Assembly (NCBI GenBank): GCA_028683855.1
Contig: JAQUHA010000002.1
Coordinates: 1 to 64,000, forward strand
DNA: 64,000 nucleotides
DNA from: Desulfuromonadaceae bacterium
Lineage (GTDB): Bacteria; Desulfobacterota; Desulfuromonadia; Geobacterales; Pseudopelobacteraceae
Direction: 5' to 3'
Part shown: positions 1 through 64,000 of the stretch, in pieces
Layout of the letters: each line of letters opens with the position of its first letter
How positions within the stretch are numbered: the first letter of the stretch is position 1
Program-made: the position numbers and the translations under genes
The notes under the pieces: generated by a model
Told to the model about the DNA's origin: nothing
Databases searched by the model: none
The model's input: only the letters and a program-made list of their open reading frames with translations

Positions 1-2
1 CG

Positions 3-86
3 GCAGAGGTATACTTCAACGGACTACTTGAACAAGCTGATCTTTCAAAGAACAAGGGGCATTCAACTGGGCTGAACCAAACTTAA
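3..86 (+). CDS. C-terminal end of an unidentified protein (cut by window start)
   Basis: Reading frame 3 is open from the window edge to a TAA at 84-86 and encodes about 27 residues beginning AEVYFNGLLEQADL. The composition looks protein-like, while the other two forward frames stop early or read poorly. The fragment is too short to assign a family. It lies 41 bases before the next gene on the same strand. The call rests only on frame quality. Confidence 0.35.
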   Translation, partial: AEVYFNGLLEQADLSKNKGHSTGLNQT

Positions 87-127
87 TTTCATCATTTTTC
101 TGTCTTGACAACCGTCAGTACCTTATT

Positions 128-2272
128 ATGTCATCTAAACAACATCTTTTTATTAGCAAAATAATGGCGTTAATTATTGTTTTATCATTTGGCTTCGTCG
201 GTGCTCGAGAAGCCTATTCGAACTCTTGGAGTTCCGCATTCGATAGCATAGATCGAAAGAACGCTGATACGGCGAGCCAGTCGGAACAAATCAAGGATTT
301 ATCGTATTCTAAAATGCCGGATGGCAGTTTGTTTTTTCGGGGGGAGTACAACGGCAATCCGGTAAACATGGTTAGAAAAAAGATTAAGGGCAAGCGTTGC
401 TGGATGATCTATACAGGCCCTTTTAACAATCGGGTACGTTTGACCTTTGTTGATCGTAAAGGCTTACAAGAAATCTTTGCCATGGATCGAGGCACTCGTA
501 TTAATCTAAACTATGTTGGCAAGGAGCGGGTTGAATATCGCCTTTATGACTCCAACAGGCGTTTCCTAATAGGCTCTGTAATCTACCAGAAAAATGGCCG
601 TTTTATGCAAGGCTTTATGAAGACTGAAAAGTTCTCTGGTTACAAAAATCTTATAAATGTGAAAGATACTACTGACGCTGTAAAAAACATTAATCCGAAG
701 ACCTCTTTGATGTCACCCCTCAACTCAATGTGGGGTTTTGTAAATTCATATTTAGTCTCTACAGCTTTTGCAGCTGATGACAGCAGCCTTACTTTATTAG
801 ATAACCCAAAAGATTTTTTCGCCGGTTCTTTCAAAGAGATGGTAAATGGGGTTTTTGTTGGAGCTACTGCTTTTACTGTTGCACTTGCTACTGTCACACT
901 TGCTACTGTAGAGACTACTAAAGTGGTTGCCGCTGCTGAAGCGGCTTATATGGTGGTAGCTACACCTCCAGCAGCTGTTGCAGCTCTATCTGTGACTCCT
1001 ATAGGGGCTTCAATTATAGCCGGGATTGCAGTCGGAAAAGTTGCGTACAAAATATACCAAAAGTTTCAATATGCGCCAGAACACGAAGCAACGGAAGAAG
1101 AGATAGAGACATACAACTCATTTGAGGCTAAGTCCAGCTACGTTGATACATATTCAAGCCATCCCGCAACAACAGTTAGAGAAACCAAAAATAAAAACCC
1201 AATAATTTGTGATGCATTTCAAAAGCTGAAAAACGGTGTCTGTGTTCCTGACTGCACCAAAAAACAGGTGCTGGTTGACGGCGTATGTATTAATGAAACC
1301 AAAAATAAAAACCCAATAATTTGCGATGCATTTCAAAAGCTGAAAGACGGTGTCTGTGTTCCTGACTGCACCAAAAAACAGATGCTGGTTGACGGCGTAT
1401 GTATTAATTCCAAAAAAGTCGAGAAACACTTAAACATTGATGATGCTTTTTCATCATTGAAAGACGACAAACTAATATATGAATCCTCTACAGAAGGGCG
1501 GCCAGCTCAACCGCAGTTAGTGTTTCCATACATTAAATCAAACATTGATGATGCGTTTGCGGAGCTAGAAGCATCAAGCGGGTCATCTAAACACTCAAAC
1601 ATTGATGATGCTTTTTCATCATTGAAAGATGACAAGCTAATATATGAATCATCTACAGAAGGGCGGCCAGCTCAACCACAGTTAGTGTTTCCATCTTCTA
1701 CTAATATTGGCACTCAACCTCAAACGGCGCCTAAATCAAAAGTTGATAACAATCGTGAAGTTTGTAAAGTTGCAACCAGTTGCGGTAATCCAGGGAGCGT
1801 AATCGAAGTTACCAAAACAAATAAAAGTCAATTCCCAGAAGCTTGTATGAAAAGACCTTCTTACTCTAGAGCAGTTCGTAGTAATCAATCGTTTGATGAC
1901 TTATGTGATGATATGGTTGGTAAACTCCGTACTGCTACAAATGGAGCGGTTTATAATGCCAGTTCTTGTTACTGCAGCTATCCATATTGTAAATTATTTT
2001 ATGATAAGACACCAAAAGGGATCTGTTATGACAACTTATTAATAGGTGGTTGGTCATGTCAAAGTCGGGATGGCATTAAATATGTTCTCCGGTTTAATCC
2101 CGACTCAGATCTTATAACAGAATACACAGATGGTAGAAGTGTTAAAAGTTATTATAATGCTAGCAACGGTGTAATATCAGGCGAATATAATCTAAAATAT
2201 GAATTTATAAATAGCGATAAAATTAAATTTACAACTGAAACTCAATTTGAATACGAATGTACAAGACAGTAG
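128..2272 (+). CDS. Secreted repeat-containing hypothetical protein
   Basis: A 714-residue protein of no family I recognise. Residues 1-30 form a signal-peptide-like segment (MSSKQHLF, then a hydrophobic run ending near GAREAYS), so export is likely. A long Ala/Val/Thr-rich hydrophobic stretch around residues 235-305 could be one or two membrane segments. Residues about 352-427 hold two near-identical 38-residue Cys-containing units (ICDAFQKLK...GVCVPDC). A second unit beginning NIDDAFSSLKDD occurs twice after that, with a degenerate third copy between. The last 150 residues are Cys-rich and end in a lipocalin-like GGWSCQSRDG segment. No good ribosome site precedes the ATG. The next gene follows after 24 bases and may be co-transcribed. 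Function unknown. Confidence 0.75.
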   Translation: MSSKQHLFISKIMALIIVLSFGFVGAREAYSNSWSSAFDSIDRKNADTASQSEQIKDLSYSKMPDGSLFFRGEYNGNPVNMVRKKIKGKRCWMIYTGPFNNRVRLTFVDRKGLQEIFAMDRGTRINLNYVGKERVEYRLYDSNRRFLIGSVIYQKNGRFMQGFMKTEKFSGYKNLINVKDTTDAVKNINPKTSLMSPLNSMWGFVNSYLVSTAFAADDSSLTLLDNPKDFFAGSFKEMVNGVFVGATAFTVALATVTLATVETTKVVAAAEAAYMVVATPPAAVAALSVTPIGASIIAGIAVGKVAYKIYQKFQYAPEHEATEEEIETYNSFEAKSSYVDTYSSHPATTVRETKNKNPIICDAFQKLKNGVCVPDCTKKQVLVDGVCINETKNKNPIICDAFQKLKDGVCVPDCTKKQMLVDGVCINSKKVEKHLNIDDAFSSLKDDKLIYESSTEGRPAQPQLVFPYIKSNIDDAFAELEASSGSSKHSNIDDAFSSLKDDKLIYESSTEGRPAQPQLVFPSSTNIGTQPQTAPKSKVDNNREVCKVATSCGNPGSVIEVTKTNKSQFPEACMKRPSYSRAVRSNQSFDDLCDDMVGKLRTATNGAVYNASSCYCSYPYCKLFYDKTPKGICYDNLLIGGWSCQSRDGIKYVLRFNPDSDLITEYTDGRSVKSYYNASNGVISGEYNLKYEFINSDKIKFTTETQFEYECTRQ
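1181..1408 (+). repeat. Tandem duplication, two 114-bp units
   Basis: Bases 1181-1294 and 1295-1408 are nearly identical in-frame copies; I count three base differences. Each encodes a 38-residue unit with three Cys (CDAFQKLK...GVCVPDC...GVCIN). The near identity points to a recent duplication or gene conversion. Confidence 0.9.
1433..1693 (+). repeat. Direct 96-bp repeats encoding NIDDAFSSLKDD units
   Basis: Bases 1433-1528 and 1598-1693 encode the same 32 residues (NIDDAFSSLKDDKLIYESS onward to LVFP). A shorter degenerate copy, NIDDAFAELEASS, sits between them. The spacing is in frame, so the repeats are modular at the protein level. Confidence 0.9.
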
Positions 2273-2296
2273 TTAATTATTTATGGAGGTCATATT

Positions 2297-3118
2297 TTGA
2301 AATTAATAATAATGTTGCTGATAGTGATGCTAACTTACCTGCCTACACATTCCTTTGCTAATAGTTATGACGATCAAGGCGAAGCTTTAATGGGAAAAAT
2401 CATCCCGTTGATTAAGGAAAATAATGCTGCCGGTGCTTTGCCGTATATGGCAGAGCTGGAAAAACTTGGGCCCAGGCTCTCATCTCCCCTGCCGGAAAGT
2501 TTTTATTACTACTATATTGATTGCCTGGATAAAGCTGGGGAAAATTCTCAGGCACTTAACCGTTCCAAAATATTCCTTAAAAAATATGGCAAGAAGAGTA
2601 AGTATTCCTCTAAAGTCAATGAGATTTCAACTAGATTGAAGGAGGAGGAAAAAGCCGCCAAGCTTGAAGCTGAAAAAGATGCGGCAGAGGCAAAGCGAAA
2701 AGCAGAAGATGAAAAAAGAGCTGCTCGAGAGGTCGCAGCGACTGAACTCGAACGTTTGATCTACACAGATCCGCAGAGTGGTCTGCAGTGGGCACGCAAC
2801 GGAAATATTGCCGGCAAGGAAATGAACTGGAACGATGCTATGCGTTGGGCTGAAAACCTTAACTACGCAGGGTACAGCGACTGGAGATTACCGACTAAAG
2901 AGGAGCTTGAGACCTTCGCGAAGCGGGGCGGAAACCGCCCTTCGGAGTGGTTTAACGCTAACGGCTTTAGCGGCGTCCGGTCCGGTTACTATTGGTCCGG
3001 CAGTACCTACGCCAACGGTACAGATAGCGCCTGGTTCGTCAGCATGGTCAGCGGTTACGTGGGCAGCAACTATAAGTCCAGCAGCTACTGTGTTTGGCCC
3101 GTACGTTCGGGACAGTAG
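2297..3118 (+). CDS. DUF1566 (Lcl C-terminal) domain protein, secreted
   Basis: A 273-residue exported protein. The TTG start at 2297 is chosen because GGAGGT lies 6 bases upstream and the following residues form a signal peptide (KLIIMLLIVMLTYLPTHSFA). Residues about 25-110 are helical and TPR-like. Residues 110-150 are a highly charged Glu/Lys/Ala coiled coil. Residues 154-271 are a DUF1566 domain with its hallmarks: DPQSGLQWARNG, WNDAMRWAENL, GYSDWRLPTKEEL, YYWSGSTY and a final VWPVRSGQ. Related folds are C-type-lectin/FGE-like and occur in surface proteins. Specific ligand unknown. Confidence 0.8.
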   Translation: MKLIIMLLIVMLTYLPTHSFANSYDDQGEALMGKIIPLIKENNAAGALPYMAELEKLGPRLSSPLPESFYYYYIDCLDKAGENSQALNRSKIFLKKYGKKSKYSSKVNEISTRLKEEEKAAKLEAEKDAAEAKRKAEDEKRAAREVAATELERLIYTDPQSGLQWARNGNIAGKEMNWNDAMRWAENLNYAGYSDWRLPTKEELETFAKRGGNRPSEWFNANGFSGVRSGYYWSGSTYANGTDSAWFVSMVSGYVGSNYKSSSYCVWPVRSGQ

Positions 3119-3176
3119 ATACTTTGATTCTTTGACTCTTTGCTTCTTTGATTATAACACTCACTGCCAGCTATCC

Positions 3177-3208
3177 CTCACCCCGTCCCTCTCCAACAAG
3201 GTGAGAGG
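3177..3208. repeat. Short intergenic inverted repeat
   Basis: CTCACC at 3177-3182 pairs with GGTGAG at 3200-3205, in a CCCTCACCCCGTCCC context typical of dispersed intergenic palindromes. There is no T-tract, so it is a poor terminator. A CTTTGA-rich stretch at 3123-3152 precedes it. Confidence 0.4.
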
Positions 3209-3221
3209 TTAATAATTCAAT

Positions 3222-4751
3222 ATGCAAGGACATTCCACAGACGAAAATACAGGCTTAATAAACGGGCTCCAAACCTGGTACGACCAACAGTCCTCGAAGC
3301 ATCCAGAAACTGGATTTGTTCTCAAGGCATCACTTCTGGTATTCCTGATAATGACGGCAAAATCCTTCGTAGAGGCGAATGATTTTTTTCAAGTTATTCT
3401 GCTTATGTTTCTGCTCTTCATGCCGCTATACTTCGTTATCTTCTGTATGCACCGCTGGCGCTCAAAAAACGTCGGATTCTTTCGTAATCTTTACGAATTT
3501 ATCAGAGAAAACGTCACAATAGTAAGCGTTCCGACCGTTGAGCATCAGGAAGCCTTCAAAAACAGCGCTTGGGTTACATACTCCCTTATACTCGTAAACG
3601 AGATTATATTTTACTTCGTCCAACCTGCCTTCCCCAAAATATTTCATCATCTGGCTTTCATTCCTTGGTCTCACGAATGGTTGGATCTTACTTGTGCGCT
3701 TTTCTCCAGTATGTTCCTGCATATAGATGATATGCATCTCTGGGGGAATATGATGTTCCTCTGGGGTGTGGGGACAGTTGTAGAGCGGCGAATCGGCTGG
3801 CGGCTTTTTATTGGCGGGTACCTGGTCTCAGGTATGGTTGCCTCCCTTCTAGCGGTCAATATTCATTACTACCTTCTCGGTGAGGAGATGCATGGCATTG
3901 GAGCGTCAGGTGCTATATCCGGAGTGATGGGTATGTATATGATCCGCTGCTATTTCAAGCAGATGGTCTTTCCCATTCCGTTCCTCGGTGTTCTCCCAAT
4001 TAGCTGGAAAATGCGCATGAACTCTATGACTTTCATTGGTTTATTCTTTGCCTTGGATCTGAAAGAGGGGTACAGCCAGATATCAGGAGAAAATTTCAGT
4101 ATGATTGCCCATTGGGCTCATGTTGGGGGTATGTATGCAGGAATGATGATAGCAGCCACAAGAAGGTTTGAGAAGGATGCGGATTTAGAGTTCAACGAGG
4201 AAAGAGGTATGAGCGCCATAAGGAATGGCACTCTAAGCAGTGCGGGATTTGATAAACTCATAGGACTGGATGCTGCCGAAGTATCTCTGCGTAAAGTTCT
4301 GGCATCGCAACCTGATAATGTGTCAGCCATGCTTCAGCTTGCCAGAACCAGATCGCATCTTGTGGCAGACCGAGAAGCTAAGGAACTTTATGCAGGGGTT
4401 ATAGCTAAGCTGGTTGTTTCTGATACAGCTGAAGCGATGAATGTTTATTTGGAATACTATAAAAAATATATGGATATTGTTTCCCCGGCTGTCCAGTACC
4501 GTCTTGTCCCTCATTTTCTCAAAGCCGGACAATATGAAATAGCCAGTAGGTCTCTTGAGCTGATTATTGCGCATGACGATACTCCTCCTGATATTAAGGA
4601 GAAAGCAATGTATAATTGCGCCAGAGTTTTTGATGAAATGGATCTTCCAGAGGCGGCAAACTTAATGCGAATAAACTATCTCAATTTATTCCCTGACTCG
4701 ATATCCTCAGCCAAAGTCAGGTCTGCATTAAATCTAGAGACGAATGACTGA
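3222..4751 (+). CDS. Rhomboid-family intramembrane serine protease with TPR-like tail
   Basis: A 509-residue membrane protein. Residues 35-80 carry one or two transmembrane helices. The rhomboid core spans about 110-310: an HLWGNMMFLWG oxyanion-type segment, GASGAIS with the nucleophile Ser229, and HWAHVGG with His300 as the other half of the catalytic dyad. Both catalytic residues are present, so it is predicted active. Residues about 340-509 are helical and TPR-like, an addition not found in the shortest rhomboids and probably cytoplasmic. It would cleave transmembrane helices within the inner membrane; the substrate is unknown. The ATG at 3222 has only a distant GAGAGG upstream. Confidence 0.85.
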   Translation: MQGHSTDENTGLINGLQTWYDQQSSKHPETGFVLKASLLVFLIMTAKSFVEANDFFQVILLMFLLFMPLYFVIFCMHRWRSKNVGFFRNLYEFIRENVTIVSVPTVEHQEAFKNSAWVTYSLILVNEIIFYFVQPAFPKIFHHLAFIPWSHEWLDLTCALFSSMFLHIDDMHLWGNMMFLWGVGTVVERRIGWRLFIGGYLVSGMVASLLAVNIHYYLLGEEMHGIGASGAISGVMGMYMIRCYFKQMVFPIPFLGVLPISWKMRMNSMTFIGLFFALDLKEGYSQISGENFSMIAHWAHVGGMYAGMMIAATRRFEKDADLEFNEERGMSAIRNGTLSSAGFDKLIGLDAAEVSLRKVLASQPDNVSAMLQLARTRSHLVADREAKELYAGVIAKLVVSDTAEAMNVYLEYYKKYMDIVSPAVQYRLVPHFLKAGQYEIASRSLELIIAHDDTPPDIKEKAMYNCARVFDEMDLPEAANLMRINYLNLFPDSISSAKVRSALNLETND

Positions 4752-4938
4752 ATATGAGAGTAGATACTGAGTCGATTTGCCTATTCTGTCAGCTTTAAAT
4801 CTTATTCCCGAATCAGATTAGCCGCTTCAAGTTTTAATTCCTCTGTATAGCGCTCACTATTTCAAGCTTGCACCACTTTTTATTCATCAACCAATGGCTT
4901 AATCCATGATATGTGCTATGTTTTAAGTTAATCACCTA

Positions 4939-4966
4939 TTGACATATTCTTTTTCATATATATAGT
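4939..4966 (+). promoter_or_regulatory. Sigma-70-type promoter for the tolC-like efflux operon
   Basis: TTGACA at 4939-4944 and TATAGT at 4961-4966 are separated by 16 bases, in a 241-bp gap. The start codon of the efflux operon lies 27 bases downstream, with GGAGGA at 4984-4989. Confidence 0.6.
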
Positions 4967-4992
4967 AGAGTATATTCATTACTGGAGGAAAT

Positions 4993-6336
4993 ATGCACCG
5001 CCTGTTGATCTTATGTACCCTTATACTCCTTCCTGCTGCTTCTGCCGAAGCGTCCAGCCTTAAATTAACCGTAAAAGACGCTCTTAGGATGGCACTTGAT
5101 AACAACTCTAATGTTAAGGCTGCCCGTTATAACTCCGAAGCGACTGCAGAGGGTGCCGAGATCGCCACTTCCAGATACCTCCCTACTATATCTTTTGAGG
5201 AAAGTCTTATGGCTTCTAACTCTCCTACAAACGTATTCATTATGAAACTTGACGAGGGGAGATTCAATCCAGCAGATTTTGCCACACCGGACGTGGTTAA
5301 TCATCCTGCAACCAAGCATGATTTCAAAACCGCTCTCTCAATCCAGCAGCCGATTTTTGTCCCTTCGCTCGCCCCTTTAAAACAGCTTGCCATTAAAGAT
5401 GTGGAAAAATCGGCACTCCAGCTGGAAGCTACCCGTCAAAAAGTTGCATTTCAGGCTTTTCAGACCTATCTTGAACTCCAGAGAGCTGCGGCTCAACTTA
5501 AAGCTTCTGAAAAAGCTGTTGTGGATGCCAGAGAGAATATGCGCCTGGCAAGCGTCAGGACGTCATCCGGAGTCGGACTCAAATCAGATGAGTTGCGCTC
5601 CCGAACCCATCTCTCAATGGTCGAGCAGCAGCAGCTTTCAACCCGAAACGACCTGACTCTTGCCCAAATGAAGCTTGCCATACTGATCGGATTGAAAGAT
5701 GAGAGTGTAATTGAAGTTTCAGACTTGCCGGAAGCTGTACAGGTTCCCCCCATGACCGATCAAAGCATAAGCGAGGCGCTTCAGAACAGGGTCGAGATCA
5801 GGCAGTCACACATTGATATGGAGAAGTCTGACGAGTTTTCAAGGATGACCAAAAGAGCGTATCTGCCGACAATCGGCGCGTTTGCATCATATCAACTTAA
5901 TGGTGAAGAGATACCATTCAGCGCCGACACCAATTCATGGTCTGCCGGAGTCTCTCTCAAATGGGATATTTTTGACGGTTTCAGACGCGGCAGTGAACGA
6001 AAAAAGGCTCTCTCATCGCAGTCAGCAGCAAGGGAGGTGCTTGCTTCAGCCGGAAACGATGTAAAATATCAACTGAAAGAGAGCTACATCCGGCGCGATG
6101 AAGCTGGCAAACGCCTTGAGATGGCTAATCACTCGCTTAAAGACGCAGAAGAAACTGTCAGACTTCTTGGCAGACGCTATGAAAATTCCCTGGCCACAAT
6201 GGTCGAATTGCTGGATGCCCAGACTACACTTAATCAGGTCAGGGCGAATCTTGTCGATGCCGAGGCCGGTTACGCTCTGGCCGGCGGGCAGGTCTATTTT
6301 ATGTCAGGAACTTTTGTTAAGGAGATGCTGAAATGA
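4993..6336 (+). CDS. TolC-family outer-membrane efflux protein
   Basis: A 447-residue outer-membrane channel subunit. It has a signal peptide (residues 1-20, ending ASAEA). The body shows the two-fold repeat of long amphipathic helices typical of the family, with the usual LTVKDALRMALDNN opening and a closing segment LLDAQTTLNQVRANLVDAEAGYALA. Length matches TolC relatives. Start chosen at the ATG with GGAGGA 4 bases upstream. It overlaps the adaptor gene by 4 bases, so the operon tolC-like/adaptor/RND is translationally coupled. It would connect the periplasmic adaptor and inner-membrane pump to the outside. Confidence 0.92.
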   Translation: MHRLLILCTLILLPAASAEASSLKLTVKDALRMALDNNSNVKAARYNSEATAEGAEIATSRYLPTISFEESLMASNSPTNVFIMKLDEGRFNPADFATPDVVNHPATKHDFKTALSIQQPIFVPSLAPLKQLAIKDVEKSALQLEATRQKVAFQAFQTYLELQRAAAQLKASEKAVVDARENMRLASVRTSSGVGLKSDELRSRTHLSMVEQQQLSTRNDLTLAQMKLAILIGLKDESVIEVSDLPEAVQVPPMTDQSISEALQNRVEIRQSHIDMEKSDEFSRMTKRAYLPTIGAFASYQLNGEEIPFSADTNSWSAGVSLKWDIFDGFRRGSERKKALSSQSAAREVLASAGNDVKYQLKESYIRRDEAGKRLEMANHSLKDAEETVRLLGRRYENSLATMVELLDAQTTLNQVRANLVDAEAGYALAGGQVYFMSGTFVKEMLK

Positions 6337-7448
6337 GGAGATCTTTATTACTGCTGACACTTCTGTCATCAGCTCTGTTTGCTGCAGGTGGATGTTCAAA
6401 AAATCACGAAGGTGCAAAGACCGACAATCGACCTGTTCCGGTTCTTAAAGGGATGACTGTTGAAACGGTCAAGAACATGGCAACTCCTGAACTGCTTGAT
6501 ATCGTGGGAACTGTCCGTGCTCGTACAAGCGCCGTCGTATCGCCGCGCATTCCGGGCAGTATATCTTTCCTGACGGTTCGTGAAGGTGACAGAGTCAAAA
6601 AGGGTCAGCTACTCATGCAGCTCGATGCCCGCGAAAACCAGGCAAATGCTGCTGCTGCCTCTGCAGCAGTCGACGAGGCCCACCGCGCCATGGACGAAGC
6701 AATCTCCAGAAAAAAACTGGCCGATATTACCTTTGAGCGTTATCAGAATCTGCTGAACGAACAGGCGGTAAGCAGGCAGGAGTTTGACGTACGGCAGACA
6801 GAAAGAGATATGGCGACTCAGGCTGTTGCACGAGCAGAGTCAAGACTCAAGCAGAGTCAGGAGGGGGCGAAGGGGGCAGCAGCCCTTTCGGACTACACCA
6901 GAATTACCGCTCCGATTTCAGGCGTTATTGCCAGCAAGCAGGGGGACCTGGGAGCAACCGTTTTCCCGGGACAACCTTTGCTTACTATTGAAGACGAGGG
7001 GAGCTATCAGCTCGAACTGGCGGTGCCAGAGAATTTTGCAGGAAAGATTAAAGCCGGAACAGAGCTGCAGGTAAATATTGACTCGATCAATGCTGTCTTT
7101 ACAGGTCGCATCACGGAAACTGTCCCTACTGCAGACGCAGCAACCCGCACCTTTATTGCCAAGGTGCCACTTAACCGGATCGGTCTTAAATCAGGAATGT
7201 TCGGTCGTGCCTCACTGCCGCTCTCTACAACGGTTATGGGGGTAACTGTTCCTGTACTCAGTGTGCTTGAAAGAGGTGCTTTGACTTCGGTATGGACTCT
7301 GGATGCGGAGAACAATACTCACCTGAGAATTGTCAAGACAGGGAGAGTTGGCAACGGCCGGATTGAAATTCTCTCCGGACTTACCGATGGTGATCGTGTT
7401 GTGACTTCTGCCGTCGAGAAAGTCACCGAAGGGGCAAAGGTAGAGTAG
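6333..7448 (+). CDS. RND efflux periplasmic adaptor (membrane fusion protein), lipoprotein
   Basis: A 371-residue HlyD/AcrA-type adaptor. The N-terminus is a lipoprotein signal with lipobox AAGGC (Cys near residue 20), anchoring it at the inner membrane. A lipoyl-like half-motif (VSPRIPGSISFLTVREGDRVKKG), an alpha-helical hairpin (about 100-175), the second half (ITAPISGVIASKQGDLG), then beta-barrel and membrane-proximal domains follow in order. It lies between tolC-like and RND genes with a 4-base overlap and a 3-base gap, so the partners are clear. Substrate is not evident. Confidence 0.92.
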   Translation: MRRSLLLLTLLSSALFAAGGCSKNHEGAKTDNRPVPVLKGMTVETVKNMATPELLDIVGTVRARTSAVVSPRIPGSISFLTVREGDRVKKGQLLMQLDARENQANAAAASAAVDEAHRAMDEAISRKKLADITFERYQNLLNEQAVSRQEFDVRQTERDMATQAVARAESRLKQSQEGAKGAAALSDYTRITAPISGVIASKQGDLGATVFPGQPLLTIEDEGSYQLELAVPENFAGKIKAGTELQVNIDSINAVFTGRITETVPTADAATRTFIAKVPLNRIGLKSGMFGRASLPLSTTVMGVTVPVLSVLERGALTSVWTLDAENNTHLRIVKTGRVGNGRIEILSGLTDGDRVVTSAVEKVTEGAKVE

Positions 7449-7451
7449 CTT

Positions 7452-10400
7452 ATGGATAACCTCGGATTTGCCGGAAAAGTTGCCCGCGCATTTATCAATT
7501 CCAAGTTGACGCCGCTCATAGTTGCCGCTTCTCTCCTGCTCGGTCTCTTTGCCATCAAGATGACACCACGCGAGGAGGAACCTCAGATCGTGGTGCCAAT
7601 GGTGGACATCTATCTGCCGATGACCGGTTCATCTCCGCAAGAGGTTCAGGAGCGGGTCGTCAAACCATTCGAGGCCAAACTCTGGGAAATCAAAGGGGTT
7701 GAGTATTTATACTCAATGAGTCGCCCCGGAATGGGAATCATCACAGTCCGTTTTCTCGTCGGACAACCGATGGAAGAGTCGCTTGTAAAACTCTACAACA
7801 AGGTGATGAGCAACCGGACTCTCCTCCCGCCGGGAGCAGGCGAACCGCTTGTCGTGCCGAAATCAATCGATGACGTACCGATTCTCGCATTAACACTCTG
7901 GTCTGATCGATATGATCACGGCACGCTGCGAACGCTGGCGCGTGAAGTGGCCGACGAGCTCAAAAAGAGCGAAAACAGCGCTGAAGTCACCGTCACCGGC
8001 GGGCTTTCACGTCAGCTCCGGGTTACCCTGAGCGCACCCCGTCTGTCGATGTATGGTATCTCACCGCTTCAGATTGCAGGCGCGCTCCAGAAGGGCAATG
8101 TCTCGCTGCCCTCAGGGAGTTTCTCCAGCACAAACAGGGAGATGCTGGTGGACAGCGGCTCATTTCTGAGCACGGTAGAAGCTGCCAAACGCCTTGTCAT
8201 AGCCGTCCACGCCGGTAAACCGGTATACCTGTCTGACGTGGCTGACGTGGAAGATGCTGTCAGTGAACCGACTGATTATGTTTTTATGGGTCTTGGGCCG
8301 GCAGGCGCTGCGGAGCCCCGAAATATCAACCGCAAGTCGGATTACCCGGCGGTTACCGTCTCGGTAGCAAAGAGAAAAGGCGCCAATGCAACCTGGGTTG
8401 CAGAAGATCTTGTACGCAAGGTCGAGTTTCTCAAAGGCAAGCTTATTCCAGCGGATGTTCAGGTCACAGTTACCAGAAACTACGGTGAAACGGCCCGTGA
8501 GAAGAACAACGAGCTGCTCTTCCATATGTTCCTCGCGGCAATTTCGGTTACGATCCTGATCGCCCTGTTTATGGGGTGGCGCGCCGGCGCAGTTGCTGCG
8601 ATAGCCATACCTGTGACCCTGGCTCTGACAATGTTGATCTTCTATCTGATCGGCTACACCCTGAACCGTATCACCCTCTTTGCCCTGATCTTCTCCATCG
8701 GAATACTGGTGGATGACGCGATTGTCGTAGTTGAGAACATCCATCGTTACTTTACCACCACTATAATGAAGCCGCTCGATGCGGCAATCAGAGCCGTTGA
8801 CGAGATCGGCAACCCGACCGTACTTGCCACCTTCGCCGTTATCGCATCAATTCTGCCGATGGGTTTTGTCGGTGGTCTCATGGGGCCGTATATGCGCCCG
8901 ATTCCGGTTGGAGCGAGCATGGCAATGCTCTTTTCAATGCTGATTGCATTTATCGTCACCCCCTATTTTGCTTTCCGCTTTATGAAGGGGGAGTCTCACC
9001 ATGACTCACACGAAGCAGCGGAAGATTCCGCGCTGACTGCATTTTACCGTCGATGGATGGGGCGACTTATTCATGAGAAGAAACTTCGCTACGGATTCCT
9101 GACAAGCGTTGTTGCACTCCTCCTCATCTCCTGCTCTCTGATCTATTTCAAGGCAGTGACGGTAAAAATGCTGCCGTTCGATAACAAGAATGAACTTCAG
9201 GTAATTATTGATGCTCCCAATGGCACGCCTCTGGAGCGGACAGCCCGGATGACTCGCGAAATGGGGGAAGCTCTCCGCACTGTGCCGGAAGTTACTGATT
9301 TCCAGCTCTACATCGGAACAAGCGCGCCTTTCAACTTCAACGGACTGGTAAGGCACTACTACCTGCGCAAAGGCGCCGAGCTTGCTGATATTCAGGTTAA
9401 TCTCCTGCCAAAGGATGAGCGCAAGGATCAGTCACACGATATTGCGAAGCGGATCAGACCCCTGGTTAAAGCTATTGCGGACAGATACGGAGCGCGCGTA
9501 AAGGTCGCTGAAATCCCTCCAGGACCGCCGGTTCTGGCGACCCTGGTCGCTGAAATCTACGGCCCTGATGACACTTCAAGGGCTCGCACCGCCTCAAAAG
9601 TCAAGGCTATTCTTGCTAAAACTCCCGGTGTTGTCGATGTCGACTGGTATCGCGAGGATGACCAGACCAAAATCACTTTTGAAGTTGATCAGGAGAAGGC
9701 GACTCTTTCTGGAATTGCTGTAGACGATATTGCCAACACTCTGCGCATAGCCCTGAATGGTGACAACACTGGACTTATGCATCTACCGAAAGAGAAGGAG
9801 CCGGTCTATATAAATCTGCGACTCCCGACCGGACAGCGGAGTTCAGTTGCCGCCCTCTCCTCTATTTCGGTTCAAGGACCTAAGGGGAGCGTACCACTCT
9901 CGGAACTCGTACGTGTCAGCAACGCCTTTGAAGAAAAGACCCTTTATCGCAAAAATCTGAAAAATGTCGTTTATGTCACCGCCGACGTGGCTGGTGAAAT
10001 CGAAGCCCCGGTTTACGCGATTCTCAAAATGCAGAAGGAGATTGATGCAATCGCCTCCGAAGATGGACATAAAATTGAGGTTCTGGCTTCACGTCAACCA
10101 TGGAGCGAAGAGCATATCGGGATGAAATGGGACGGTGAATGGCACATCACATACGAGGTGTTCCGGGATCTTGGCATCGCCTTTGGCGCAGTCATGGTGC
10201 TGATCTATATCCTGGTCGTTGCCTGGTTCAAGGATTTCACTACTCCGCTCGTTATTATGGCGCCCATACCTCTGACACTAATCGGTATTCTACCTGGGCA
10301 CGCGATGTTCGGAGCTTTTTTCACCGCTACATCCATGATAGGCTTCATTGCTCTGGCAGGAATTATCGTCAGGAACTCAATTATTCTGATTGATTTTGCC

Positions 10401-10673
10401 GAAATGAAACGGCGGGAAGGGATGGCGCTGGACGAAGCGATCATAGAAGCTGGTGCGGTCCGTTTCCGGCCGATGCTGCTCACCGGTGCCGCAGTTGTCG
10501 TAGGAAGTTTCGTGATAGTATTCGACCCGATTTTCCAGGGGCTTGCTATCGCAATGATGTGTGGTGAAATAGCCTCAACAACTCTGTCACGCGTAACAAT
10601 TCCTATTCTTTACTATATGGTTCAGAGGTGGAAAGAGCGACATGACAGTTTAAAACCGGGAGAGAAAGTATAA
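7452..10673 (+). CDS. RND-superfamily efflux pump inner-membrane subunit (HAE1/AcrB-like)
   Basis: A 1073-residue proton-driven exporter of the usual length. It shows the duplicated layout of one transmembrane helix, a large periplasmic loop and six helices. The proton-relay acidic pair of TM4 is seen in ILVDDAIVVVENI (Asp421, Asp422). A second copy, GFIALAGIIVRNSIILIDF, lies near residue 970. The shape is closer to the HAE1 group than to the heavy-metal CzcA group because the DFG/DE metal motifs are absent. Its stop overlaps the next start by one base. Substrate could be hydrophobic organics or dyes; it is not determinable here. Confidence 0.93.
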   Translation: MDNLGFAGKVARAFINSKLTPLIVAASLLLGLFAIKMTPREEEPQIVVPMVDIYLPMTGSSPQEVQERVVKPFEAKLWEIKGVEYLYSMSRPGMGIITVRFLVGQPMEESLVKLYNKVMSNRTLLPPGAGEPLVVPKSIDDVPILALTLWSDRYDHGTLRTLAREVADELKKSENSAEVTVTGGLSRQLRVTLSAPRLSMYGISPLQIAGALQKGNVSLPSGSFSSTNREMLVDSGSFLSTVEAAKRLVIAVHAGKPVYLSDVADVEDAVSEPTDYVFMGLGPAGAAEPRNINRKSDYPAVTVSVAKRKGANATWVAEDLVRKVEFLKGKLIPADVQVTVTRNYGETAREKNNELLFHMFLAAISVTILIALFMGWRAGAVAAIAIPVTLALTMLIFYLIGYTLNRITLFALIFSIGILVDDAIVVVENIHRYFTTTIMKPLDAAIRAVDEIGNPTVLATFAVIASILPMGFVGGLMGPYMRPIPVGASMAMLFSMLIAFIVTPYFAFRFMKGESHHDSHEAAEDSALTAFYRRWMGRLIHEKKLRYGFLTSVVALLLISCSLIYFKAVTVKMLPFDNKNELQVIIDAPNGTPLERTARMTREMGEALRTVPEVTDFQLYIGTSAPFNFNGLVRHYYLRKGAELADIQVNLLPKDERKDQSHDIAKRIRPLVKAIADRYGARVKVAEIPPGPPVLATLVAEIYGPDDTSRARTASKVKAILAKTPGVVDVDWYREDDQTKITFEVDQEKATLSGIAVDDIANTLRIALNGDNTGLMHLPKEKEPVYINLRLPTGQRSSVAALSSISVQGPKGSVPLSELVRVSNAFEEKTLYRKNLKNVVYVTADVAGEIEAPVYAILKMQKEIDAIASEDGHKIEVLASRQPWSEEHIGMKWDGEWHITYEVFRDLGIAFGAVMVLIYILVVAWFKDFTTPLVIMAPIPLTLIGILPGHAMFGAFFTATSMIGFIALAGIIVRNSIILIDFAEMKRREGMALDEAIIEAGAVRFRPMLLTGAAVVVGSFVIVFDPIFQGLAIAMMCGEIASTTLSRVTIPILYYMVQRWKERHDSLKPGEKV

Positions 10674-11104
10674 TGTTTTTCAATAGAGAAAAAGAGCTGT
10701 CACCAGAAGATATGAAACTGGTAAAATCTTGTGAGGAGGAGGCTGAGCAGCTCTATCGCTCCGGCAAGTATCACTGTGCGGAGGCAGTCATGGAAACCGT
10801 ACGACGCAGGTTTACCCCGGAACTTCCCGAATCGATACTTGGCACGGTATCCGGTTTTGGTGGCGGCTCCAGTTCTGGATGTATCTGTGGCGCGGTCTCC
10901 GGTGGCACCGTAGCTCTCGGTCTTGTGCTGGCAGATAAAAAGTTGACGACACACCTTACCAGAGATCTGCACACATGGTTCAAAGGGAAATATGGCGTAA
11001 CCTGCTGCAAGACAATTCGCCATACTCATAAGGGCGTTTGCCCGGTATTGACCGGCGAAGTAGCCGGCAAAACAGCGGCAATGCTAATGAACAGGAATAA
11101 ATAA
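10673..11104 (+). CDS. C_GCAxxG_C_C family protein
   Basis: A 143-residue protein with the spaced-cysteine pattern of the C_GCAxxG_C_C family: YHCAEAVMETV, a Gly/Ser-rich GFGGGSSSGCICGAVSGGTVALG core, CC near residue 119 and VCPVLTG near residue 127. Family members are putative redox or metal-binding proteins of unproven function, common in anaerobes. It overlaps the RND pump stop by one base and so is expressed with the exporter. This may mean that the operon answers metal or thiol stress, but that is inference. Confidence 0.8.
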   Translation: MFFNREKELSPEDMKLVKSCEEEAEQLYRSGKYHCAEAVMETVRRRFTPELPESILGTVSGFGGGSSSGCICGAVSGGTVALGLVLADKKLTTHLTRDLHTWFKGKYGVTCCKTIRHTHKGVCPVLTGEVAGKTAAMLMNRNK

Positions 11105-11124
11105 ACCCTCCTGAACGAGGGTTT
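11103..11124 (+). terminator. Hairpin after C_GCAxxG_C_C gene
   Basis: AAACCCTC (11103-11110) pairs perfectly with GAGGGTTT (11117-11124) around the loop CTGAAC. No T-run follows, so it may be a weak terminator or an mRNA end-protecting hairpin within the operon. Confidence 0.45.
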
Positions 11125-11146
11125 CAATCTGACAGGGAGTAATATA

Positions 11147-11371
11147 ATGAAAGAAGAGTTTTATATTGAACGGATTGTACGGATAGTCGCAGGAACATTT
11201 ATCATGCTCTCACTGCTGCTGGCACATTTCCACTCACCCAACTGGCTCTGGTTCACCGGCTTTGTCGGCCTTAACCTCTTTCAATCGGGCTTTACGCAGT
11301 TCTGCCCCATGTTCAATATCCTCGCCAAAATGGGTGTTCCACGCTTTCCCAAAAATGGCTGCTGCAAGTGA
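11147..11371 (+). CDS. DUF2892 (YgaP-type) small inner-membrane protein
   Basis: A 74-residue protein with two hydrophobic helices (about 13-30 and 34-55) and a Cys-containing end ([16 protein letters not shown]...NGCCK). This matches DUF2892, the membrane part of YgaP-type rhodaneses. A GGGAG ribosome site precedes the ATG. Its TGA overlaps the GTG start of the next gene. The cysteine pattern NGCCK suggests thiol or sulfur chemistry, consistent with neighbouring rhodaneses, but no function is proved. Confidence 0.75.
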
Positions 11372-12201
11372 ACTATCGCATCACAATACTGTGTGAAAAT
11401 TCAGTTGGCCCGCTATCCGGCACATTGGGTGAGCACGGTTTTTCCGCTCTGATTGAGCCAACAGCAGGTGATCCCATCCTCTTCGATACCGGGCAGGGGT
11501 TGACCCTGCTCCATAATGCCCGACGGATGAATAAGGATCTCTCCAGAGTAAAGCAGGTGGTTCTTTCACATGGTCATTATGACCATACAGGGGGGCTCAA
11601 GTCGTTGTTGGAAGTGTGCGGCGCGAAAGATGTGTACTGCCACCCATCAGTTTTCAATTCGCGCTATCGAGTTAAAGATACAGGTGAGTGTAACCCCATT
11701 TCTATAACCGCAAGTCGTGAAGAGTTGGAGGCGTCAGGTGCAACTTTCAGATTTTCCAGAGAGTTCTGCACAATTGCTCCCGGAATCTACCTGACCGGCG
11801 AAGTGCCCCGAGTTACAGAGTTCGAAACCGGAGATCAGGGGCTTTACTGTGACTGCACCGGACAGGATCTGGACAACACGCCGGATGATCAGTCACTTAT
11901 ACTGGAAACTGAAAAAGGTCTTGTACTCGTTTTGGGTTGCTGCCACGCAGGCTTGATTAACACTCTGGAGCATATTGCCTATATGACCGGGAGACGCGAT
12001 ATTTATGCAGTTATCGGTGGCACTCATCTCGGTTTTAGCGGTCAGGAGCAGATGGCAAAAACGGTGGATGCAGTTAAGAAGCTTGGAATAAGCAAACTGG
12101 CTGCAAGCCACTGCACCGGTTTTGCTGTTTCTGCGCGTCTCTCCAGGGAACTGCCTAAGGAGTTCCAGATGGCAATGGTTGGATATACGCTGGAGGTTTA
12201 A
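11368..12201 (+). CDS. Metallo-beta-lactamase-fold hydrolase
   Basis: A 277-residue MBL-fold protein related to the methanopterin-biosynthesis beta-ribofuranosylaminobenzene phosphate synthase-like and ComEC-like stand-alone hydrolases. The metal signature HGHYDH is at about residues 68-73 ([12 protein letters not shown]). Further ligands are seen in [13 protein letters not shown] (about 190) and the late SHCTG. GTG start at 11368 overlaps the previous stop. Physiological substrate is unknown; it is the last gene of the efflux-linked operon. Confidence 0.82.
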
Positions 12202-12292
12202 TTAACTGCGGCAGAACTGACCTTTTGATCCGTTTTTATTTCACATCATTAACAGGTGCAAACATATTCCGTACCGCCTTATTGTTAACTTA

Positions 12293-12823
12293 CTATTCTG
12301 CATAGCCCTTCAACATCTCTTCAATTTCATTTGTGATAACAGCCCGTAAATGTAATGGATCAAGTAAACGGGCATCCGAACCAAACGATAAAATCCACTT
12401 CTTTACATCATACCAACCTGATGTTTTCATCCAGAGTTCAATAGATCCGTCCTTACGCTCGGTTATCTTCTGTTCCTGCGCCCATTGCCGTTCACGAATG
12501 TAACGAGCCTGGTCTGCGGAAAACCAGATACTCACTTCAATTGGATCGTCATAGCACATACCGAACGACTGATCGAGTAACGCTTCAGGATCAAAGTTTA
12601 CCGGATAAGCAAAAGTGGAATCAGTTGCCTCAATCTGGCCGATACGTTCAACTGCTAGTACACGGATATCACCGAAGCGAGTAACTCGTACAAACAGATA
12701 TAAACCACCCTCTCGCTCGAAAAATCGCAGTGGGTCAATCCGGAACTTTTTTGTCACATCGTCTGCAAAAGCATGATACTCCAACACACAGGTATGTTGC
12801 CCCAAGATCGCCTCAGCGAGCAT
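12293..12823 (-). pseudogene. WYL-domain regulator lacking its N-terminal HTH
   Basis: The 176 residues match the C-terminal WYL and WCX parts of YafY-type transcriptional regulators (CVLEYHAFADDVTKKFRIDPLRFFEREGGLYLF, then ...SGWYDVKKWILSFGSDARLLDP). Full-length relatives are about 300-330 residues with an N-terminal winged helix. Here an in-frame stop (TGA in the gene sense, 12836-12838) lies five codons upstream of the first Met, and no HTH can be read. I therefore call it 5'-truncated. The truncation point is within 100 bases of the unclear start of the divergent HEAT gene. A stand-alone WYL ligand-binding protein remains possible. Confidence 0.6.
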
Positions 12824-12906
12824 GTCGATCTGAATTCAATCCTGACGAGGCCGCTGGCGCCTGCATCTGTTTTCTGTTCTACGCCGATCCTTCCAAGGTT
12901 ACAGAC

Positions 12907-14700
12907 ATGTTCAACCTCGGTAGAATCATCCGGCAGGACGATTCAAATCTTTTCCGGTCACAATGCGGATCGATTCTCAACGCTGCCAACATAGTACCAG
13001 GCACCCCATCACTTAAGGTTCTGACTCGACCAAAGCATCAAAAAATACAATTCGGCGAAGAAATCATTTCGCATCCAGCATTCATGGTCGAGCTTGATTA
13101 CTGGTTGAGTCGAGCCGAATTCCCTCATGAAAAACCAGCCAAAAGTATACATCGCAGTGAAGTGAATGATGAGCAGAAGGCTATCGATGCCCGCACTGAA
13201 GCGATTTATGAGTTACGCGGAATCGAGTTTTCCGCATCTGAAGAATTGCTTTTGGATGCGATTTCCGACCCAAATCCCCAAATCCGGATAGCAGGGTTGA
13301 CGGTTTTATCAGAGTATTGTAGCGGTAAGCATTTGTTACTCTTTGAAAACGCTCTGAATGATAACGACGAAGCGGTAAGACGGTATGCCGGTGAATACCT
13401 TCAGACTTACAGAAAACATATCCGTAACGGTCATAGTATAAAAGCCAGGTTATCGGTTGAAGACTGCATAAAGGCTCTTGCAACTCCAAAAGACAGAGAA
13501 CGTGCCATTGAAGATCTTAGTGGCGTTACAGACCCTCGGATAATTGAGCCGCTTCTGAAAATAATGAGAAATGAAGACCTTTCATTTTATTGTCGAACGA
13601 AAGCCATGGACGTACTCGCTAACATTGACTGCCCCGCATTGCTGGAGGAATTCTATTCCATTCTTGGCGATGAACAATTAGGTGAGACGGCGGCCTATAA
13701 GCTGCGGAGTAAATCGGAACCTATTGCACAAGAAATGCTACGCAGGGCATTTTATTCTGATGATCGTATTGCAAGACTATCCGCAGCAAAATGCGTGATA
13801 TTCAGTGATAACCACGTATTGCAGAAATTTTGTCAAATGCTGGAAAATATTGACCTGGAATATAGAAAAGTTGCAGTTGATCGGATTAGTGGCCTTTTGT
13901 TTTCCAGATGGTACGGGGAAGAACAAGAAAGTCCGGGAAACTTCAAGATTTCTGATGAATCAGTCAGGCTGTTAGTTACAGCCATGAAAACAACGACAAA
14001 TGAAGAAAACAATGAGATCCGCAGTAAAGCCATTGAGAGTCTCTGTTTAATTGACAAAATTCAAGGTGCGCCAGTTCTGATGGAAGCACTGGAAGAGTTC
14101 ATTCACACTGCCCTTGATGAAAACTACCAAGACAAAAAAGACCCTTGGGATTATGACTCGCTCCAGAGTAGCTTGCATCACGGGATTGCTATTTTGGAGA
14201 ACAAATCATTTTGTGAGCCTCTGGTACGTCTCTTTGATTCAAAATGTTGGGATGTAAAACTTGATGCTGCCAGCAGCCTCTTACTTCTTGGCGACAATCG
14301 AGCAATAACACTTCTGGATGAGGCGCTGAATCATGAAGATTGGAAAATAAGAATTGATGCCGCCCGCATTCTCTATACGAATGGTAACAGCCGGATGTGG
14401 GATGTGTTGATCAAAGCGTTATCAGAAGATGTTGAAGACAACAGATTTGTGAAATGGGGAATTATTGATACGTTGGCAAAATCCGGTGATCCCAGAACTG
14501 TAGTTGTTCTTTGTGATATATTGAATAACAGTGGCGCATACTATCTTGATGATATGGACATTGGCCGCGTAATCACTTGTCTTGGTGAACTTGGTGATCC
14601 TCTGGCAATAGAATCTATCAAAATGTGGCAGTATAAAGAGCTGGTAAATTGTCAAGATGACGTAGTGGAACAGGCGCTTAGATCACTTGGAGCGTTGTAA
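12907..14700 (+). CDS. HEAT-repeat protein of unknown function
   Basis: About 597 residues from the ATG at 12907; the frame is open further upstream to 12730, but that overlaps the WYL gene. Repeated helical-hairpin units such as DPRIIEPLLKIM, DPNPQIRIAGLTVLSEY, SKCWDVKLDAASSLLLLGD, HEDWKIRIDAARIL and SGDPRTVVVLCDIL fill residues 80-597, typical of HEAT/PBS-lyase-type scaffolds. There is no signal peptide and no catalytic motif. Only a weak AAGG lies 11 bases before the ATG, and the N-terminal 50 residues have no repeat character. The true 5' end may have been lost. Such proteins usually bind partners rather than catalyse. Confidence 0.65.
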   Translation: MFNLGRIIRQDDSNLFRSQCGSILNAANIVPGTPSLKVLTRPKHQKIQFGEEIISHPAFMVELDYWLSRAEFPHEKPAKSIHRSEVNDEQKAIDARTEAIYELRGIEFSASEELLLDAISDPNPQIRIAGLTVLSEYCSGKHLLLFENALNDNDEAVRRYAGEYLQTYRKHIRNGHSIKARLSVEDCIKALATPKDRERAIEDLSGVTDPRIIEPLLKIMRNEDLSFYCRTKAMDVLANIDCPALLEEFYSILGDEQLGETAAYKLRSKSEPIAQEMLRRAFYSDDRIARLSAAKCVIFSDNHVLQKFCQMLENIDLEYRKVAVDRISGLLFSRWYGEEQESPGNFKISDESVRLLVTAMKTTTNEENNEIRSKAIESLCLIDKIQGAPVLMEALEEFIHTALDENYQDKKDPWDYDSLQSSLHHGIAILENKSFCEPLVRLFDSKCWDVKLDAASSLLLLGDNRAITLLDEALNHEDWKIRIDAARILYTNGNSRMWDVLIKALSEDVEDNRFVKWGIIDTLAKSGDPRTVVVLCDILNNSGAYYLDDMDIGRVITCLGELGDPLAIESIKMWQYKELVNCQDDVVEQALRSLGAL

Positions 14701-14733
14701 AAAAATTTCAAACAAAATCACGAGAAAACTGAC

Positions 14734-16239
14734 ATGAAACCACAAAAGCCAAGCACGTCCCCCTACCTCAGCAAATCCCTCTACATAAAAGGCCTTCAGT
14801 GCCACAAGGCGCTCTGGCTGCACAAATATCAATCGGAACTGAAGGACGACGTTTCCGGCAGTCAGCAGGCATCCTTTGACAGCGGCACCGATGCAGGAAT
14901 CCTGGCACAGGAGCTGTTTCCCGGCGGGGTTGAGGTGCCTTACGACGGACTCACACAGTCTGAGCAGATTATTCGCACGCAAGACCTGATTGCTGGCGGC
15001 ACGACCACCATCTACGAGGCGACCTTCAGCTTTGACAACACTTTCGTCAAGGTGGACATCCTGCACAAAGACAAGAACGGCTGGGAACTGTACGAGGTCA
15101 AGGCATCGACCGGGTTGAAAGAGGTCTATCTGAACGACATTGCCGTGTAATACTACGTGCTGGCCGGATGCTGAATCACGCCATCAAAGGCTGCTCTGGT
15201 TCATATCAACAACAGGTATGTGCGCCGGGGAAGTATCGAGGTGGACGAGCTGTTTGCCATACTGGACGTGACCGGAGAGGTTCAGGCAAAACAAGCGGAA
15301 GTGATAACCAGCATCGCCGTCATGCGCGTCATGTTGCAGGGCGACCTGCCGCAGATTGACATCGGCCCGCACTGTTCAGATCCCTATGAATGTTCCTTTT
15401 GTGGACACTGCTGGCAACACATTCCTGAAAATTCGGTATTCGATTTTAGCGATCATGGGCGTCCGGATTCATTTGCCCTGTACCAACAGGGAATTTTAAA
15501 GATGGAGGATGTTCAGGTTGAGCGGCTGAAATGGCGACAAAAGCTTCAGCTGGATGGATTGCTCCACCAGAAGAATCATGTCGACGTCCCCGCAGTGCAG
15601 GATTTCCTTGACTCGCTCTGGTACCCGCTCTGTTTCATGGACTTTGAAACCACGTATATGACACCAGTACCACTTTTTGATGGCACACACCCATATCAAC
15701 AAGTCCCATTTCAATTCTCTCTTCATATATTGGAAAAACCAGGATCAGAGTTGCGACACCATGAATTTCTCGCTCCGTCTGGATCTAACCCACAAATCTC
15801 ATTTTTACAAAGTCTACTCGCGGTGGTACCCAAAGTCGCCTGCATACTTGCCTGGAATCAGGTTTTTGAAAAAAGTCGCCTGCATGAGTTAGCCGAAACT
15901 TTTCCTGATTACCGTCAGGAGGTTTATGCGCTTACGGAAAACATCCGCGACCTCATGTCGCCATTCAGAAGTAAATATATTTACCACTGGCAGTTTGATG
16001 GTTCCTATTCAATTAAGGCTGTGCTACCAGCGCTAGTGCCGGAGCTGAGTTACAAAGGATTGGCAGTAAACAATGGTGAGATGGCCGCCAATACTTGGCA
16101 GCAGATGCGTTATGAGAACGACGAAGGACGAATCGCGGAACTGCGCCTGCAATTACTAGAGTATTGCCATCTGGATACATTAGCAATGGTGAGGATTCTG
16201 GAGAAGATGCGGGAAATGGTGGGCGGATTTAATCAATAA
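14734..16239 (+). pseudogene. DUF2779-type predicted nuclease gene with two in-frame stop codons
   Basis: Bases 14734-15150 and the frame continuing to 16239 are one reading frame, interrupted only by TAA at 15148-15150 and TGA at 15172-15174. Read through, it gives about 501 residues of a DUF2779 protein: LYIKGLQCHKALWLHKY opening, a PD-(D/E)xK-like core (VKVDILHK...WELYEVKAST), a Cys cluster (CSDPYECSFCGHCW) as in RecB/Cas4-type iron-sulfur nucleases, and a C-terminal exonuclease-like module starting CFMDFETTY with a late HLDTLAMV. Each stop is one substitution from a sense codon (CAA, GGA). It probably belonged to a defence or repair function. The second half could restart at a GTG, but I treat the gene as broken. 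Confidence 0.75.
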
Positions 16240-16280
16240 AAAGTCGTAGTGCCGTTTTCTGGAACAGTGCAAAATTCCCA

Positions 16281-16308
16281 TTGCCACACACAAAATACTG
16301 CGTATAAT
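16281..16308 (+). promoter_or_regulatory. Promoter of the toxin-antitoxin operon
   Basis: TTGCCA (16281-16286) and a perfect TATAAT (16303-16308) are 16 bases apart. The antitoxin ATG lies 34 bases downstream. AT-rich, partly symmetric sequence around TATAATTTAATGTATA could be the operator for autorepression. Confidence 0.6.
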
Positions 16309-16341
16309 TTAATGTATATTTCATGTAAGGAGTTACGGACT

Positions 16342-16689
16342 ATGGCACATTATGCACGGGAAGAAATCATGTCATCCAGCGAGGTAGTGCGGAATTTCGG
16401 GGCGGTATTGAGTAGCGTGGTGCAGCACCAGCGCGAAAAAGTCGCTATTATCAGAAACAATCGCCTGGAAGCGGTTCTGGTTGCAGCTGATGTCTATGAG
16501 CGCTTGGAAAGAGCGGGCGAGGCGGCAGCAGCTACAGCAGCTACATCATCCACGACCTCAAATGGTACCGACGGAAACAGCTCTCTGTTGCTGGATTTTT
16601 TGAAAAAAAACCGAATTACAGCTGCATCACGGTTGTCTCCTGAGGAGATTGACAACCAGATACGCGAAGAGCGTGAGGCGTGGGAATAA
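16342..16689 (+). CDS. Phd/YefM-family antitoxin
   Basis: About 115 residues from the ATG at 16342, chosen for its AAGGAG 6-7 bases upstream. The N-terminal half is the Phd/YefM fold (REEIMSSSEVVRNFGAVLSSV, KVAIIRNNRLEAVLVAADVYERLE) that binds operator DNA. The rest is an Ala/Thr/Ser-rich linker and a C-terminal segment (LSPEEIDNQIREEREAWE) expected to thread into and neutralise the toxin. It overlaps the PIN-domain gene by 10 bases, the normal coupling for such pairs. Confidence 0.85.
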   Translation: MAHYAREEIMSSSEVVRNFGAVLSSVVQHQREKVAIIRNNRLEAVLVAADVYERLERAGEAAAATAATSSTTSNGTDGNSSLLLDFLKKNRITAASRLSPEEIDNQIREEREAWE

Positions 16690-17099
16690 TTCGAAAGATC
16701 TATCTCGATTCGTGCATCGCAATCTATCTGGTTGAGGAGCATCCCGCATATGCTGCCGTAATTGAAGACAGGTTAGCCGGAAGTGACGGGATCATTTGCT
16801 ACAGCCCATTGACAGAGCTTGAATGCCTTGTGTTGCCGCTTCGCCTGAAACGCAACGATCTGCTCGACAAGTTCAGCCGGTTCTTTTCTCTAAATCTGAA
16901 GCTGGAAATGTCTGAAGCTGTGTATCAGGAAGCAACGCGACTCCGGGCGGATTTTGGTATCAAAACACCGGATGCGCTCCACTTGGCAACGGCACGATTT
17001 CATAACTGTACGGAGTTCTGGACAAACGATGGTCGTCTGGCAGGAGTTGCGAATAGCCTGGCAGTTGATGTTGTTGTAAATTGTGGATCAGCAGCTTAG
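16680..17099 (+). CDS. vapC: VapC-like PIN-domain ribonuclease toxin
   Basis: A 139-residue PIN domain. The four conserved acidic positions that bind Mg2+ can be seen: Asp in IYLDSCIAIYL, Glu in SPLTELECL, Asp in KTPDALHLATA and Asp in FWTNDGRL. The protein is therefore predicted to be an active endoribonuclease whose target is likely tRNA or rRNA, as known for VapC. GTG start at 16680 lies inside the antitoxin end. The antitoxin is Phd/YefM type rather than classic VapB, a common combination. Confidence 0.88.
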   Translation: MGIIRKIYLDSCIAIYLVEEHPAYAAVIEDRLAGSDGIICYSPLTELECLVLPLRLKRNDLLDKFSRFFSLNLKLEMSEAVYQEATRLRADFGIKTPDALHLATARFHNCTEFWTNDGRLAGVANSLAVDVVVNCGSAA

Positions 17100-17463
17100 C
17101 ATCACTGATTTCTGCAACCAGGCTTATACTCACATTATAAACTGTCCATTTCAGAACCGGCATGCAAATCCGCTGGGCTTTTTTTGCCTCATTTTACAAT
17201 AATGACACTTGCCCATGTAAAGAAGTAAACCTGTCAAAGCAAGTACAAATTATCCATCTACTGTCAGCCCTGAAAGTTGGTGCAGAATTCACTACCCATC
17301 CCCAATTTCCAGTCAAATCTATACATGTTCACCCACGGCATCGTCTCCTCTTCTAAAAAATACAATCACCACCAGCAACACTACATACAAATATATTGAC
17401 ATTCATATTATTGAATTGTATTTTGTGCATACTCACAGAATAAATGAACGTAGGAGTTCAAAA
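17100..17463. other. 364-bp gap after vapC
   Basis: I see no convincing gene here. A 64-codon open frame at 17162-17356 has no ribosome site and no protein-like pattern. A weak hairpin with a T-run (CCGGC 17157-17161, GCTGG 17172-17176, T7 at 17179-17185) may terminate the toxin operon. The 3' end holds a promoter for the next gene. Confidence 0.5.
17396..17424 (+). promoter_or_regulatory. Possible promoter for the NifX-like gene
   Basis: TTGACA (17396-17401), 17-base spacer, TATTTT (17419-17424), 39 bases before the ATG. The -35 is a consensus match and the -10 is weak. Confidence 0.4.
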
Positions 17464-17844
17464 ATGAATATCTGTTTTCCGGTAGAAAAAAATGATGGTT
17501 TGACGAGTCAGATCTTTGGCCATTTTGGATCTGCTCCAATGTTTCTGGTTGTTAACACGGAGACGGCAGAACTGACTTTGATCAACAATGCCGATCAGAT
17601 CCACAATCACGGTGCGTGTAATCCTGTAGCAGGGCTTGGCGGAAAGGCCGTTGACGCTATTGTTGTGGGTGGCATCGGCGGAGGAGCGCTTCACAAACTT
17701 AACAGTTCAGGCCTGAAAGTTTTTAAGGCTCAGAGCGGTGACATCGCCAGAAACCTCGAACTATATAAAAACAATGACCTGCCAGAGTATATGCCAGGGC
17801 ACACATGTGGCGGTCACAGCCACGCCAGCGGCTGTTCTCACTGA
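17464..17844 (+). CDS. NifX/NafY-fold dinitrogenase iron-molybdenum cofactor domain protein
   Basis: A 126-residue single-domain protein. MNICFPVEKNDGLTSQIFGHFGSAPMF and VDAIVVGGIGGGALHKLN are hallmarks of the family that includes NifX, NafY and the NifB C-terminal domain. The C-terminus is His/Cys-rich (PGHTCGGHSHASGCSH), likely metal-binding. The ATG at 17464 has GTAGGAG upstream. It lies far from the nif genes and directly precedes a DUF134 gene, a common pairing, so a role in Fe-S or metal-cluster handling is more likely than dedicated FeMo-co delivery. Confidence 0.85.
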   Translation: MNICFPVEKNDGLTSQIFGHFGSAPMFLVVNTETAELTLINNADQIHNHGACNPVAGLGGKAVDAIVVGGIGGGALHKLNSSGLKVFKAQSGDIARNLELYKNNDLPEYMPGHTCGGHSHASGCSH

Positions 17845-17846
17845 TT

Positions 17847-18140
17847 ATGGGACGTCCGATTAAGCCACGAAACTGTAGTTGTTCTCTTGGGACGGTTTAT
17901 TCCTCGCTCTACAAACCTTCCGGTTTACCACTCAAAAAGATCGAAATAGTTCAACTTGCACACGATGAGCTCGAAGTTTTACATCTGTGCGACGGAGAAG
18001 GAAAGAACCAGATTGAGGCAGGAATCAGCATGGGTGTGTCACGAGGCACGGTTCAACGCCTCCTGGCAAGCGCCAGATGCAAGGTTGCTCAGGCAGTTGT
18101 CGGTCAAAAAGCATTGGCAATAAGGGGCTCCCTCCCTTAG
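17847..18140 (+). CDS. DUF134 HTH protein
   Basis: About 97 residues. It opens MGRPIKPRNCSC, typical of DUF134, and has a sigma-70 region-4-like helix-turn-helix near residues 50-80 (LEVLHLCDGEGKNQIEAGISMGVSRGTVQRLLASARCKVAQAV). It starts 2 bases after the NifX-like stop. DUF134 proteins are presumed DNA-binding; the target may be the surrounding redox genes. ATG at 17847 chosen from the family N-terminus. Confidence 0.8.
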   Translation: MGRPIKPRNCSCSLGTVYSSLYKPSGLPLKKIEIVQLAHDELEVLHLCDGEGKNQIEAGISMGVSRGTVQRLLASARCKVAQAVVGQKALAIRGSLP

Positions 18141-18178
18141 TCTACAGAGGATATTCACCAGCAAAGGAGATCCGGATT

Positions 18179-19855
18179 ATGCCGCTTCGAATTGTAATTA
18201 TTGGCGCTAACGCAGCGGGAGCCAAGGCGGCTTCCAAAGCAAAACGAATGAGACCAGAGGCATCCATTACGGTAATTGACCGCGGAAGTTTCATCTCATA
18301 TGGCGCTTGCGGCATACCATATTTTGTATCTGATGCAGTCAGCGACGAAAAGGAGTTGATGAGTACTCCGGTTGGTGTCGTGCGAGATGCTAATTTTTTC
18401 AGGAAGGTCAAAGGGGTCGAGGTTATCACCGAAACCGATGTCACAGAAATTGATCGCCAGAACAGACAGGTCACGCTCCAGACCATCGGAAGCGGGGTAA
18501 AATCTACGCTTCCGTACGACCGGCTCATTATTGCAACCGGTAGTTCTCCGGTCATCCCACCCCTACCCGGCTCTAATCTCCCCGGGATAATTACCGTAAA
18601 AAGCATTGAGGACGCTGTGCTTCTTAAAGAGATGGCTAGCTCCGGTAATCGGGCATGCATCATCGGGGCAGGACTGATCGGACTGGAGACAGTTGAGGCA
18701 CTGGCAACCCGTGGCATGGATGTTACGGTTGTCGAGATGCAAGAGCAGATTCTGCCCGGAATACTTGATTCTGAAATGGCTGCCATTCTTGAACAGAGCA
18801 TTACCCAGCGGGGCGTAACAGTCTTGAAACAGTGTCGCGTCTCCGGTTTTGGCGGGGGTGACCGGGTTGAAAATGTTGTTACAGATCGGGGGGTAATATC
18901 GGCGGATCTGGTTGTTCTTGCCATTGGAGCCAGACCGAATATTGAACTTGCCCAAAATGCCGGTTTGACTATAGGCATAACCGGAGCGATTTCGGTGGAT
19001 GATCATCTGCGCACATCCGATCCCACTATTTACGCCTGTGGTGACTGCTGTGAAACGGTAAATATTGTTACAGGACAGAAGATATATGCTCCCCTCGGGA
19101 GCACCGCAAACAAGCAGGGGCGTGTGGCAGGAATTAACGTAACCGGAGGAGATGCGACATTTAGCGGTGTGCTCGGAACTGCGATACTCAGAGTATTTGA
19201 AGCTAACGCGGGGAAAACCGGTTTGACTGAAACGGCTGCACTCGCTGCCGGTTATGATGTTGAGACAGTACTCTCACCAGCGCCGGATCGGGCGCATTTT
19301 TTTCCGGGGGCTAAACCGATTGCACTTAAACTGGTGGCGGAGAGGAAGAGCGGTCGCCTCCTCGGACTACAGGCAGTCGGGTCGGGAGCGGTTGATAAAA
19401 GGATCGATGTTGCAGCGACTGCCATCAGCTTTCGCGCAACCACAGACCAGATATCACACATCGACCTCGCCTATGCCCCTCCATTCTCTGCAGCTATGGA
19501 TAATCTTATCGTTGCGGCAGATATTCTTAAAAACAAACTTTCAGGCGAAGCAAAAGGGATTTCCCCGCACGAAGTCAAGCGCAAGATGGAGGATGAGAGT
19601 GACGATTTCATCCTTCTGGATGTCCGCTCCCCTGCCGAGCACGAAGCTGTCCGGATAGCCGGGGCAAAACTTGTTCCGCTCGGTGCTTTGCGGGATAAAC
19701 TTGATTCACTGCCAAAGGATAAAGAGATTATCGCTTACTGCAAGATCAGTTTACGGGGCTACGAAGCTCAGAAAATACTGAATGCGGCCGGCTTTACAAA
19801 TGTCAGCTTCATTGACGGGGGCATTCTCACCTGGCCGTATGAGTTTGAAAAGTAG
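18179..19855 (+). CDS. CoA-disulfide reductase-like FAD oxidoreductase fused to rhodanese
   Basis: About 558 residues. Residues 1-445 are a pyridine-nucleotide-disulfide oxidoreductase: FAD-binding VIIGANAAGAKAASKAKR, single redox Cys44 in SYGACGIPYF, NAD(P)-binding CIIGAGLIGLETVEAL, and the ATG/YACGDCCE FAD motif. Residues about 465-558 are a rhodanese domain with the active-site-like loop AYCKISLRGYEA (Cys521). Such CoADR-rhodanese fusions reduce CoA disulfides, persulfides or polysulfides. ATG at 18179 has AAGGAGA upstream; an upstream in-frame extension overlaps DUF134 and is disfavoured. Cytoplasmic. Confidence 0.9.
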   Translation: MPLRIVIIGANAAGAKAASKAKRMRPEASITVIDRGSFISYGACGIPYFVSDAVSDEKELMSTPVGVVRDANFFRKVKGVEVITETDVTEIDRQNRQVTLQTIGSGVKSTLPYDRLIIATGSSPVIPPLPGSNLPGIITVKSIEDAVLLKEMASSGNRACIIGAGLIGLETVEALATRGMDVTVVEMQEQILPGILDSEMAAILEQSITQRGVTVLKQCRVSGFGGGDRVENVVTDRGVISADLVVLAIGARPNIELAQNAGLTIGITGAISVDDHLRTSDPTIYACGDCCETVNIVTGQKIYAPLGSTANKQGRVAGINVTGGDATFSGVLGTAILRVFEANAGKTGLTETAALAAGYDVETVLSPAPDRAHFFPGAKPIALKLVAERKSGRLLGLQAVGSGAVDKRIDVAATAISFRATTDQISHIDLAYAPPFSAAMDNLIVAADILKNKLSGEAKGISPHEVKRKMEDESDDFILLDVRSPAEHEAVRIAGAKLVPLGALRDKLDSLPKDKEIIAYCKISLRGYEAQKILNAAGFTNVSFIDGGILTWPYEFEK

Positions 19856-19936
19856 TGAGCTGAAAATCAGACGCGTCCGGATCGAGCCATAAATAATAGT
19901 TTAAACGAAAAACATTGGAACCAGCGGGGTAATAAA

Positions 19937-20245
19937 ATGAAGGCAAAGGAATTGGCACAACTGATATCAACAAAATCAGCGCCGGTAATACTGGATGTAA
20001 GAAGTGGTATGGAGTTTAATTCCGGCCATATCCCAGGTGCAATCCACGCACCGAGTATGAGAATTCTGCTTAGCATGGCTCACCTGCCAAAAGACAAAAA
20101 CAGCAGACTGGTAATCACCTGTGAACATGGCCCCCGGGCGCAGATGGCGCAAGGGCTGTTGAGTTTGTACGGATACAAGAATTCAACCCTTCTTGAGGGA
20201 CATATGTCCGGCTGGCGTAATGCCGGACTGAAAATGGAACGATAG
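19937..20245 (+). CDS. Single-domain rhodanese-like protein
   Basis: A 102-residue rhodanese domain: PVILDVRSGMEFNSGHIPGAIHAP and active-site Cys in VITCEHGPRAQMAQGLL. No signal peptide, so cytoplasmic. It lies 81 bases after the CoADR-rhodanese gene on the same strand, and presumably handles sulfane sulfur in the same pathway. Confidence 0.85.
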   Translation: MKAKELAQLISTKSAPVILDVRSGMEFNSGHIPGAIHAPSMRILLSMAHLPKDKNSRLVITCEHGPRAQMAQGLLSLYGYKNSTLLEGHMSGWRNAGLKMER

Positions 20246-20285
20246 AGAGTTGGATAACATCAAACAGATATGAGGAGTTAAAACC

Positions 20286-20684
20286 GTGAAAAAAGAAATT
20301 CTTGGACTCATCACCGCAGCAGTTATCGCAACAGCATCATTAGCTTCAGCAGCATCAAGTGCCCCGCTCAGCACCCCTGTTTTAAAACAGACCATCGGTG
20401 CAAATGGAAAACCGACCCTCGTCTTTTTTCAGAACCCTTATGGTGGTCCGTGCAGAGCCCAGAAACAGGAGCTGGACAAGCTTTCTGAAATGCGAAAGGG
20501 GGTTTTCAACATTGCCCCGGTAAACGCGATGGATCAGAATGACCAGAAAGCATTTTATGACTACGGCGTAAGAAGTCTCCCTTCACTTGTGCTGGTTGAT
20601 AAATCGGGTAAAATCAACAAAGTATTCCCCCCGGGTATACAGAGCATTGAAACAATTTCCTCGGCTCTTGACAGGTTGAAGTAA
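20286..20684 (+). CDS. Periplasmic thioredoxin-like protein with one-cysteine active site
   Basis: A 132-residue thioredoxin-fold protein with signal peptide (about residues 1-25). Where thioredoxins have WCGPC, this reads YGGPC (residues 52-56): the N-terminal nucleophilic Cys is Gly53 and only Cys56 remains. The downstream cis-Pro region is present (YGVRSLPSLVLVDKSGK). It overlaps ccdA-like by one base, so it is probably the CcdA partner. Without the first Cys, ordinary dithiol exchange is not possible; a monothiol or binding role is inferred. Confidence 0.82.
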   Translation: MKKEILGLITAAVIATASLASAASSAPLSTPVLKQTIGANGKPTLVFFQNPYGGPCRAQKQELDKLSEMRKGVFNIAPVNAMDQNDQKAFYDYGVRSLPSLVLVDKSGKINKVFPPGIQSIETISSALDRLK

Positions 20685-21325
20685 TGGATTTTAGCATCAT
20701 CTCGGTATTTATGGCTATAGGCGCCGGCCTGGCAAGCGTCTTGTCTCCCTGCGTCCTGCCGGTAATTCCAATCATCATGGCCGGTGCAGAACGGGAAGAC
20801 AGGCTGCGCCCCCTGATTGTGGTTACCGGATTGGCAATCTCATTCATGGCTATGGGTGCAATCTCGTCGCTGTTTGGAGCGATGCTGATCGGCAAGACAA
20901 GGTATATTGAGATAGCGGGATCCACAATAATTGTAATCATGGGGCTGATGGTAATATTCAACCTGAATATTTTTAAACGTTTCAGCAGTTTATCAAACAT
21001 CAGAATTGGAGGAGAAGGAAGGGTTGGTGGATTGATTCTGGGGATGTCGCTCGGCTTAATCTGGGTACCATGCGTAGGTCCCTTTCTGTCAACTACACTG
21101 ACTATGGTTGCCACCAGCGGTCAGTTGGTAAGCGGAATAATACTGCTTGGGTTCTATTCACTCGGTTTGGCAATACCTATGCTTATCGTTGGATACTCGT
21201 CTCAATTTATTCAGAACAGAATAAAAGGGCTGCTGAAACATGACCTTATGCTGCGGTATGTAACCGGCGGGACTTTGGTCGTTTTTGGGCTTTATTCAAT
21301 AATTGCCGGCAATATGGCGTTCTGA
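20684..21325 (+). CDS. ccdA: CcdA-family transmembrane thiol-reductant transporter
   Basis: A 213-residue protein with about six hydrophobic helices. The two CcdA/DsbD-beta cysteine motifs are seen: LSPCVLPVIPIIM (about residue 24) and WVPCVGPFLSTT (about residue 129). It moves reducing equivalents from cytoplasmic thioredoxin across the inner membrane to periplasmic partners, for cytochrome c maturation or thiol repair. The overlapping thioredoxin-like gene is the likely partner. Confidence 0.88.
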   Translation: MDFSIISVFMAIGAGLASVLSPCVLPVIPIIMAGAEREDRLRPLIVVTGLAISFMAMGAISSLFGAMLIGKTRYIEIAGSTIIVIMGLMVIFNLNIFKRFSSLSNIRIGGEGRVGGLILGMSLGLIWVPCVGPFLSTTLTMVATSGQLVSGIILLGFYSLGLAIPMLIVGYSSQFIQNRIKGLLKHDLMLRYVTGGTLVVFGLYSIIAGNMAF

Positions 21326-21382
21326 TCAACAGTTTCCTCTGGCAGAGCCGTACAGTATGCAGTGAATACCCCTTCTCGATAA

Positions 21383-21434
21383 TGCACCCGCGCAATCATG
21401 TGCAAACGGTATTGGCAAGGTGCAAAATATGCAC
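21383..21434. promoter_or_regulatory. Cluster of TGCAC/GTGCA inverted repeats
   Basis: TGCAC (21383-21387) and GTGCA (21400-21404) are 12 bases apart. GTGCA (21420-21424) and TGCAC (21430-21434) are 5 bases apart. The cluster lies 65-115 bases upstream of a sigma-54-type promoter, the usual place for an enhancer. The spacing does not match the NtrC site found near nifB. Confidence 0.4.
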
Positions 21435-21499
21435 TGCAACAGCTTCTAAAGCTCGTTATAACAGAAGAAATGCTCTATAGTTTCAGTATGTTGGAGTTT

Positions 21500-21515
21500 T
21501 GGCATACCATCTGCT
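21500..21515 (+). promoter_or_regulatory. Sigma-54 promoter upstream of small secreted gene
   Basis: TGGCATACCATCTGCT has GG and GC elements with exactly 10 bases between, as sigma-54 requires. Predicted start is near 21526, 36 bases before the ATG at 21562. Confidence 0.6.
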
Positions 21516-21561
21516 CATATATAGTCAGATAAATTATCTCGACATAATAAGGAGCAAGATC

Positions 21562-21882
21562 ATGAAAAAGCAGATTTTTACAACAGTAGCAGTAGTTGGA
21601 CTTTTAGTGGCGGTTGCCGCAGGTGATGTATTGGCAGCAGGTAAAGGTGGTAACGGTAAGCGTAACGGGACTTGCGTTTCAACTCAGAGCGCAAACGGTA
21701 CTTCGACCGCTGTTACACGACCTGCCGGTTCGCAACGCAGAGACGGAACATTTCTCGCGACAGGTGTAACTGCGAATGGTTCGACCACCCGTCAGGGTAA
21801 AGGTAAGGGGTTGATGGATGGGTCAGGATTAGCTGCCACAGCACCGGTAGCTGCGACTACAGCTGAAACTACAAATCCATAA
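21562..21882 (+). CDS. Small secreted Gly/Thr/Ala-rich protein
   Basis: A 106-residue protein with a clear signal peptide (MKKQIFTTVAVVGLLVAVAAGDVLAAG) and a low-complexity mature part (GKGGNGKRNGTCVS, repeated NGTST/TNGST patterns). ATG at 21562 has AAGGAGC upstream. No family recognised. A strong terminator follows, so it is largely a separate transcript from the sigma-54-type promoter. Confidence 0.7.
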   Translation: MKKQIFTTVAVVGLLVAVAAGDVLAAGKGGNGKRNGTCVSTQSANGTSTAVTRPAGSQRRDGTFLATGVTANGSTTRQGKGKGLMDGSGLAATAPVAATTAETTNP

Positions 21883-21897
21883 AAGTATCACAACTAT

Positions 21898-21932
21898 GCC
21901 GGTCAGACTAATCAAGTCTGGCCGGTTTTTTT
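21898..21932 (+). terminator. Rho-independent terminator
   Basis: GCCGGTCAGACT and AGTCTGGCCGG pair around AATCA with one mismatch, followed by eight T. Strong form. It separates the small secreted gene from the next operon or attenuates read-through into it. Confidence 0.85.
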
Positions 21933-21956
21933 CTCTTAAAAATGGAGATTGCGGAT

Positions 21957-22511
21957 ATGAAACAGGTCCTTTTTATATTAATAGCTTTAGCCATGATCTC
22001 AGCCAGCGTTAATAACGCCAATGCATTCTGGGGTAGTGAAAGACGCTACAACCCGAGTGGTCTGGATGTTACAGCCGGTTACGATGTAAATACCGTAACG
22101 ACTATCCATGGAACAGTTATTACTCCCCCCGCAAAAGCAGAACAGGGAGAACATACTCAAATGGCTATAGCCACAGAACATGGAACAGCCATTATTCTCC
22201 TTGGACCTTGGTCTTTCTGGGAAAAACAGGCATTTACGGTTGCTCTCAATGAGGAGATCTATATTACCGGTTCACGAGCTCAGGGTAAGGATGGCTCTGT
22301 TTATATTTTTGCACAGCGTATTGAAAACGGAACAAGTGGTGTTTCAGTTATGTTGCGTTCTGCCAACGGTGCTGCAGTATGGTCTCATGGTGGGCGTTCT
22401 GCAACCGGTTCTGCCCGCGGTTCCAGCGGCGGAACAGTTCAGCGTTACGGTAACAGGGGTGGAACTGGTGGCGGCTACCGGAGCGGAATGAATGGCGGTG
22501 GCAGAAGATGA
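21957..22511 (+). CDS. Secreted protein with OB-like core and Gly-rich tail
   Basis: About 184 residues. ATG at 21957 is preferred over 21942 because GGAG lies 9 bases upstream and the signal peptide then starts correctly (MKQVLFILIALAMISASVNNANAF). The middle (VTTIHGTVITPP...TAIILLGPWSFWEKQ...EEIYITGSRAQGKDGSVYIFAQRI) looks like a small beta-barrel. The last 50 residues are Gly/Arg/Ser-rich (GGTGGGYRSGMNGGGRR). It overlaps the next gene by 4 bases. Function unknown; probably periplasmic, nucleic-acid- or metal-binding by composition only. Confidence 0.72.
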   Translation: MKQVLFILIALAMISASVNNANAFWGSERRYNPSGLDVTAGYDVNTVTTIHGTVITPPAKAEQGEHTQMAIATEHGTAIILLGPWSFWEKQAFTVALNEEIYITGSRAQGKDGSVYIFAQRIENGTSGVSVMLRSANGAAVWSHGGRSATGSARGSSGGTVQRYGNRGGTGGGYRSGMNGGGRR

Positions 22512-23440
22512 AATATTTGCGAATAATTTCCTCAGTCTTAAACGCAATACTCCTGCTGTTCTTTTTAGGAGATCTCTCGTGGGGTATAGAACTCTCCGAA
22601 AAACCACCAGTCGCTTCTATTAGTATTGGTGGTGATTTCAGTTCTGGAAATTACAATTCTGATAATACAACCCGCAGAACCTATATTCCTCTCATTATAA
22701 ATTGGTATCCAGAAGAGCGTATTGACCTTAGTGTCGAGTTACCGTTTATAAGCCAGACTAGTTCTTATACGTTAACGCCTACGGATGTGACAGCCGATAC
22801 GACGGCTAAAAAGTCTGTTGCAAGAGGGCCGGGCAGCGGTGCTCTTATTCATACGGCTTTGCCAACAAACACGGTCACTTCAGGTGCTCTGCAGTCTAAT
22901 ACTTCCTCGACCGGCACTTCAACACCTTACGCTGCTTCATATAACCGTAGCTCTTCAGTTTCCGGATTGGGCGATATTATCCTCCGTGCGGGTTATATTA
23001 TTGCGTTTGAAGATGGCTTCCTGCCGCAACTTAGAACATCAATATTTATCAAAACACCGACCGCATCGGTATCAGATGGTCTTGGAACAGGTAAATTAGA
23101 TTTCGGCGGAGGTTTTGATCTGTCAAAATGGATTGGTTCTGTCAGATTTGCAGGGGAGGCGCTATACAACTATCAGGGTAAGGTGGATGGCTGGGGTCTG
23201 AAGAATTACATCAATTACAGCGGTACGTTGGGCTATCAATTGACGGATGAAATTCAGCCTATGCTTGTAATTAATGGTGCCACATCTCCATCGATTTATG
23301 ATGATGATCTGCTTGAAGCTCGCGCTCGTCTGTTCTGGTCTGTCACTACTGCGACAGCGTTAGACCTTTATGTTTCGCGTGGTATCAGTAAAAGCAGTCC
23401 TGATTACGCTGGCGGGATTGCTGTTATTTATTCGTTCTGA
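22508..23440 (+). CDS. Predicted outer-membrane beta-barrel protein
   Basis: A 310-residue protein with signal peptide (to about residue 27) and alternating amphipathic strands ending in an aromatic C-terminus (GGIAVIYSF), as in outer-membrane barrels of the phenol-degradation meta-pathway transporter type. The segments GLGDIILRAGYIIAFEDGFLP and SIFIKTPTAS fit that group. It overlaps the upstream secreted gene by 4 bases and the kinase gene by one base, so it is in one operon with the two-component system. Confidence 0.7.
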   Translation: MKYLRIISSVLNAILLLFFLGDLSWGIELSEKPPVASISIGGDFSSGNYNSDNTTRRTYIPLIINWYPEERIDLSVELPFISQTSSYTLTPTDVTADTTAKKSVARGPGSGALIHTALPTNTVTSGALQSNTSSTGTSTPYAASYNRSSSVSGLGDIILRAGYIIAFEDGFLPQLRTSIFIKTPTASVSDGLGTGKLDFGGGFDLSKWIGSVRFAGEALYNYQGKVDGWGLKNYINYSGTLGYQLTDEIQPMLVINGATSPSIYDDDLLEARARLFWSVTTATALDLYVSRGISKSSPDYAGGIAVIYSF

Positions 23441-24666
23441 TGCGAAAAATTGAACTTCTGCTAATTATCATCCCGTTCTGTTTCACCCTTCTGGTAGGAT
23501 GGTTCTCTTGGAGTGCCTTTCATGCCGCTCCACAGGTTGCTGCTGAAAATCTGCGCGGCGCAGCACTTTCCAGCGCGTCTGCTATCGAACAGCTGGCAGA
23601 TATAGATGAACACTGTAAATCATTAAGCCGGTATACTAACCCCGATATTGCGTATTTCTCGCTTCTTGATAAGAATGGCGTAATAAGCTTTCATACAAAC
23701 CCGCTACTTATAGGAACAGTTTCAAATGAATTGTCTGAAACTTCTGACGCAGCAACCGGCATTTATGAAGGGCGACGAAAACTGGGTACCGGTGAAGAGG
23801 TATATCTACTACAGACAAATATTCATGCAGCCGGCAGTAATTATTTTTTGAGTCTTGCCCTGCATACCTTCAGGGCCGAGCAGGTTATACGGCGTGCACA
23901 AACCGGTGTGATTGTTGTTACCATGCTGACGGTTTCGCTCTGGATTATTACGATTGGACTTATGTTTCTGCTCCGTAGAGATGAAAGACGAAAGAGTGAA
24001 CTGGCTAGAAAAGAGGAGTTGGCTCGTCTTGGTGAGTTGGGAGCCGTAATGGCGCACGAAATACGCAACCCTCTTGCCGGGATCAAGGGGTTTGCCCAGC
24101 TTGTAGAAACTGCAGAAACCATTGAAAGTGCACGTGTATTCGCAGAGAGGATAGTAACTCAGTCTGTTCGCATGGAATCTCTTGTGAACGATCTGCTCTC
24201 TTTTGCTCGTGAGGAGAGAGGTGAAAAGAAACTGGTTGACCTGCAAGAGCTTCTGAATGATAGCGTTATGATAGTTCGCTCAGAGGCTGAACTGCAGAAT
24301 ATAGAGGTCATATACAGACAAGATGGAGCTGTCAGCTCAATGATTGTTTACGACCGGGTTCTGCAGCTTATCCTTAATCTGTTGAAAAACGGGATACAGT
24401 CGATGCCGGAGGGGGGGGAGTTGGAGATTGAACTGGAAAGAGTCCAGTCACTGGCAGTAATAAGAGTTATAGACTCCGGCGCAGGGATACCACCTGAAAA
24501 TATTACTCATATTTTTGAACCATTCTGGACTGACAGAGCAAGGGGTACAGGTCTTGGTCTGGCTCTTTGTAGAAAAGTTGCGTTAGAGCATGGCGGAACC
24601 CTTTCTGTTGATAGCACTGTTGGAGTCGGAACAACTTTTACTTTAAAACTGCCACTGGAGAACTGA
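23440..24666 (+). CDS. Sensor histidine kinase
   Basis: A 408-residue membrane kinase. TM1 is about residues 5-27, a periplasmic sensor domain about 28-150, and TM2 about 155-178. The phosphoacceptor motif MAHEIRNPLAGIKGFAQLVE follows, then the ATPase: LILNLLKNGIQSMPEGG (N box), DSGAGIPPENITHIFEPFW (G1/F) and GTGLGLALCRK (G2). It overlaps the upstream barrel gene and is followed after 4 bases by an NtrC-type regulator, its evident partner. The signal is unknown; it may be sensed in the envelope. Confidence 0.92.
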   Translation: MRKIELLLIIIPFCFTLLVGWFSWSAFHAAPQVAAENLRGAALSSASAIEQLADIDEHCKSLSRYTNPDIAYFSLLDKNGVISFHTNPLLIGTVSNELSETSDAATGIYEGRRKLGTGEEVYLLQTNIHAAGSNYFLSLALHTFRAEQVIRRAQTGVIVVTMLTVSLWIITIGLMFLLRRDERRKSELARKEELARLGELGAVMAHEIRNPLAGIKGFAQLVETAETIESARVFAERIVTQSVRMESLVNDLLSFAREERGEKKLVDLQELLNDSVMIVRSEAELQNIEVIYRQDGAVSSMIVYDRVLQLILNLLKNGIQSMPEGGELEIELERVQSLAVIRVIDSGAGIPPENITHIFEPFWTDRARGTGLGLALCRKVALEHGGTLSVDSTVGVGTTFTLKLPLEN

Positions 24667-24670
24667 TCTA

Positions 24671-26026
24671 ATGTCTGCGACCATACTTATAGTTGAAGAC
24701 GATGCCGTCTTTAGAGAACTGCTTACAACGATTCTGGATACTGCAGGATATACAGTTGCTACAGCTTCCGACGGAGGTGAAGGTCTCCGATGCATTCAAA
24801 GGGAGCGTTTTGATCTTGTCATATCGGATTTGAAAATGCCTGTAAGGGGTGGGCTGGAGCTTTTCAAGATGGTTCAGGAAGAGCCAAATCCTCCGCTTTT
24901 TATTTTCATTACAGCTTTTGGGCGGCTCGAAGAAGCAGTTGGTGCAATCAAAGGGGGGGCTTTTGATTTTCTATCTAAACCTCTTGATAACCCAGCTTCC
25001 CTTTTAAATACGGTTAAGAGAGCCATAGATCAGGTTGAACTCCAGCGTATGAACATTTCTTTGCAGGAGCTTGAAAGTTCTGGATTGCCGCCACGTGAAC
25101 TTCTTTTTAGTGGAAGAGCAATGGAGGCTGTAGAAAAAATGGTGACTGATGTAGCCAGAACACAGACCTCCGTACTACTTACGGGGGAAAGCGGTACCGG
25201 CAAGGAGGTTATTTCCCGCACGATCCATCTTGCAAGTCTTCGAAAAAACGGTCCTTTTATCCCACTTAATTGTGCAGCTATACCGGAAAACCTGTTGGAA
25301 AGTGAGCTCTTTGGTCATGAGCGGGGAGCCTTCACCGGTGCTGTACAGGCGCGGCGCGGGAAATTCGAACTAGCTCAGGGTGGAACAATTTTTCTCGATG
25401 AAATAGGTGAAATGCCGGCTCTTCTGCAGGCAAAACTACTGCGTGTTTTGCAGGAAAGAGTTTTTGAAAGATTGGGTGGTTCGATGCTTATAAAGGCTGA
25501 TGTAAGGGTAATTGCAGCCACAAATAGAGATCTTGCCGTTGAAGTCGCAGAAAAGAGATTTAGAGAAGATCTGTATTACCGTCTGAATGTTTTTCCGATA
25601 ATGCTTCCATCTCTAAGAGAGCGCGCAGATGCAATAAATAAACTTGCCAGGCATTTCTGTGCGGTTTTTTCTGCCGCCGCAGCATCTCGCCGCGTTGTCG
25701 GAATAACGCCTGGGGCGTTGCGTCTGATGGAGTTATATAATTGGCCGGGAAACGTGCGTGAACTTCAAAACGTCATAGAGCGTGGTGTTATATTGGCTAA
25801 TAGAGATATAACAGAGAATGAACTGCCGCAACAGATTATCAACTGTGGGAATAGCGTTAAATTGTCTGAAGGGCTTCTTAAGCATAATGAAAGTGAAACT
25901 ATCAGAGGTGTCCTGCAGAAGTATAGGGGCAATCGCCGTCAGGCGGCACAGGCTTTGGGTATATCGCTTAGAACCCTGCAATATCGCTTGAAAGATCTTG
26001 GATTGATCGGGAAAGATGATGATTAA
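24671..26026 (+). CDS. NtrC-family sigma-54-dependent response regulator
   Basis: A 451-residue regulator. REC domain 1-120 with phosphoacceptor Asp in LVISDLKMP and Lys in FLSKPLD. The AAA+ domain covers about 140-375: Walker A GESGTGKE, the sigma-54 contact loop ERGAFTGA, Walker B GTIFLDEIGEM and the arginine-finger region FREDLYYRL. The C-terminal Fis-type HTH is NRRQAAQALGISLRTLQYRLKDLG. A sigma-54 promoter with an upstream palindrome lies just downstream before the next gene, its probable target. Confidence 0.94.
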   Translation: MSATILIVEDDAVFRELLTTILDTAGYTVATASDGGEGLRCIQRERFDLVISDLKMPVRGGLELFKMVQEEPNPPLFIFITAFGRLEEAVGAIKGGAFDFLSKPLDNPASLLNTVKRAIDQVELQRMNISLQELESSGLPPRELLFSGRAMEAVEKMVTDVARTQTSVLLTGESGTGKEVISRTIHLASLRKNGPFIPLNCAAIPENLLESELFGHERGAFTGAVQARRGKFELAQGGTIFLDEIGEMPALLQAKLLRVLQERVFERLGGSMLIKADVRVIAATNRDLAVEVAEKRFREDLYYRLNVFPIMLPSLRERADAINKLARHFCAVFSAAAASRRVVGITPGALRLMELYNWPGNVRELQNVIERGVILANRDITENELPQQIINCGNSVKLSEGLLKHNESETIRGVLQKYRGNRRQAAQALGISLRTLQYRLKDLGLIGKDDD

Positions 26027-26196
26027 TTCTGTTTGGGCAAAAAAGCAGATAGCTGAATTAATTTTTTACAGTTTTTTCATATCAAACCAAAATTTAGTTA
26101 TTTAACAGAAGGCGTGCCGTCAAATAGCCAACGGTTTTTTTAGAATAATATTTTAAAAATTTCGTTTATTTATTTATAAAAAACAGAAATATGCGT

Positions 26197-26227
26197 AAAA
26201 CAATATAGTTAGAATGTATATTGTTTT
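26197..26227. promoter_or_regulatory. Perfect inverted repeat, likely activator binding site
   Basis: AAAACAATATA (26197-26207) and TATATTGTTTT (26217-26227) are perfect 11-base arms around a 9-base spacer. The centre is about 40 bases upstream of the -24 element. It lies between a regulator gene and its probable target operon, so it is a candidate operator for that regulator. Confidence 0.65.
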
Positions 26228-26251
26228 ATATTATAGAATTATTCATATACT

Positions 26252-26267
26252 TGGAGTTGTAATTGCA
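26252..26267 (+). promoter_or_regulatory. Sigma-54 promoter of the DUF3373/cytochrome operon
   Basis: TGGAGTTGTAATTGCA has GG and GC separated by exactly 10 bases, with the consensus TTGCA -12 element. Predicted start near 26278, 37 bases before the ATG at 26315, which has GGGAGG. Confidence 0.72.
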
Positions 26268-26314
26268 AATTATTCTGCTATATAGACTCAATCTTACAAT
26301 TTGAGGGAGGTAGT

Positions 26315-28285
26315 ATGAAAAAGAAGAACGTCAAAAAAATTGCAGTAGCAGTTGTTTTGGGATTAATGCTCCCAATGGCTGCAAATGCAGAAGATTCAGA
26401 TTTACAGCTAAAAGTTGATAAATTAACGAAAGAGGTGAACGATCTTAAAGGAACTGTAAAAAAAGTTGAACGTGATACTTTGGGTAAATGGTTGTCAATT
26501 GATGGTGAGTACCGTTTTCGCGTAGACTCTTTGAAGGGGAAAACAGTTGCTTATTCAGATGCAATAGATACAATGATGAAAATGGTTAAAGGTTTTACAG
26601 CGCCTGTAACAGGTCTTCCGGGTTCCGGCGTAGCAGGTGGAACTATTGGAGGAATAACAAGCCCTACCCCAAGCCAATTTATGATGGAAGGAAAGTCAGG
26701 AGTTCTTTTTACTCCCACACAGTTCAGTACAATACTTACCGAATATATGCCTCAAGCCATGTACAGTGCTTTTGGTACACCCACAACAGGCATAGCCGGA
26801 GCTGTTTTCGCTGCCACTGGAGCTGGCACGCTTGATACCATGATTGCCGGAACCAAACTAACAGCGCAACAGTCTGCTATCCTCAATACTTTAAGCCAGA
26901 AAGTAATGCCAATTGTTATGGATATGCCAGCTCCAGCCGCTTTTGGTGCGCCTGTTGGAACAACTATGGGAGATCTGTTCGCTGGAATGAATGATAAACA
27001 GAAGCTTCTTGCAAACCAAATGCTAATGCAAGGTTTTCTTGGTGCAAATGGTGCCTATTTAAAACAGGTTGCCTCCTATAAGCCTGAAAACGAGACTCTC
27101 TACACCAACAAATTTGGTCTTAATCTCACAGCAAAACCAATAAAAGATATAACCGTTCATGCAAGTCTAGGCATCTACAAAGCCTTTGGATCACAGAGTG
27201 ACTCTACAACAACAGGCAATTTCTTTGCAGACCGTGTTGGTGCCTTTGACGGAACAATCGGGCATATTCCAACCGACAGCAAGCTGAATGTTGACCGTGC
27301 ATACGCAACCTGGAGCAACATAGCTGATGAACCTCTCTGGTTTTCAGTTGGACGTAGACCTTCAACAAATGGAGCACCCAGTAACCTGCGTCTTAACCAC
27401 GCGCGGCCGGGTAATGGCGGTACACCGGCTCTGCTGGTTGATTATGCATTTGACGGCATGACTGTTGGTTATGCCCCAGATATTGAGCCGCTACCAGGTG
27501 CATATGCCAAGATCTGTTACGGACGTGGTTTTGAAAGTGGAACTATGACACAGAGTAATGGAATTGACGATACTGATATGCTTGGTGTTGCTCTGATTCC
27601 GATAGACACTGATCCCCTGAGAGTATGGATGCAGTGGAACCGTGGTTTTGAAATTTTTGATTTCCCTGCAATGAACAATACAATATTCGGTAATACCGCT
27701 CCGGCTGTAAGCCTCGGAGACATTGACTGGTATGGTGCCGGAGCTATGAGCACGCTTAAAAACATCGGACCTGGTACTCTTCAGCTGTTCGGAGACCTTG
27801 GTCTTAGTATTACTCATCCAAACGGCAATGTTTCACAAAATGCAGGTTTCCAGGGTCTGTTAAGCGGTGAATTCTTTGCACAGGACTTTGCTCCAAAAGA
27901 TCAGACAGGCTGGGCTGGTTATGCCGGTATTCGCTATGACCTCCCGTCAAATACAAAAATAGGTTTTGAATTTAACCACGGTTCAAAATACTGGATTACA
28001 TTCGCCCCATCTGCTGATGATATGTGGACCAGCAAACTTGGAACGCGCGGAAATGTCTATGAGCCTTATGTTATTCAGGAACTCAATCTGAAACCTATTT
28101 CCAGCTATTTTGCCAAAGCATTCTTCAAGTTAGGTTATCAGTATTATGACTTTGAGTACACTGGGAGCAACAACTGGGTCGGTGCTCCGAAAAAAATCTC
28201 CGACATCAGCTCATCAGATCTTATGTTGATGGCTCCTGTTAAGTCTGCAAGTAATATATACGGAACTTTTGAAGTACAATTCTAA
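26315..28285 (+). CDS. DUF3373-family outer-membrane protein
   Basis: A 656-residue exported protein. Signal peptide to about residue 25 (PMAANAED), then a coiled coil (LQLKVDKLTKEVNDLKGTVKKVER, about 28-52), then GKWLSIDGEYRFRVDSLKG and a long beta-rich body with many Tyr/Phe/Gly strands ending ...SNIYGTFEVQF, typical of a porin-like barrel. DUF3373 proteins are frequent in Geobacter next to multihaem cytochromes. Residues about 85-245 are a Thr/Gly/Pro/Met-rich insertion. Probably forms an outer-membrane conduit or porin serving the octahaem cytochrome encoded 400 bases downstream. Confidence 0.82.
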   Translation: MKKKNVKKIAVAVVLGLMLPMAANAEDSDLQLKVDKLTKEVNDLKGTVKKVERDTLGKWLSIDGEYRFRVDSLKGKTVAYSDAIDTMMKMVKGFTAPVTGLPGSGVAGGTIGGITSPTPSQFMMEGKSGVLFTPTQFSTILTEYMPQAMYSAFGTPTTGIAGAVFAATGAGTLDTMIAGTKLTAQQSAILNTLSQKVMPIVMDMPAPAAFGAPVGTTMGDLFAGMNDKQKLLANQMLMQGFLGANGAYLKQVASYKPENETLYTNKFGLNLTAKPIKDITVHASLGIYKAFGSQSDSTTTGNFFADRVGAFDGTIGHIPTDSKLNVDRAYATWSNIADEPLWFSVGRRPSTNGAPSNLRLNHARPGNGGTPALLVDYAFDGMTVGYAPDIEPLPGAYAKICYGRGFESGTMTQSNGIDDTDMLGVALIPIDTDPLRVWMQWNRGFEIFDFPAMNNTIFGNTAPAVSLGDIDWYGAGAMSTLKNIGPGTLQLFGDLGLSITHPNGNVSQNAGFQGLLSGEFFAQDFAPKDQTGWAGYAGIRYDLPSNTKIGFEFNHGSKYWITFAPSADDMWTSKLGTRGNVYEPYVIQELNLKPISSYFAKAFFKLGYQYYDFEYTGSNNWVGAPKKISDISSSDLMLMAPVKSASNIYGTFEVQF

Positions 28286-28317
28286 AAAAGTTATTTTCAA
28301 ATTAAAGGAGAAATAAA

Positions 28318-28641
28318 ATGAAAAAATTACTTTCAATCTTTATTGTCATGGCGCTTGTTGCCTTTTCATCGCTTTCGGTGGCAAGAACCGCCAGCGCTGA
28401 AGAGATAAAAATGATCGGTACAATATCCAAGATAGAGCTTGCTGCTGATGGCAAGTCAGCTGTCGCAACTTTAAAAGATAATAAAACCGAGCAGGATGTG
28501 GTTATTACAATCACTGATGATCTTACCCTTGAAAAATTCAAGGATCACCGCATTGTTGAAGGTGATGAAATTCGAACCAAGTATGATAGTGAAGCCGGAA
28601 AAAATATTAGTAAGATGTTCAAGAAAACAGCAGGCTGCTAA
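28318..28641 (+). CDS. Small periplasmic protein of unknown function
   Basis: A 107-residue protein with signal peptide (to about residue 29, TASAEE) and a compact beta-rich domain (IKMIGTISKIELAADGKSAVATLKD...DVVITITDDLTLEKFKDHRIVEGDEI), resembling small OB-like periplasmic folds, ending TAGC. A good AAAGGAG precedes it. It is between the DUF3373 and cytochrome genes with short gaps, so it is in the same operon and may be a partner of the cytochrome. Confidence 0.72.
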   Translation: MKKLLSIFIVMALVAFSSLSVARTASAEEIKMIGTISKIELAADGKSAVATLKDNKTEQDVVITITDDLTLEKFKDHRIVEGDEIRTKYDSEAGKNISKMFKKTAGC

Positions 28642-28686
28642 TTTTCCCATGTCGTTTGTATCACCCTTGAAAAGGAGTAGAGTAAT

Positions 28687-30057
28687 ATGTCAAATAAAAT
28701 TTTAGCACTTCTGCTCGGTTGCACTCTTCTAGCAACAACGGCAGTAGCCAAAGAGCATCCAGGTAAAGAGCATATCCTGAAGAACGGTTATCAGGGGCCC
28801 AAAACCTGTGAAGAGTGTCATCCTGGTAAGGCTAAGGAGTTCCTCGATACAGTCCACTGGAAGCATGCTTCCAAAGTTGATCATGTAGACAACACTGACC
28901 CGAATACGGAGTACGGCATGAAAAACCGTATTTACACACTCTGTAATGGCAATGATATTGTCAACAATCTGAAGGAAATTCCGGCAAACGCTGCAGGCAA
29001 AAGGAAGTTCAGCGGATGTAACACCTGTCATCCCGGTGATCATATTAATGATGTCGGAAGTACAGGTGCGGCTGCAGAACAGGCTATAGATTGTCTGATA
29101 TGCCACTCCAGCAAATACAATTACGGCAAGAGAAAGCCTGAAAAAGATTCAAAAGGCAATGTTGTAATGACTCAGGATCGCAGTACTGAAGCAGCTGCCA
29201 ATATCGGAAGACCTGGTATCAAAAACTGCATGATTTGCCACGAAACAGCCGGCGGTGGAGCACTTATCAAGCGCGGTCTTTCAATGACAGCAAAAGATGA
29301 GGTGCATATAAGCAAGGGGATAATCTGCGTTGATTGCCATCAGGTTAAGAATCATAAGTTCCCTACAGGTAAAGATCCAAATAACTGGGCAAATGACGGT
29401 GTATTTATGACTTGTGTTGGTGAATGTCATACCGACAAACCGCATAAGGACGCAGACTATAACAAGCATACGGCAAAAATCGCCTGTCAGACCTGCCATA
29501 TTCCTAAAACCGGCGGCGCTTCATCAAAAGACTTCACCAAATGGGCGAAGCAGGAGAATGGCTTCTATGAACCAGCTACTTTGAAACATGAAGTAAACGA
29601 AACTAATCCTGTTTACGCGTGGTACAATCTGACTGTCAGTAACACCCCGCACTTTATTGGACCAAAAGGGAGTCGAACAGACGGCAAGAGCAAGATATAT
29701 CCATTCAAGATTTATCAGGGGAAAGGATATTACAACAAATTGGATGGCACACTGTTATCCATGGACTTTGCTCCCCCTACTGCAACCGGAGATTCTCTTG
29801 CAGGTGTTGCATCTGCGGCAAAAATACTGGGTATAAAGAAGTATGAGCCTGTCCCTGGCTGGCAGACTGTCTACTTCGCAAGCAGTCATCAGGTAACTCC
29901 AAAGAAACAAGCTTTGATATGCTCCAGTTGTCACGCACCGAATGGTGTACTCAATTTCAAAGAACTTGGTTATAGCGATAAAGAGAGTGATAAGCTGACT
30001 AATCCCGAAATTTATTTTGATAAATTATTCAAAATACAGCAGGAGAACGAGTGGTAG
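28687..30057 (+). CDS. Octahaem c-type cytochrome (OTR-like)
   Basis: A 456-residue periplasmic multihaem protein with signal peptide (to about residue 21). Haem motifs in order: CEECH, CNTCH, CLICH, CMICH, CVDCH, CVGECH (a CX3CH variant), CQTCH and CSSCH. That gives eight sites, seven canonical. Length and layout, including CMICHETAGGGALIKRG, resemble the octahaem tetrathionate reductase-type family. OTR reduces tetrathionate, nitrite or hydroxylamine in vitro; the substrate here is not shown. It lies in a sigma-54-controlled operon with an outer-membrane protein. Confidence 0.85.
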   Translation: MSNKILALLLGCTLLATTAVAKEHPGKEHILKNGYQGPKTCEECHPGKAKEFLDTVHWKHASKVDHVDNTDPNTEYGMKNRIYTLCNGNDIVNNLKEIPANAAGKRKFSGCNTCHPGDHINDVGSTGAAAEQAIDCLICHSSKYNYGKRKPEKDSKGNVVMTQDRSTEAAANIGRPGIKNCMICHETAGGGALIKRGLSMTAKDEVHISKGIICVDCHQVKNHKFPTGKDPNNWANDGVFMTCVGECHTDKPHKDADYNKHTAKIACQTCHIPKTGGASSKDFTKWAKQENGFYEPATLKHEVNETNPVYAWYNLTVSNTPHFIGPKGSRTDGKSKIYPFKIYQGKGYYNKLDGTLLSMDFAPPTATGDSLAGVASAAKILGIKKYEPVPGWQTVYFASSHQVTPKKQALICSSCHAPNGVLNFKELGYSDKESDKLTNPEIYFDKLFKIQQENEW

Positions 30058-30088
30058 TTGTATCTGTACGTTTTTAGGCAGCATACCA

Positions 30089-30120
30089 AGGGGCGTGTTT
30101 ATTTCACGCCCCTGATTTTG
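30089..30120 (+). terminator. Terminator after cytochrome gene
   Basis: AGGGGCGTG (30089-30097) pairs perfectly with CACGCCCCT (30105-30113) around TTTATTT, followed by a T-rich GATTTTG. It ends the DUF3373/cytochrome operon. Confidence 0.8.
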
Positions 30121-30181
30121 ATTTATGAAGGATTATTGTAAATTTGGGAAGAGACAAAATATCAGGTAACAGGGGGAACGA

Positions 30182-30592
30182 ATGAAGAAAAAATATTCAA
30201 TCTTGATGGCAGTGGTTCTGGTAGTATCCTTTTTCAGTTTGTCAATTGCCGGCAACAGGCATGGTATGTCTGGGGGGTGTGGTGACTGTACGAAAACAGG
30301 CCTGCAGACAGATCAGTTCAGAAAGTTTCAGGAAGATACGATTGATATAAGACAGGAGATGATGACCAAGCGTTTTGACATACAGCGTGAGAACCTTAAA
30401 GGAACGCCTGACGCTGCTAAAATTGCCTCTCTGCAGGCAGAAGTGAAGAACTTGCAGGCAAAGCTTCTTCAACTTCGCAGTCAGAGTGGTTTGCCAACAG
30501 ATAAATGTGATGGTGAGTGCTTCCAGTCAATTGGTGGATGCGACAAAAAAATGGGCGGTTGTGGAAGAACTACTGGTGACTGCTACAAATAG
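30182..30592 (+). CDS. Spy/ZraP-like periplasmic protein with Cys-rich ends
   Basis: A 136-residue protein with signal peptide (to about residue 24). The mature core is helical and charged (FRKFQEDTIDIRQEMMTKRFDIQRENLKGTPDAAKIASLQAEVKNLQAKLLQLRSQSGL), the layout of Spy/CpxP/ZraP periplasmic chaperone-like proteins, which often respond to metals. It is flanked by Cys motifs (GGCGDC; CDGECFQSIGGCDKKMGGC) that could bind metal. AGGGGG precedes the ATG and terminators lie on both sides, so it is monocistronic. Confidence 0.72.
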   Translation: MKKKYSILMAVVLVVSFFSLSIAGNRHGMSGGCGDCTKTGLQTDQFRKFQEDTIDIRQEMMTKRFDIQRENLKGTPDAAKIASLQAEVKNLQAKLLQLRSQSGLPTDKCDGECFQSIGGCDKKMGGCGRTTGDCYK

Positions 30593-30622
30593 ATCCTGAG
30601 ATAATCATATAATAAATATTCC

Positions 30623-30660
30623 GGCTGGGGGAGTCTGTTTTCCTTCAGCCATATTTTTTT
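30623..30660 (+). terminator. Terminator after Spy-like gene
   Basis: GGCTG (30623-30627) with an adjoining GGGA pairs to TTCC and CAGCC (to 30650), followed by ATA and T7. Confidence 0.7.
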
Positions 30661-30691
30661 ATATTCGCACATCAGAATAAATCTCAGGATT

Positions 30692-31339
30692 ATGGGATTG
30701 GAAATGAAAGAAAACCTCTATAACCGCGCAAACTATCTGGCTCTTTTTACAATATTTTATAATGTCGTTGAAGGTTTAGTATCTGTCTGGTTTGGTGCCT
30801 CCGACGAAACTCTTGCGCTGTTTGGTTTCGGTGTTGACTCGTTTATTGAAGTAATTTCAGCAGTCGGTGTGTGGCATATGTTGCGGAGAATAAAGGCAAA
30901 TGGGGGAGAGACACGGGATGATTTTGAACGGATGGCTCTCAGGATTACTGGATTTGCATTTTATTTGTTATCGTTGGGGCTGGTTCTCACAGCTGTAATA
31001 AATATTTTACTGCAGCACAAGCCTGAAACAACGGTAAGCGGAGTTCTAATCTCGCTCTTTTCAATCTCTTTTATGTGGTATCTGATACGTCAGAAGACCT
31101 CAGTCGGTAATCTTCTCAATTCTCCAGCGATCCTTGCAGACGCTGCCTGCTCCCGTGCCTGTCTTTACCTTTCTTCTGTGTTGATGATTACAAGTGTCGG
31201 ATATGAGGTGACAGGTATTAAAAGTCTCGATGCGATTGGAGCTATGCTTATTGCCTGGTTCTCTTACAGGGAGGGTAAAGAGTCTCTTGATAAGGCGAAA
31301 GGGATCTCCTGTTCATGTTGCTGTTCAGGCAAAAAATAA
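30692..31339 (+). CDS. Cation-diffusion-facilitator-like membrane protein
   Basis: A 215-residue protein with five or six hydrophobic helices. The pattern FGVDSFIEVISAVGVWHML and the late LDAIGAMLIAWFSYREGKESL resemble the transmembrane part of CDF transporters. The large cytoplasmic C-terminal metal domain is missing. In its place is a short Cys cluster (CSCCCSGKK) that may bind metal. Start at 30692; an internal ATG at 30704 is an alternative. Likely a divalent metal transporter, substrate unknown. Confidence 0.72.
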   Translation: MGLEMKENLYNRANYLALFTIFYNVVEGLVSVWFGASDETLALFGFGVDSFIEVISAVGVWHMLRRIKANGGETRDDFERMALRITGFAFYLLSLGLVLTAVINILLQHKPETTVSGVLISLFSISFMWYLIRQKTSVGNLLNSPAILADAACSRACLYLSSVLMITSVGYEVTGIKSLDAIGAMLIAWFSYREGKESLDKAKGISCSCCCSGKK

Positions 31340-31360
31340 TATTCTACAGGGAAAAACGTT

Positions 31361-31435
31361 ATGAAAATGGAAATGCTGGGGAGTGGATGCCTCGTGTGTC
31401 CGGCGTCAGTTTTGTTGCATGATAAGAATACATAA
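31361..31435 (+). pseudogene. 24-codon remnant resembling a small thioredoxin-fold disulfide protein
   Basis: ATG at 31361 to TAA at 31433-31435 encodes MKMEMLGSGCLVC followed by 11 residues. The start matches small redox-active disulfide proteins (typically MKIxVLGxGCxxCxxL, about 77 residues), including the CXXC. The rest of that fold is absent, so I infer a truncated relic; a true micropeptide is possible. It sits between a transporter and an exporter operon. Confidence 0.4.
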
Positions 31436-31448
31436 GAGGGAATGGCAG

Positions 31449-32618
31449 ATGAAGCTTTTAAAAAAGCTCGAACAGATGAAAAGTTTATTGATCTGGTTGC
31501 TTCTAGTCGTAGTTGCGGCAGTGATTTTGAAGGCTGCACTCTTTACTCCTACGGCAGTAAAAATCGTAAAGCTGGAAAAACGGGATCTTTCTGCTCAGGT
31601 TTACGGGAACGGAACTGTTGAAGCCAGGGTTGTCGTCGGGCTCTCCAGCAAAATTACCGGACGTATAGTTGAGCTGTACGCTGATCAGGGTGACCGCGTT
31701 ACTCGCGGACAGCTGCTTGTTAAGCTCGAGAGTGAAGATATGCTTCATCAGAAAATGCAATCTGAGGCAGGAGTCAGAAAAGCAGTTGCTAATCTGGAAC
31801 TTGAGAATGCAAATCTGCAGAAGGCGTGTGCGAATCTTATCCTGGCTGAAAGCAACGCCAGGCGTTTTAAATTGCTGCTAGATGCTGGAATGGTCGCCAG
31901 TCAGGAAGCAGAGCAGTATGAAAATATATATCAGCTTGCAAAAGAAGAGGTAGCTCGCAGTAATGCTGCTATAAAAGCAGTCAAGATGGATTGTGAGGCA
32001 AGTCGTGCTGCTCTGGGATTTGCCAGAAGCAAACTGGCGGAAACGAATATTTACTCTCCAATCGATGGAATAATAATCAGCAGAGATCTTGAAAAAGGTT
32101 CTACTGCAGTACCCGGACAGCCGATTTTTACGCTTGCAGACCCGGCAACTGTCTGGGTTAAGGCAAATGTGGACGAATCGGAATTAAAAGGGGTGGCGGT
32201 CGGCAAAAGTGCTGTTATAAATCTGCGATCCCTGCCAGGCGAACAGTTGGCAGGCAAGGTTGCCAGGATTGCCAATCAGAGCGACAGAGTTACCGAAGAG
32301 CTACAGGTTGAAGTATCATTTACTCCGCCACTTAACATTTTCAGGCTTGGAGAACAGTCAGAAGTTTACATTACAACAGATTCTAGAAAAAATGTTCCAT
32401 CTCTCCCCTCCTCGTCACTGGTTTATTTCGGAGGTAAACAGGGGGTATGGGTTGCCGACAGCGGAGTTCTGAAGTTTAAGCCAGTTAGCTCCGGAATAAG
32501 GGATAGAGCTGATTTTACAGAAATAATTGACGGGATCGACGTGAGTGATCAGGTCGTTATTGCTTCTCCGGCAGAAAAGTCAAAATTCCGTGATGGAATG
32601 AAGGTTCGGATTAAATGA
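31449..32618 (+). CDS. Periplasmic adaptor (HlyD/MacA-like) of an ABC exporter
   Basis: About 389 residues from the ATG at 31449 (GAGGG 8 bases upstream). An N-terminal membrane anchor (LLIWLLLVVVAAVILKAALF) is followed by a lipoyl half (ITGRIVELYADQGDRVTRGQLLVKLES), a coiled-coil hairpin (about 90-165), the second half (IYSPIDGIIISRDLEKGSTAVPGQPIFTLAD) and beta-barrel domains. It overlaps the permease gene by 4 bases. With the next two genes it forms a MacAB-type exporter; no TolC is encoded beside it, though one lies at 4993. Confidence 0.88.
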   Translation: MKLLKKLEQMKSLLIWLLLVVVAAVILKAALFTPTAVKIVKLEKRDLSAQVYGNGTVEARVVVGLSSKITGRIVELYADQGDRVTRGQLLVKLESEDMLHQKMQSEAGVRKAVANLELENANLQKACANLILAESNARRFKLLLDAGMVASQEAEQYENIYQLAKEEVARSNAAIKAVKMDCEASRAALGFARSKLAETNIYSPIDGIIISRDLEKGSTAVPGQPIFTLADPATVWVKANVDESELKGVAVGKSAVINLRSLPGEQLAGKVARIANQSDRVTEELQVEVSFTPPLNIFRLGEQSEVYITTDSRKNVPSLPSSSLVYFGGKQGVWVADSGVLKFKPVSSGIRDRADFTEIIDGIDVSDQVVIASPAEKSKFRDGMKVRIK

Positions 32619-33817
32619 ATCTTGCTATCCGCGATATACGTCATCATCGGGGCAGATTTTTTCTGACATCAATAGGACTGGGGCTGCTGCTTGGAGTGGT
32701 TATAAGTATGGGTGGCATTTATCGTGGACTGATTGCAGATGCTCTGGCAGTTCTAAACTCTACCAAAGCTGATATCTGGGTCGTTCAGCAGAACAGCAAC
32801 GGCCCTTTTGCAGAGAGTTCGCGCATCCCTGAAGATACAAAATACAGAATTGCTGCTGTGCCGGGGGTGGCTGCAGTTTCTCCCCTTTCATTTCAAACTG
32901 TACAAATTGAGCGGAACGGGAAACCTTTCCGCATTTTTCTTATTGGATATGAGCTAAACAGTTTTGGTGGTCCCCCTTCGCTTGTAGCTGGACGGAACAT
33001 AAGGCAGAAGCATTACGAAATGGTAGTTTCCAAATCAATGCGGATTGAGATTGGCGAAAAGATACGATTGGGGCAGAATGAGTATAAAGTTGTAGGAATA
33101 TCCGAGAATATAGTTTCATCCAGCGGCGATTCTGCCGCATATATAACGCTTTCAGATGCCCAGAGTATACAATTCAAGAAGAGCAATCACTCTATAAGAA
33201 ACGAACGGTCAAAAGCCGGAATTGCCATCTCCAATAATAAATCACTCTCCCCTCAACAGAGTACGCTTCTAAAGAAGACTCTCATGGAGTCTGCAGAAAA
33301 TACGCACATAATTAATACTGTGCTGGTCAAGCTGCTTCCGGGTGTGGATTTGAAAGAGACGCAGACCAGAATTCAGCGTTGGAATCAGCTTAGAGCAATC
33401 TCTGACGAAGAGCAGACGGCTATTCTTGCAAAAGGAATGATCGAAAAAGCGAGAATGCAGCTGGGGATGTTCAGAATTATTCTGCTTATTATTTCAGGGG
33501 TTATAATTTCGCTTATAATATATACATCTACTCTCGATAAAATTCGCGTAATTGCGACCTTAAAACTCCTTGGTTCCAGGAATCGTGTAATCATAGGAAT
33601 GATTCTGCAGCAGTCGCTGCTTATGGGACTTCTTGCATACGCTATCGGTTATATTCTAATTCTGCTGACATACGAAAAATTTCCCCGACGTATTGTTCTT
33701 GAAACTTTTGATCTTCAGTCTCTCTTTGTAATAGTAATCACAATTTGCGTGCTCTCAAGTTTCGTAGGCATAAGAAAGGCACTCAAGGTAGAACCGGCGG
33801 AGGCTCTGGGTGGTTAA
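32615..33817 (+). CDS. FtsX/MacB-type ABC transporter permease
   Basis: A 400-residue permease. One helix near the N-terminus (about 17-37) is followed by a large periplasmic MacB_PCD-like domain (about 40-270) and three helices near the C-terminus (about 282-305, 325-350, 365-385), the FtsX fold. It overlaps the adaptor (4 bases) and ATPase gene (8 bases). These pumps use mechanotransmission to push substrates through a TolC-like channel; lipids, peptides or drugs are possible. Confidence 0.88.
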   Translation: MNLAIRDIRHHRGRFFLTSIGLGLLLGVVISMGGIYRGLIADALAVLNSTKADIWVVQQNSNGPFAESSRIPEDTKYRIAAVPGVAAVSPLSFQTVQIERNGKPFRIFLIGYELNSFGGPPSLVAGRNIRQKHYEMVVSKSMRIEIGEKIRLGQNEYKVVGISENIVSSSGDSAAYITLSDAQSIQFKKSNHSIRNERSKAGIAISNNKSLSPQQSTLLKKTLMESAENTHIINTVLVKLLPGVDLKETQTRIQRWNQLRAISDEEQTAILAKGMIEKARMQLGMFRIILLIISGVIISLIIYTSTLDKIRVIATLKLLGSRNRVIIGMILQQSLLMGLLAYAIGYILILLTYEKFPRRIVLETFDLQSLFVIVITICVLSSFVGIRKALKVEPAEALGG

Positions 33818-34523
33818 AAACAGCTGTGCTGTGGAAGTTAAAAATCTGACTAAGATTTATGGTAAAGGGGATACAGCTGTAACCGCCCTAAAGAACGCAT
33901 CTCTGAAGGTAATGCCTGGAGAGCTGGTTGCTATACTCGGTCCATCCGGGTCGGGCAAGAGCACACTCTTGACCTGTATAGGTCTTATCAACGAACCGAC
34001 GCATGGCGCTCTGTTAATTGATGGTGTTGTGGTTGCAGATGAAGGGTGGCTGACCGGTATTGATCTGAAACAGATGCGCCGTGAGAAACTTGGATTTATT
34101 TTTCAGGCACATAATCTGATCCCCTTTCTTACAGCTCAGGAAAACGTCATGGTCGCTATGGAAATAAACGGAGTAACTCGCAGTTGCGCAAAAAAACGCT
34201 CTTCTCAACTTCTTGAGCTGCTTAATCTTGGGCACCGTGCCGCTCATTATCCAACCTCGCTTTCAGGAGGGGAGTCTCAAAGGGTTGCAATTGCACGCGC
34301 TCTGGCAAATTACCCTAAAGTAATTCTGGCTGACGAACCTACTGCGGCACTTGATACGGAAAATGGCAAAAACGTAATGAATCTGCTGAAAAAATTAGCA
34401 GTAGAGAATAATTCCGCAATTATGGTTGTCACGCATGATCAACGTATGGTTGAGGGTTTTGACAGGATTTACCATGTAAGTGACGGACGAATAGTTGGTG
34501 ATTCGGAACTGGGGGAAGAATGA
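33810..34523 (+). CDS. ABC transporter ATPase (LolD/MacB-type)
   Basis: A 237-residue nucleotide-binding subunit. Walker A GPSGSGKST (about 46-54), Q-loop FQAHNLIPF, signature LSGGESQRVAIARAL, Walker B VILADEPTAALD and the switch His in VVTHD are all intact. GTG start at 33810 within the permease end. Partner of the preceding permease and adaptor. Confidence 0.93.
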   Translation: MVKNSCAVEVKNLTKIYGKGDTAVTALKNASLKVMPGELVAILGPSGSGKSTLLTCIGLINEPTHGALLIDGVVVADEGWLTGIDLKQMRREKLGFIFQAHNLIPFLTAQENVMVAMEINGVTRSCAKKRSSQLLELLNLGHRAAHYPTSLSGGESQRVAIARALANYPKVILADEPTAALDTENGKNVMNLLKKLAVENNSAIMVVTHDQRMVEGFDRIYHVSDGRIVGDSELGEE

Positions 34524-35113
34524 ATTGGGATGAACGATATAGCGAGCCCGGCTTTACATACGGGACAGCACCAAATGAATTTCTTCTGTCAGTAGTAGAT
34601 AAAATTCCCAGAGGGAATGTTCTCTCGCTTGCTGAGGGCGAGGGGAGAAACTCGGTATATCTCGCCTCTCTTGGATTTGAAGTTACAGGTGTTGACAGTT
34701 CGGCAGTCGGATTGCGTAAAGCTGGTGAGTTGGCTGCCGCTGCCGGCGTTAAGGTTGCAACTATACAGAGAGACTTGAATGAATTTGTAATTGAACCGGA
34801 AAGTTGGTCAGTGATTATCGGTTTTTACTGCCACCTCCCTTCCGAACTCCGCTCTAAACTTTTTCAGGCAGCAGTAAAGGGGTTGGTACCCGGTGGTATC
34901 TTTATTCTGGAGGCGTTCAGAAAAGAACAGCTAAAATATGGCACAGGGGGACCACAGTCCATCGATATGCTTATGTCACTTGATGACCTGAAAAGGGAAC
35001 TTTTCGGTTTGGAGTTTATTCACGCAGTAGAGATTGATAGGGATGTCCGTGAGGGGAGTAAACATACCGGGCTTGCCGCTGTAGTTCAGATTTTTGGAAG
35101 AAAAATATTGTGA
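34520..35113 (+). CDS. Class I SAM-dependent methyltransferase (TehB-like)
   Basis: A 197-residue methyltransferase opening MNWDERYSEPGFTYGTAPNEFL, with the SAM-binding motif I region VLSLAEGEGRNSVYLASLGFEVTGVD and a later GGIFILEAFRKEQL. This matches the TehB/thiopurine-type subgroup that methylates small molecules or oxyanions. It overlaps the ATPase by 4 bases, linking it to the exporter; methylation followed by export is one inferred scheme. Confidence 0.82.
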   Translation: MNWDERYSEPGFTYGTAPNEFLLSVVDKIPRGNVLSLAEGEGRNSVYLASLGFEVTGVDSSAVGLRKAGELAAAAGVKVATIQRDLNEFVIEPESWSVIIGFYCHLPSELRSKLFQAAVKGLVPGGIFILEAFRKEQLKYGTGGPQSIDMLMSLDDLKRELFGLEFIHAVEIDRDVREGSKHTGLAAVVQIFGRKIL

Positions 35114-35119
35114 ACCTTT

Positions 35120-35137
35120 AACTGATTTTAGTCAGTT
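35120..35137 (+). terminator. Weak hairpin after the exporter operon
   Basis: AACTGA (35120-35125) and TCAGTT (35132-35137) pair around TTTTAG. There is only a mixed A/T tail, so termination is uncertain. Confidence 0.4.
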
Positions 35138-35304
35138 GAAACATTTTGTCATAAACATATTGTATGCAAGCGTTAAGATAAGTTTGATATTTTCAGGTTT
35201 TATAGTATAGTCACTCGGAAAATTTGATAATTTTTGCTAAACGCTTGGTTTTAAACCGTCAGTTTATGCAAATGCAAACTTTGTATTTATTAATGGGGGA
35301 TTGT

Positions 35305-36918
35305 ATGTCACAACAGAATTTTACTTCATCAACCTTCCGCTCTGGCAGTAAAACAAAAATTGCGACGAAGATTCTTATTGCCGCCGGACTTGCCTTAATT
35401 ACCGGACTTTTGATCGTTGGCGGTTCTGCCCTGGTTATGGAAAAACAGGCTTTAGTTGGTCTTGAGCGTGAAAACAGTCTTACGTTTGCAAATGTAATGG
35501 GTGATGATATCAAAGATGCCATGATGGCTGATGATATGAAGAAGGTAGATTATTATGTAAAAGAAATTATTGAGCGTAAACGCGCACTGTCTCTATCTAT
35601 TTTCAATGAAAACGGTGTTGAGCGGGGAAGCGGTAAAAAAGGTGATTCGCTCGTAGCAGAGGTGATGAAAACTAATCAGGCTGCTGCTTCGGAGCGGTAC
35701 GAAGATGGAGTCCATTTTCTTGAAACAATACTCCCGCTGCCTAACGAAGAGCGTTGTCAGAGCTGCCATGACAAAGAAACCAAAATGCTGGGTGTCCTAA
35801 AACTGAATACCAGTCTTGAAAAAGGTTATGCAGCAAGCAAAAAAGCTGCATATTTACTTGTTACCGCCGCTGTAGCAGCTCTTGTAGTGAGTTTCATCTG
35901 TCTGATGATTGTTCTGAGAATTACTGTAACGCGCAAGCTGAATGATTTTGTCGCAAAGGTAACAGATCTGGCAAGGGGCGAGGGGGATCTTACCAAGCAG
36001 ATAATCGTTAAATCCAACGACGAATTTGGGCAGTTGGCAGACGAAATCAACTCGCTTGTTGATAAAATAAGGAGCATTATTTCTCAGATAGCTAACACAA
36101 GTGAGCAGGTATCTCACTCCGCCGTTGAGCTTCAAAGCACTTCGGTACAGATGGCTTCCGGTGCTGAAGAGGTGGCGGCACAGGCAGAAACAGTAGCTAC
36201 GGCGGGGGAAGAGATGTCAGCAACTTCAGGAGATATTGCACAGAACTGCCAGATGGCTTCTGAAGGTTCGCAGCAGGCGAGTGCTGCAGCAGTTGCCGGT
36301 GCACAGGTTGTAGACGATACCATCAGAGTTATGAACAGCATTGCTGAGAGGGTTAGAAGCTCTGCCGTTGCTGTGGAAAGTCTTGGCAGCAGATCTGACC
36401 AGATCGGTGAAATAGTCGGTACAATTGAAGATATTGCCGATCAGACCAACCTGCTGGCACTTAATGCAGCTATTGAAGCTGCTCGTGCAGGGGAACAGGG
36501 TAGAGGGTTTGCAGTAGTTGCCGATGAAGTGCGGGCATTAGCCGAGCGTACAACCCGTGCTACTCGTGAAATAGGTGAAATGATAAAGGCTATTCAGCAG
36601 GAGACAAAAAACGCGGTAATTGCAATGGAAGAAGGGGTCAGTGAGGTCGCGAAGGGGAGCGAAAAGGCGGCTGATTCAGGCAGAGCCCTTGAGCAGATAC
36701 TTCAACAGATAAATGACGTAAATTCACAAATTCATCAGGTTGCCACTGCTGCTGAAGAGCAGACTGCAACAACTTCTGAAATAAGCAATAATATGCAGCA
36801 GATTACCGATGTAGTAGAGAAAACAGCAAGAGGTGCAAAAGATTCCGCCGCCGCTGCCAATCAGCTCTCTGCTCTTGCTGATGATCTTCGTAGAATTGTA
36901 AGTCAGTTTAAAGTTTGA
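35305..36918 (+). CDS. Methyl-accepting chemotaxis protein with periplasmic haem c motif
   Basis: About 537 residues from the ATG at 35305 (GGGGGA upstream). TM1 is about residues 22-45. The periplasmic sensor domain (46-185) contains CQSCH (Cys151, Cys154, His155), a covalent haem c site as in Geobacter haem-PAS chemoreceptors. TM2 is about 185-207, then a HAMP region and a long cytoplasmic signalling domain with the tip EIVGTIEDIADQTNLLALNAAIEAARAGEQGRGFAVVADEVR. No CheB/CheR-binding pentapeptide is at the end. Predicted to sense redox potential or a gas ligand and steer flagellar or pilus motility. Confidence 0.9.
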   Translation: MSQQNFTSSTFRSGSKTKIATKILIAAGLALITGLLIVGGSALVMEKQALVGLERENSLTFANVMGDDIKDAMMADDMKKVDYYVKEIIERKRALSLSIFNENGVERGSGKKGDSLVAEVMKTNQAAASERYEDGVHFLETILPLPNEERCQSCHDKETKMLGVLKLNTSLEKGYAASKKAAYLLVTAAVAALVVSFICLMIVLRITVTRKLNDFVAKVTDLARGEGDLTKQIIVKSNDEFGQLADEINSLVDKIRSIISQIANTSEQVSHSAVELQSTSVQMASGAEEVAAQAETVATAGEEMSATSGDIAQNCQMASEGSQQASAAAVAGAQVVDDTIRVMNSIAERVRSSAVAVESLGSRSDQIGEIVGTIEDIADQTNLLALNAAIEAARAGEQGRGFAVVADEVRALAERTTRATREIGEMIKAIQQETKNAVIAMEEGVSEVAKGSEKAADSGRALEQILQQINDVNSQIHQVATAAEEQTATTSEISNNMQQITDVVEKTARGAKDSAAAANQLSALADDLRRIVSQFKV

Positions 36919-36954
36919 TGAAGGTTTGTATGCGGAAAATAGTGTAGATAGTAT

Positions 36955-37000
36955 AGAAGCAGAAAGAGCCTCTTAGCAGTGAAGGGCTCTTTCTGCTTCT
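36955..37000 (+). terminator. Strong terminator after chemoreceptor
   Basis: A 16-base stem (AGAAGCAGAAAGAGCC against GGCTCTTTCTGCTTCT) with a 14-base loop. The T-rich 3' arm serves as the tail. Confidence 0.8.
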
Positions 37001-37182
37001 GACGTTAATTTGCATGGAGTGGGAATGTCGTTAAGCAACTGATTAATCGCATTATTTGAATTTTGTCTGTGCTTTGTGAATAAAGTATGACAGAGATAAT
37101 ATTTTGCTTAACATTATGTTGAACATTTTATTTATGCAGGTATACTTCCGTATGATTTTATTACAATAACAGGAGGGGAAAC

Positions 37183-37680
37183 ATGGGGAAAGAGTACACA
37201 CTTCAGGAAGCTTTGGCACTTGCTATTCGAGCCGAGAAGGACAGCATGGATTTTTACCGCAAGGCATTATCTGTCGCGACAAATGAGCGAGCAAAAAAGG
37301 TGTTTGAGCTGCTTGCCAACGAAGAAGTCGAACACCTGAAATCCTTTTTTGAGCATTACAAGGGTACAGAATTCGGTGATTTCAAATCATGCATAGATTC
37401 TCCGGTTAATGTAAAGAACCCGACTTATGTAAAGCTTATGAAGGCTATTGATGATAAGGTCGTTGAGCAGAAAGCTCTTGAACTTGCTCTGATAGAAGAG
37501 AAGGAGTGTATCGGACAGTATACGCAGTTGGCTCAGGGTGTGGTTGATCCCGGAGTCCGCTCGGTTTTTGAGCGTGTTGTTAAGGAGACACAGAGGCACT
37601 ACGATCTTATTGAATCTGAATATGCCCACATTATGGGTATGGTTCACGAATCAGACCAGGATACGTTTGTAAGGGAATAG
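37183..37680 (+). CDS. Rubrerythrin/ferritin-like di-iron protein
   Basis: A 165-residue four-helix-bundle protein. Iron-ligand residues are visible as Glu in AIRAEKDSMDFY, ExxH in LANEEVEHLKSFF, Glu in ALIEEKECIGQYTQLAQ and ExxxH in VKETQRHYDLIESEY. It has no rubredoxin domain, so it is the short erythrin form. It has AGGAGGGG upstream, is cytoplasmic, and probably scavenges peroxide or oxygen or stores iron. It converges on draG and may protect nitrogenase, but that is inference. Confidence 0.82.
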   Translation: MGKEYTLQEALALAIRAEKDSMDFYRKALSVATNERAKKVFELLANEEVEHLKSFFEHYKGTEFGDFKSCIDSPVNVKNPTYVKLMKAIDDKVVEQKALELALIEEKECIGQYTQLAQGVVDPGVRSVFERVVKETQRHYDLIESEYAHIMGMVHESDQDTFVRE

Positions 37681-37702
37681 TTGTAGCAATCCTTCCCAGT
37701 TT

Positions 37703-37746
37703 AAAAAAACGGTCTGCACCCAATCCGGTGTCAGGCCGTTTCTGTT
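37703..37746. terminator. Convergent terminator between rubrerythrin-like gene and draG
   Basis: A-rich then AACGG...GCACC (37708-37720) pairs imperfectly with GGTG...CCGTT (37727-37740) and T-rich sequence follows. A7 before and TTTC after allow use from both strands. Confidence 0.6.
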
Positions 37747-37753
37747 TGTAATT

Positions 37754-38674
37754 TTACTGTTTTATCGCTTCCTGAAACCTTGCTATCGGGCTGGCGGAAA
37801 CGAGCTGGTCTGTCACAAGATCAATTTCCGCAAGCACTTTCATGTCCATCTTCTTTGTCCATCTTTTAGGTATGTTCTCCATTCCGTAATAGGCGCCTGC
37901 AAGCATTCCGCATATTGCTCCGGTTGTGTCGGCATCCCCCCCCTGATTTACGGTTCCGACCAGTGCTTCTTCAAAAGTTCTTGCGCGGAAAAACCAGTGA
38001 AATACAGTCTGAAAAGTATCAACTATATAGCCTGTGGCCAGCCCCCGGTAAGGGTCATATTTAAACGTTGGGAATCTGCTGACCAGCCCATCCACATGCC
38101 GTAGCAGGCGTGTCTTTTCCGCCCCGCAGATGGCCATGTGCAGAAGTTCTCCGAGGCAGATACAGGCGGCGTCGGAGACCGGGTTGTTGTGCGTTATGTG
38201 AGCCTGCTCAATTACATATTTTTTGAGCAACTCATCATCGGGAATCGAGAATAGAACTGCCGGGAGAATTCTCATGGCTGCGCCGTTTCCTGCATCCCAT
38301 TTATTAGGTGGTGATTCCAGCTGACCATTCAGAATATAGGCCCGGATCCCCTTTCGGCATGTATCGCCGCAATCTATCGGGCGCGATTTAAGCCAGGCGG
38401 CAAAATTGTCTGCAACCGCTTCCAGCGACCACCCCTGGTTTTTTACTATTGCCCTGGCGATGCAGAGAGCCATTTCAGTGTCGTCTGTTACCTGCCCCGG
38501 CTTGAGCCGGAGCCACCCTCCACCTATTATATCTCGAAAAATGCCGTATTTTGAGGCAATTTCTGATGCTGTCATAAACTCAACCGTAGCACCGAGGGCG
38601 TCTCCGATTGCCATTCCTATAAAGGCGGCACGGGCGCGATCCCGTATATCTTCTATGTTGTAGTGGTTGAACAT
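37754..38674 (-). CDS. draG: ADP-ribosylglycohydrolase, dinitrogenase reductase-activating type
   Basis: A 306-residue ADP-ribosylglycohydrolase. Dinuclear-metal motifs are present: GMAIGDALGATVEF, GQVTDDTEMALCIARAI and NQGGDADTTGAICGMLAGAYYG. The family includes DraG, which removes ADP-ribose from NifH and restores activity. Placement divergent from nifB, the sigma-54-type promoter and a NifH with the target Arg support DraG over a generic hydrolase. No draT transferase is in this window. GAGGGG precedes the ATG. Confidence 0.85.
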   Translation of the reverse strand: MFNHYNIEDIRDRARAAFIGMAIGDALGATVEFMTASEIASKYGIFRDIIGGGWLRLKPGQVTDDTEMALCIARAIVKNQGWSLEAVADNFAAWLKSRPIDCGDTCRKGIRAYILNGQLESPPNKWDAGNGAAMRILPAVLFSIPDDELLKKYVIEQAHITHNNPVSDAACICLGELLHMAICGAEKTRLLRHVDGLVSRFPTFKYDPYRGLATGYIVDTFQTVFHWFFRARTFEEALVGTVNQGGDADTTGAICGMLAGAYYGMENIPKRWTKKMDMKVLAEIDLVTDQLVSASPIARFQEAIKQ

Positions 38675-38717
38675 GAATCCCCTCGTATCAAAAATGATTC
38701 AGCACTGTTAATTGTCA

Positions 38718-38733
38718 TGCAATTCATAATCCA
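38718..38733 (-). promoter_or_regulatory. Possible sigma-54 promoter for draG
   Basis: On the minus strand the sequence reads TGGATTATGAATTGCA: GG and GC 10 bases apart with a TTGCA -12 element. Predicted start near 38707, about 33 bases before the draG ATG. The -24 element matches only TGG. Confidence 0.5.
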
Positions 38734-38740
38734 CCTTGTT

Positions 38741-38757
38741 TGCACAAATTTAGTGCA
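38741..38757. promoter_or_regulatory. NtrC-type enhancer site between draG and nifB
   Basis: TGCAC-AAATTTA-GTGCA is a perfect palindrome with 7-base spacer, which fits the NtrC consensus (GCAC-N7-GTGC). It is about 110 bases upstream of the nifB -24 element, a normal enhancer distance, and just upstream of the possible draG promoter. In Geobacter an NtrC-like protein, GnfM, activates nif genes, so it is a natural candidate. Confidence 0.65.
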
Positions 38758-38864
38758 TATTCCGCTGCCGAGGGTAGAGCCAGAGGATTACAATTTTATC
38801 AAAAAATAACAAAAAACGTTGTTTATCCCCATTTTTACTGACTTTGCTTAATTAATTTTCGAGC

Positions 38865-38880
38865 TGGCATAATCTATGCT
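38865..38880 (+). promoter_or_regulatory. Sigma-54 promoter of nifB
   Basis: TGGCATAATCTATGCT has GG and GC separated by exactly 10 bases. Predicted transcript start falls at the TCAGTAA (38890-38896), which begins 10 bases after GC. Confidence 0.75.
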
Positions 38881-38886
38881 CTACCC

Positions 38887-38944
38887 TTGTCAGTAAACGG
38901 CAACGACGCCTGTAGGTTTTATCCTGTGGGCGTTTTCTATTTTT
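38887..38944 (+). promoter_or_regulatory. nifB leader with terminator-like hairpin
   Basis: The early transcript can fold TTGTC/GGCAA (38887-38903) around AGTAAAC. It is followed by a hairpin at 38906-38933: ACGCCTGTAGG pairs along its full length, with three G-T wobbles, to CCTGTGGGCGT around TTTTAT. TTTTCTATTTTT then runs to 38944. This looks like an intrinsic terminator placed before nifB, so expression would require read-through or antitermination. Confidence 0.65.
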
Positions 38945-38958
38945 GAGAGGAGCTACTT

Positions 38959-39828
38959 ATGGCAACTGCTTGCGAGATGAAGAACAAAATCCAGGGGCAC
39001 CCCTGCTTCGGCGGCAATCATCATAAGAACGGCAGGATGCATCTGGCAGTGGCGCCAAAGTGCAATATCAAATGCGGATACTGTTCCAGAAAACATGACT
39101 GCGCCAATGAATCCCGTCCGGGCGTTACCAGCCGGATATTGACTCCGATGGAGGCCATAGAAAAAGTTCGTGAAGTGATGGCAAGTCCTGTAGTCGGGCC
39201 GATTATCAAGGTTATCGGCATCGCCGGCCCGGGTGATCCACTGGCAAACGAAGAGACCTTTGAGACTTTTAAGATGGTTAAAGAGGAATTTCCGAATCTG
39301 ATGCTCTGTCTGAGCACCAATGGTCTCCTCCTCCCCGAATCAATCGACCGTCTCTACGAAATGGGGCTGCACAGCCTGACGGTGACAATCAACGCGGTTG
39401 ATCCTGAGGTGGCTGCGAAGATATACGGACACGTTATCTATCACGGGAAGCATTATACCGGTGTTGAAGGGGCAAGAATCCTCATCAACAATCAGTTTGA
39501 GGGGCTCAAAAGGGCAGGTGAACTGGGTCTTACCATAAAGGTGAACAGTGTCTTGACACCCGGGATCAACGATAGCCAGATGCCGTTAATCGCAGCACGT
39601 GTGAAGGAGCTTGGCGCGTTTGTTATGAACATCATGCCGATTATTCCGCAGGCCGAGTTGGCACACATTGAGCCACCGACCGAGGAGTATCTCGCCGAAG
39701 TAAAAAAGGCGAACGAGGGGATTATCGGTCAGTTTGCTCACTGCAAGCAGTGTCGCGCAGATGCAATCGGTCTGATCGGTCAGGATCTTAATGTAACGAT
39801 AGCCAAGGCGGCATGTCCGACACCATGA
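38959..39828 (+). CDS. nifB: NifB, radical SAM FeMo-cofactor core synthase
   Basis: A 289-residue short-form NifB. The radical-SAM cluster motif is Cys35-x3-Cys39-x2-Cys42 (KCNIKCGYCSRKHDC). N-terminal HPCFGG and C-terminal CKQCRADAIG provide further Fe-S ligands. It lacks the NifX-like C-terminal domain of longer proteobacterial NifB. It makes the 8Fe-9S-C precursor (NifB-co) from two 4Fe-4S clusters and SAM. GAGAGGAG precedes the ATG, a sigma-54 promoter and leader hairpin precede it, and its end overlaps the GNAT gene by 16 bases. Confidence 0.96.
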   Translation: MATACEMKNKIQGHPCFGGNHHKNGRMHLAVAPKCNIKCGYCSRKHDCANESRPGVTSRILTPMEAIEKVREVMASPVVGPIIKVIGIAGPGDPLANEETFETFKMVKEEFPNLMLCLSTNGLLLPESIDRLYEMGLHSLTVTINAVDPEVAAKIYGHVIYHGKHYTGVEGARILINNQFEGLKRAGELGLTIKVNSVLTPGINDSQMPLIAARVKELGAFVMNIMPIIPQAELAHIEPPTEEYLAEVKKANEGIIGQFAHCKQCRADAIGLIGQDLNVTIAKAACPTP

Positions 39829-40649
39829 TATTTGATCGATTTTGCGCTTCCGATATTGACCCGTTTCTGGAACTTGCAACTGTGGAAGGGTGGATAGCGG
39901 AGCGTTGGGAATTCGAATTTCTGTTGAGGGCGTTTGCTGAAGGCTGTTTTGCCGCCCGTGAAATTAGTGGAGAAGTTGTTGGATTTGTCACCTCGATTCG
40001 GCATGACAGGAGCGGCTGGATCGGTAACCTGCTGGTCAGGCCGGAATGCCGGGGGAAAGGAATTGGTGCGTCGCTCTTTAAAAAAGCGCTTGAGGGGCTG
40101 TTCTGTAGCGATGTGGAAACGGTCTGGCTGACTGCTTCAAAATCGGGGATGCCATTATACCAGAAGCTGGGCTTCAAAGCTGTAGATACGATTAACCGCT
40201 GGACTGTCGGTGGTCGTGGACGCGGTACTGCGCAGGAGATTTCGGATGCAAGTAGCCGCCTCTACGCAGAGCTGAATGAATTTGACAGCCGTGCCTGGGG
40301 TGACAGACGGGAGGCTTTAATCGCAGCCACGGTAGGTCGCGGAAGAGTTATTAAGCAGGACGCCGGATTTGTGGTGCTTCAAAAATGCGGTGAGTGTGTC
40401 CAGTTTGGCCCATTTCTGGCTACAGATTACAGCTCGGCGGATGCTCTCCTGAAATCAGCTCTTAATGCGGTTTCACAAGGAACCAGGGTCTGCATCGACA
40501 CTTCCGCTTTAAATCTGACTGCATCAAGGCTTTTCAAACGATACAGAATGGAGATTTCCGGCAGTAACGAGTTGATGTACGCAGGTGCTAAACCGGCCTA
40601 TGCCCCCGAATATATTTATGGACTGGCAACGATGGGTAGTTGCGGATGA
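39813..40649 (+). CDS. GNAT-family N-acetyltransferase in the nifB-nifV operon
   Basis: A 278-residue protein. Residues 1-135 are a GNAT domain with the acetyl-CoA loop VRPECRGKGIGASLFKKAL and the late SGMPLYQKLGFKAVDTINRW. Residues 140-278 form a second, weaker GNAT-like half. ATG at 39813 lies inside nifB (16-base overlap), so translation is coupled. The acceptor is unknown. Its place between nifB and nifV suggests work on a nitrogenase-related substrate, but no specific role is established by sequence. Confidence 0.82.
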   Translation: MSDTMIFDRFCASDIDPFLELATVEGWIAERWEFEFLLRAFAEGCFAAREISGEVVGFVTSIRHDRSGWIGNLLVRPECRGKGIGASLFKKALEGLFCSDVETVWLTASKSGMPLYQKLGFKAVDTINRWTVGGRGRGTAQEISDASSRLYAELNEFDSRAWGDRREALIAATVGRGRVIKQDAGFVVLQKCGECVQFGPFLATDYSSADALLKSALNAVSQGTRVCIDTSALNLTASRLFKRYRMEISGSNELMYAGAKPAYAPEYIYGLATMGSCG

Positions 40650-40681
40650 GGAAGTTGCAAAGTAGTATAAAGGAGTCGATC

Positions 40682-41827
40682 ATGAAGCCGCTTACAGATA
40701 TTATAATCGACGACACAACACTTAGAGACGGGGAGCAGACAGCTGGAGTTGTCTTCTCACGTCGTGAAAAAATAGCAATAGCAAGGATGCTCGATTCCAT
40801 AGGTGTAGGAGAAATCGAGTGCGGCATACCGGCAATGGGTGAAGAGGAACAGGCATCTATACGTTCATTGGTTGATCTTGGACTGAATGCCAGGCTTATC
40901 ACCTGGAATCGTGCGCTGGTGCCTGAAATTGAGGCAAGTATTTCATGTGGTGTGCAGGCGGTGGATATTTCTCTCTCCGTATCCGACCAGATGATTGCGC
41001 ATAAGCTCCGCAAAAGTCGCGACGCGGTCAAGGAACAGCTGAAAGTTGCTCTTGGCTTTGCAAAACAGCACAACCTCTATGTTTCCGTCGGTGGTGAGGA
41101 TGCCAGCAGGGCGGATATGGGGTTTCTTGTGGAGCTGATGGAAATTACGCGCTCGCTGGGTGGAGATCGTTTCAGATTTTGTGACACACTCGGCATCATG
41201 GATCCTTTCACAATGTACGATAAGATCAGCTCTCTCCGGAGTTCGGTTCCGGAGCTTGATATAGAGGTTCATACCCATAACGATCTCGGTATGGCCACTG
41301 CGAACGCTATTGCAGGAATCCGCGCCGGAGCAAGGTTTGTTAATACGACTATCAACGGTCTTGGTGAACGTGCCGGAAATGCAGCTCTGGAAGAGGTGGT
41401 AATGGGGCTGAAACATGCCTGCGGCATTGAGACCGGAATAGATACGCACCGCTTCCGGGAGATGTCACTGTTTGTCGCCAAGGCTTCCGACAGACCGCTT
41501 TCAGTATCCAAGCCGGTTGTCGGGTCAAGGGTCTTTGCCCATGAATCAGGCTTGCACGCCGATGGTGTTATAAAAGATCCGCACAACTACGAAGGGTTTG
41601 ATCCGGCAGAGGTCGGCCTGACCCGCAGTATTGTGGTCGGGAAGCACTCCGGGACTGGCGGTCTTATTGAGCGCTACCGGAGTATGGGGATTACCGTCGC
41701 CAGGGAACAGGCGGAGCCGCTGCTTGAGAGAACCCGCGCAATGTCTTGCAAGCGTAAGCGCGATCTGACCAATTGTGAATTGATGACTATTTATCTCGGC
41801 GAAAATTCAATGCCGAAAGCGGCATAA
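40682..41827 (+). CDS. nifV: Homocitrate synthase
   Basis: About 381 residues from the ATG at 40682 (AAGGAG upstream). It is a DRE-TIM metallolyase: IDDTTLRDGEQTAGVVFS with the catalytic Arg/Asp, HTHNDLGMATANAIAGIRAG with the metal-binding His pair, and TTINGLGERAGNAALEE. It condenses acetyl-CoA with 2-oxoglutarate to give R-homocitrate, the organic ligand of FeMo-co. The nifB linkage and length (380 rather than 520) favour NifV over isopropylmalate synthase. Confidence 0.95.
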   Translation: MKPLTDIIIDDTTLRDGEQTAGVVFSRREKIAIARMLDSIGVGEIECGIPAMGEEEQASIRSLVDLGLNARLITWNRALVPEIEASISCGVQAVDISLSVSDQMIAHKLRKSRDAVKEQLKVALGFAKQHNLYVSVGGEDASRADMGFLVELMEITRSLGGDRFRFCDTLGIMDPFTMYDKISSLRSSVPELDIEVHTHNDLGMATANAIAGIRAGARFVNTTINGLGERAGNAALEEVVMGLKHACGIETGIDTHRFREMSLFVAKASDRPLSVSKPVVGSRVFAHESGLHADGVIKDPHNYEGFDPAEVGLTRSIVVGKHSGTGGLIERYRSMGITVAREQAEPLLERTRAMSCKRKRDLTNCELMTIYLGENSMPKAA

Positions 41828-41879
41828 GGTGAGAGAGGTCGTCAGAGGAAGTGACGGCAGGCTGAAAAAATAAATCACT

Positions 41880-41988
41880 AAACCCCAACCCCAACCCCAA
41901 CCCCCCTCAATCCCCCCTTGTCAGGGGGGAGGCTAATTCTATCTACATCGGGAATGAGGGGATTTTCTCCTCCCCTGATAAGGGGAGG
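41880..41988. repeat. C-rich intergenic repeat with two palindromes
   Basis: A run of four AACCCC-like units at 41880-41905 is followed by CCCCCC-TTGTCA-GGGGGG (41912-41929) and CCTCCCC-TGATAA-GGGGAGG (41969-41988). On the minus strand the first part is GGGGTT repeats able to form a G-quadruplex. Similar CCCCCT...AGGGGG palindromes recur at 44251. It looks like a dispersed intergenic element. Confidence 0.65.
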
Positions 41989-42040
41989 CCGGGAGGGGTT
42001 GGTTGCAGAACCAGATTTAAGCGGCATAAGGAGAAACACC

Positions 42041-42274
42041 ATGTGTGAAGCCGGAACAAAATTTGTGCCTATTGCAGAAGCAGCACTGCTGTTGGAAACA
42101 ACCGAAATGCGTATACTGATGATGCTCAAGAAGAATGAATTGCAGGGCAAAATGGAAGACGAGGCCTGGTTTGTGGATCGCTCTTCCCTTCAGCTCTGTA
42201 GTAAGCCAAAAGCCTCCGATATCATTAAACCGGGGTGTGGCGGTGGTTGCGGAACCGGCTGCGGCGGGCATTGA
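42041..42274 (+). CDS. Small HTH-like protein with Gly/Cys tail
   Basis: A 77-residue protein from the ATG at 42041, which has AAGGAG upstream; the frame is open further but lies in repeat sequence. The core (VPIAEAALLLETTEMRILMMLKKNELQGKMEDEAWFVDRSSLQ) resembles an excisionase/MerR-type winged helix. The tail GCGGGCGTGCGGH could bind metal or a cluster. It follows nifV on the same strand. Function unknown. Confidence 0.68.
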   Translation: MCEAGTKFVPIAEAALLLETTEMRILMMLKKNELQGKMEDEAWFVDRSSLQLCSKPKASDIIKPGCGGGCGTGCGGH

Positions 42275-42334
42275 GAGACTGGAAGTTGTCTTCCTGGAAG
42301 GCTGCTTCGTTAAATAATTTCTTCGGGGGGGATT

Positions 42335-42622
42335 ATGGGTATCATAATTAAAGTCTCAAATCTTAAGTACAGATATCCGCGTGATGTTGAAAATCGCGAA
42401 CTGCCCAAATTTGCCGGTCTTCCCGATCCGGCTCCATTTAATCGCCACGACCTGTACGAAATCCTTCCGATGCTGACGGCGGTTATGGATGAGCTTGGTT
42501 CCACGGATGGTGAGGTTCTGCACCTTGTTGAGGACGTTCTTAACCAGATGCCAGGTTTTATCACTACCCGTGCCGAGGTTTTTGATTATCTTCAGGGTTC
42601 TGCCAGGGAGTATCTGGGGTAA
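42335..42622 (+). CDS. Small conserved-looking hypothetical protein in the nif region
   Basis: A 95-residue soluble protein (MGIIIKVSNLKYRYPRD, NRHDLYEILPMLTAVMDEL, MPGFITTRAEVFDYLQG) without signal peptide, metal motif or recognised fold. It lies 60 bases after the previous small gene, with GGGGGG upstream of its ATG. Probably the last gene of the nifB-nifV transcript. I do not recognise a family. Confidence 0.62.
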   Translation: MGIIIKVSNLKYRYPRDVENRELPKFAGLPDPAPFNRHDLYEILPMLTAVMDELGSTDGEVLHLVEDVLNQMPGFITTRAEVFDYLQGSAREYLG

Positions 42623-42675
42623 GGTAAAGTTCCAACGCGGTTTTGTCACTACAACTATTTGATATGTTTGAACTA

Positions 42676-42710
42676 TTCAGTATCCCTGTAATGGATATAC
42701 TGAACTTTTT
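42676..42710 (+). terminator. Terminator before the ATP-grasp cluster
   Basis: TTCAGTATCC (42676-42685) pairs with GGATATACTGAA (42693-42704), with a 2-base bulge, then CTTTTT. A second small hairpin (TTCCGG/CCGGAA) follows. It separates the nif operon from the next one. Confidence 0.65.
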
Positions 42711-42798
42711 CCGGTTCTTTGTCCGGAAACACCCGGATAGCATAGCTGATCAATTATTGAGCATACTGCAAATATAATCATGTACAAAGGAGTGCGCA

Positions 42799-44244
42799 AT
42801 GTACAACCCCGTAACGCAGGCCAGCAAGCCTCGCGCGCCGTATCACGAGTTTTACGCCGACGACTTCACCCCCCGTGATCATTACCGTCTCCTCTGGGAT
42901 CATATCAAGGCAACAGGGAACAGTGCGCTGGAGGCAAAAGCGCATGAGTCGCAGCTTGCCCTGCAGGCGGAGGGTGTAACATTCACTGTTTACGGCGAAA
43001 GTGAAGAGGGGATTGAGCGGATCTGGCCCTTCGATCTGATTCCTCGAATTATCACTGCCGCTGAGTGGGTAAAGATTGAATCAGGTCTGAAGCAGCGGGT
43101 ACGGGCGCTGAATCACTTTCTCGGGGATCTTTACGGTGAACAGCGCATCATAAAAGATGGTGTCATCCCACCTGAGCTGATTTATCAGGGTCGCGACTTC
43201 CGAAGGGAGATTGTCGGCATCGTCCCCCCTCGCGGTATTTATACCCATATCAGCGGTATAGATATTATTCGCGATGAGAAAGGGGAATTCCTGATTCTGG
43301 AGGATAACCTCAGAACCCCTTCAGGCGTTTCATACATGATCGAAAACAGGGTGATCGAACGCCGTATCATGCCGGAATTCTTCGATAAGTACAAAGTTCG
43401 CCGGGTTGCGCACTACCCCTCGCTTCTCCTGGCTGCCCTCCGTTCACTCTCCCCCCGTGGCAAGGATAACGCTGAAATTGTCCTGCTCACCCCCGGTATT
43501 TACAACTCCGCCTATTTCGAGCACACCTTTCTGGCCAAAGAGATGGGGATTGAGCTGGCTGAAGGTCGCGATATGGTTACCATCAACGATATTGTCTACC
43601 TGAAAACGACCACCGGCCTGCAGCGTGTTGATGTAATCTACCGACGCGTTGATGACGATTTCCTTGATCCGCTGGTGTTCCGTTCCGATTCATCTCTCGG
43701 CATTGCCGGCGTGATCAACGCCTGGCGTGCCGGGAATGTTGCGATTGTAAATGCGCCGGGGAGCGGTATCGCCGATGACAAGGCCGTTTATCCCTATGTC
43801 CCGGATATCATCAGATACTATCTCGGACAGGAGCCGATCCTCAATAATGTTCCCACCTACCAGATGACCAATGTGCAAGACCGTGAATACGTCTTTGACA
43901 ACATGGAGCGGATGGTGATCAAGGCGGTCAGCGAGTCCGGCGGTTACGGTATGCTGATGGGGCCGTCATCTACTGCCGCGCTCCGGAAGGAGTTTGTGGA
44001 TCTGGTAATGGAGAATCCGCGCAACTATATCGCTCAGCCGGTAGTCTACCTCTCCCGCCACACCTGTTACATTGACGGAGAGCTGGAGGCTCGTCATCTT
44101 GACTTACGTCCATTCACCATTTACGGTGAAGATATCGAAGTTGTGCCGGGTGGCCTTACCAGGGTCGCGCTGAGAAAAGGATCACTTGTAGTTAATTCCT
44201 CCCAGGGTGGCGGCAGTAAAGACACCTGGGTTTTGGCCGAGTAA
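42799..44244 (+). CDS. Circularly permuted ATP-grasp protein (DUF404/DUF407)
   Basis: A 481-residue CP_ATPgrasp type protein. It opens HEFYADDFTPRDHYRLLWDHI. ATP-grasp-like segments include GIDIIRDEKGEFLILEDNLRTPSGVSYMIENR, MVIKAVSESGGYGMLMGPSS, and a C-terminal VVNSSQGGGSKDTWVL. Family members are predicted ATP-dependent carboxylate-amine ligases, not biochemically settled. It heads a cluster with alpha-E, transglutaminase, two AstE/AspA-like enzymes and a glutamine amidotransferase. AAAGGAG precedes the ATG. Confidence 0.88.
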   Translation: MYNPVTQASKPRAPYHEFYADDFTPRDHYRLLWDHIKATGNSALEAKAHESQLALQAEGVTFTVYGESEEGIERIWPFDLIPRIITAAEWVKIESGLKQRVRALNHFLGDLYGEQRIIKDGVIPPELIYQGRDFRREIVGIVPPRGIYTHISGIDIIRDEKGEFLILEDNLRTPSGVSYMIENRVIERRIMPEFFDKYKVRRVAHYPSLLLAALRSLSPRGKDNAEIVLLTPGIYNSAYFEHTFLAKEMGIELAEGRDMVTINDIVYLKTTTGLQRVDVIYRRVDDDFLDPLVFRSDSSLGIAGVINAWRAGNVAIVNAPGSGIADDKAVYPYVPDIIRYYLGQEPILNNVPTYQMTNVQDREYVFDNMERMVIKAVSESGGYGMLMGPSSTAALRKEFVDLVMENPRNYIAQPVVYLSRHTCYIDGELEARHLDLRPFTIYGEDIEVVPGGLTRVALRKGSLVVNSSQGGGSKDTWVLAE

Positions 44245-44250
44245 TTTTCT

Positions 44251-44280
44251 TCCCCCTTTATCAAAGGGGGATTGAGGGGG
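44251..44280. repeat. Intergenic palindrome TCCCCCTTT/AAAGGGGGA
   Basis: Nine-base perfect arms (44251-44259, 44263-44271) around ATC, followed by TTGAGGGGG. It is the same type as the element at 41912 and sits in the 41-base gap between the ATP-grasp and alpha-E genes. Confidence 0.65.
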
Positions 44281-44285
44281 ATTTG

Positions 44286-45224
44286 ATGTTAAGCAGGCTT
44301 GCCGATTCAATGTACTGGATGTCCCGCTATCTCGAAAGAGCCGGTGAAACCGCGCGTCTGATGGAGATTAATCTGCTCTATCTGGTTGAGGCTGAAGAGG
44401 ATATGAGCGAAGAGGACAAATGGCGTCCGATCCTCAGGATAACCTCATCTGAAGATCGCTACAGAGAACAGTACGAAGATGGTGGAATTTCAACCCCGAG
44501 AGTGGTGCAGTTCATCAGTGCCGGTCGAACCAACGGCAGTTCTATCAGAACCTGTCTGCGGCTCTTCCGCGAGAACGCGCGTGTTGCGAGGGATCGTATC
44601 TCCAAGGAGATGTGGGAGGCGGTTAACGAGATATGGATGATGTTTGACGACCGCCTGAAAGGTCAATTGAACGCAGAGCGCGCCTGCGCACTGTTTGTTG
44701 CACTGCGTAATCAGGTGGCGCGTTTTAACGGACTGACCGCTTCAACCATGATGCGTGGAGAGGCGTACTCATTCTATCAGCTTGGCGGCACTTTTGAACG
44801 TGCCGATATGACCGCCCGGACCCTGGACGTCAAGTATCATATCATCCTCCCGGATCTCTCCATGGTCGGCTCCGCGCTTGATTACTATCAGTGGGCAGCA
44901 CTTCTCAAATCTCTCTCCGGTTTTGAGGCGTTCAGGCGCAATTACCACTCCGGTTTCATGCCTGCCGATGTCGCCGAATTTGTCGTTTTAAACGCCGCTT
45001 TCCCTCGCTCAATTGTCTTTTCGGTTGCTCATATGGGGGTAGCCCTGAAAAATATCGGTCTGAAGGATAAGGAGGCAACACGTGCCGCTTTTGCGGAAAT
45101 CTCGGAGATGGTCGGACTTACATCCCAGCAGATTTTCGATGCGGGGGTTCATGAATATCTTGAGAAGCTGCTGACGCGGCTGTCATTATTTCACGTGGCG
45201 CTGGTGGAAGATTTTTTCCAGTAG
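44286..45224 (+). CDS. Alpha-E domain protein (DUF403)
   Basis: About 312 residues, nearly all helical. It opens MLSRLADSMYWMSRYLERAGETARLMEIN, the family signature. Further typical segments are ENARVARDRISKEMWEAVNEIW and RADMTARTLDVKYHIIL. Alpha-E proteins nearly always occur with the circularly permuted ATP-grasp protein and are thought to form a complex with it. ATG at 44286 chosen over the adjacent TTG. Cytoplasmic. Confidence 0.9.
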   Translation: MLSRLADSMYWMSRYLERAGETARLMEINLLYLVEAEEDMSEEDKWRPILRITSSEDRYREQYEDGGISTPRVVQFISAGRTNGSSIRTCLRLFRENARVARDRISKEMWEAVNEIWMMFDDRLKGQLNAERACALFVALRNQVARFNGLTASTMMRGEAYSFYQLGGTFERADMTARTLDVKYHIILPDLSMVGSALDYYQWAALLKSLSGFEAFRRNYHSGFMPADVAEFVVLNAAFPRSIVFSVAHMGVALKNIGLKDKEATRAAFAEISEMVGLTSQQIFDAGVHEYLEKLLTRLSLFHVALVEDFFQ

Positions 45225-45272
45225 CACTGTTAAGGCAGAGTGACTTCCCAACGTGCATAAAGGAAAACATAT

Positions 45273-46139
45273 ATGCGTTATCTGATAGAACATGAAACGA
45301 TTCTTGATTATCCCAGCTCAATTCGCGAACATCATATAGAGCTGCGCCTTGCACCACGCACAGACGGGCATCAGAAGGTGCACTCCTGCGTTATTGAGAC
45401 TGAACCGGCTGCAGAGCTATCGAGTTATTCAGATTATTTCGGGAACCGGGTTGATTACTTCTCTGTCATTCCACCGCACAACAGACTGGTAACCCGTCTG
45501 AGGAGCGAAGTTGAAACATTTAAGGAAAACCCCTTCAGCTTTGAATCTGTGCCGAAGGGGGAAGAGCAGGAGTGGTTGGCCAAGGCGGTAAGAAACTCGC
45601 CGCCGATGAATGATTTCGTTCTGCACCGGAGTCTTTTGACCCCTTCAGTCCTAAAGCTGGCAGAGCCGTTTGAGACTCAAGTTCCGAAAAGAGATAAAGA
45701 GCAGCCGTTGCTTGATTTTCTTCTTGAACTTCTGGCCTGGGTGCCGACTGTAATGGAGTACCGCACCGGTTCAACGGAGGTACACGGTTCATTGGAGACA
45801 GCTTTGGCTCAGAAGGGGGGGGTGTGTCAGGATTTTGCACATCTTTTCATAACAATTGCCCGCTCTTACGGAATACCGGCAAGATATGTTATGGGTTATC
45901 TGGACCCGGGCATCAGTCAGGATGGCGACATGCTGACAACCCACGCCTGGGCGGAGGCACTGGTGCCGGGAGCCGGATGGGTCGGTTTTGACGCAACCCA
46001 CAACCTTCTGACCAACGATCATTATGTTGCAGTTGCTGTTGGACGGGACTCCTACGATGCAGCTCCGCAGCGTGGGAGTTTCAAGGGTGTCTCTTCCGGA
46101 GAGCAGCCGACCGTTACGGTAACCATGCAGGAGCAGTAG
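45273..46139 (+). CDS. Transglutaminase-like cysteine peptidase domain protein
   Basis: A 288-residue protein: an N-terminal beta domain (RYLIEHETILDYPSSIREHHIELRLAP) and a transglutaminase core with the triad Cys185 (GGVCQDFAHLF), His (TTHAWAEALVPGAGW) and Asp (GFDATHN). Known family chemistry is amide hydrolysis or transamidation. It is a standard neighbour of the ATP-grasp/alpha-E pair, and probably trims or attaches their peptide-like product. AAAGGA precedes the ATG. Confidence 0.9.
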   Translation: MRYLIEHETILDYPSSIREHHIELRLAPRTDGHQKVHSCVIETEPAAELSSYSDYFGNRVDYFSVIPPHNRLVTRLRSEVETFKENPFSFESVPKGEEQEWLAKAVRNSPPMNDFVLHRSLLTPSVLKLAEPFETQVPKRDKEQPLLDFLLELLAWVPTVMEYRTGSTEVHGSLETALAQKGGVCQDFAHLFITIARSYGIPARYVMGYLDPGISQDGDMLTTHAWAEALVPGAGWVGFDATHNLLTNDHYVAVAVGRDSYDAAPQRGSFKGVSSGEQPTVTVTMQEQ

Positions 46140-46182
46140 AATCATTTCTGAGTCAGTCAGATAATTTCAACATGAAAGGACG

Positions 46183-47160
46183 ATGATGTCCCTTAAAGCA
46201 GCCATGAATATAGAAACTTTTTTCACTATCGAGATGCCGTACCGTGAGCGGATGGATATCCGGCGTACAGTATTCAACGGCGGAGATGGTCCACGTGTTG
46301 CCGTTATCGCTGGAATTCATGGTGATGAACTGGAAGGTCTTTACGTCTGTCATCTTCTGGCTGCCTGGCTTGAGAAGTTGCAGCGGACATCTCCAGAAAG
46401 TCTGCTCGGGAGTGTCGAGCTCTATCCGGCGATAAATACTCTTGGACTTGATACCCTGACGCGCGGTCTCCCGGTTTTCGAGACAGATCTTAACCGCTCA
46501 TTCCCCGGCTCTTCAGGTGGCCCTCTGCCGGAGCGTCTTGCGGCTGCTCTCATGAAGGAGCTTTCCGGCTCGGCGCTGGTGGTTGATATCCATGCCAGTA
46601 ACATTTATCTGCGCGAAATTCCGCAGGTGCGGATCAATCAGGAGTTTGAGGATCTGCTGGTGCCGATAGCCGGGAAAATGAACCTTGACCTGATCTGGCT
46701 TCATGGTGCAGCGACAGTTCTTGAAACCACAGTGGCTCACAGTCTCAACAGCTGCGGCACACCATGTCTCGTCGCCGAAATGGGGGTCGGCATGCGGATT
46801 ACTCCGGAGTACTGCGATCAGCTGGTGACCGGTATCATCGCAGTCTGGAAGGATCTCGGTGTAATCAGTCAGGATTACGCCACCTCTGAAATCTCTCATA
46901 TTCCGCTGATTGCAGACGACAGTAACGTCCACTTTCTTAACGCCCAGACATCCGGAATGTTCCTCCCGACTGCCTCTCACTGGACTGACGTCCGTAAGGG
47001 GGAGCTGCTGGGGACGATCGTTTCACCATTCCAGGGGGATATCCTCTCTGAAGTGCGATCTCCGGTAGACGGGATTCTCTTTACTCTCAGGGAGTATCCG
47101 CTGGTCTACGAAGGTTCGCTTATGGCGCGGGTTATGGCGCGCAAAGGGGGTAAGCCTTGA
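46183..47160 (+). CDS. AstE/AspA-family (M14-like) zinc amidohydrolase, copy 1
   Basis: A 325-residue member of the succinylglutamate desuccinylase/aspartoacylase group. Zinc ligands are seen as His and Glu in GIHGDELEGLY and His in VVDIHASNIYL; a catalytic Glu is likely in CLVAEMGVG. A C-terminal barrel-like domain ends SPVDGILFTLREYPLVYEGSL. The stop overlaps the start of a paralogue by 4 bases. The enzyme would hydrolyse an N-acyl amino acid or a peptide-type amide, plausibly the cluster's product or precursor. Confidence 0.88.
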   Translation: MMSLKAAMNIETFFTIEMPYRERMDIRRTVFNGGDGPRVAVIAGIHGDELEGLYVCHLLAAWLEKLQRTSPESLLGSVELYPAINTLGLDTLTRGLPVFETDLNRSFPGSSGGPLPERLAAALMKELSGSALVVDIHASNIYLREIPQVRINQEFEDLLVPIAGKMNLDLIWLHGAATVLETTVAHSLNSCGTPCLVAEMGVGMRITPEYCDQLVTGIIAVWKDLGVISQDYATSEISHIPLIADDSNVHFLNAQTSGMFLPTASHWTDVRKGELLGTIVSPFQGDILSEVRSPVDGILFTLREYPLVYEGSLMARVMARKGGKP

Positions 47161-48101
47161 TTCGCAACCTGCTCTGCATGACCGCCCCTGTTCGGGAGGG
47201 TTTTGATATCCCGTATCATGAGATCGGCCCGAAATCCTCTCATACCGCTGCCGCATTTGTCGCCGGTCTGCATGGTGATGAACTTAACGGCATATTTATC
47301 CTCTCCAGGCTGGCCGATTTTTTAAACTCCGTCGAAGAGGGGAAGTATCCGGAACTCAAGCTGCTAAAACGGGTGCTGATAATTCCGGCAGTCAATGTCC
47401 TCGGCGTCAATCTTCGTACCCGCACCTGGCCCTTCGACAACTCTGATATTAACCGGATGTTTCCGGGGAGTACCAATGGCGAGACAACGCAGCGGATCGC
47501 CTACGCCGTGCTGGAGGCGACCAAGCGAGCCGATTATAGAATAGATATTCATACCGCCAGTGGCGACTTCGAGGAGGTTCCGCAGGTTCGGCTGCACGGT
47601 CCGACGCCGGCCGAGCGTGAGACGGCAAAACTGTTCGGTCTTTCGGCAATTATGGAACGCTCTCTCTCGCCGGTTTTTACCACTACTCTTATGTCCTCCT
47701 GGAAAGTCTGGCCAGGACAGAGCTTTGTGCTCCGGATAGGGCAGGGGGGGACAGTCCAGCTGGATCACTGCCAGCGGGTCTTTCGAGCTCTTGTTTCATT
47801 TCTGGGGAGAGTCGGGATTCTGGAAGGGGTTCAGATTTCAATTGAAGATGAGGAGATCTGCTGTTTCGACAAACCGAGTGCTTTTCGCGTCTATGCTGAA
47901 AAAGCGGGCACTTTTGTTTCCGACCGGAGTGTCGGGCGCTGGGTCGGTGCTGGACAGGAGCTGGGCTATATCTACGACAGCTTCAGCGGCAACGTAATAG
48001 AAAAAGTCGTCTCTCCGGTGGCCGGGTTGTTGACCGGTATTCGTCGTCATCCTCTGCTCTTTGAAGGTGACCTGATTCTGCGGGTCAACCGGAAATCCTG
48101 A
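47157..48101 (+). CDS. AstE/AspA-family (M14-like) zinc amidohydrolase, copy 2
   Basis: A 314-residue paralogue of the preceding gene. Its motifs are GLHGDELNGIF (His/Glu ligands), YRIDIHTASGDF (His ligand) and SPVAGLLTGIRRHPLLFEGDL at the end. In the position where copy 1 has CLVAEMGVG it has SFVLRIGQGG, lacking the Glu. It may therefore be catalytically altered or have another specificity. TTG start at 47157 overlaps copy 1. The two may form a heteromer. Confidence 0.85.
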   Translation: MIRNLLCMTAPVREGFDIPYHEIGPKSSHTAAAFVAGLHGDELNGIFILSRLADFLNSVEEGKYPELKLLKRVLIIPAVNVLGVNLRTRTWPFDNSDINRMFPGSTNGETTQRIAYAVLEATKRADYRIDIHTASGDFEEVPQVRLHGPTPAERETAKLFGLSAIMERSLSPVFTTTLMSSWKVWPGQSFVLRIGQGGTVQLDHCQRVFRALVSFLGRVGILEGVQISIEDEEICCFDKPSAFRVYAEKAGTFVSDRSVGRWVGAGQELGYIYDSFSGNVIEKVVSPVAGLLTGIRRHPLLFEGDLILRVNRKS

Positions 48102-48104
48102 AAT

Positions 48105-48791
48105 ATGTTGCATGTAATCCAGAATGACCCGGAAGTGCCCCCCGGAAATATCCTTGATAGCCTGAAGGTTCCGTACCTGATTCATCACCCCTATCGTGTC
48201 GGCGCTCTGCCCGATGTAAGTGATATATCTGCTCTTATCGTTCTTGGTGGAGCGATGGGGGCGAACGATGATCAGAGACACCCTTTCCTGGCGGATCTGA
48301 AAAATCTTATCCGTTCAGTCGTCGAGAGCAGCACTCCGTATCTTGGCATCTGTCTCGGTGGACAGCTGCTGGCGGCTGCTCTCGGAGGAGATGTTGTCTC
48401 CAACAGGTGGGATGAGTTGGGAACTCTCGAAGTATCTCTTACTCAAGAAGGAGTGGGTGACAGACTTTTTAGCGGGATTCCTGACCGCTTCAGCACCTTT
48501 CAGTGGCACCATGATAGTTTTGATATACCGACCGGGGGAGTGTTGCTGGCTTCTTCAGCAGCCTGCAGCAATCAGGCTTTCAGGGTTGGTGAGCGTGCCT
48601 GGGGGCTTCAGTTCCACCCGGAGGTGACGGAGCCGATAGTCCGGGCCTGGTGCGCGTGGGACAGGACGATGCAGGAAAGAACCGAGGAGATTGTCTCTGC
48701 GTTTTCCGTTGAAAAGGTTAACTACCGAAAAATATCCCGCCAATTAATTGAAAACTTTCTGAAGGTTGCAGGATTGCTGAATCAGGGGTGA
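48105..48791 (+). CDS. Class I glutamine amidotransferase domain protein
   Basis: A 228-residue GATase-1 domain. Nucleophile Cys in PYLGICLGGQLLAAALGG (about residue 84), and His/Glu in WGLQFHPEVTEPI (about 171-173). It resembles the GuaA-type glutaminase half without a synthetase domain, so it should release ammonia for, or hydrolyse gamma-glutamyl bonds in, a partner reaction. It follows the AspA-like genes by 3 bases and closes the cluster. Confidence 0.87.
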   Translation: MLHVIQNDPEVPPGNILDSLKVPYLIHHPYRVGALPDVSDISALIVLGGAMGANDDQRHPFLADLKNLIRSVVESSTPYLGICLGGQLLAAALGGDVVSNRWDELGTLEVSLTQEGVGDRLFSGIPDRFSTFQWHHDSFDIPTGGVLLASSAACSNQAFRVGERAWGLQFHPEVTEPIVRAWCAWDRTMQERTEEIVSAFSVEKVNYRKISRQLIENFLKVAGLLNQG

Positions 48792-48795
48792 ATTC

Positions 48796-49107
48796 TCAGC
48801 AGCTCTCCGCTTCAATCTTTTCCAGCAGGTCAAGAGCAGGTTGATCTTCGTAGGTTTCAAACAGTTCGCTGATATTATTCATATATGCATGGATAAGGTA
48901 CAGTTCATCCAGTGACCGGCCGCTGTTCTCTTCCGGCTTACCGACTTTTTCCAGTTTTTCCTTGAATTTTTCCCAGAAGGCATTGGTCTTTTGCGGGTCA
49001 TCAATATGCTTCCTGAGCATCATAATCAGCTCTCTGGAATTTCCATCACCGTCAATGCCGACGAACGATACGTAGCGGTCAGGTTTAACTGCCTGTGACA
49101 TTTCCAC
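48796..49107 (-). CDS. cowN: CowN, nitrogenase CO-protection protein
   Basis: A 103-residue protein that matches CowN along its length: [59 protein letters not shown] and [13 protein letters not shown]. In Rhodospirillum rubrum and Gluconacetobacter, CowN sustains nitrogen fixation in the presence of carbon monoxide. It is the last gene of a leftward operon with an FKBP and a zinc-ribbon protein behind a sigma-54 promoter. Start could also be the second Met, two codons in. Confidence 0.93.
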
Positions 49108-49129
49108 TCCTCACAATATATTCAAAGGT

Positions 49130-49558
49130 CTATTCAATAGCATCAACTCTGAGAGCGAAGGTGAGATCGCATCCGGCAAGTGGATGGTTGCCGTCAAGAG
49201 TCACCTCGGAATCGCTCGCCTCAATAACGATCATCACTTTTGAAACCCCACCTTTGAAATCAATGCTTAATTTTTGTCCAACGGTGATCTCTTTCCCGGC
49301 AGGAAAGAGATGTCTGGAAAGGCGGATTATGTTTTCGTCGAGGCGAGGGCCGTAAGCCTCAGCGGCGGAGAGGAGAATGTTTTTTACCTCTCCGACACGC
49401 ATTCCGAGAACGGCGCTCTCGAGAGCAGGAAAGAGTTCGTCGCAGCCAGTTGTGAACGTTAGCGGCCCATGCTCATCAGTGCTATGAAATATTCTCCCGT
49501 TATCCAGTGTTCCTACATAGCTTACTGTGACGTTTTTTTTGTTTTCATTTTGAGTCAT
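49130..49558 (-). CDS. FKBP-type peptidyl-prolyl isomerase (SlyD-like)
   Basis: A 142-residue FKBP domain with an IF insert: NVTVSYVGTLDNGRIFHST, the GPLTFTTGCDELFPALESAVLGMRVGEVKNILLSAAEAYG core, and DGNHPLAGCDLTFALRVDAIE. It lacks the His-rich SlyD tail. It accelerates prolyl isomerisation and acts as a chaperone in the cytoplasm. Its start overlaps the zinc-ribbon stop and it precedes cowN by 22 bases, so it is in the nitrogen-fixation regulon, perhaps aiding nitrogenase maturation (inference). Confidence 0.9.
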   Translation of the reverse strand: MTQNENKKNVTVSYVGTLDNGRIFHSTDEHGPLTFTTGCDELFPALESAVLGMRVGEVKNILLSAAEAYGPRLDENIIRLSRHLFPAGKEITVGQKLSIDFKGGVSKVMIVIEASDSEVTLDGNHPLAGCDLTFALRVDAIE

Positions 49559-49887
49559 TCGGCATCTCCTTCTTCAGCTGGAGGGGATTTGCTATCACAG
49601 TTGCACGCCCCGCAGGTACAGATTCTAAAGCCACACTCGCGGCAGATCGGATTAAGCGGATCGCGACCATCAACTGTACTGCCGCAAGAGTTGCACTGAT
49701 AGCGGTAAAAGGCGAAGCCACAGTTGCGGCAGTAGAGTTTGTTCTCCTCGCCAGGTTTTGGCAGTATGTGGATTGAACCACAGATGAGGCATACGGAAGC
49801 CATTCCGGGTGAGTTTCTGATTCCGTCACGATGGGAGCGGAACTTCTCAAATAATTTTTTGCCCGTTTCTCTGTCAATTGCTTCCAT
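49555..49887 (-). CDS. Multi-zinc-ribbon protein heading the cowN operon
   Basis: A 110-residue soluble protein. After a helical 30 residues there are Cys pairs CLIC, CRNC, CNSC, CREC and CTCGAC, at least two to three zinc-ribbon knuckles, and an acidic tail. No enzyme motif. It overlaps the FKBP start (ATGA). GGAG lies upstream of the ATG, and a sigma-54 promoter about 27-42 bases before it. Likely an adaptor or metallochaperone-like protein; exact role unknown. Confidence 0.78.
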   Translation of the reverse strand: MEAIDRETGKKLFEKFRSHRDGIRNSPGMASVCLICGSIHILPKPGEENKLYCRNCGFAFYRYQCNSCGSTVDGRDPLNPICRECGFRICTCGACNCDSKSPPAEEGDAE

Positions 49888-49913
49888 AAATATCTCCTGA
49901 TGTTCGTTTTTTT

Positions 49914-49929
49914 TGCACCAATCGCGCCA
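49914..49929 (-). promoter_or_regulatory. Sigma-54 promoter of the zinc-ribbon/FKBP/cowN operon
   Basis: On the minus strand: TGGCGCGATTGGTGCA, with GG and GC 10 bases apart and a good match to TGGCACG-N4-TTGCA. Predicted start near 49903, about 16 bases before the first ATG. No terminator-like leader is possible in so short a UTR, unlike nifH and nifB. Confidence 0.75.
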
Positions 49930-50050
49930 AATAGTCCCGGGAGAATTTTGATTTAATTAAATGGAGATAAAGGGAGGGTCTTTGTGATAAAAAGGGGGTG
50001 TGTAGAAGTGCCATCTTGCAGCAGCTCTATTTCACAGGTTCATTGGGGGA

Positions 50051-52246
50051 TTGGTGAAAGATATAATCCAGGCATCATCACGAACGGAAATCATAAGGAT
50101 AGTTGCCGTCTATGCGGTTGTCGGAGCACTCTGGATCTACCTCTCAGACTCCTTTCTCGAGATGCTTATAGATGATCCGCACATTATTGCACGCATATCG
50201 ATTTACAAGGGGCTGATGTTTATCGCCCTCACTTCCACCCTCCTCTATGTCCTTATCTCCCGCTATGTAAAACGGATCTCGACACATCTTGATGAACGGA
50301 ATCAGGCGCTACAGATGATCGCTCAACAGAAGACGCTGCTGGATCTTGTCGTCGAAGGGACAACCGATGCCGTCTATATAAAGGATGCGGACGGGCGTTA
50401 TCTTCTGGCAAACTCAGCGGTCAGCCGTTTTGTCAATAAACCGGTTCAGGAGATCATCGGTCACGACGACACTAAGTTCTTCCCTCGCGAAGAGGCTCTT
50501 GCCCTTATGGAAAAGGAAAAGTGGATCATGTCCCGGGGTGAGACTTTTACATATGAAGAGTGCCTTACCACTCACGATGGGGAGCGGTTTTTTTCTTCTA
50601 CCAAGGGGCCTGTGTTCGGTGAAGATGGTTCGGTGACCGGTCTTTTCGGGATATCCAGGGATATTACCCAGCGAACCCTCGTGGAGAGGACGCTGGACAA
50701 ACGGACAAGTCTGCTTGATGCATTATTGGCAAATCTTCCGGTCGGTGTTTTTATGGTTGAGGCACCATCCGGCAAGCCTCTGATAGCCAATCAGAAAGCT
50801 CAGGAGTTGCTCGGGAGGGGAATTCTGCCGGCAGTCAACAGAGAAAACCTCTCCGAGCTTTATGAAGTCTATAAATCAGGCACATCGGAGAGATACCCAA
50901 ATGATGAGATGCCGATTGTCAGGGGTATGCGAGGCGAATCTGTCTGTGTTGACGATCTTCTTGTCGTGCGACCTGATGGCACATCCAGACTTCTTGAGAT
51001 ATTTGGTGCCCCGGTATTGGATCAATCCGGAAATCCGTGGGCGAGTCTGGTCTGCTTTCAGGATATTACTGATCGCAAGGATCAGGAGGATAAAAAGCTA
51101 AGGTTCGAAAAGCTCGAATCGCTCGGGGTTCTGGCCGGGGGTATCGCTCACGATTTCAACAATATTCTGACCGGCATAATGGGGAACATCTCATTTGCGC
51201 GGATTTTTATCGAGCAGGGGCACAGCGCCTTCAACCCGCTGGTTGAAGCGGAGCAGGCGTCTGTGCGGGCGCGTGAACTCTCCCAGCAGTTACTTACGTT
51301 TGCCAAGGGTGGAAAGCCGATTAAGAGGGAGATTGTTATCAGGCGTCTGGTTGCCGAATCCGTGTCACTGGTTTTGCGCGGGTCAAATGTGAAGGGGAAC
51401 ATATATATTGACGATTCTGTTCACTCCGTCAGGGCTGATGAAGGGCAGATTGAGCAGGTCTTTCATAATATGGTTCTTAACGCAACCCAGGCAATGCCGG
51501 GGGGCGGAAACCTGACTATATCGGCTCGAAACCTTCTCGCGGATTCAGTCTCCCCCCTTGAACTCGCACCAGGCCCGTACGTTGCAATCTCCTTTGCTGA
51601 TGAAGGTTGCGGCATAACGGATGATGCCCTGAAAAAAATCTTTGACCCGTATTTTACCACCAAGTCAGCCGGGAATGGGCTGGGCCTCGCCTCTGCCCAC
51701 TCTATAATCACCCGGCATGGAGGGGGGATTGACGTAGAGTCAAAAGTCGGAAAGGGCTCGACCTTTACAGTGTACCTCCCTTCAACTGGCAAAACCTTGT
51801 CTGGAGATGAAGAGCCGTTAGACGGAAAGAGGGATGATTCCCACACGGGTGGCACAATTCTCGTGATGGACGACGAGGAGGTAATTCGTGATGTCAGTGC
51901 GGAAATGCTGGAATACCTTGGATATAAGGTAACCAAATGTTCTGATGGTGACGAGGCTGTAAATATGTATTTGGACTCGATGAAGTCCGGCTCACCTTTT
52001 TTTGCTGTGATCATGGATCTGACCATTCCGGGTGGCATGGGGGGCAAAGAGGCCGCGGTGAAGATACTTGCAATTGATTCCGATGCAACTCTGGTTGTTT
52101 CAAGCGGATATTCCAATGATCCGATCATGGCCGATTATGCAAATTTCGGATTCAGCGCCGCTGTTGCCAAGCCCTACACGATCTCCGAGCTGGGGAGGGT
52201 ATTAAGTATACTTCAGCTTGGCGCCGGTAAAAGGCCGGAGCTGTAG
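50051..52246 (+). CDS. Membrane PAS sensor hybrid histidine kinase with C-terminal receiver
   Basis: About 731 residues. Two TM helices are near residues 18-36 and 50-70. A first PAS (DLVVEGTTDAVYIKDADGRYLLAN) and second PAS (LLDALLANLPVGVFMVEA) precede the phosphoacceptor AGGIAHDFNNILTGIMGNI. ATPase motifs NMVLNATQAMPGGG, DEGCGI and GNGLGLASAH follow, and a C-terminal REC with Asp in AVIMDLTIPGG. The start is unsure: TTG 50051 or GTG 50054 after GGGGGA. It diverges from the cowN operon, so a nitrogen or gas signal is conceivable but unproved. Confidence 0.88.
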   Translation: MVKDIIQASSRTEIIRIVAVYAVVGALWIYLSDSFLEMLIDDPHIIARISIYKGLMFIALTSTLLYVLISRYVKRISTHLDERNQALQMIAQQKTLLDLVVEGTTDAVYIKDADGRYLLANSAVSRFVNKPVQEIIGHDDTKFFPREEALALMEKEKWIMSRGETFTYEECLTTHDGERFFSSTKGPVFGEDGSVTGLFGISRDITQRTLVERTLDKRTSLLDALLANLPVGVFMVEAPSGKPLIANQKAQELLGRGILPAVNRENLSELYEVYKSGTSERYPNDEMPIVRGMRGESVCVDDLLVVRPDGTSRLLEIFGAPVLDQSGNPWASLVCFQDITDRKDQEDKKLRFEKLESLGVLAGGIAHDFNNILTGIMGNISFARIFIEQGHSAFNPLVEAEQASVRARELSQQLLTFAKGGKPIKREIVIRRLVAESVSLVLRGSNVKGNIYIDDSVHSVRADEGQIEQVFHNMVLNATQAMPGGGNLTISARNLLADSVSPLELAPGPYVAISFADEGCGITDDALKKIFDPYFTTKSAGNGLGLASAHSIITRHGGGIDVESKVGKGSTFTVYLPSTGKTLSGDEEPLDGKRDDSHTGGTILVMDDEEVIRDVSAEMLEYLGYKVTKCSDGDEAVNMYLDSMKSGSPFFAVIMDLTIPGGMGGKEAAVKILAIDSDATLVVSSGYSNDPIMADYANFGFSAAVAKPYTISELGRVLSILQLGAGKRPEL

Positions 52247-52248
52247 AG

Positions 52249-52680
52249 GTGATCGAGCAGACCGGTGATATCTGGGAGATTGCGGCTGGCGGGGCAGTAA
52301 CCGTTATTACCACTAACGGCTCGCTGACCAAAGATGGCAGGGCGATTTTCGGGCGCGGCGTGGCGAGAGAGGCTCTGAGCCGATTCCCGATGCTTGCTGA
52401 AAATCTGGGCACTCTCCTCGCCCGGCATGGCAATCACGTATTCGATCTGGGGTGCAGTGTTGCATCCTTTCCGGTGGAAGAGACGCCATGGTCGCTTCCT
52501 GATCTTAGGATCATAGCCCGCTCTGCAGAGGAACTGCGCAAGCTTGCCGACAGTTCCGGCTGGAACAGGGTGGTTGTTCCACGTCCGGGATGCGGCGGGG
52601 GAGGGCTGGCGTGGAAGGATGTCAGGCCGCTTCTGGAACCGTGGTTCGACGAGCGGTTTGTCGTTATTTACAAGGAGTAG
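52249..52680 (+). CDS. Macro-domain-like ADP-ribose-binding protein
   Basis: A 143-residue protein resembling stand-alone macro-like domains: VTVITTNGSLTKDGRAIFGRGVAREAL (where macrodomains have a N-G-x-L-x3-G-G-V-type loop) and RPGCGGGGLAWKDVRPLLEPWFDERFVVIY (phosphate-binding Gly loop and C-terminal helix). Such proteins bind or hydrolyse ADP-ribose derivatives. GTG start 2 bases after the kinase stop, so it is co-transcribed. It is interesting beside draG, since NifH control in some bacteria uses ADP-ribosylation. Confidence 0.75.
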   Translation: MIEQTGDIWEIAAGGAVTVITTNGSLTKDGRAIFGRGVAREALSRFPMLAENLGTLLARHGNHVFDLGCSVASFPVEETPWSLPDLRIIARSAEELRKLADSSGWNRVVVPRPGCGGGGLAWKDVRPLLEPWFDERFVVIYKE

Positions 52681-52756
52681 CTGTCAGTACCCTCCCTTAA
52701 CCGTAATCTCCGGTTCTTGCGCCATCATCTGTACCGTCTGCATTCTGTATCAGCTG

Positions 52757-53173
52757 TTATCTGATCTGGTTCCCCTCCATCATATTTACGATTCTGTCGG
52801 CCTCCTTCAAAATTTCCAGCTCGATGTAGTCGTAGCGCGACTGAGAGTGATGATTGCCGATAATCTCGCATACCCTGCGTGTCTTGTCCGGATCAAAGCC
52901 AATGTTTCCCAGCAGCTGTTCCGCTATCGGCGGGCCGTACTCCTCCTGGGTCTTGCCGTTGTTAAAGCCATGCAGCTCTTCAGATTTTTTGATCCCGATA
53001 TCGTGCAGTAGTGAAGCGGCAATCAGCACCTCGTAATCGCACCCCTCCTTCTCCTTCTCGTCCATGATTCTTTCCGCATGTTTCATGACGTCAAGTGCGT
53101 GCGTGATCCTTCTGAAGTCGTCACAGAAGTGATCTACAAGAAGTTTCGCAACCTTTCCTTTAAAGTATTCCAT
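52757..53173 (-). CDS. HD-domain phosphohydrolase-like protein
   Basis: A 138-residue single HD domain. Metal-binding residues: His in THALDVMKHAE, HD in SLLHDIGI, His-pair region IIGNHHSQS and a late Asp in KEADRIVNMM. Small HD proteins act on nucleotides or phosphate esters. Cytoplasmic, monocistronic, convergent with the macro-like gene. Substrate unknown. Confidence 0.82.
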   Translation of the reverse strand: MEYFKGKVAKLLVDHFCDDFRRITHALDVMKHAERIMDEKEKEGCDYEVLIAASLLHDIGIKKSEELHGFNNGKTQEEYGPPIAEQLLGNIGFDPDKTRRVCEIIGNHHSQSRYDYIELEILKEADRIVNMMEGNQIR

Positions 53174-54322
<1,149 letters not shown>

Positions 54323-54334
54323 CGGGACAACTCT

Positions 54335-55021
54335 ATGTTTTTAGAACAGAGCGATATTGAGGCAATTCTTCTTACGGTCAAACTTGCCGGACTGGTTACC
54401 GTAATACTTCTTGTCGCGGGAACACCAATCGCCTGGTGGCTCTCCCGCTCCAGGTCGCGACTGAAGGGGGTAATCGGAGCAGTAGTTGCGCTGCCGCTGG
54501 TGCTCCCCCCCTCGGTGCTCGGCTTCTATCTGCTCCTCGCCATGGGACCCAATGGTCCGCTGGGGTATCTAACCGGCAAACTGGGGTTAGGCGCGCTGCC
54601 TTTTACCTTCTGGGGTCTGGTACTGGCATCTGTGTTCTATTCACTCCCTTTCATGGTGCAGCCGCTTCAGAACGCCTTCGAGGCGATAGGGGAGCGGCCG
54701 ATGGAAGTTGCCGCCACCCTCGGTGCCTCCACTCTCGACGCTTTCTTCACCGTGGCCCTCCCACTGGCCCGTCCGGGGTTTATTACCGCCTCGATTCTTA
54801 CTTTTGCTCATACCGTCGGGGAGTTCGGGGTAGTGCTGATGATCGGAGGAAATATTCCGGGGAGTACCAGAGTGGCTTCTGTTCAGATCTACGATCATGT
54901 AGAGGCGCTGGAATATGGTGAAGCTCACCGCATGGCTGCGGTAATGCTGATATTTTCGTTTCTGGTTCTGCTCTGGCTTTATGCCCGGCGCCCGGACGCC
55001 ATGAAAACCGGGCAGAGGTGA
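54335..55021 (+). CDS. modB: Molybdate ABC transporter permease
   Basis: A 228-residue permease with about five to six TM helices. The coupling-loop EAA motif is [29 protein letters not shown]. The ModB-type sequence [39 protein letters not shown] is clear. 12 bases after modA and 4 bases before modC. Confidence 0.95.
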
Positions 55022-55025
55022 TTAC

Positions 55026-56078
55026 ATGAAGCTCTCCATGAATGTAAACAAGAGTTTTGGCGCCTTCTCGTTATCGACTGATTTCACTGTCTCAGGCGAT
55101 TGCGTTGGAATATTCGGTGCATCGGGGAGCGGCAAGTCGACTCTGGTGAGCATGCTTGCAGGCTTTCTGAAGCCGGACAGTGGTTCAATTCATCTGGATG
55201 GTGAGTGCTTATACAGCAGTGAAAAGAGAATTAATGTAAAGCCGGAGCTACGGCGGATATCTATGGTGTTTCAGCAGCACAATCTTTTTCCCCATCTGAG
55301 CGTCATGGAGAACCTGCTGTACGGGTTCAAACGCTGCCGGAAGGAGCACCGCACCATTGATTTCGATACTTTGACTGATGTGCTGAAACTCCAGGGGCTT
55401 CTGGGGCGTGGTGTTGCAAATCTCTCAGGTGGTGAGAAGCAGCGCGTTGCTCTTGGGCGCGCTATTCTTGCGAACCCGCGTCTGCTGCTTATGGATGAAC
55501 CGCTCTCTGCGCTCGACGACTCTCTCCGTTTTCAGATCATCCCCTATCTGAAGAGTGTCAGCGAGCAGTTTGCCATCCCCTATATTTTCATCTCCCACTC
55601 ACTTATCGAGATGCGCATGATGACCGATACGGTACTTGCCTTCGAAAACGGGAGAATGATCGAACAGTCCTCAAGCGAGCAGCTGGCCAGAAACCGGATG
55701 GGGAAGAGTCCCGCCGGTTATATCAACCTGCTGCATCTTGGCGTTCCGGCGGAGAGCGCCGGACATTTTGTCTATCCGTGGGGCAGGGCCTCACTGCATA
55801 TTTCGGCGGGTTCTGACCGGGCAGAGCCGATGGCTGAACTCTCTTCAAAGGAGATCATCCTCTTCAAACAGCATCCGGAAGCGATCAGTGCAAGAAATCT
55901 GCTGAAATGTACTGTACGCTCACTATTCAGCTCGGGGAGGAAGATCGGTATTGAGCTCGATTGTGCAGGGAATCCTTTGGTAGCGGAGGTTGTTGAGGAA
56001 GCTGTCAAAGAGTTGGGTGTTTTTCCAGGTGTTACTGTTTATGCAGCAATGAAGGCATCTGCTTTTCGTATACTTTAG
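55026..56078 (+). CDS. modC: Molybdate ABC transporter ATPase
   Basis: A 350-residue ATPase. Walker A GASGSGKST, Q-loop FQQHNLFPHL, signature LSGGEKQRVALGRAI, Walker B LLLMDEPLSALD and switch His ISHSL. The C-terminal TOBE/mop-like domain (about 285-350, LKCTVRSLFSSGRKIGIELDCAGNPLVAEV) is expected for ModC and can bind molybdate for feedback inhibition. Confidence 0.94.
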   Translation: MKLSMNVNKSFGAFSLSTDFTVSGDCVGIFGASGSGKSTLVSMLAGFLKPDSGSIHLDGECLYSSEKRINVKPELRRISMVFQQHNLFPHLSVMENLLYGFKRCRKEHRTIDFDTLTDVLKLQGLLGRGVANLSGGEKQRVALGRAILANPRLLLMDEPLSALDDSLRFQIIPYLKSVSEQFAIPYIFISHSLIEMRMMTDTVLAFENGRMIEQSSSEQLARNRMGKSPAGYINLLHLGVPAESAGHFVYPWGRASLHISAGSDRAEPMAELSSKEIILFKQHPEAISARNLLKCTVRSLFSSGRKIGIELDCAGNPLVAEVVEEAVKELGVFPGVTVYAAMKASAFRIL

Positions 56079-56172
56079 TGTTGGGAAAATTTTATCTGTT
56101 CAGGGTGAAAGAGTTGTGTCTGTTGAATTGCTTAAGTTGCTGATGCAGATGATTTTCAGAAATTTTAACCAC

Positions 56173-57426
56173 CTACTCTTTAAGCATGGGGAGTGAGACA
56201 ATAATCTCTGTTCCGGAAGTTGCATTTGAAGTAGCTTTGACAGTTCCAAGGTGAGCGTTCACAAAACATTCGGCAACTGTCAAGCCGAGTCCGAAATGCC
56301 CCCCTCCGGCTTTGGTTGTGAAGAACGGATCAAATATATGTGAGAGGTTGTCAGTCGCAATGCCATAACCGGAATCAGATATTTTGCAGATTACGTTCGC
56401 CTCATCCGATGAAGTAAGTATTGTTATTTCCGAAACGTCGTCTGTCGCCTCGATCGCATTGTTAATAATGTTAGTAAATAACAAATTCAGCATTGTAAGG
56501 TTTCCCATGATGGGCAGATTGGTTGCGGCAGGTTTAAGCGTCAGCCTCTTTGCAGGGGGTAGGAGATGCTGAGTAGTTTTTACTATAGCGGTGATAATGT
56601 CGTTAATGTCTTCTTTTTGAGCTTTTAATCCGCCGACCGCACTTTCTATAAGCGTAAAGCTCTTAACTATCTCGGCGATGCGGGAGAACCCCTCCTGAGT
56701 CTCTGCTAGTAGCGGTATAAGATCCCTTCGAATGCTATTCAGTTTTTTATGGTCGATTAGAGAGGTTTCGGCGGTGTTTAAGTTAGTGGTATGGGTATTT
56801 TCAGCTTGATAGCAGACAAACTGCAGCAGGTATTCAGAGTATTTCTGGAGGGTTGAAAGATTGCTCATAATAAATCCGAGAGGATTGTTTATTTCGTGAG
56901 CAACTCCTGCAGCCAGTCGCGATATAGCCTGAATTTTTTTCTCTTCAACCAGTTGCGCCTGTGCTTTGTGAAGCCGCATCAGACTGTCGTTAGCCTTCTG
57001 GCGTGCCAGAGCAAGTTCCCTTTTCAGGGCAACGGATCGTTCTGCTGATGCCACTCTTGCCAGAAGTTCCATAGCCTGAAACGGTTTTGTTATATAATCA
57101 TCAGCACCACTCGTAAGCCCTTCAACAATGTGTTCAAGCGAAGATTTTGTAGTGAACATGATTACTGCAAAGAGATGCTGTGTCTTTGATAGCTTTCCGA
57201 GTACCTGTAACCCGTCCATTTCCGGCATCTCAACGTCCAGCAGAACCACATCCGGGTCTGTTGCGGCAATCATTTCCAGACCGCTCAGACCATCAAAGGC
57301 ATTTGAAACGGTGTATCCGCTCTTTTCCAAGAGTTCCGTGACATACTGTTGAATTGACCGACTGTCATCAATTATGAGAACCCTGGGGCCTTTGGTTTGA
57401 TGCGGATTTTCTTCGATCATAAACAT
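56173..57426 (-). CDS. Response regulator-histidine kinase hybrid, soluble
   Basis: A 417-residue protein without TM helices. N-terminal REC (residues about 14-130) with Asp in VVLLDVEMPEM and Lys in YITKPFQ. A coiled coil (about 135-175) leads to the phosphoacceptor region RLAAGVAHEINNPLGFIMSNL. The ATPase part shows NIINNAIEATDD, ISDSGYGIATDNLSHIFDPFFTT and GGHFGLGLTVAE. It is divergent from nifH, sharing a 525-bp gap, and would act in a phosphorelay. Geobacter nif control uses histidine kinases, so a role is plausible but not shown. Confidence 0.88.
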   Translation of the reverse strand: MFMIEENPHQTKGPRVLIIDDSRSIQQYVTELLEKSGYTVSNAFDGLSGLEMIAATDPDVVLLDVEMPEMDGLQVLGKLSKTQHLFAVIMFTTKSSLEHIVEGLTSGADDYITKPFQAMELLARVASAERSVALKRELALARQKANDSLMRLHKAQAQLVEEKKIQAISRLAAGVAHEINNPLGFIMSNLSTLQKYSEYLLQFVCYQAENTHTTNLNTAETSLIDHKKLNSIRRDLIPLLAETQEGFSRIAEIVKSFTLIESAVGGLKAQKEDINDIITAIVKTTQHLLPPAKRLTLKPAATNLPIMGNLTMLNLLFTNIINNAIEATDDVSEITILTSSDEANVICKISDSGYGIATDNLSHIFDPFFTTKAGGGHFGLGLTVAECFVNAHLGTVKATSNATSGTEIIVSLPMLKE

Positions 57427-57790
57427 TCCTGACGGTCTGGTATTCTACTCGGAGTATTAAGAGTCAGAACTTCATTTGTGCTGCAGCCAACAGTCGGACC
57501 AAATAAATTTTCGGAATTTCAGAATTTGAAACTAATAGATTCAAAGTATAACCGTATAATTTAAAATCACAATATAACTTATTTATACCAGCGTCAATCT
57601 TCCGATAATGGAGATGCGTTGAATACGTCTAATAAATGTCATGTTTTTCTATGCATACAAGCTCTAATGTTGATTAGTCTTGTTCATTGCAGATATTTTG
57701 TTGCACAGTTTATAGGCATATTGTGTGAATAAAGGTAGACAATCGAAGGCTTGAAATAAAATATATAAATATAACAGGTTGTTACAAATT
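57427..57790. other. nifH upstream region
   Basis: Non-coding, AT-rich. No TGT-N10-ACA NifA site and no perfect GCAC-N7-GTGC site could be found. A partial palindrome TTGCACA...TGTGTGAA (57701-57729) lies about 65 bases upstream of the promoter and is the best candidate for an activator site. The kinase gene promoter must also lie here. Confidence 0.45.
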
Positions 57791-57806
57791 TGGCACAACC
57801 GATGCA
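57791..57806 (+). promoter_or_regulatory. Sigma-54 promoter of nifH
   Basis: TGGCACAACCGATGCA: consensus TGGCAC -24, with GC 10 bases after GG. Predicted start lies at TCAGTAA (57816-57822), which begins exactly 10 bases after GC, as at nifB. Confidence 0.85.
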
Positions 57807-57812
57807 AAATAA

Positions 57813-57895
57813 AAATCAGTAACCAGATTTAAAACATTAATAGAGCAACGTTTGGCAAAGGCGCCATCATTCAAAAAGGAATGGGGCGCCTTTTT
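57813..57895 (+). promoter_or_regulatory. nifH leader with terminator-like hairpin
   Basis: A first small stem AAATC/GATTT (57813-57830) surrounds AGTAACCA. A second, strong hairpin spans 57857-57893: AAAGGCGCC pairs perfectly with GGCGCCTTT, and an inner CATTC/GAATG stem closes the hexaloop AAAAAG. T5 follows the GC-rich stem (57891-57895). This has the form of an intrinsic terminator between the promoter and nifH, which suggests antitermination control. In Geobacter the ANTAR protein GnfR acts in this way on nif transcripts. Confidence 0.7.
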
Positions 57896-57897
57896 AA

Positions 57898-58821
<924 letters not shown>

Positions 58822-58834
58822 AGAATTGGCATGT

Positions 58835-58862
58835 GTAGGGGTAATTCATGAATTACCCCTAC
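58835..58862. repeat. Perfect 28-bp palindrome between nifH and nifD
   Basis: The left arm GTAGGGGTAATTCA is followed with no spacer by its exact reverse complement. In RNA it would form a long hairpin after the nifH stop. It lacks a T-tract, so it would more likely protect the nifH end or fix the nifH:nifDK ratio than terminate. The GTAGGGG...CCCCTAC form resembles dispersed intergenic palindromes. Confidence 0.85.
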
Positions 58863-58890
58863 GTGACCAGACATTTCAAGGAGATATATT

Positions 58891-60336
58891 ATGTCAGATA
58901 AAATAAGAACAGTTGAGGGTATCACCAAGGAATCGACTCAGGCCATGATTGACGAGGCGCTGTCGGTATATCCTGAAAAGGCCAGAAAGAAACGCGCTCC
59001 GCACCTTGCGCCTAACGATGCGGCTTCCGGTTGTGCTTCCGTCAAGTCAAACAAGAAAACCGTTCCTGGTGTCATGAGTGCCCGTGGATGCGCATACGCA
59101 GGAGCAAAAGGTGTTGTTTGGGGTCCGATCCGCGATATGGTTCACGTATCTCACGGTCCTGTCGGCTGCGGCTGGTACTCATGGGGAACACGCCGTAACA
59201 TGATGAGCGGCATCACCGGCGTTACCAACTTCGCCATGCAGTTCACTTCCGATTTCCAGGAAAAAGATATCGTTTATGGTGGCGACAAGAAGCTGAAAAC
59301 CCTTTTGGCTGAAGCGCACGACCTCTTTCCTCTGGCAAAAGGAATTTCGGTTCTTTCGGAATGTCCCGTAGGTCTGATCGGTGACGACATCAACTCCGTG
59401 GCAAAGACCAGCGCCAAAGAACTGGATATCCCTATTATCCCTTGTAACTGCGAGGGTTTCCGTGGTGTTTCCCAGTCTTTGGGTCACCATATCTCCAACG
59501 ATACCATTCGCGACTACATCATTGGAACCCGCGAATTTGCCGAGCCTTCAAGCCCTTACGATATAGCTCTTATCGGCGAGTACAACATCGGTGGTGACGC
59601 CTGGTCTACCAAGCCTCTCCTCGAAGAGTGCGGCCTCAACGTCAAGGCAGTATGGACCGGAGACGGTGAACTGGAAAAAATTGCAGCAACTCATACTGTG
59701 AAGCTCAACGTAATCCACTGCTACCGTTCAATGAACTATATGTGCAAGGTTATGGAAGAGAAATTCGGTATTCCGTGGATCGAGCTGAACTTCTTCGGGC
59801 CAACCAAAATCAGGGAGAGTCTCCGCGCACTTGCTGAACTGTTCGACGATAATATCAAGCAGAAGGTAGAGGCGGTTATTGCCAAGTACGATCCGATCAT
59901 GCAGGGAATCATCGAAGAGTACAAACCGCGCCTTGATGGCAAGAAAGTTATGCTTCTTGTTGGTGGTCTCCGTCCCCGTCACACCATCGGCGCCTATGAA
60001 GATCTCGGTATGGATTGCGTCGGTTCCGGTTACGAATTTGCCCACACCGATGACTACGACCGTACTGCACCGGAAATGCCTGATTCAACAGTAGTTTACG
60101 ACGATCCGTCCGAGTACGAATTTGAAAAGTTTGCTGATACTCTGAAGCCTGACCTGATCGGCTCCGGTATCAAGGAGAAGTATGTATTCCAGAAGATGGG
60201 CATTCCGTTCCGTCAGATGCACAGCTGGGATTACTCCGGTCCTTACCATGGATACAAAGGGTTTGAAGTTTTTGCCAGAGATATAGATATGGCAATCAAC
60301 AGCCCGACATGGAACCTGGTCAAGTCACCATACTAA
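58891..60336 (+). CDS. nifD: Nitrogenase molybdenum-iron protein alpha chain
   Basis: A 481-residue NifD. P-cluster ligand segments: [30 protein letters not shown] and [11 protein letters not shown]. Cofactor-region residues: [18 protein letters not shown], Cys near residue 265-280 in [10 protein letters not shown], and the late His in [22 protein letters not shown] precedes the ATG. With NifK it holds FeMo-co and the P-cluster and reduces N2. Confidence 0.98.
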
Positions 60337-60399
60337 CCCTAATAATCTTATATTCGAGGCTGTGTAACGGATGAGTTTCCGGCCCAAAAGGAGTACACC

Positions 60400-61869
60400 A
60401 TGTCAAACTTACTTGACCTTGAAGTTAAAAAAATAGTTGAGACTCCGCCTGAAGAAATTGAGCGGGTAAAGAACTGGATTAACACTGAAGAGTATAAAGA
60501 GAAGAACTTTGCACGTCAGGCGCTGGTTATCAACCCTGCCCACGCCTGTCAGCCACTGGGCGCACAGCTTGCGGCCCACGGTTTTGAAGGTACACTCCCG
60601 TTCGTACATGGTTCACAGGGTTGTGCTTCCTACTACCGTTCGACTCTCAACCGTCACTTCCGTGAGCCAGCACCGGCTGTTTCCGATTCGATGACTGAGG
60701 ACGGCGCGGTTTTCGGTGGACAGAACAACCTTCACGAAGGTCTTGAGAATGCATTCGCTATCTACAAGCCAAAGATGATCGCAGTTTTTACCTCCTGCAT
60801 GCCTGAGGTTATCGGTGACGACCTGACCGCTTTCATCAAAAATGCCAAGCAGAAAAAATGCGTTCCTGCGGAGCTGCCAACACCTTACGCAAACACACCA
60901 AGCTTCAACGGCACCCATATCCACGGATATGACTCCATGCTGGTTTCGATCCTTCAGACTCTGACAGAAGGGAAGAAAGTAGAAGGTCGCTGCACCGGCA
61001 AGCTGAATCTGATCCCCGGCTGCGACTTCAATACCGGCGACTATCGCGAATACAAGCGTCTTTTGAAAGAGATGGGCGTTCCTGTAACGGTTCTGGCTGA
61101 CATTTCAGATACATTTGATTCTCCATGTGACGGCTCGTATCACATCTACGCCGGCGGTACAAAACTGGAAGATGCCGCTGATTCAATCAACGGTAAGGCG
61201 ACAATCACAGTCGGTCCATACGCCTCACCAAAGACCTTCACCTGGGTTAAGGACAACTTCTCCGGCAAGCATGTCTCCATGCCTATGCCGATGGGTATCG
61301 CAAAAACCGACGACTTCCTCATGAAAGTTGCTGATCTGTTTGGCAAGGAAATTCCTGCAACAATCAAGAACGAGCGTGGTCGTGCAGTAGACGCAATAAC
61401 TGATGCTCACCAGTATATGCACGGTAAAAAGTTTGCTGTTTACGGCGATCCTGATTACCTGATGGGTTATGTCTCCTTCCTGCTTGAGATGGGTGCGATT
61501 CCTCACCACATCCTCTGCAGCCGTGGCACAAAGAAAATCGAGAAGGAGCTACAGGCACTTCTGGACGGTTCAATGTACGGCAACGGCTGCAAAATTTATA
61601 TGAACAAAGATCTCTGGCATTTGAGAAGTCTTCTGGTAACTGATCCTGTTGACGGAGTTATCGGCGACAGCCACGGCAAGTTTGCAGCACGCGATGCCAA
61701 TGTGCCGCTGTTCCGCTTCGGCTTCCCGGTTTTCGACCGCGTAAACAAGCACCGTTACCCGCTGGTCGGCTATCAGGGCGTTGTTAACATGGTAACTGAA
61801 ATCTGCAACAAGTTTATCGATATCAAGGATGAGACCTGCGAAGATCAGCAGTTTGAATTGATGAGATAG
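60400..61869 (+). CDS. nifK: Nitrogenase molybdenum-iron protein beta chain
   Basis: A 489-residue NifK. P-cluster Cys segments: INPAHACQPLGAQLAAHGFEG, VHGSQGCASYYRSTLNRHF and FTSCMPEVIGDDLTAF. SHGKFAARDANVPLFRFGFPVFDRVNKHRYPLVGYQGV is the conserved late part. 63 bases after nifD, with AAAAGGAG upstream; a strong terminator follows, so nifHDK is the whole transcript here. nifENX are not in this window. Confidence 0.98.
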   Translation: MSNLLDLEVKKIVETPPEEIERVKNWINTEEYKEKNFARQALVINPAHACQPLGAQLAAHGFEGTLPFVHGSQGCASYYRSTLNRHFREPAPAVSDSMTEDGAVFGGQNNLHEGLENAFAIYKPKMIAVFTSCMPEVIGDDLTAFIKNAKQKKCVPAELPTPYANTPSFNGTHIHGYDSMLVSILQTLTEGKKVEGRCTGKLNLIPGCDFNTGDYREYKRLLKEMGVPVTVLADISDTFDSPCDGSYHIYAGGTKLEDAADSINGKATITVGPYASPKTFTWVKDNFSGKHVSMPMPMGIAKTDDFLMKVADLFGKEIPATIKNERGRAVDAITDAHQYMHGKKFAVYGDPDYLMGYVSFLLEMGAIPHHILCSRGTKKIEKELQALLDGSMYGNGCKIYMNKDLWHLRSLLVTDPVDGVIGDSHGKFAARDANVPLFRFGFPVFDRVNKHRYPLVGYQGVVNMVTEICNKFIDIKDETCEDQQFELMR

Positions 61870-61895
61870 TTGGAAGAGTGATAAGTCAGTAAAGC

Positions 61896-61931
61896 GAGCG
61901 GGCGGCCAAAATGGTCGCCCGCTCTTTTTTT
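61896..61931 (+). terminator. Strong terminator of nifHDK
   Basis: GAGCGGGCGGCC pairs to GGTCGCCCGCTC around AAAAT with one mismatch or bulge, followed by T7. Confidence 0.92.
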
Positions 61932-62094
61932 AGTGGCAACTGAGGGATGAAGAGGGTGCTGAGAGATCAGATGTGGCTCTTTTGAATGTTGGTAGCGTAA
62001 TGGAAGTTCGTTGCTTTAATTAAGAGTGTTTGCGGTGGAATATATGAGGGGAATCTGTTATGAAAGTTCAATCTTATCAACAGTAAGGAATATT

Positions 62095-63549
62095 ATGTTT
62101 GAACAAGCATTCAAAAATATAGACGACGTTCTCTGGAAAGAGGCCGGTTGCGGCAGTGAGTTGGATTATGCAGAACAGACTTCGTGGTTGCTGTTCCTAA
62201 AGTACCTTGACGGACTGGAGCAGGACAAATCAATGGAGGCACAGCTTGAGGGCAAGGCGTACACTTTCATTCTTGATGAACCGTACCGCTGGGAGAGCTG
62301 GGCTGCACCCAAGACTTCAGACGGTAAGCTCGACCATAACAAGGCACTGACCGGCGATGATCTGCGGGATTTTGTAGATCGTAAGCTGTTCCCCTACCTG
62401 CACGGATTCAAGCAGAAGGCCAGTGGCCCCAACACCATTGAATACAAAATCGGTGAGATATTCGGCGAGATAAAGAACAAGATACACAGTGGCTACAACC
62501 TGCGGGAAATTATTGACCACATAGATGAACTACGTTTCCGCTCCCAAACCGAAAAGCACGAACTCTCCCACCTCTATGAAGCCAAGATCAAGAACATGGG
62601 TAATGCTGGCAGGAACGGTGGCGAGTATTACACCCCCCGTCCGTTGATCCGTGCCATTGTGCAGGTGGTGAAACCGCAGATCGGTAAACGTATCTATGAC
62701 GGTGCGGTTGGTTCGGCAGGCTTCTTGTGCGAGGCGTTCGACTACCTCAAGGCACAACCCAACCTGACCACCGACGACATGAAGATTTTGATGGAGCGTA
62801 CTTTCTACGGCAAGGAGAAGAAGTCACTGGCGTATGTCATCGCCATTATGAACATGATCCTTCACGGCATAGAGGCTCCCAACATCATCCACACCAACAC
62901 CCTTGCCGAAAACCTTGCAGACGTGCAGGAGAAAGACCGGTATGACATCATACTGGCGAATCCTCCTTTCGGCGGAAAGGAGCGGAAGGAGGTACAGCAG
63001 AATTTTCCTATTCGTACCGGCGAAACGGCTTTCCTCTTCCTCCAACACTTTATCAAGATGCTCCGTGCCGGTGGTCGTGCTGGCGTGGTTATCAAGAATA
63101 CCTTTCTCTCCAATACCGACAATGCCTCAGTAAGTTTGCGGAAACTGCTGCTTGAAAGTTGCAACCTGCATACCGTCCTTGATTGTCCTGGTGGTACGTT
63201 CCAAGGTGCAGGTGTCAAGACGGTGGTGCTGTTCTTTGACAAGGGATCACCTACCCGTAAGGTGTGGTACTACTCCCTTGATCCTGGCCGTAACATGGGC
63301 AAGACCAACCCACTGAATGATGCTGACATGTCCGAGTTCATCGAACTGCAAAAGACCTTTGCCGATTCCCCCAAAAGCTGGAGCGTTGATGTTACCGGCA
63401 TTGACACCACCACCTTTGATCTGTCGGTAAAGAATCCTGATGGTGGCGAGGTTGTTGTTCATCGGACTCCGTTGGATATTATGGATGAGATTGCTTTGTT
63501 GGATGCTGAGAGTGCGGAAGTTCTCATAAAAATCAGGAGCTTGTTATAA
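62095..63549 (+). CDS. hsdM: Type I restriction-modification DNA methyltransferase subunit
   Basis: About 484 residues from the ATG at 62095 (TAAGGAAT upstream). The N-terminal helical domain (FKNIDDVLWKEAGCGSELDYAEQTSWLLFLKYLDGLE) is typical of HsdM. The methylase core has GGEYYTPRPLIRAIV, the SAM motif region IYDGAVGSAGFLCEA, and the N6-adenine catalytic motif ILANPPFGGKE. It modifies host DNA with HsdS. hsdS and hsdR are expected beyond the window edge. Base and codon use look similar to neighbours. Confidence 0.94.
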   Translation: MFEQAFKNIDDVLWKEAGCGSELDYAEQTSWLLFLKYLDGLEQDKSMEAQLEGKAYTFILDEPYRWESWAAPKTSDGKLDHNKALTGDDLRDFVDRKLFPYLHGFKQKASGPNTIEYKIGEIFGEIKNKIHSGYNLREIIDHIDELRFRSQTEKHELSHLYEAKIKNMGNAGRNGGEYYTPRPLIRAIVQVVKPQIGKRIYDGAVGSAGFLCEAFDYLKAQPNLTTDDMKILMERTFYGKEKKSLAYVIAIMNMILHGIEAPNIIHTNTLAENLADVQEKDRYDIILANPPFGGKERKEVQQNFPIRTGETAFLFLQHFIKMLRAGGRAGVVIKNTFLSNTDNASVSLRKLLLESCNLHTVLDCPGGTFQGAGVKTVVLFFDKGSPTRKVWYYSLDPGRNMGKTNPLNDADMSEFIELQKTFADSPKSWSVDVTGIDTTTFDLSVKNPDGGEVVVHRTPLDIMDEIALLDAESAEVLIKIRSLL

Positions 63550-63551
63550 GT

Positions 63552-63972
63552 CCTATAGGACGTATGAGACCTATGGAAAATCAACCCAATGACCTATCAA
63601 TAATCCTGCCTCACGGCAACTATCAGGAGCTGCTTTCCTACCAGAAAGCAGAGGTGATTTATGACCTGACTTTTCGCTTTTGCGAAAAGCATCTCAAAAA
63701 AGGTGACCGTACCATCGATCAGATGGTGCAGGCAGCCCGCTCCGGCAAGCAGAATATTGTTGAGGGGAGCAAGGCATCAGGCACTTCCAAAGAGATGGAG
63801 ATTAAACTGACCAACGTGGCGCGGGCCAGCCTGGAAGAGTTGCTTGAAGATTATCGGGATTATCTGAGGGTTCGGGATTTGGCAATTTGGGACAAAGACT
63901 CAAAGGAAGCACAATATGTCAGAAAACTGGGCAGTAAACCTTATACGACCTATGAGACCTATAGGACGTATG
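63552..63972. repeat. Short CCTATAGGACGTATG repeats flanking the S23-like gene
   Basis: The 15-mer CCTATAGGACGTATG occurs at 63552-63566 and 63958-63972, with GAGACCTAT variants next to each. The first copy surrounds the start codon, and the second lies in the coding 3' part as TYETYRTYV. It is a periodic 9-10 base pattern. Confidence 0.75.
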
Positions 63973-64000
63973 TTGATACAAGGTCTGCCGAGGTGATAGC
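63573..64000 (+). CDS. Four-helix-bundle protein (S23/Avd-like), 3' end beyond window
   Basis: Open to the window edge, at least 142 residues. LSYQKAEVIYDLTFRFCEKHLKKGDRTIDQMVQAARSGKQNIVEGSKAS is the hallmark of the S23 four-helix-bundle family, which includes proteins encoded in 23S rRNA intervening sequences and the Avd accessory proteins of diversity-generating retroelements. The start could be ATG 63564 or 63573. It follows hsdM by 23 bases, where hsdS would be expected. Role in the operon unknown. Confidence 0.8.
   Translation, partial: MENQPNDLSIILPHGNYQELLSYQKAEVIYDLTFRFCEKHLKKGDRTIDQMVQAARSGKQNIVEGSKASGTSKEMEIKLTNVARASLEELLEDYRDYLRVRDLAIWDKDSKEAQYVRKLGSKPYTTYETYRTYVDTRSAEVI

Follow-up and report, generated by a model that had tools for sequence, protein, structure and literature searches.

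A hexaloop hairpin fused to intrinsic terminators in the nif leaders of a Desulfuromonadaceae bacterium, a probable target of ANTAR antitermination

The nif leaders and their shared hairpin

The window, by which we mean the whole 64-kb stretch of DNA that was analysed, carries nifB and nifH, each preceded by a putative sigma-54 promoter and a short leader. The promoters both fit TGGC-N8-TGC. The features of the two leaders and their genes are as follows.

38865 to 38879, forward strand: predicted sigma-54 -24/-12 promoter of nifB (TGGCATAATCTATGC; pattern match, with a counterpart at the equivalent site in the nifB leaders of relatives)
38890 to 38896, forward strand: the word TCAGTAA in the nifB leader, spanning the expected +1
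38899 to 38910, forward strand: GGC-AACGAC-GCC, the ANTAR-type hexaloop hairpin at nifB, which has A1 and G4 in its loop (the putative antitermination hairpin, P2)
38905 to 38934, forward strand: predicted intrinsic terminator hairpin in the nifB leader, followed by a T-rich tail to 38944 (RNA folds)
38959 to 39828, forward strand: nifB, a 289-aa radical SAM protein without the C-terminal NifX-like domain (TIGR01290, PF04055)
57791 to 57805, forward strand: predicted sigma-54 promoter of nifHDK (TGGCACAACCGATGC; pattern match)
57816 to 57822, forward strand: the nifH copy of the word TCAGTAA, 31 nt 5' of the hexaloop hairpin
57854 to 57865, forward strand: nifH ANTAR-type hexaloop hairpin GGC-AAAGGC-GCC (sequence pattern)
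57857 to 57893, forward strand: predicted intrinsic terminator in the nifH leader, sharing bases with the hexaloop hairpin (RNA folds)
57952 to 58821, forward strand: nifH (TIGR01287, 472.6 bits)

The nifB product matches TIGR01290 over residues 6-281 with 336.3 bits, slightly below the cut-off of 343.65. Genes for a modABC-type molybdate transporter, named by inspection of their translations, lie between nifB and nifHDK (window 53522-56078). Additionally, a type I restriction-modification set (hsdM-, hsdS- and hsdR-like; window 62026-63549 and positions 1164-6367 of locus L188, G000:C62:63000-82000) stands between nifK and nifEN in the nif cluster and interrupts the usual operon neighbourhood. 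An Rfam scan of the window gave no match at gathering thresholds.

Apart from the word TCAGTAA, the two leaders had been described in the first-pass annotation as dissimilar, which is wrong. Both contain GGC-AANGNN-GCC, a 3-bp stem closing a six-base loop with A1 and G4, and in both GGCAANGNNGCC stands directly before the terminator and overlaps it. We compared these leaders with those of relatives (Geobacter, Geobacteraceae, Pelotalea, Geomonas and Desulfuromonadales MAGs). An ANTAR target has a stem of 3 bp or more that closes a six-nucleotide loop carrying A1 and G4, and such a hairpin is present in 47 of 47 nifB leaders, as well as in nifB and nifH here. Across these 47 leaders (47 genomes) the stem reads GGC in all and GCC in 46, and the loop consensus is A1 A2 Y3 G4 R5 N6, with positions 1, 2 and 4 invariant and 3, 5 and 6 variable, in a search that fixed position 1 and left 2 and 4 free (an unforced listing agrees). 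Three distant second nifB-like loci lacking a recognisable promoter-hairpin pair (L165, L166, L173) were left out of this set. As the P2 stem is almost invariant across leaders, a covariation test could lend it no support.

The 5' arm of the nifB terminator includes the GCC of the hexaloop hairpin and loop bases 4-6; thus, the two structures are mutually exclusive. Predicted folds reach -15.8 kcal/mol free versus -7.0 with the hexaloop enforced at nifB, and -24.7 versus -10.7 at nifH, while the hexaloop hairpin by itself folds at -2.8 kcal/mol. The terminator state is better by about 9-14 kcal/mol in all four leaders of this type in the genome, which implies that readthrough needs something holding the hexaloop. 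MFE folds place the 3' arm of the hairpin within the 5' arm of a terminator that ends in a T-run in 118 of 132 leaders, versus 6 of 132 with shuffled downstream sequence, and this overlap is a further feature of ANTAR targets. By gene, it was found in 48/53 nifB, 43/44 nifH, 10/11 nifEN, 4/4 nifX-like and 13/20 nifV leaders; because the nifH, nifEN and nifV sets were picked by motif, the constancy of their loops does not count as independent evidence, whereas their terminators do.

In several relatives, a palindromic repeat of about 80-100 nt (TTTCTGCAACG...GCAGAAA...CTTACTAAAAC) lies in either orientation between terminator and start codon, before nifH in L094, L107 and L110 and before nifB in L136 and L142. 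This repeat holds AACGRG-like loops and resembles a small mobile or REP-like element.

The receiver-ANTAR regulator and its candidate operons

We found one receiver-ANTAR protein in the genome, of 189 aa (locus L031, 1105-1674); a second, partial ANTAR match is a duplicate of the gene's 3' end on a different contig end. Its receiver domain (PF00072, residues 5-114) and C-terminal ANTAR domain (PF03861, residues 133-185) give it the GnfR-type architecture. Both EutV (6WSH/6WW6; E 1.4e-30) and the putative antiterminator 1S8N match it over its full length. Mapped by hand, the equivalents of EutV Tyr164, Met172, Arg142, Lys143 and Lys147 are kept, including the tyrosine that stacks on G4 and the methionine that serves as the plug (PMC8934654), while those of Arg168, Asn173 and Arg177 are changed to Q, D and S. 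Upstream of the ANTAR gene (L031 1004-1100) are TTCAGTAAACTGG and a sigma-54-like TGGCACGACTCCTGC; the latter would set +1 inside the ribosome-binding site.

Searching this genome for GGCAANGNNGCCN(8-38)TTTT, we found that only four of the 14 matches listed lie at leader distance from a sigma-54 promoter and also come with a strong terminator and a gene start. The genes behind them are nifB, nifH, nifEN (a 919-aa fusion) and nifX. Order-wide, promoter plus element occurs in 108 of 112 genomes, with totals far over a reversed-pattern control, and the ANTAR gene and nifH in 109/112 and 103/112. With all three near-universal, their co-occurrence is weak evidence, and gene linkage is better. Of 33 genomes of the genus, 22 have the ANTAR gene no more than 5 kb from nifB, and in 15 genomes it is no more than 3 kb from nifH; in the assembly studied here, the gene is at a contig end, on a different contig from nif. 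One genome (G012) has the ANTAR gene and lacks nifB, nifH and the element, showing that the protein can have other roles. Three (G094, G047, G054) have elements and no detected ANTAR gene, two of them (G047, G054) also without a nifH match.

The same leader type was also seen in relatives 5' of nifV, encoding homocitrate synthase (L150, L126, L130, L162, L168, L219, L225, L236, L238), and once 5' of an electron-transfer-flavoprotein-like gene of the fixA/fixB type (L151). These genes suggest that the regulon is wider in relatives.

From these comparisons of sequence, we consider it highly probable that nifB and nifH are each preceded by an attenuator that is transcribed from a sigma-54 promoter and controlled by ANTAR antitermination; one hexaloop may suffice for this. 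RNA polymerase would start near TCAG and, at nifB, transcribe GGC-AANGNN-GCC almost immediately. By default, the GCC together with the loop's 3' half would pair downstream into the intrinsic terminator, and transcription would stop before nifB or nifH. When active, the phosphorylated GnfR-type regulator is predicted to bind the hexaloop through G4 and the short stem; by holding the small hairpin, it would block the terminator and let polymerase enter the operon. Four operons, nifB, nifHDK, nifEN and nifX, have the element in common and may all be controlled in this way.

Single hexaloops and other readings of the leaders

The ANTAR target definition requires two hexaloops, including an upstream one, P1 (PMC3369931), and a 2022 structure paper has both contacted in turn for antitermination (PMC8934654). 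The same work on EutV argued that the protein binds one hexaloop at a time, and predicted single-hexaloop sites (PMC8934654). An upstream P1 with a short linker was not found in the leaders of this genome: nifH and nifX have no P1 of at least 4 bp, and nifEN has a weak 4-bp candidate, UAGA-AGAGAC-UCUA, 16 nt 5' of P2. At sigma-54 promoters, +1 lies about 12 nt after the -12 C. In most nifB leaders, about 40 of them in the genus, 15-19 nt separate the promoter GC from the hairpin, which would leave about 6-9 nt of RNA 5' of it and exclude a P1.

Outside the genus the picture differs. P1 is plain in Geomonas-type and other leaders, with stems of 5-7 bp, linkers of 6-12 nt and hexaloops that have G4 and mostly A1 (AGGTAC-AACGAT-GTATCT, AGATAC-AAAGAG-GTATCT and CGATGC-AAGGAC-GCATTG, for example). 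The stems vary (GGTAC/GTATC, GATAC/GTATC, GATGC/GCATT), and several nifH leaders outside the genus read GAATAC-GNNGNN-GTATTC. Dual-hexaloop forms with a P1 of at least 5 bp occur in 15 of 92 leaders versus 0.3 expected.

The clear P1 of nifB and nifH leaders in other families, together with the nifEN candidate, raises the alternative that ANTAR antitermination here uses the conventional dual motif, either with a degenerate P1 (of another loop size or protein-dependent) or with transcripts that start further upstream. We regard this as unlikely, although it survives better than the other alternatives. The short distance from the expected +1 to the nifB hairpin recurs in about 40 leaders, with the sigma-54 promoter conserved at that spacing, and 4-bp A1/G4 hexaloops in the nifH leaders of the genus (2/44 versus 0.9 shuffled) show no clear excess. 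With loops of 5-8 allowed, these nifH leaders show a weak excess of P1 candidates over shuffles. As far as the sequences indicate, most leaders of the genus have one hexaloop, and the missing P1 is their sole departure from the known class. There is perhaps an even chance that one lineage within the Geobacterales cut the ANTAR switch to one 5'-end hexaloop serving both recruitment and antitermination, possibly because RNA polymerase moves slowly there as it leaves the sigma-54 promoter.

A plain constitutive attenuator, in which the terminator lowers expression and GGCAANGNNGCC is retained merely as part of it, would agree with the GCC arm belonging to the terminator stem in most leaders. Yet GGC and loop bases A1 and A2 are invariant although they lie outside the nifB terminator, and P1 hairpins, which belong to no terminator, show this loop pattern too. 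We think this reading very improbable, and retain ANTAR antitermination.

The word TCAGTAA was the subject of the first-pass annotation, which suggested that nifB and nifH share it under selection, either for transcription initiation or for binding by an RNA regulator. Its spacing was correctly reported: ten bases separate GC from T at both genes, and a terminator follows the word at each. A search of the 3.47-Mb genome with TGGCN8TGCN10TCAGTAA returned two zero-mismatch matches, nifB and nifH, and shuffling of the four nif leaders puts the chance that this pair shares seven bases at one offset at p ~0.0006. This probability rises to 0.015 for a shared 7-mer in any of the six pairs among the four leaders, and to 0.019 for nifB and nifH at any offset. 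Thus, the sharing is a mild coincidence once the ways of finding such a match are counted.

Selection on the word finds little favour in the relatives. At +10 the exact word occurs in 1 of 53 nifB and 1 of 44 nifH leaders, each time in this genome, and in none of the 52 other nifB and 43 other nifH leaders; this genome's own nifEN and nifX leaders lack it. Conservation in related genomes, on which the annotation had staked the idea, is a test that TCAGTAA fails and the hexaloop-terminator hairpin passes. The looser CAGYA occurs in 22 of 53 nifB leaders and is common in a subset within the genus, which speaks for the word; however, it stands 7 nt 5' of the hairpin in 21 of the 22 while its promoter distance ranges from 10 to 12, so that it is tied to the hairpin and not to the promoter. 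At nifH, 31 nt lie between word and hairpin, and thus the two occurrences are not equivalent. Nor does the small stem ascribed to the word hold up. At nifB, TTGTC/GGCAA takes up the conserved hairpin's GGC together with bases near or 5' of +1, and is unpaired in most relatives; at nifH a weak stem of 4-5 bp is not the MFE structure in a shorter fold. What stands is the proposal that nifB and nifH have a leader class of their own, in which a sigma-54 promoter is followed by a short leader and a terminator and which an RNA regulator probably reads; the element recognised is not TCAGTAA, whose role as a selected signal we consider even less probable than constitutive attenuation.

A conserved CAGYA stem seen in some relatives (GCC-AGUACC-GGC) was considered as a P1 and rejected, as on inspection it does not hold in roughly half of the nifB leaders.

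A DNA operator for a repressor or activator, formed by the inverted half-sites TTTACTGAC (38834-38842) and GTCAGTAAA (38889-38897), is the least credible reading, as the perfect 9-bp repeat that flanks the nifB promoter in this genome is neither conserved in relatives (among 23 of their nifB promoters, one reaches 8 bp and the others at most 6 bp) nor present at nifH.

Relation to known ANTAR systems

Antitermination under the ANTAR regulator would place these leaders beside several described systems. Control of the Geobacter sulfurreducens nif genes by a two-component system (GnfK/GnfR) and antitermination was reportedly described by Ueki and Lovley in 2010 (NAR 38:7485). As in that organism, which is of the same order, the leaders combine sigma-54 nif promoters and termination signals with a receiver-ANTAR response regulator; the exact hexaloop element, the four-operon set and the lack of P1 at nifB are added here. 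PMC8164766 cites the 2010 work as an ANTAR study. Additionally, the G. sulfurreducens nifEN promoter is RpoN-dependent by primer extension (PMC2725144). Concerning earlier reports of nif antitermination, the relevant passages of Rodionov 2004 (PMC545781) and of the G. metallireducens genome paper (PMC2700814) deal with other genes.

In Pelobacter carbinolicus, a delta-proteobacterium, Ramesh et al. (2012, PMC3369931) predicted ANTAR RNAs at three nitrogenase units. There as here, nitrogenase units carry the target hairpin; however, those of P. carbinolicus were found with a dual-hairpin model, whereas most leaders here have one hexaloop. The EutV/eutP system of Enterococcus faecalis (PMC3369931, PMC8934654) shares the A1/G4 hexaloop, the 3-bp stem, the 3' arm within the terminator and the receiver-ANTAR protein, but eutP has P1 and P2 joined by a 5-12 nt linker and the nifB leader P2 only, right at the 5' end. 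The NasR/nasF and AmiR/amiE leaders (PMC3369931) also place nitrogen genes under ANTAR antitermination; they have an upstream P1-type hairpin, in contrast to the nifB leader. The regulatory scheme is thus already known from Geobacter GnfR and P. carbinolicus, and the single-hexaloop RNA target is apparently the new part.

One mechanism may account for the nif leaders across a large group of metal-reducing diazotrophs. These leaders would be natural minimal substrates for a question on which the 2012 model, needing two hexaloops, and the 2022 EutV structure, with one bound at a time, differ. As the same gene occurs with and without P1 in sister families, the role of P1 is directly testable. If true, the reduction to a single hexaloop would show that antitermination in nature can do without P1.
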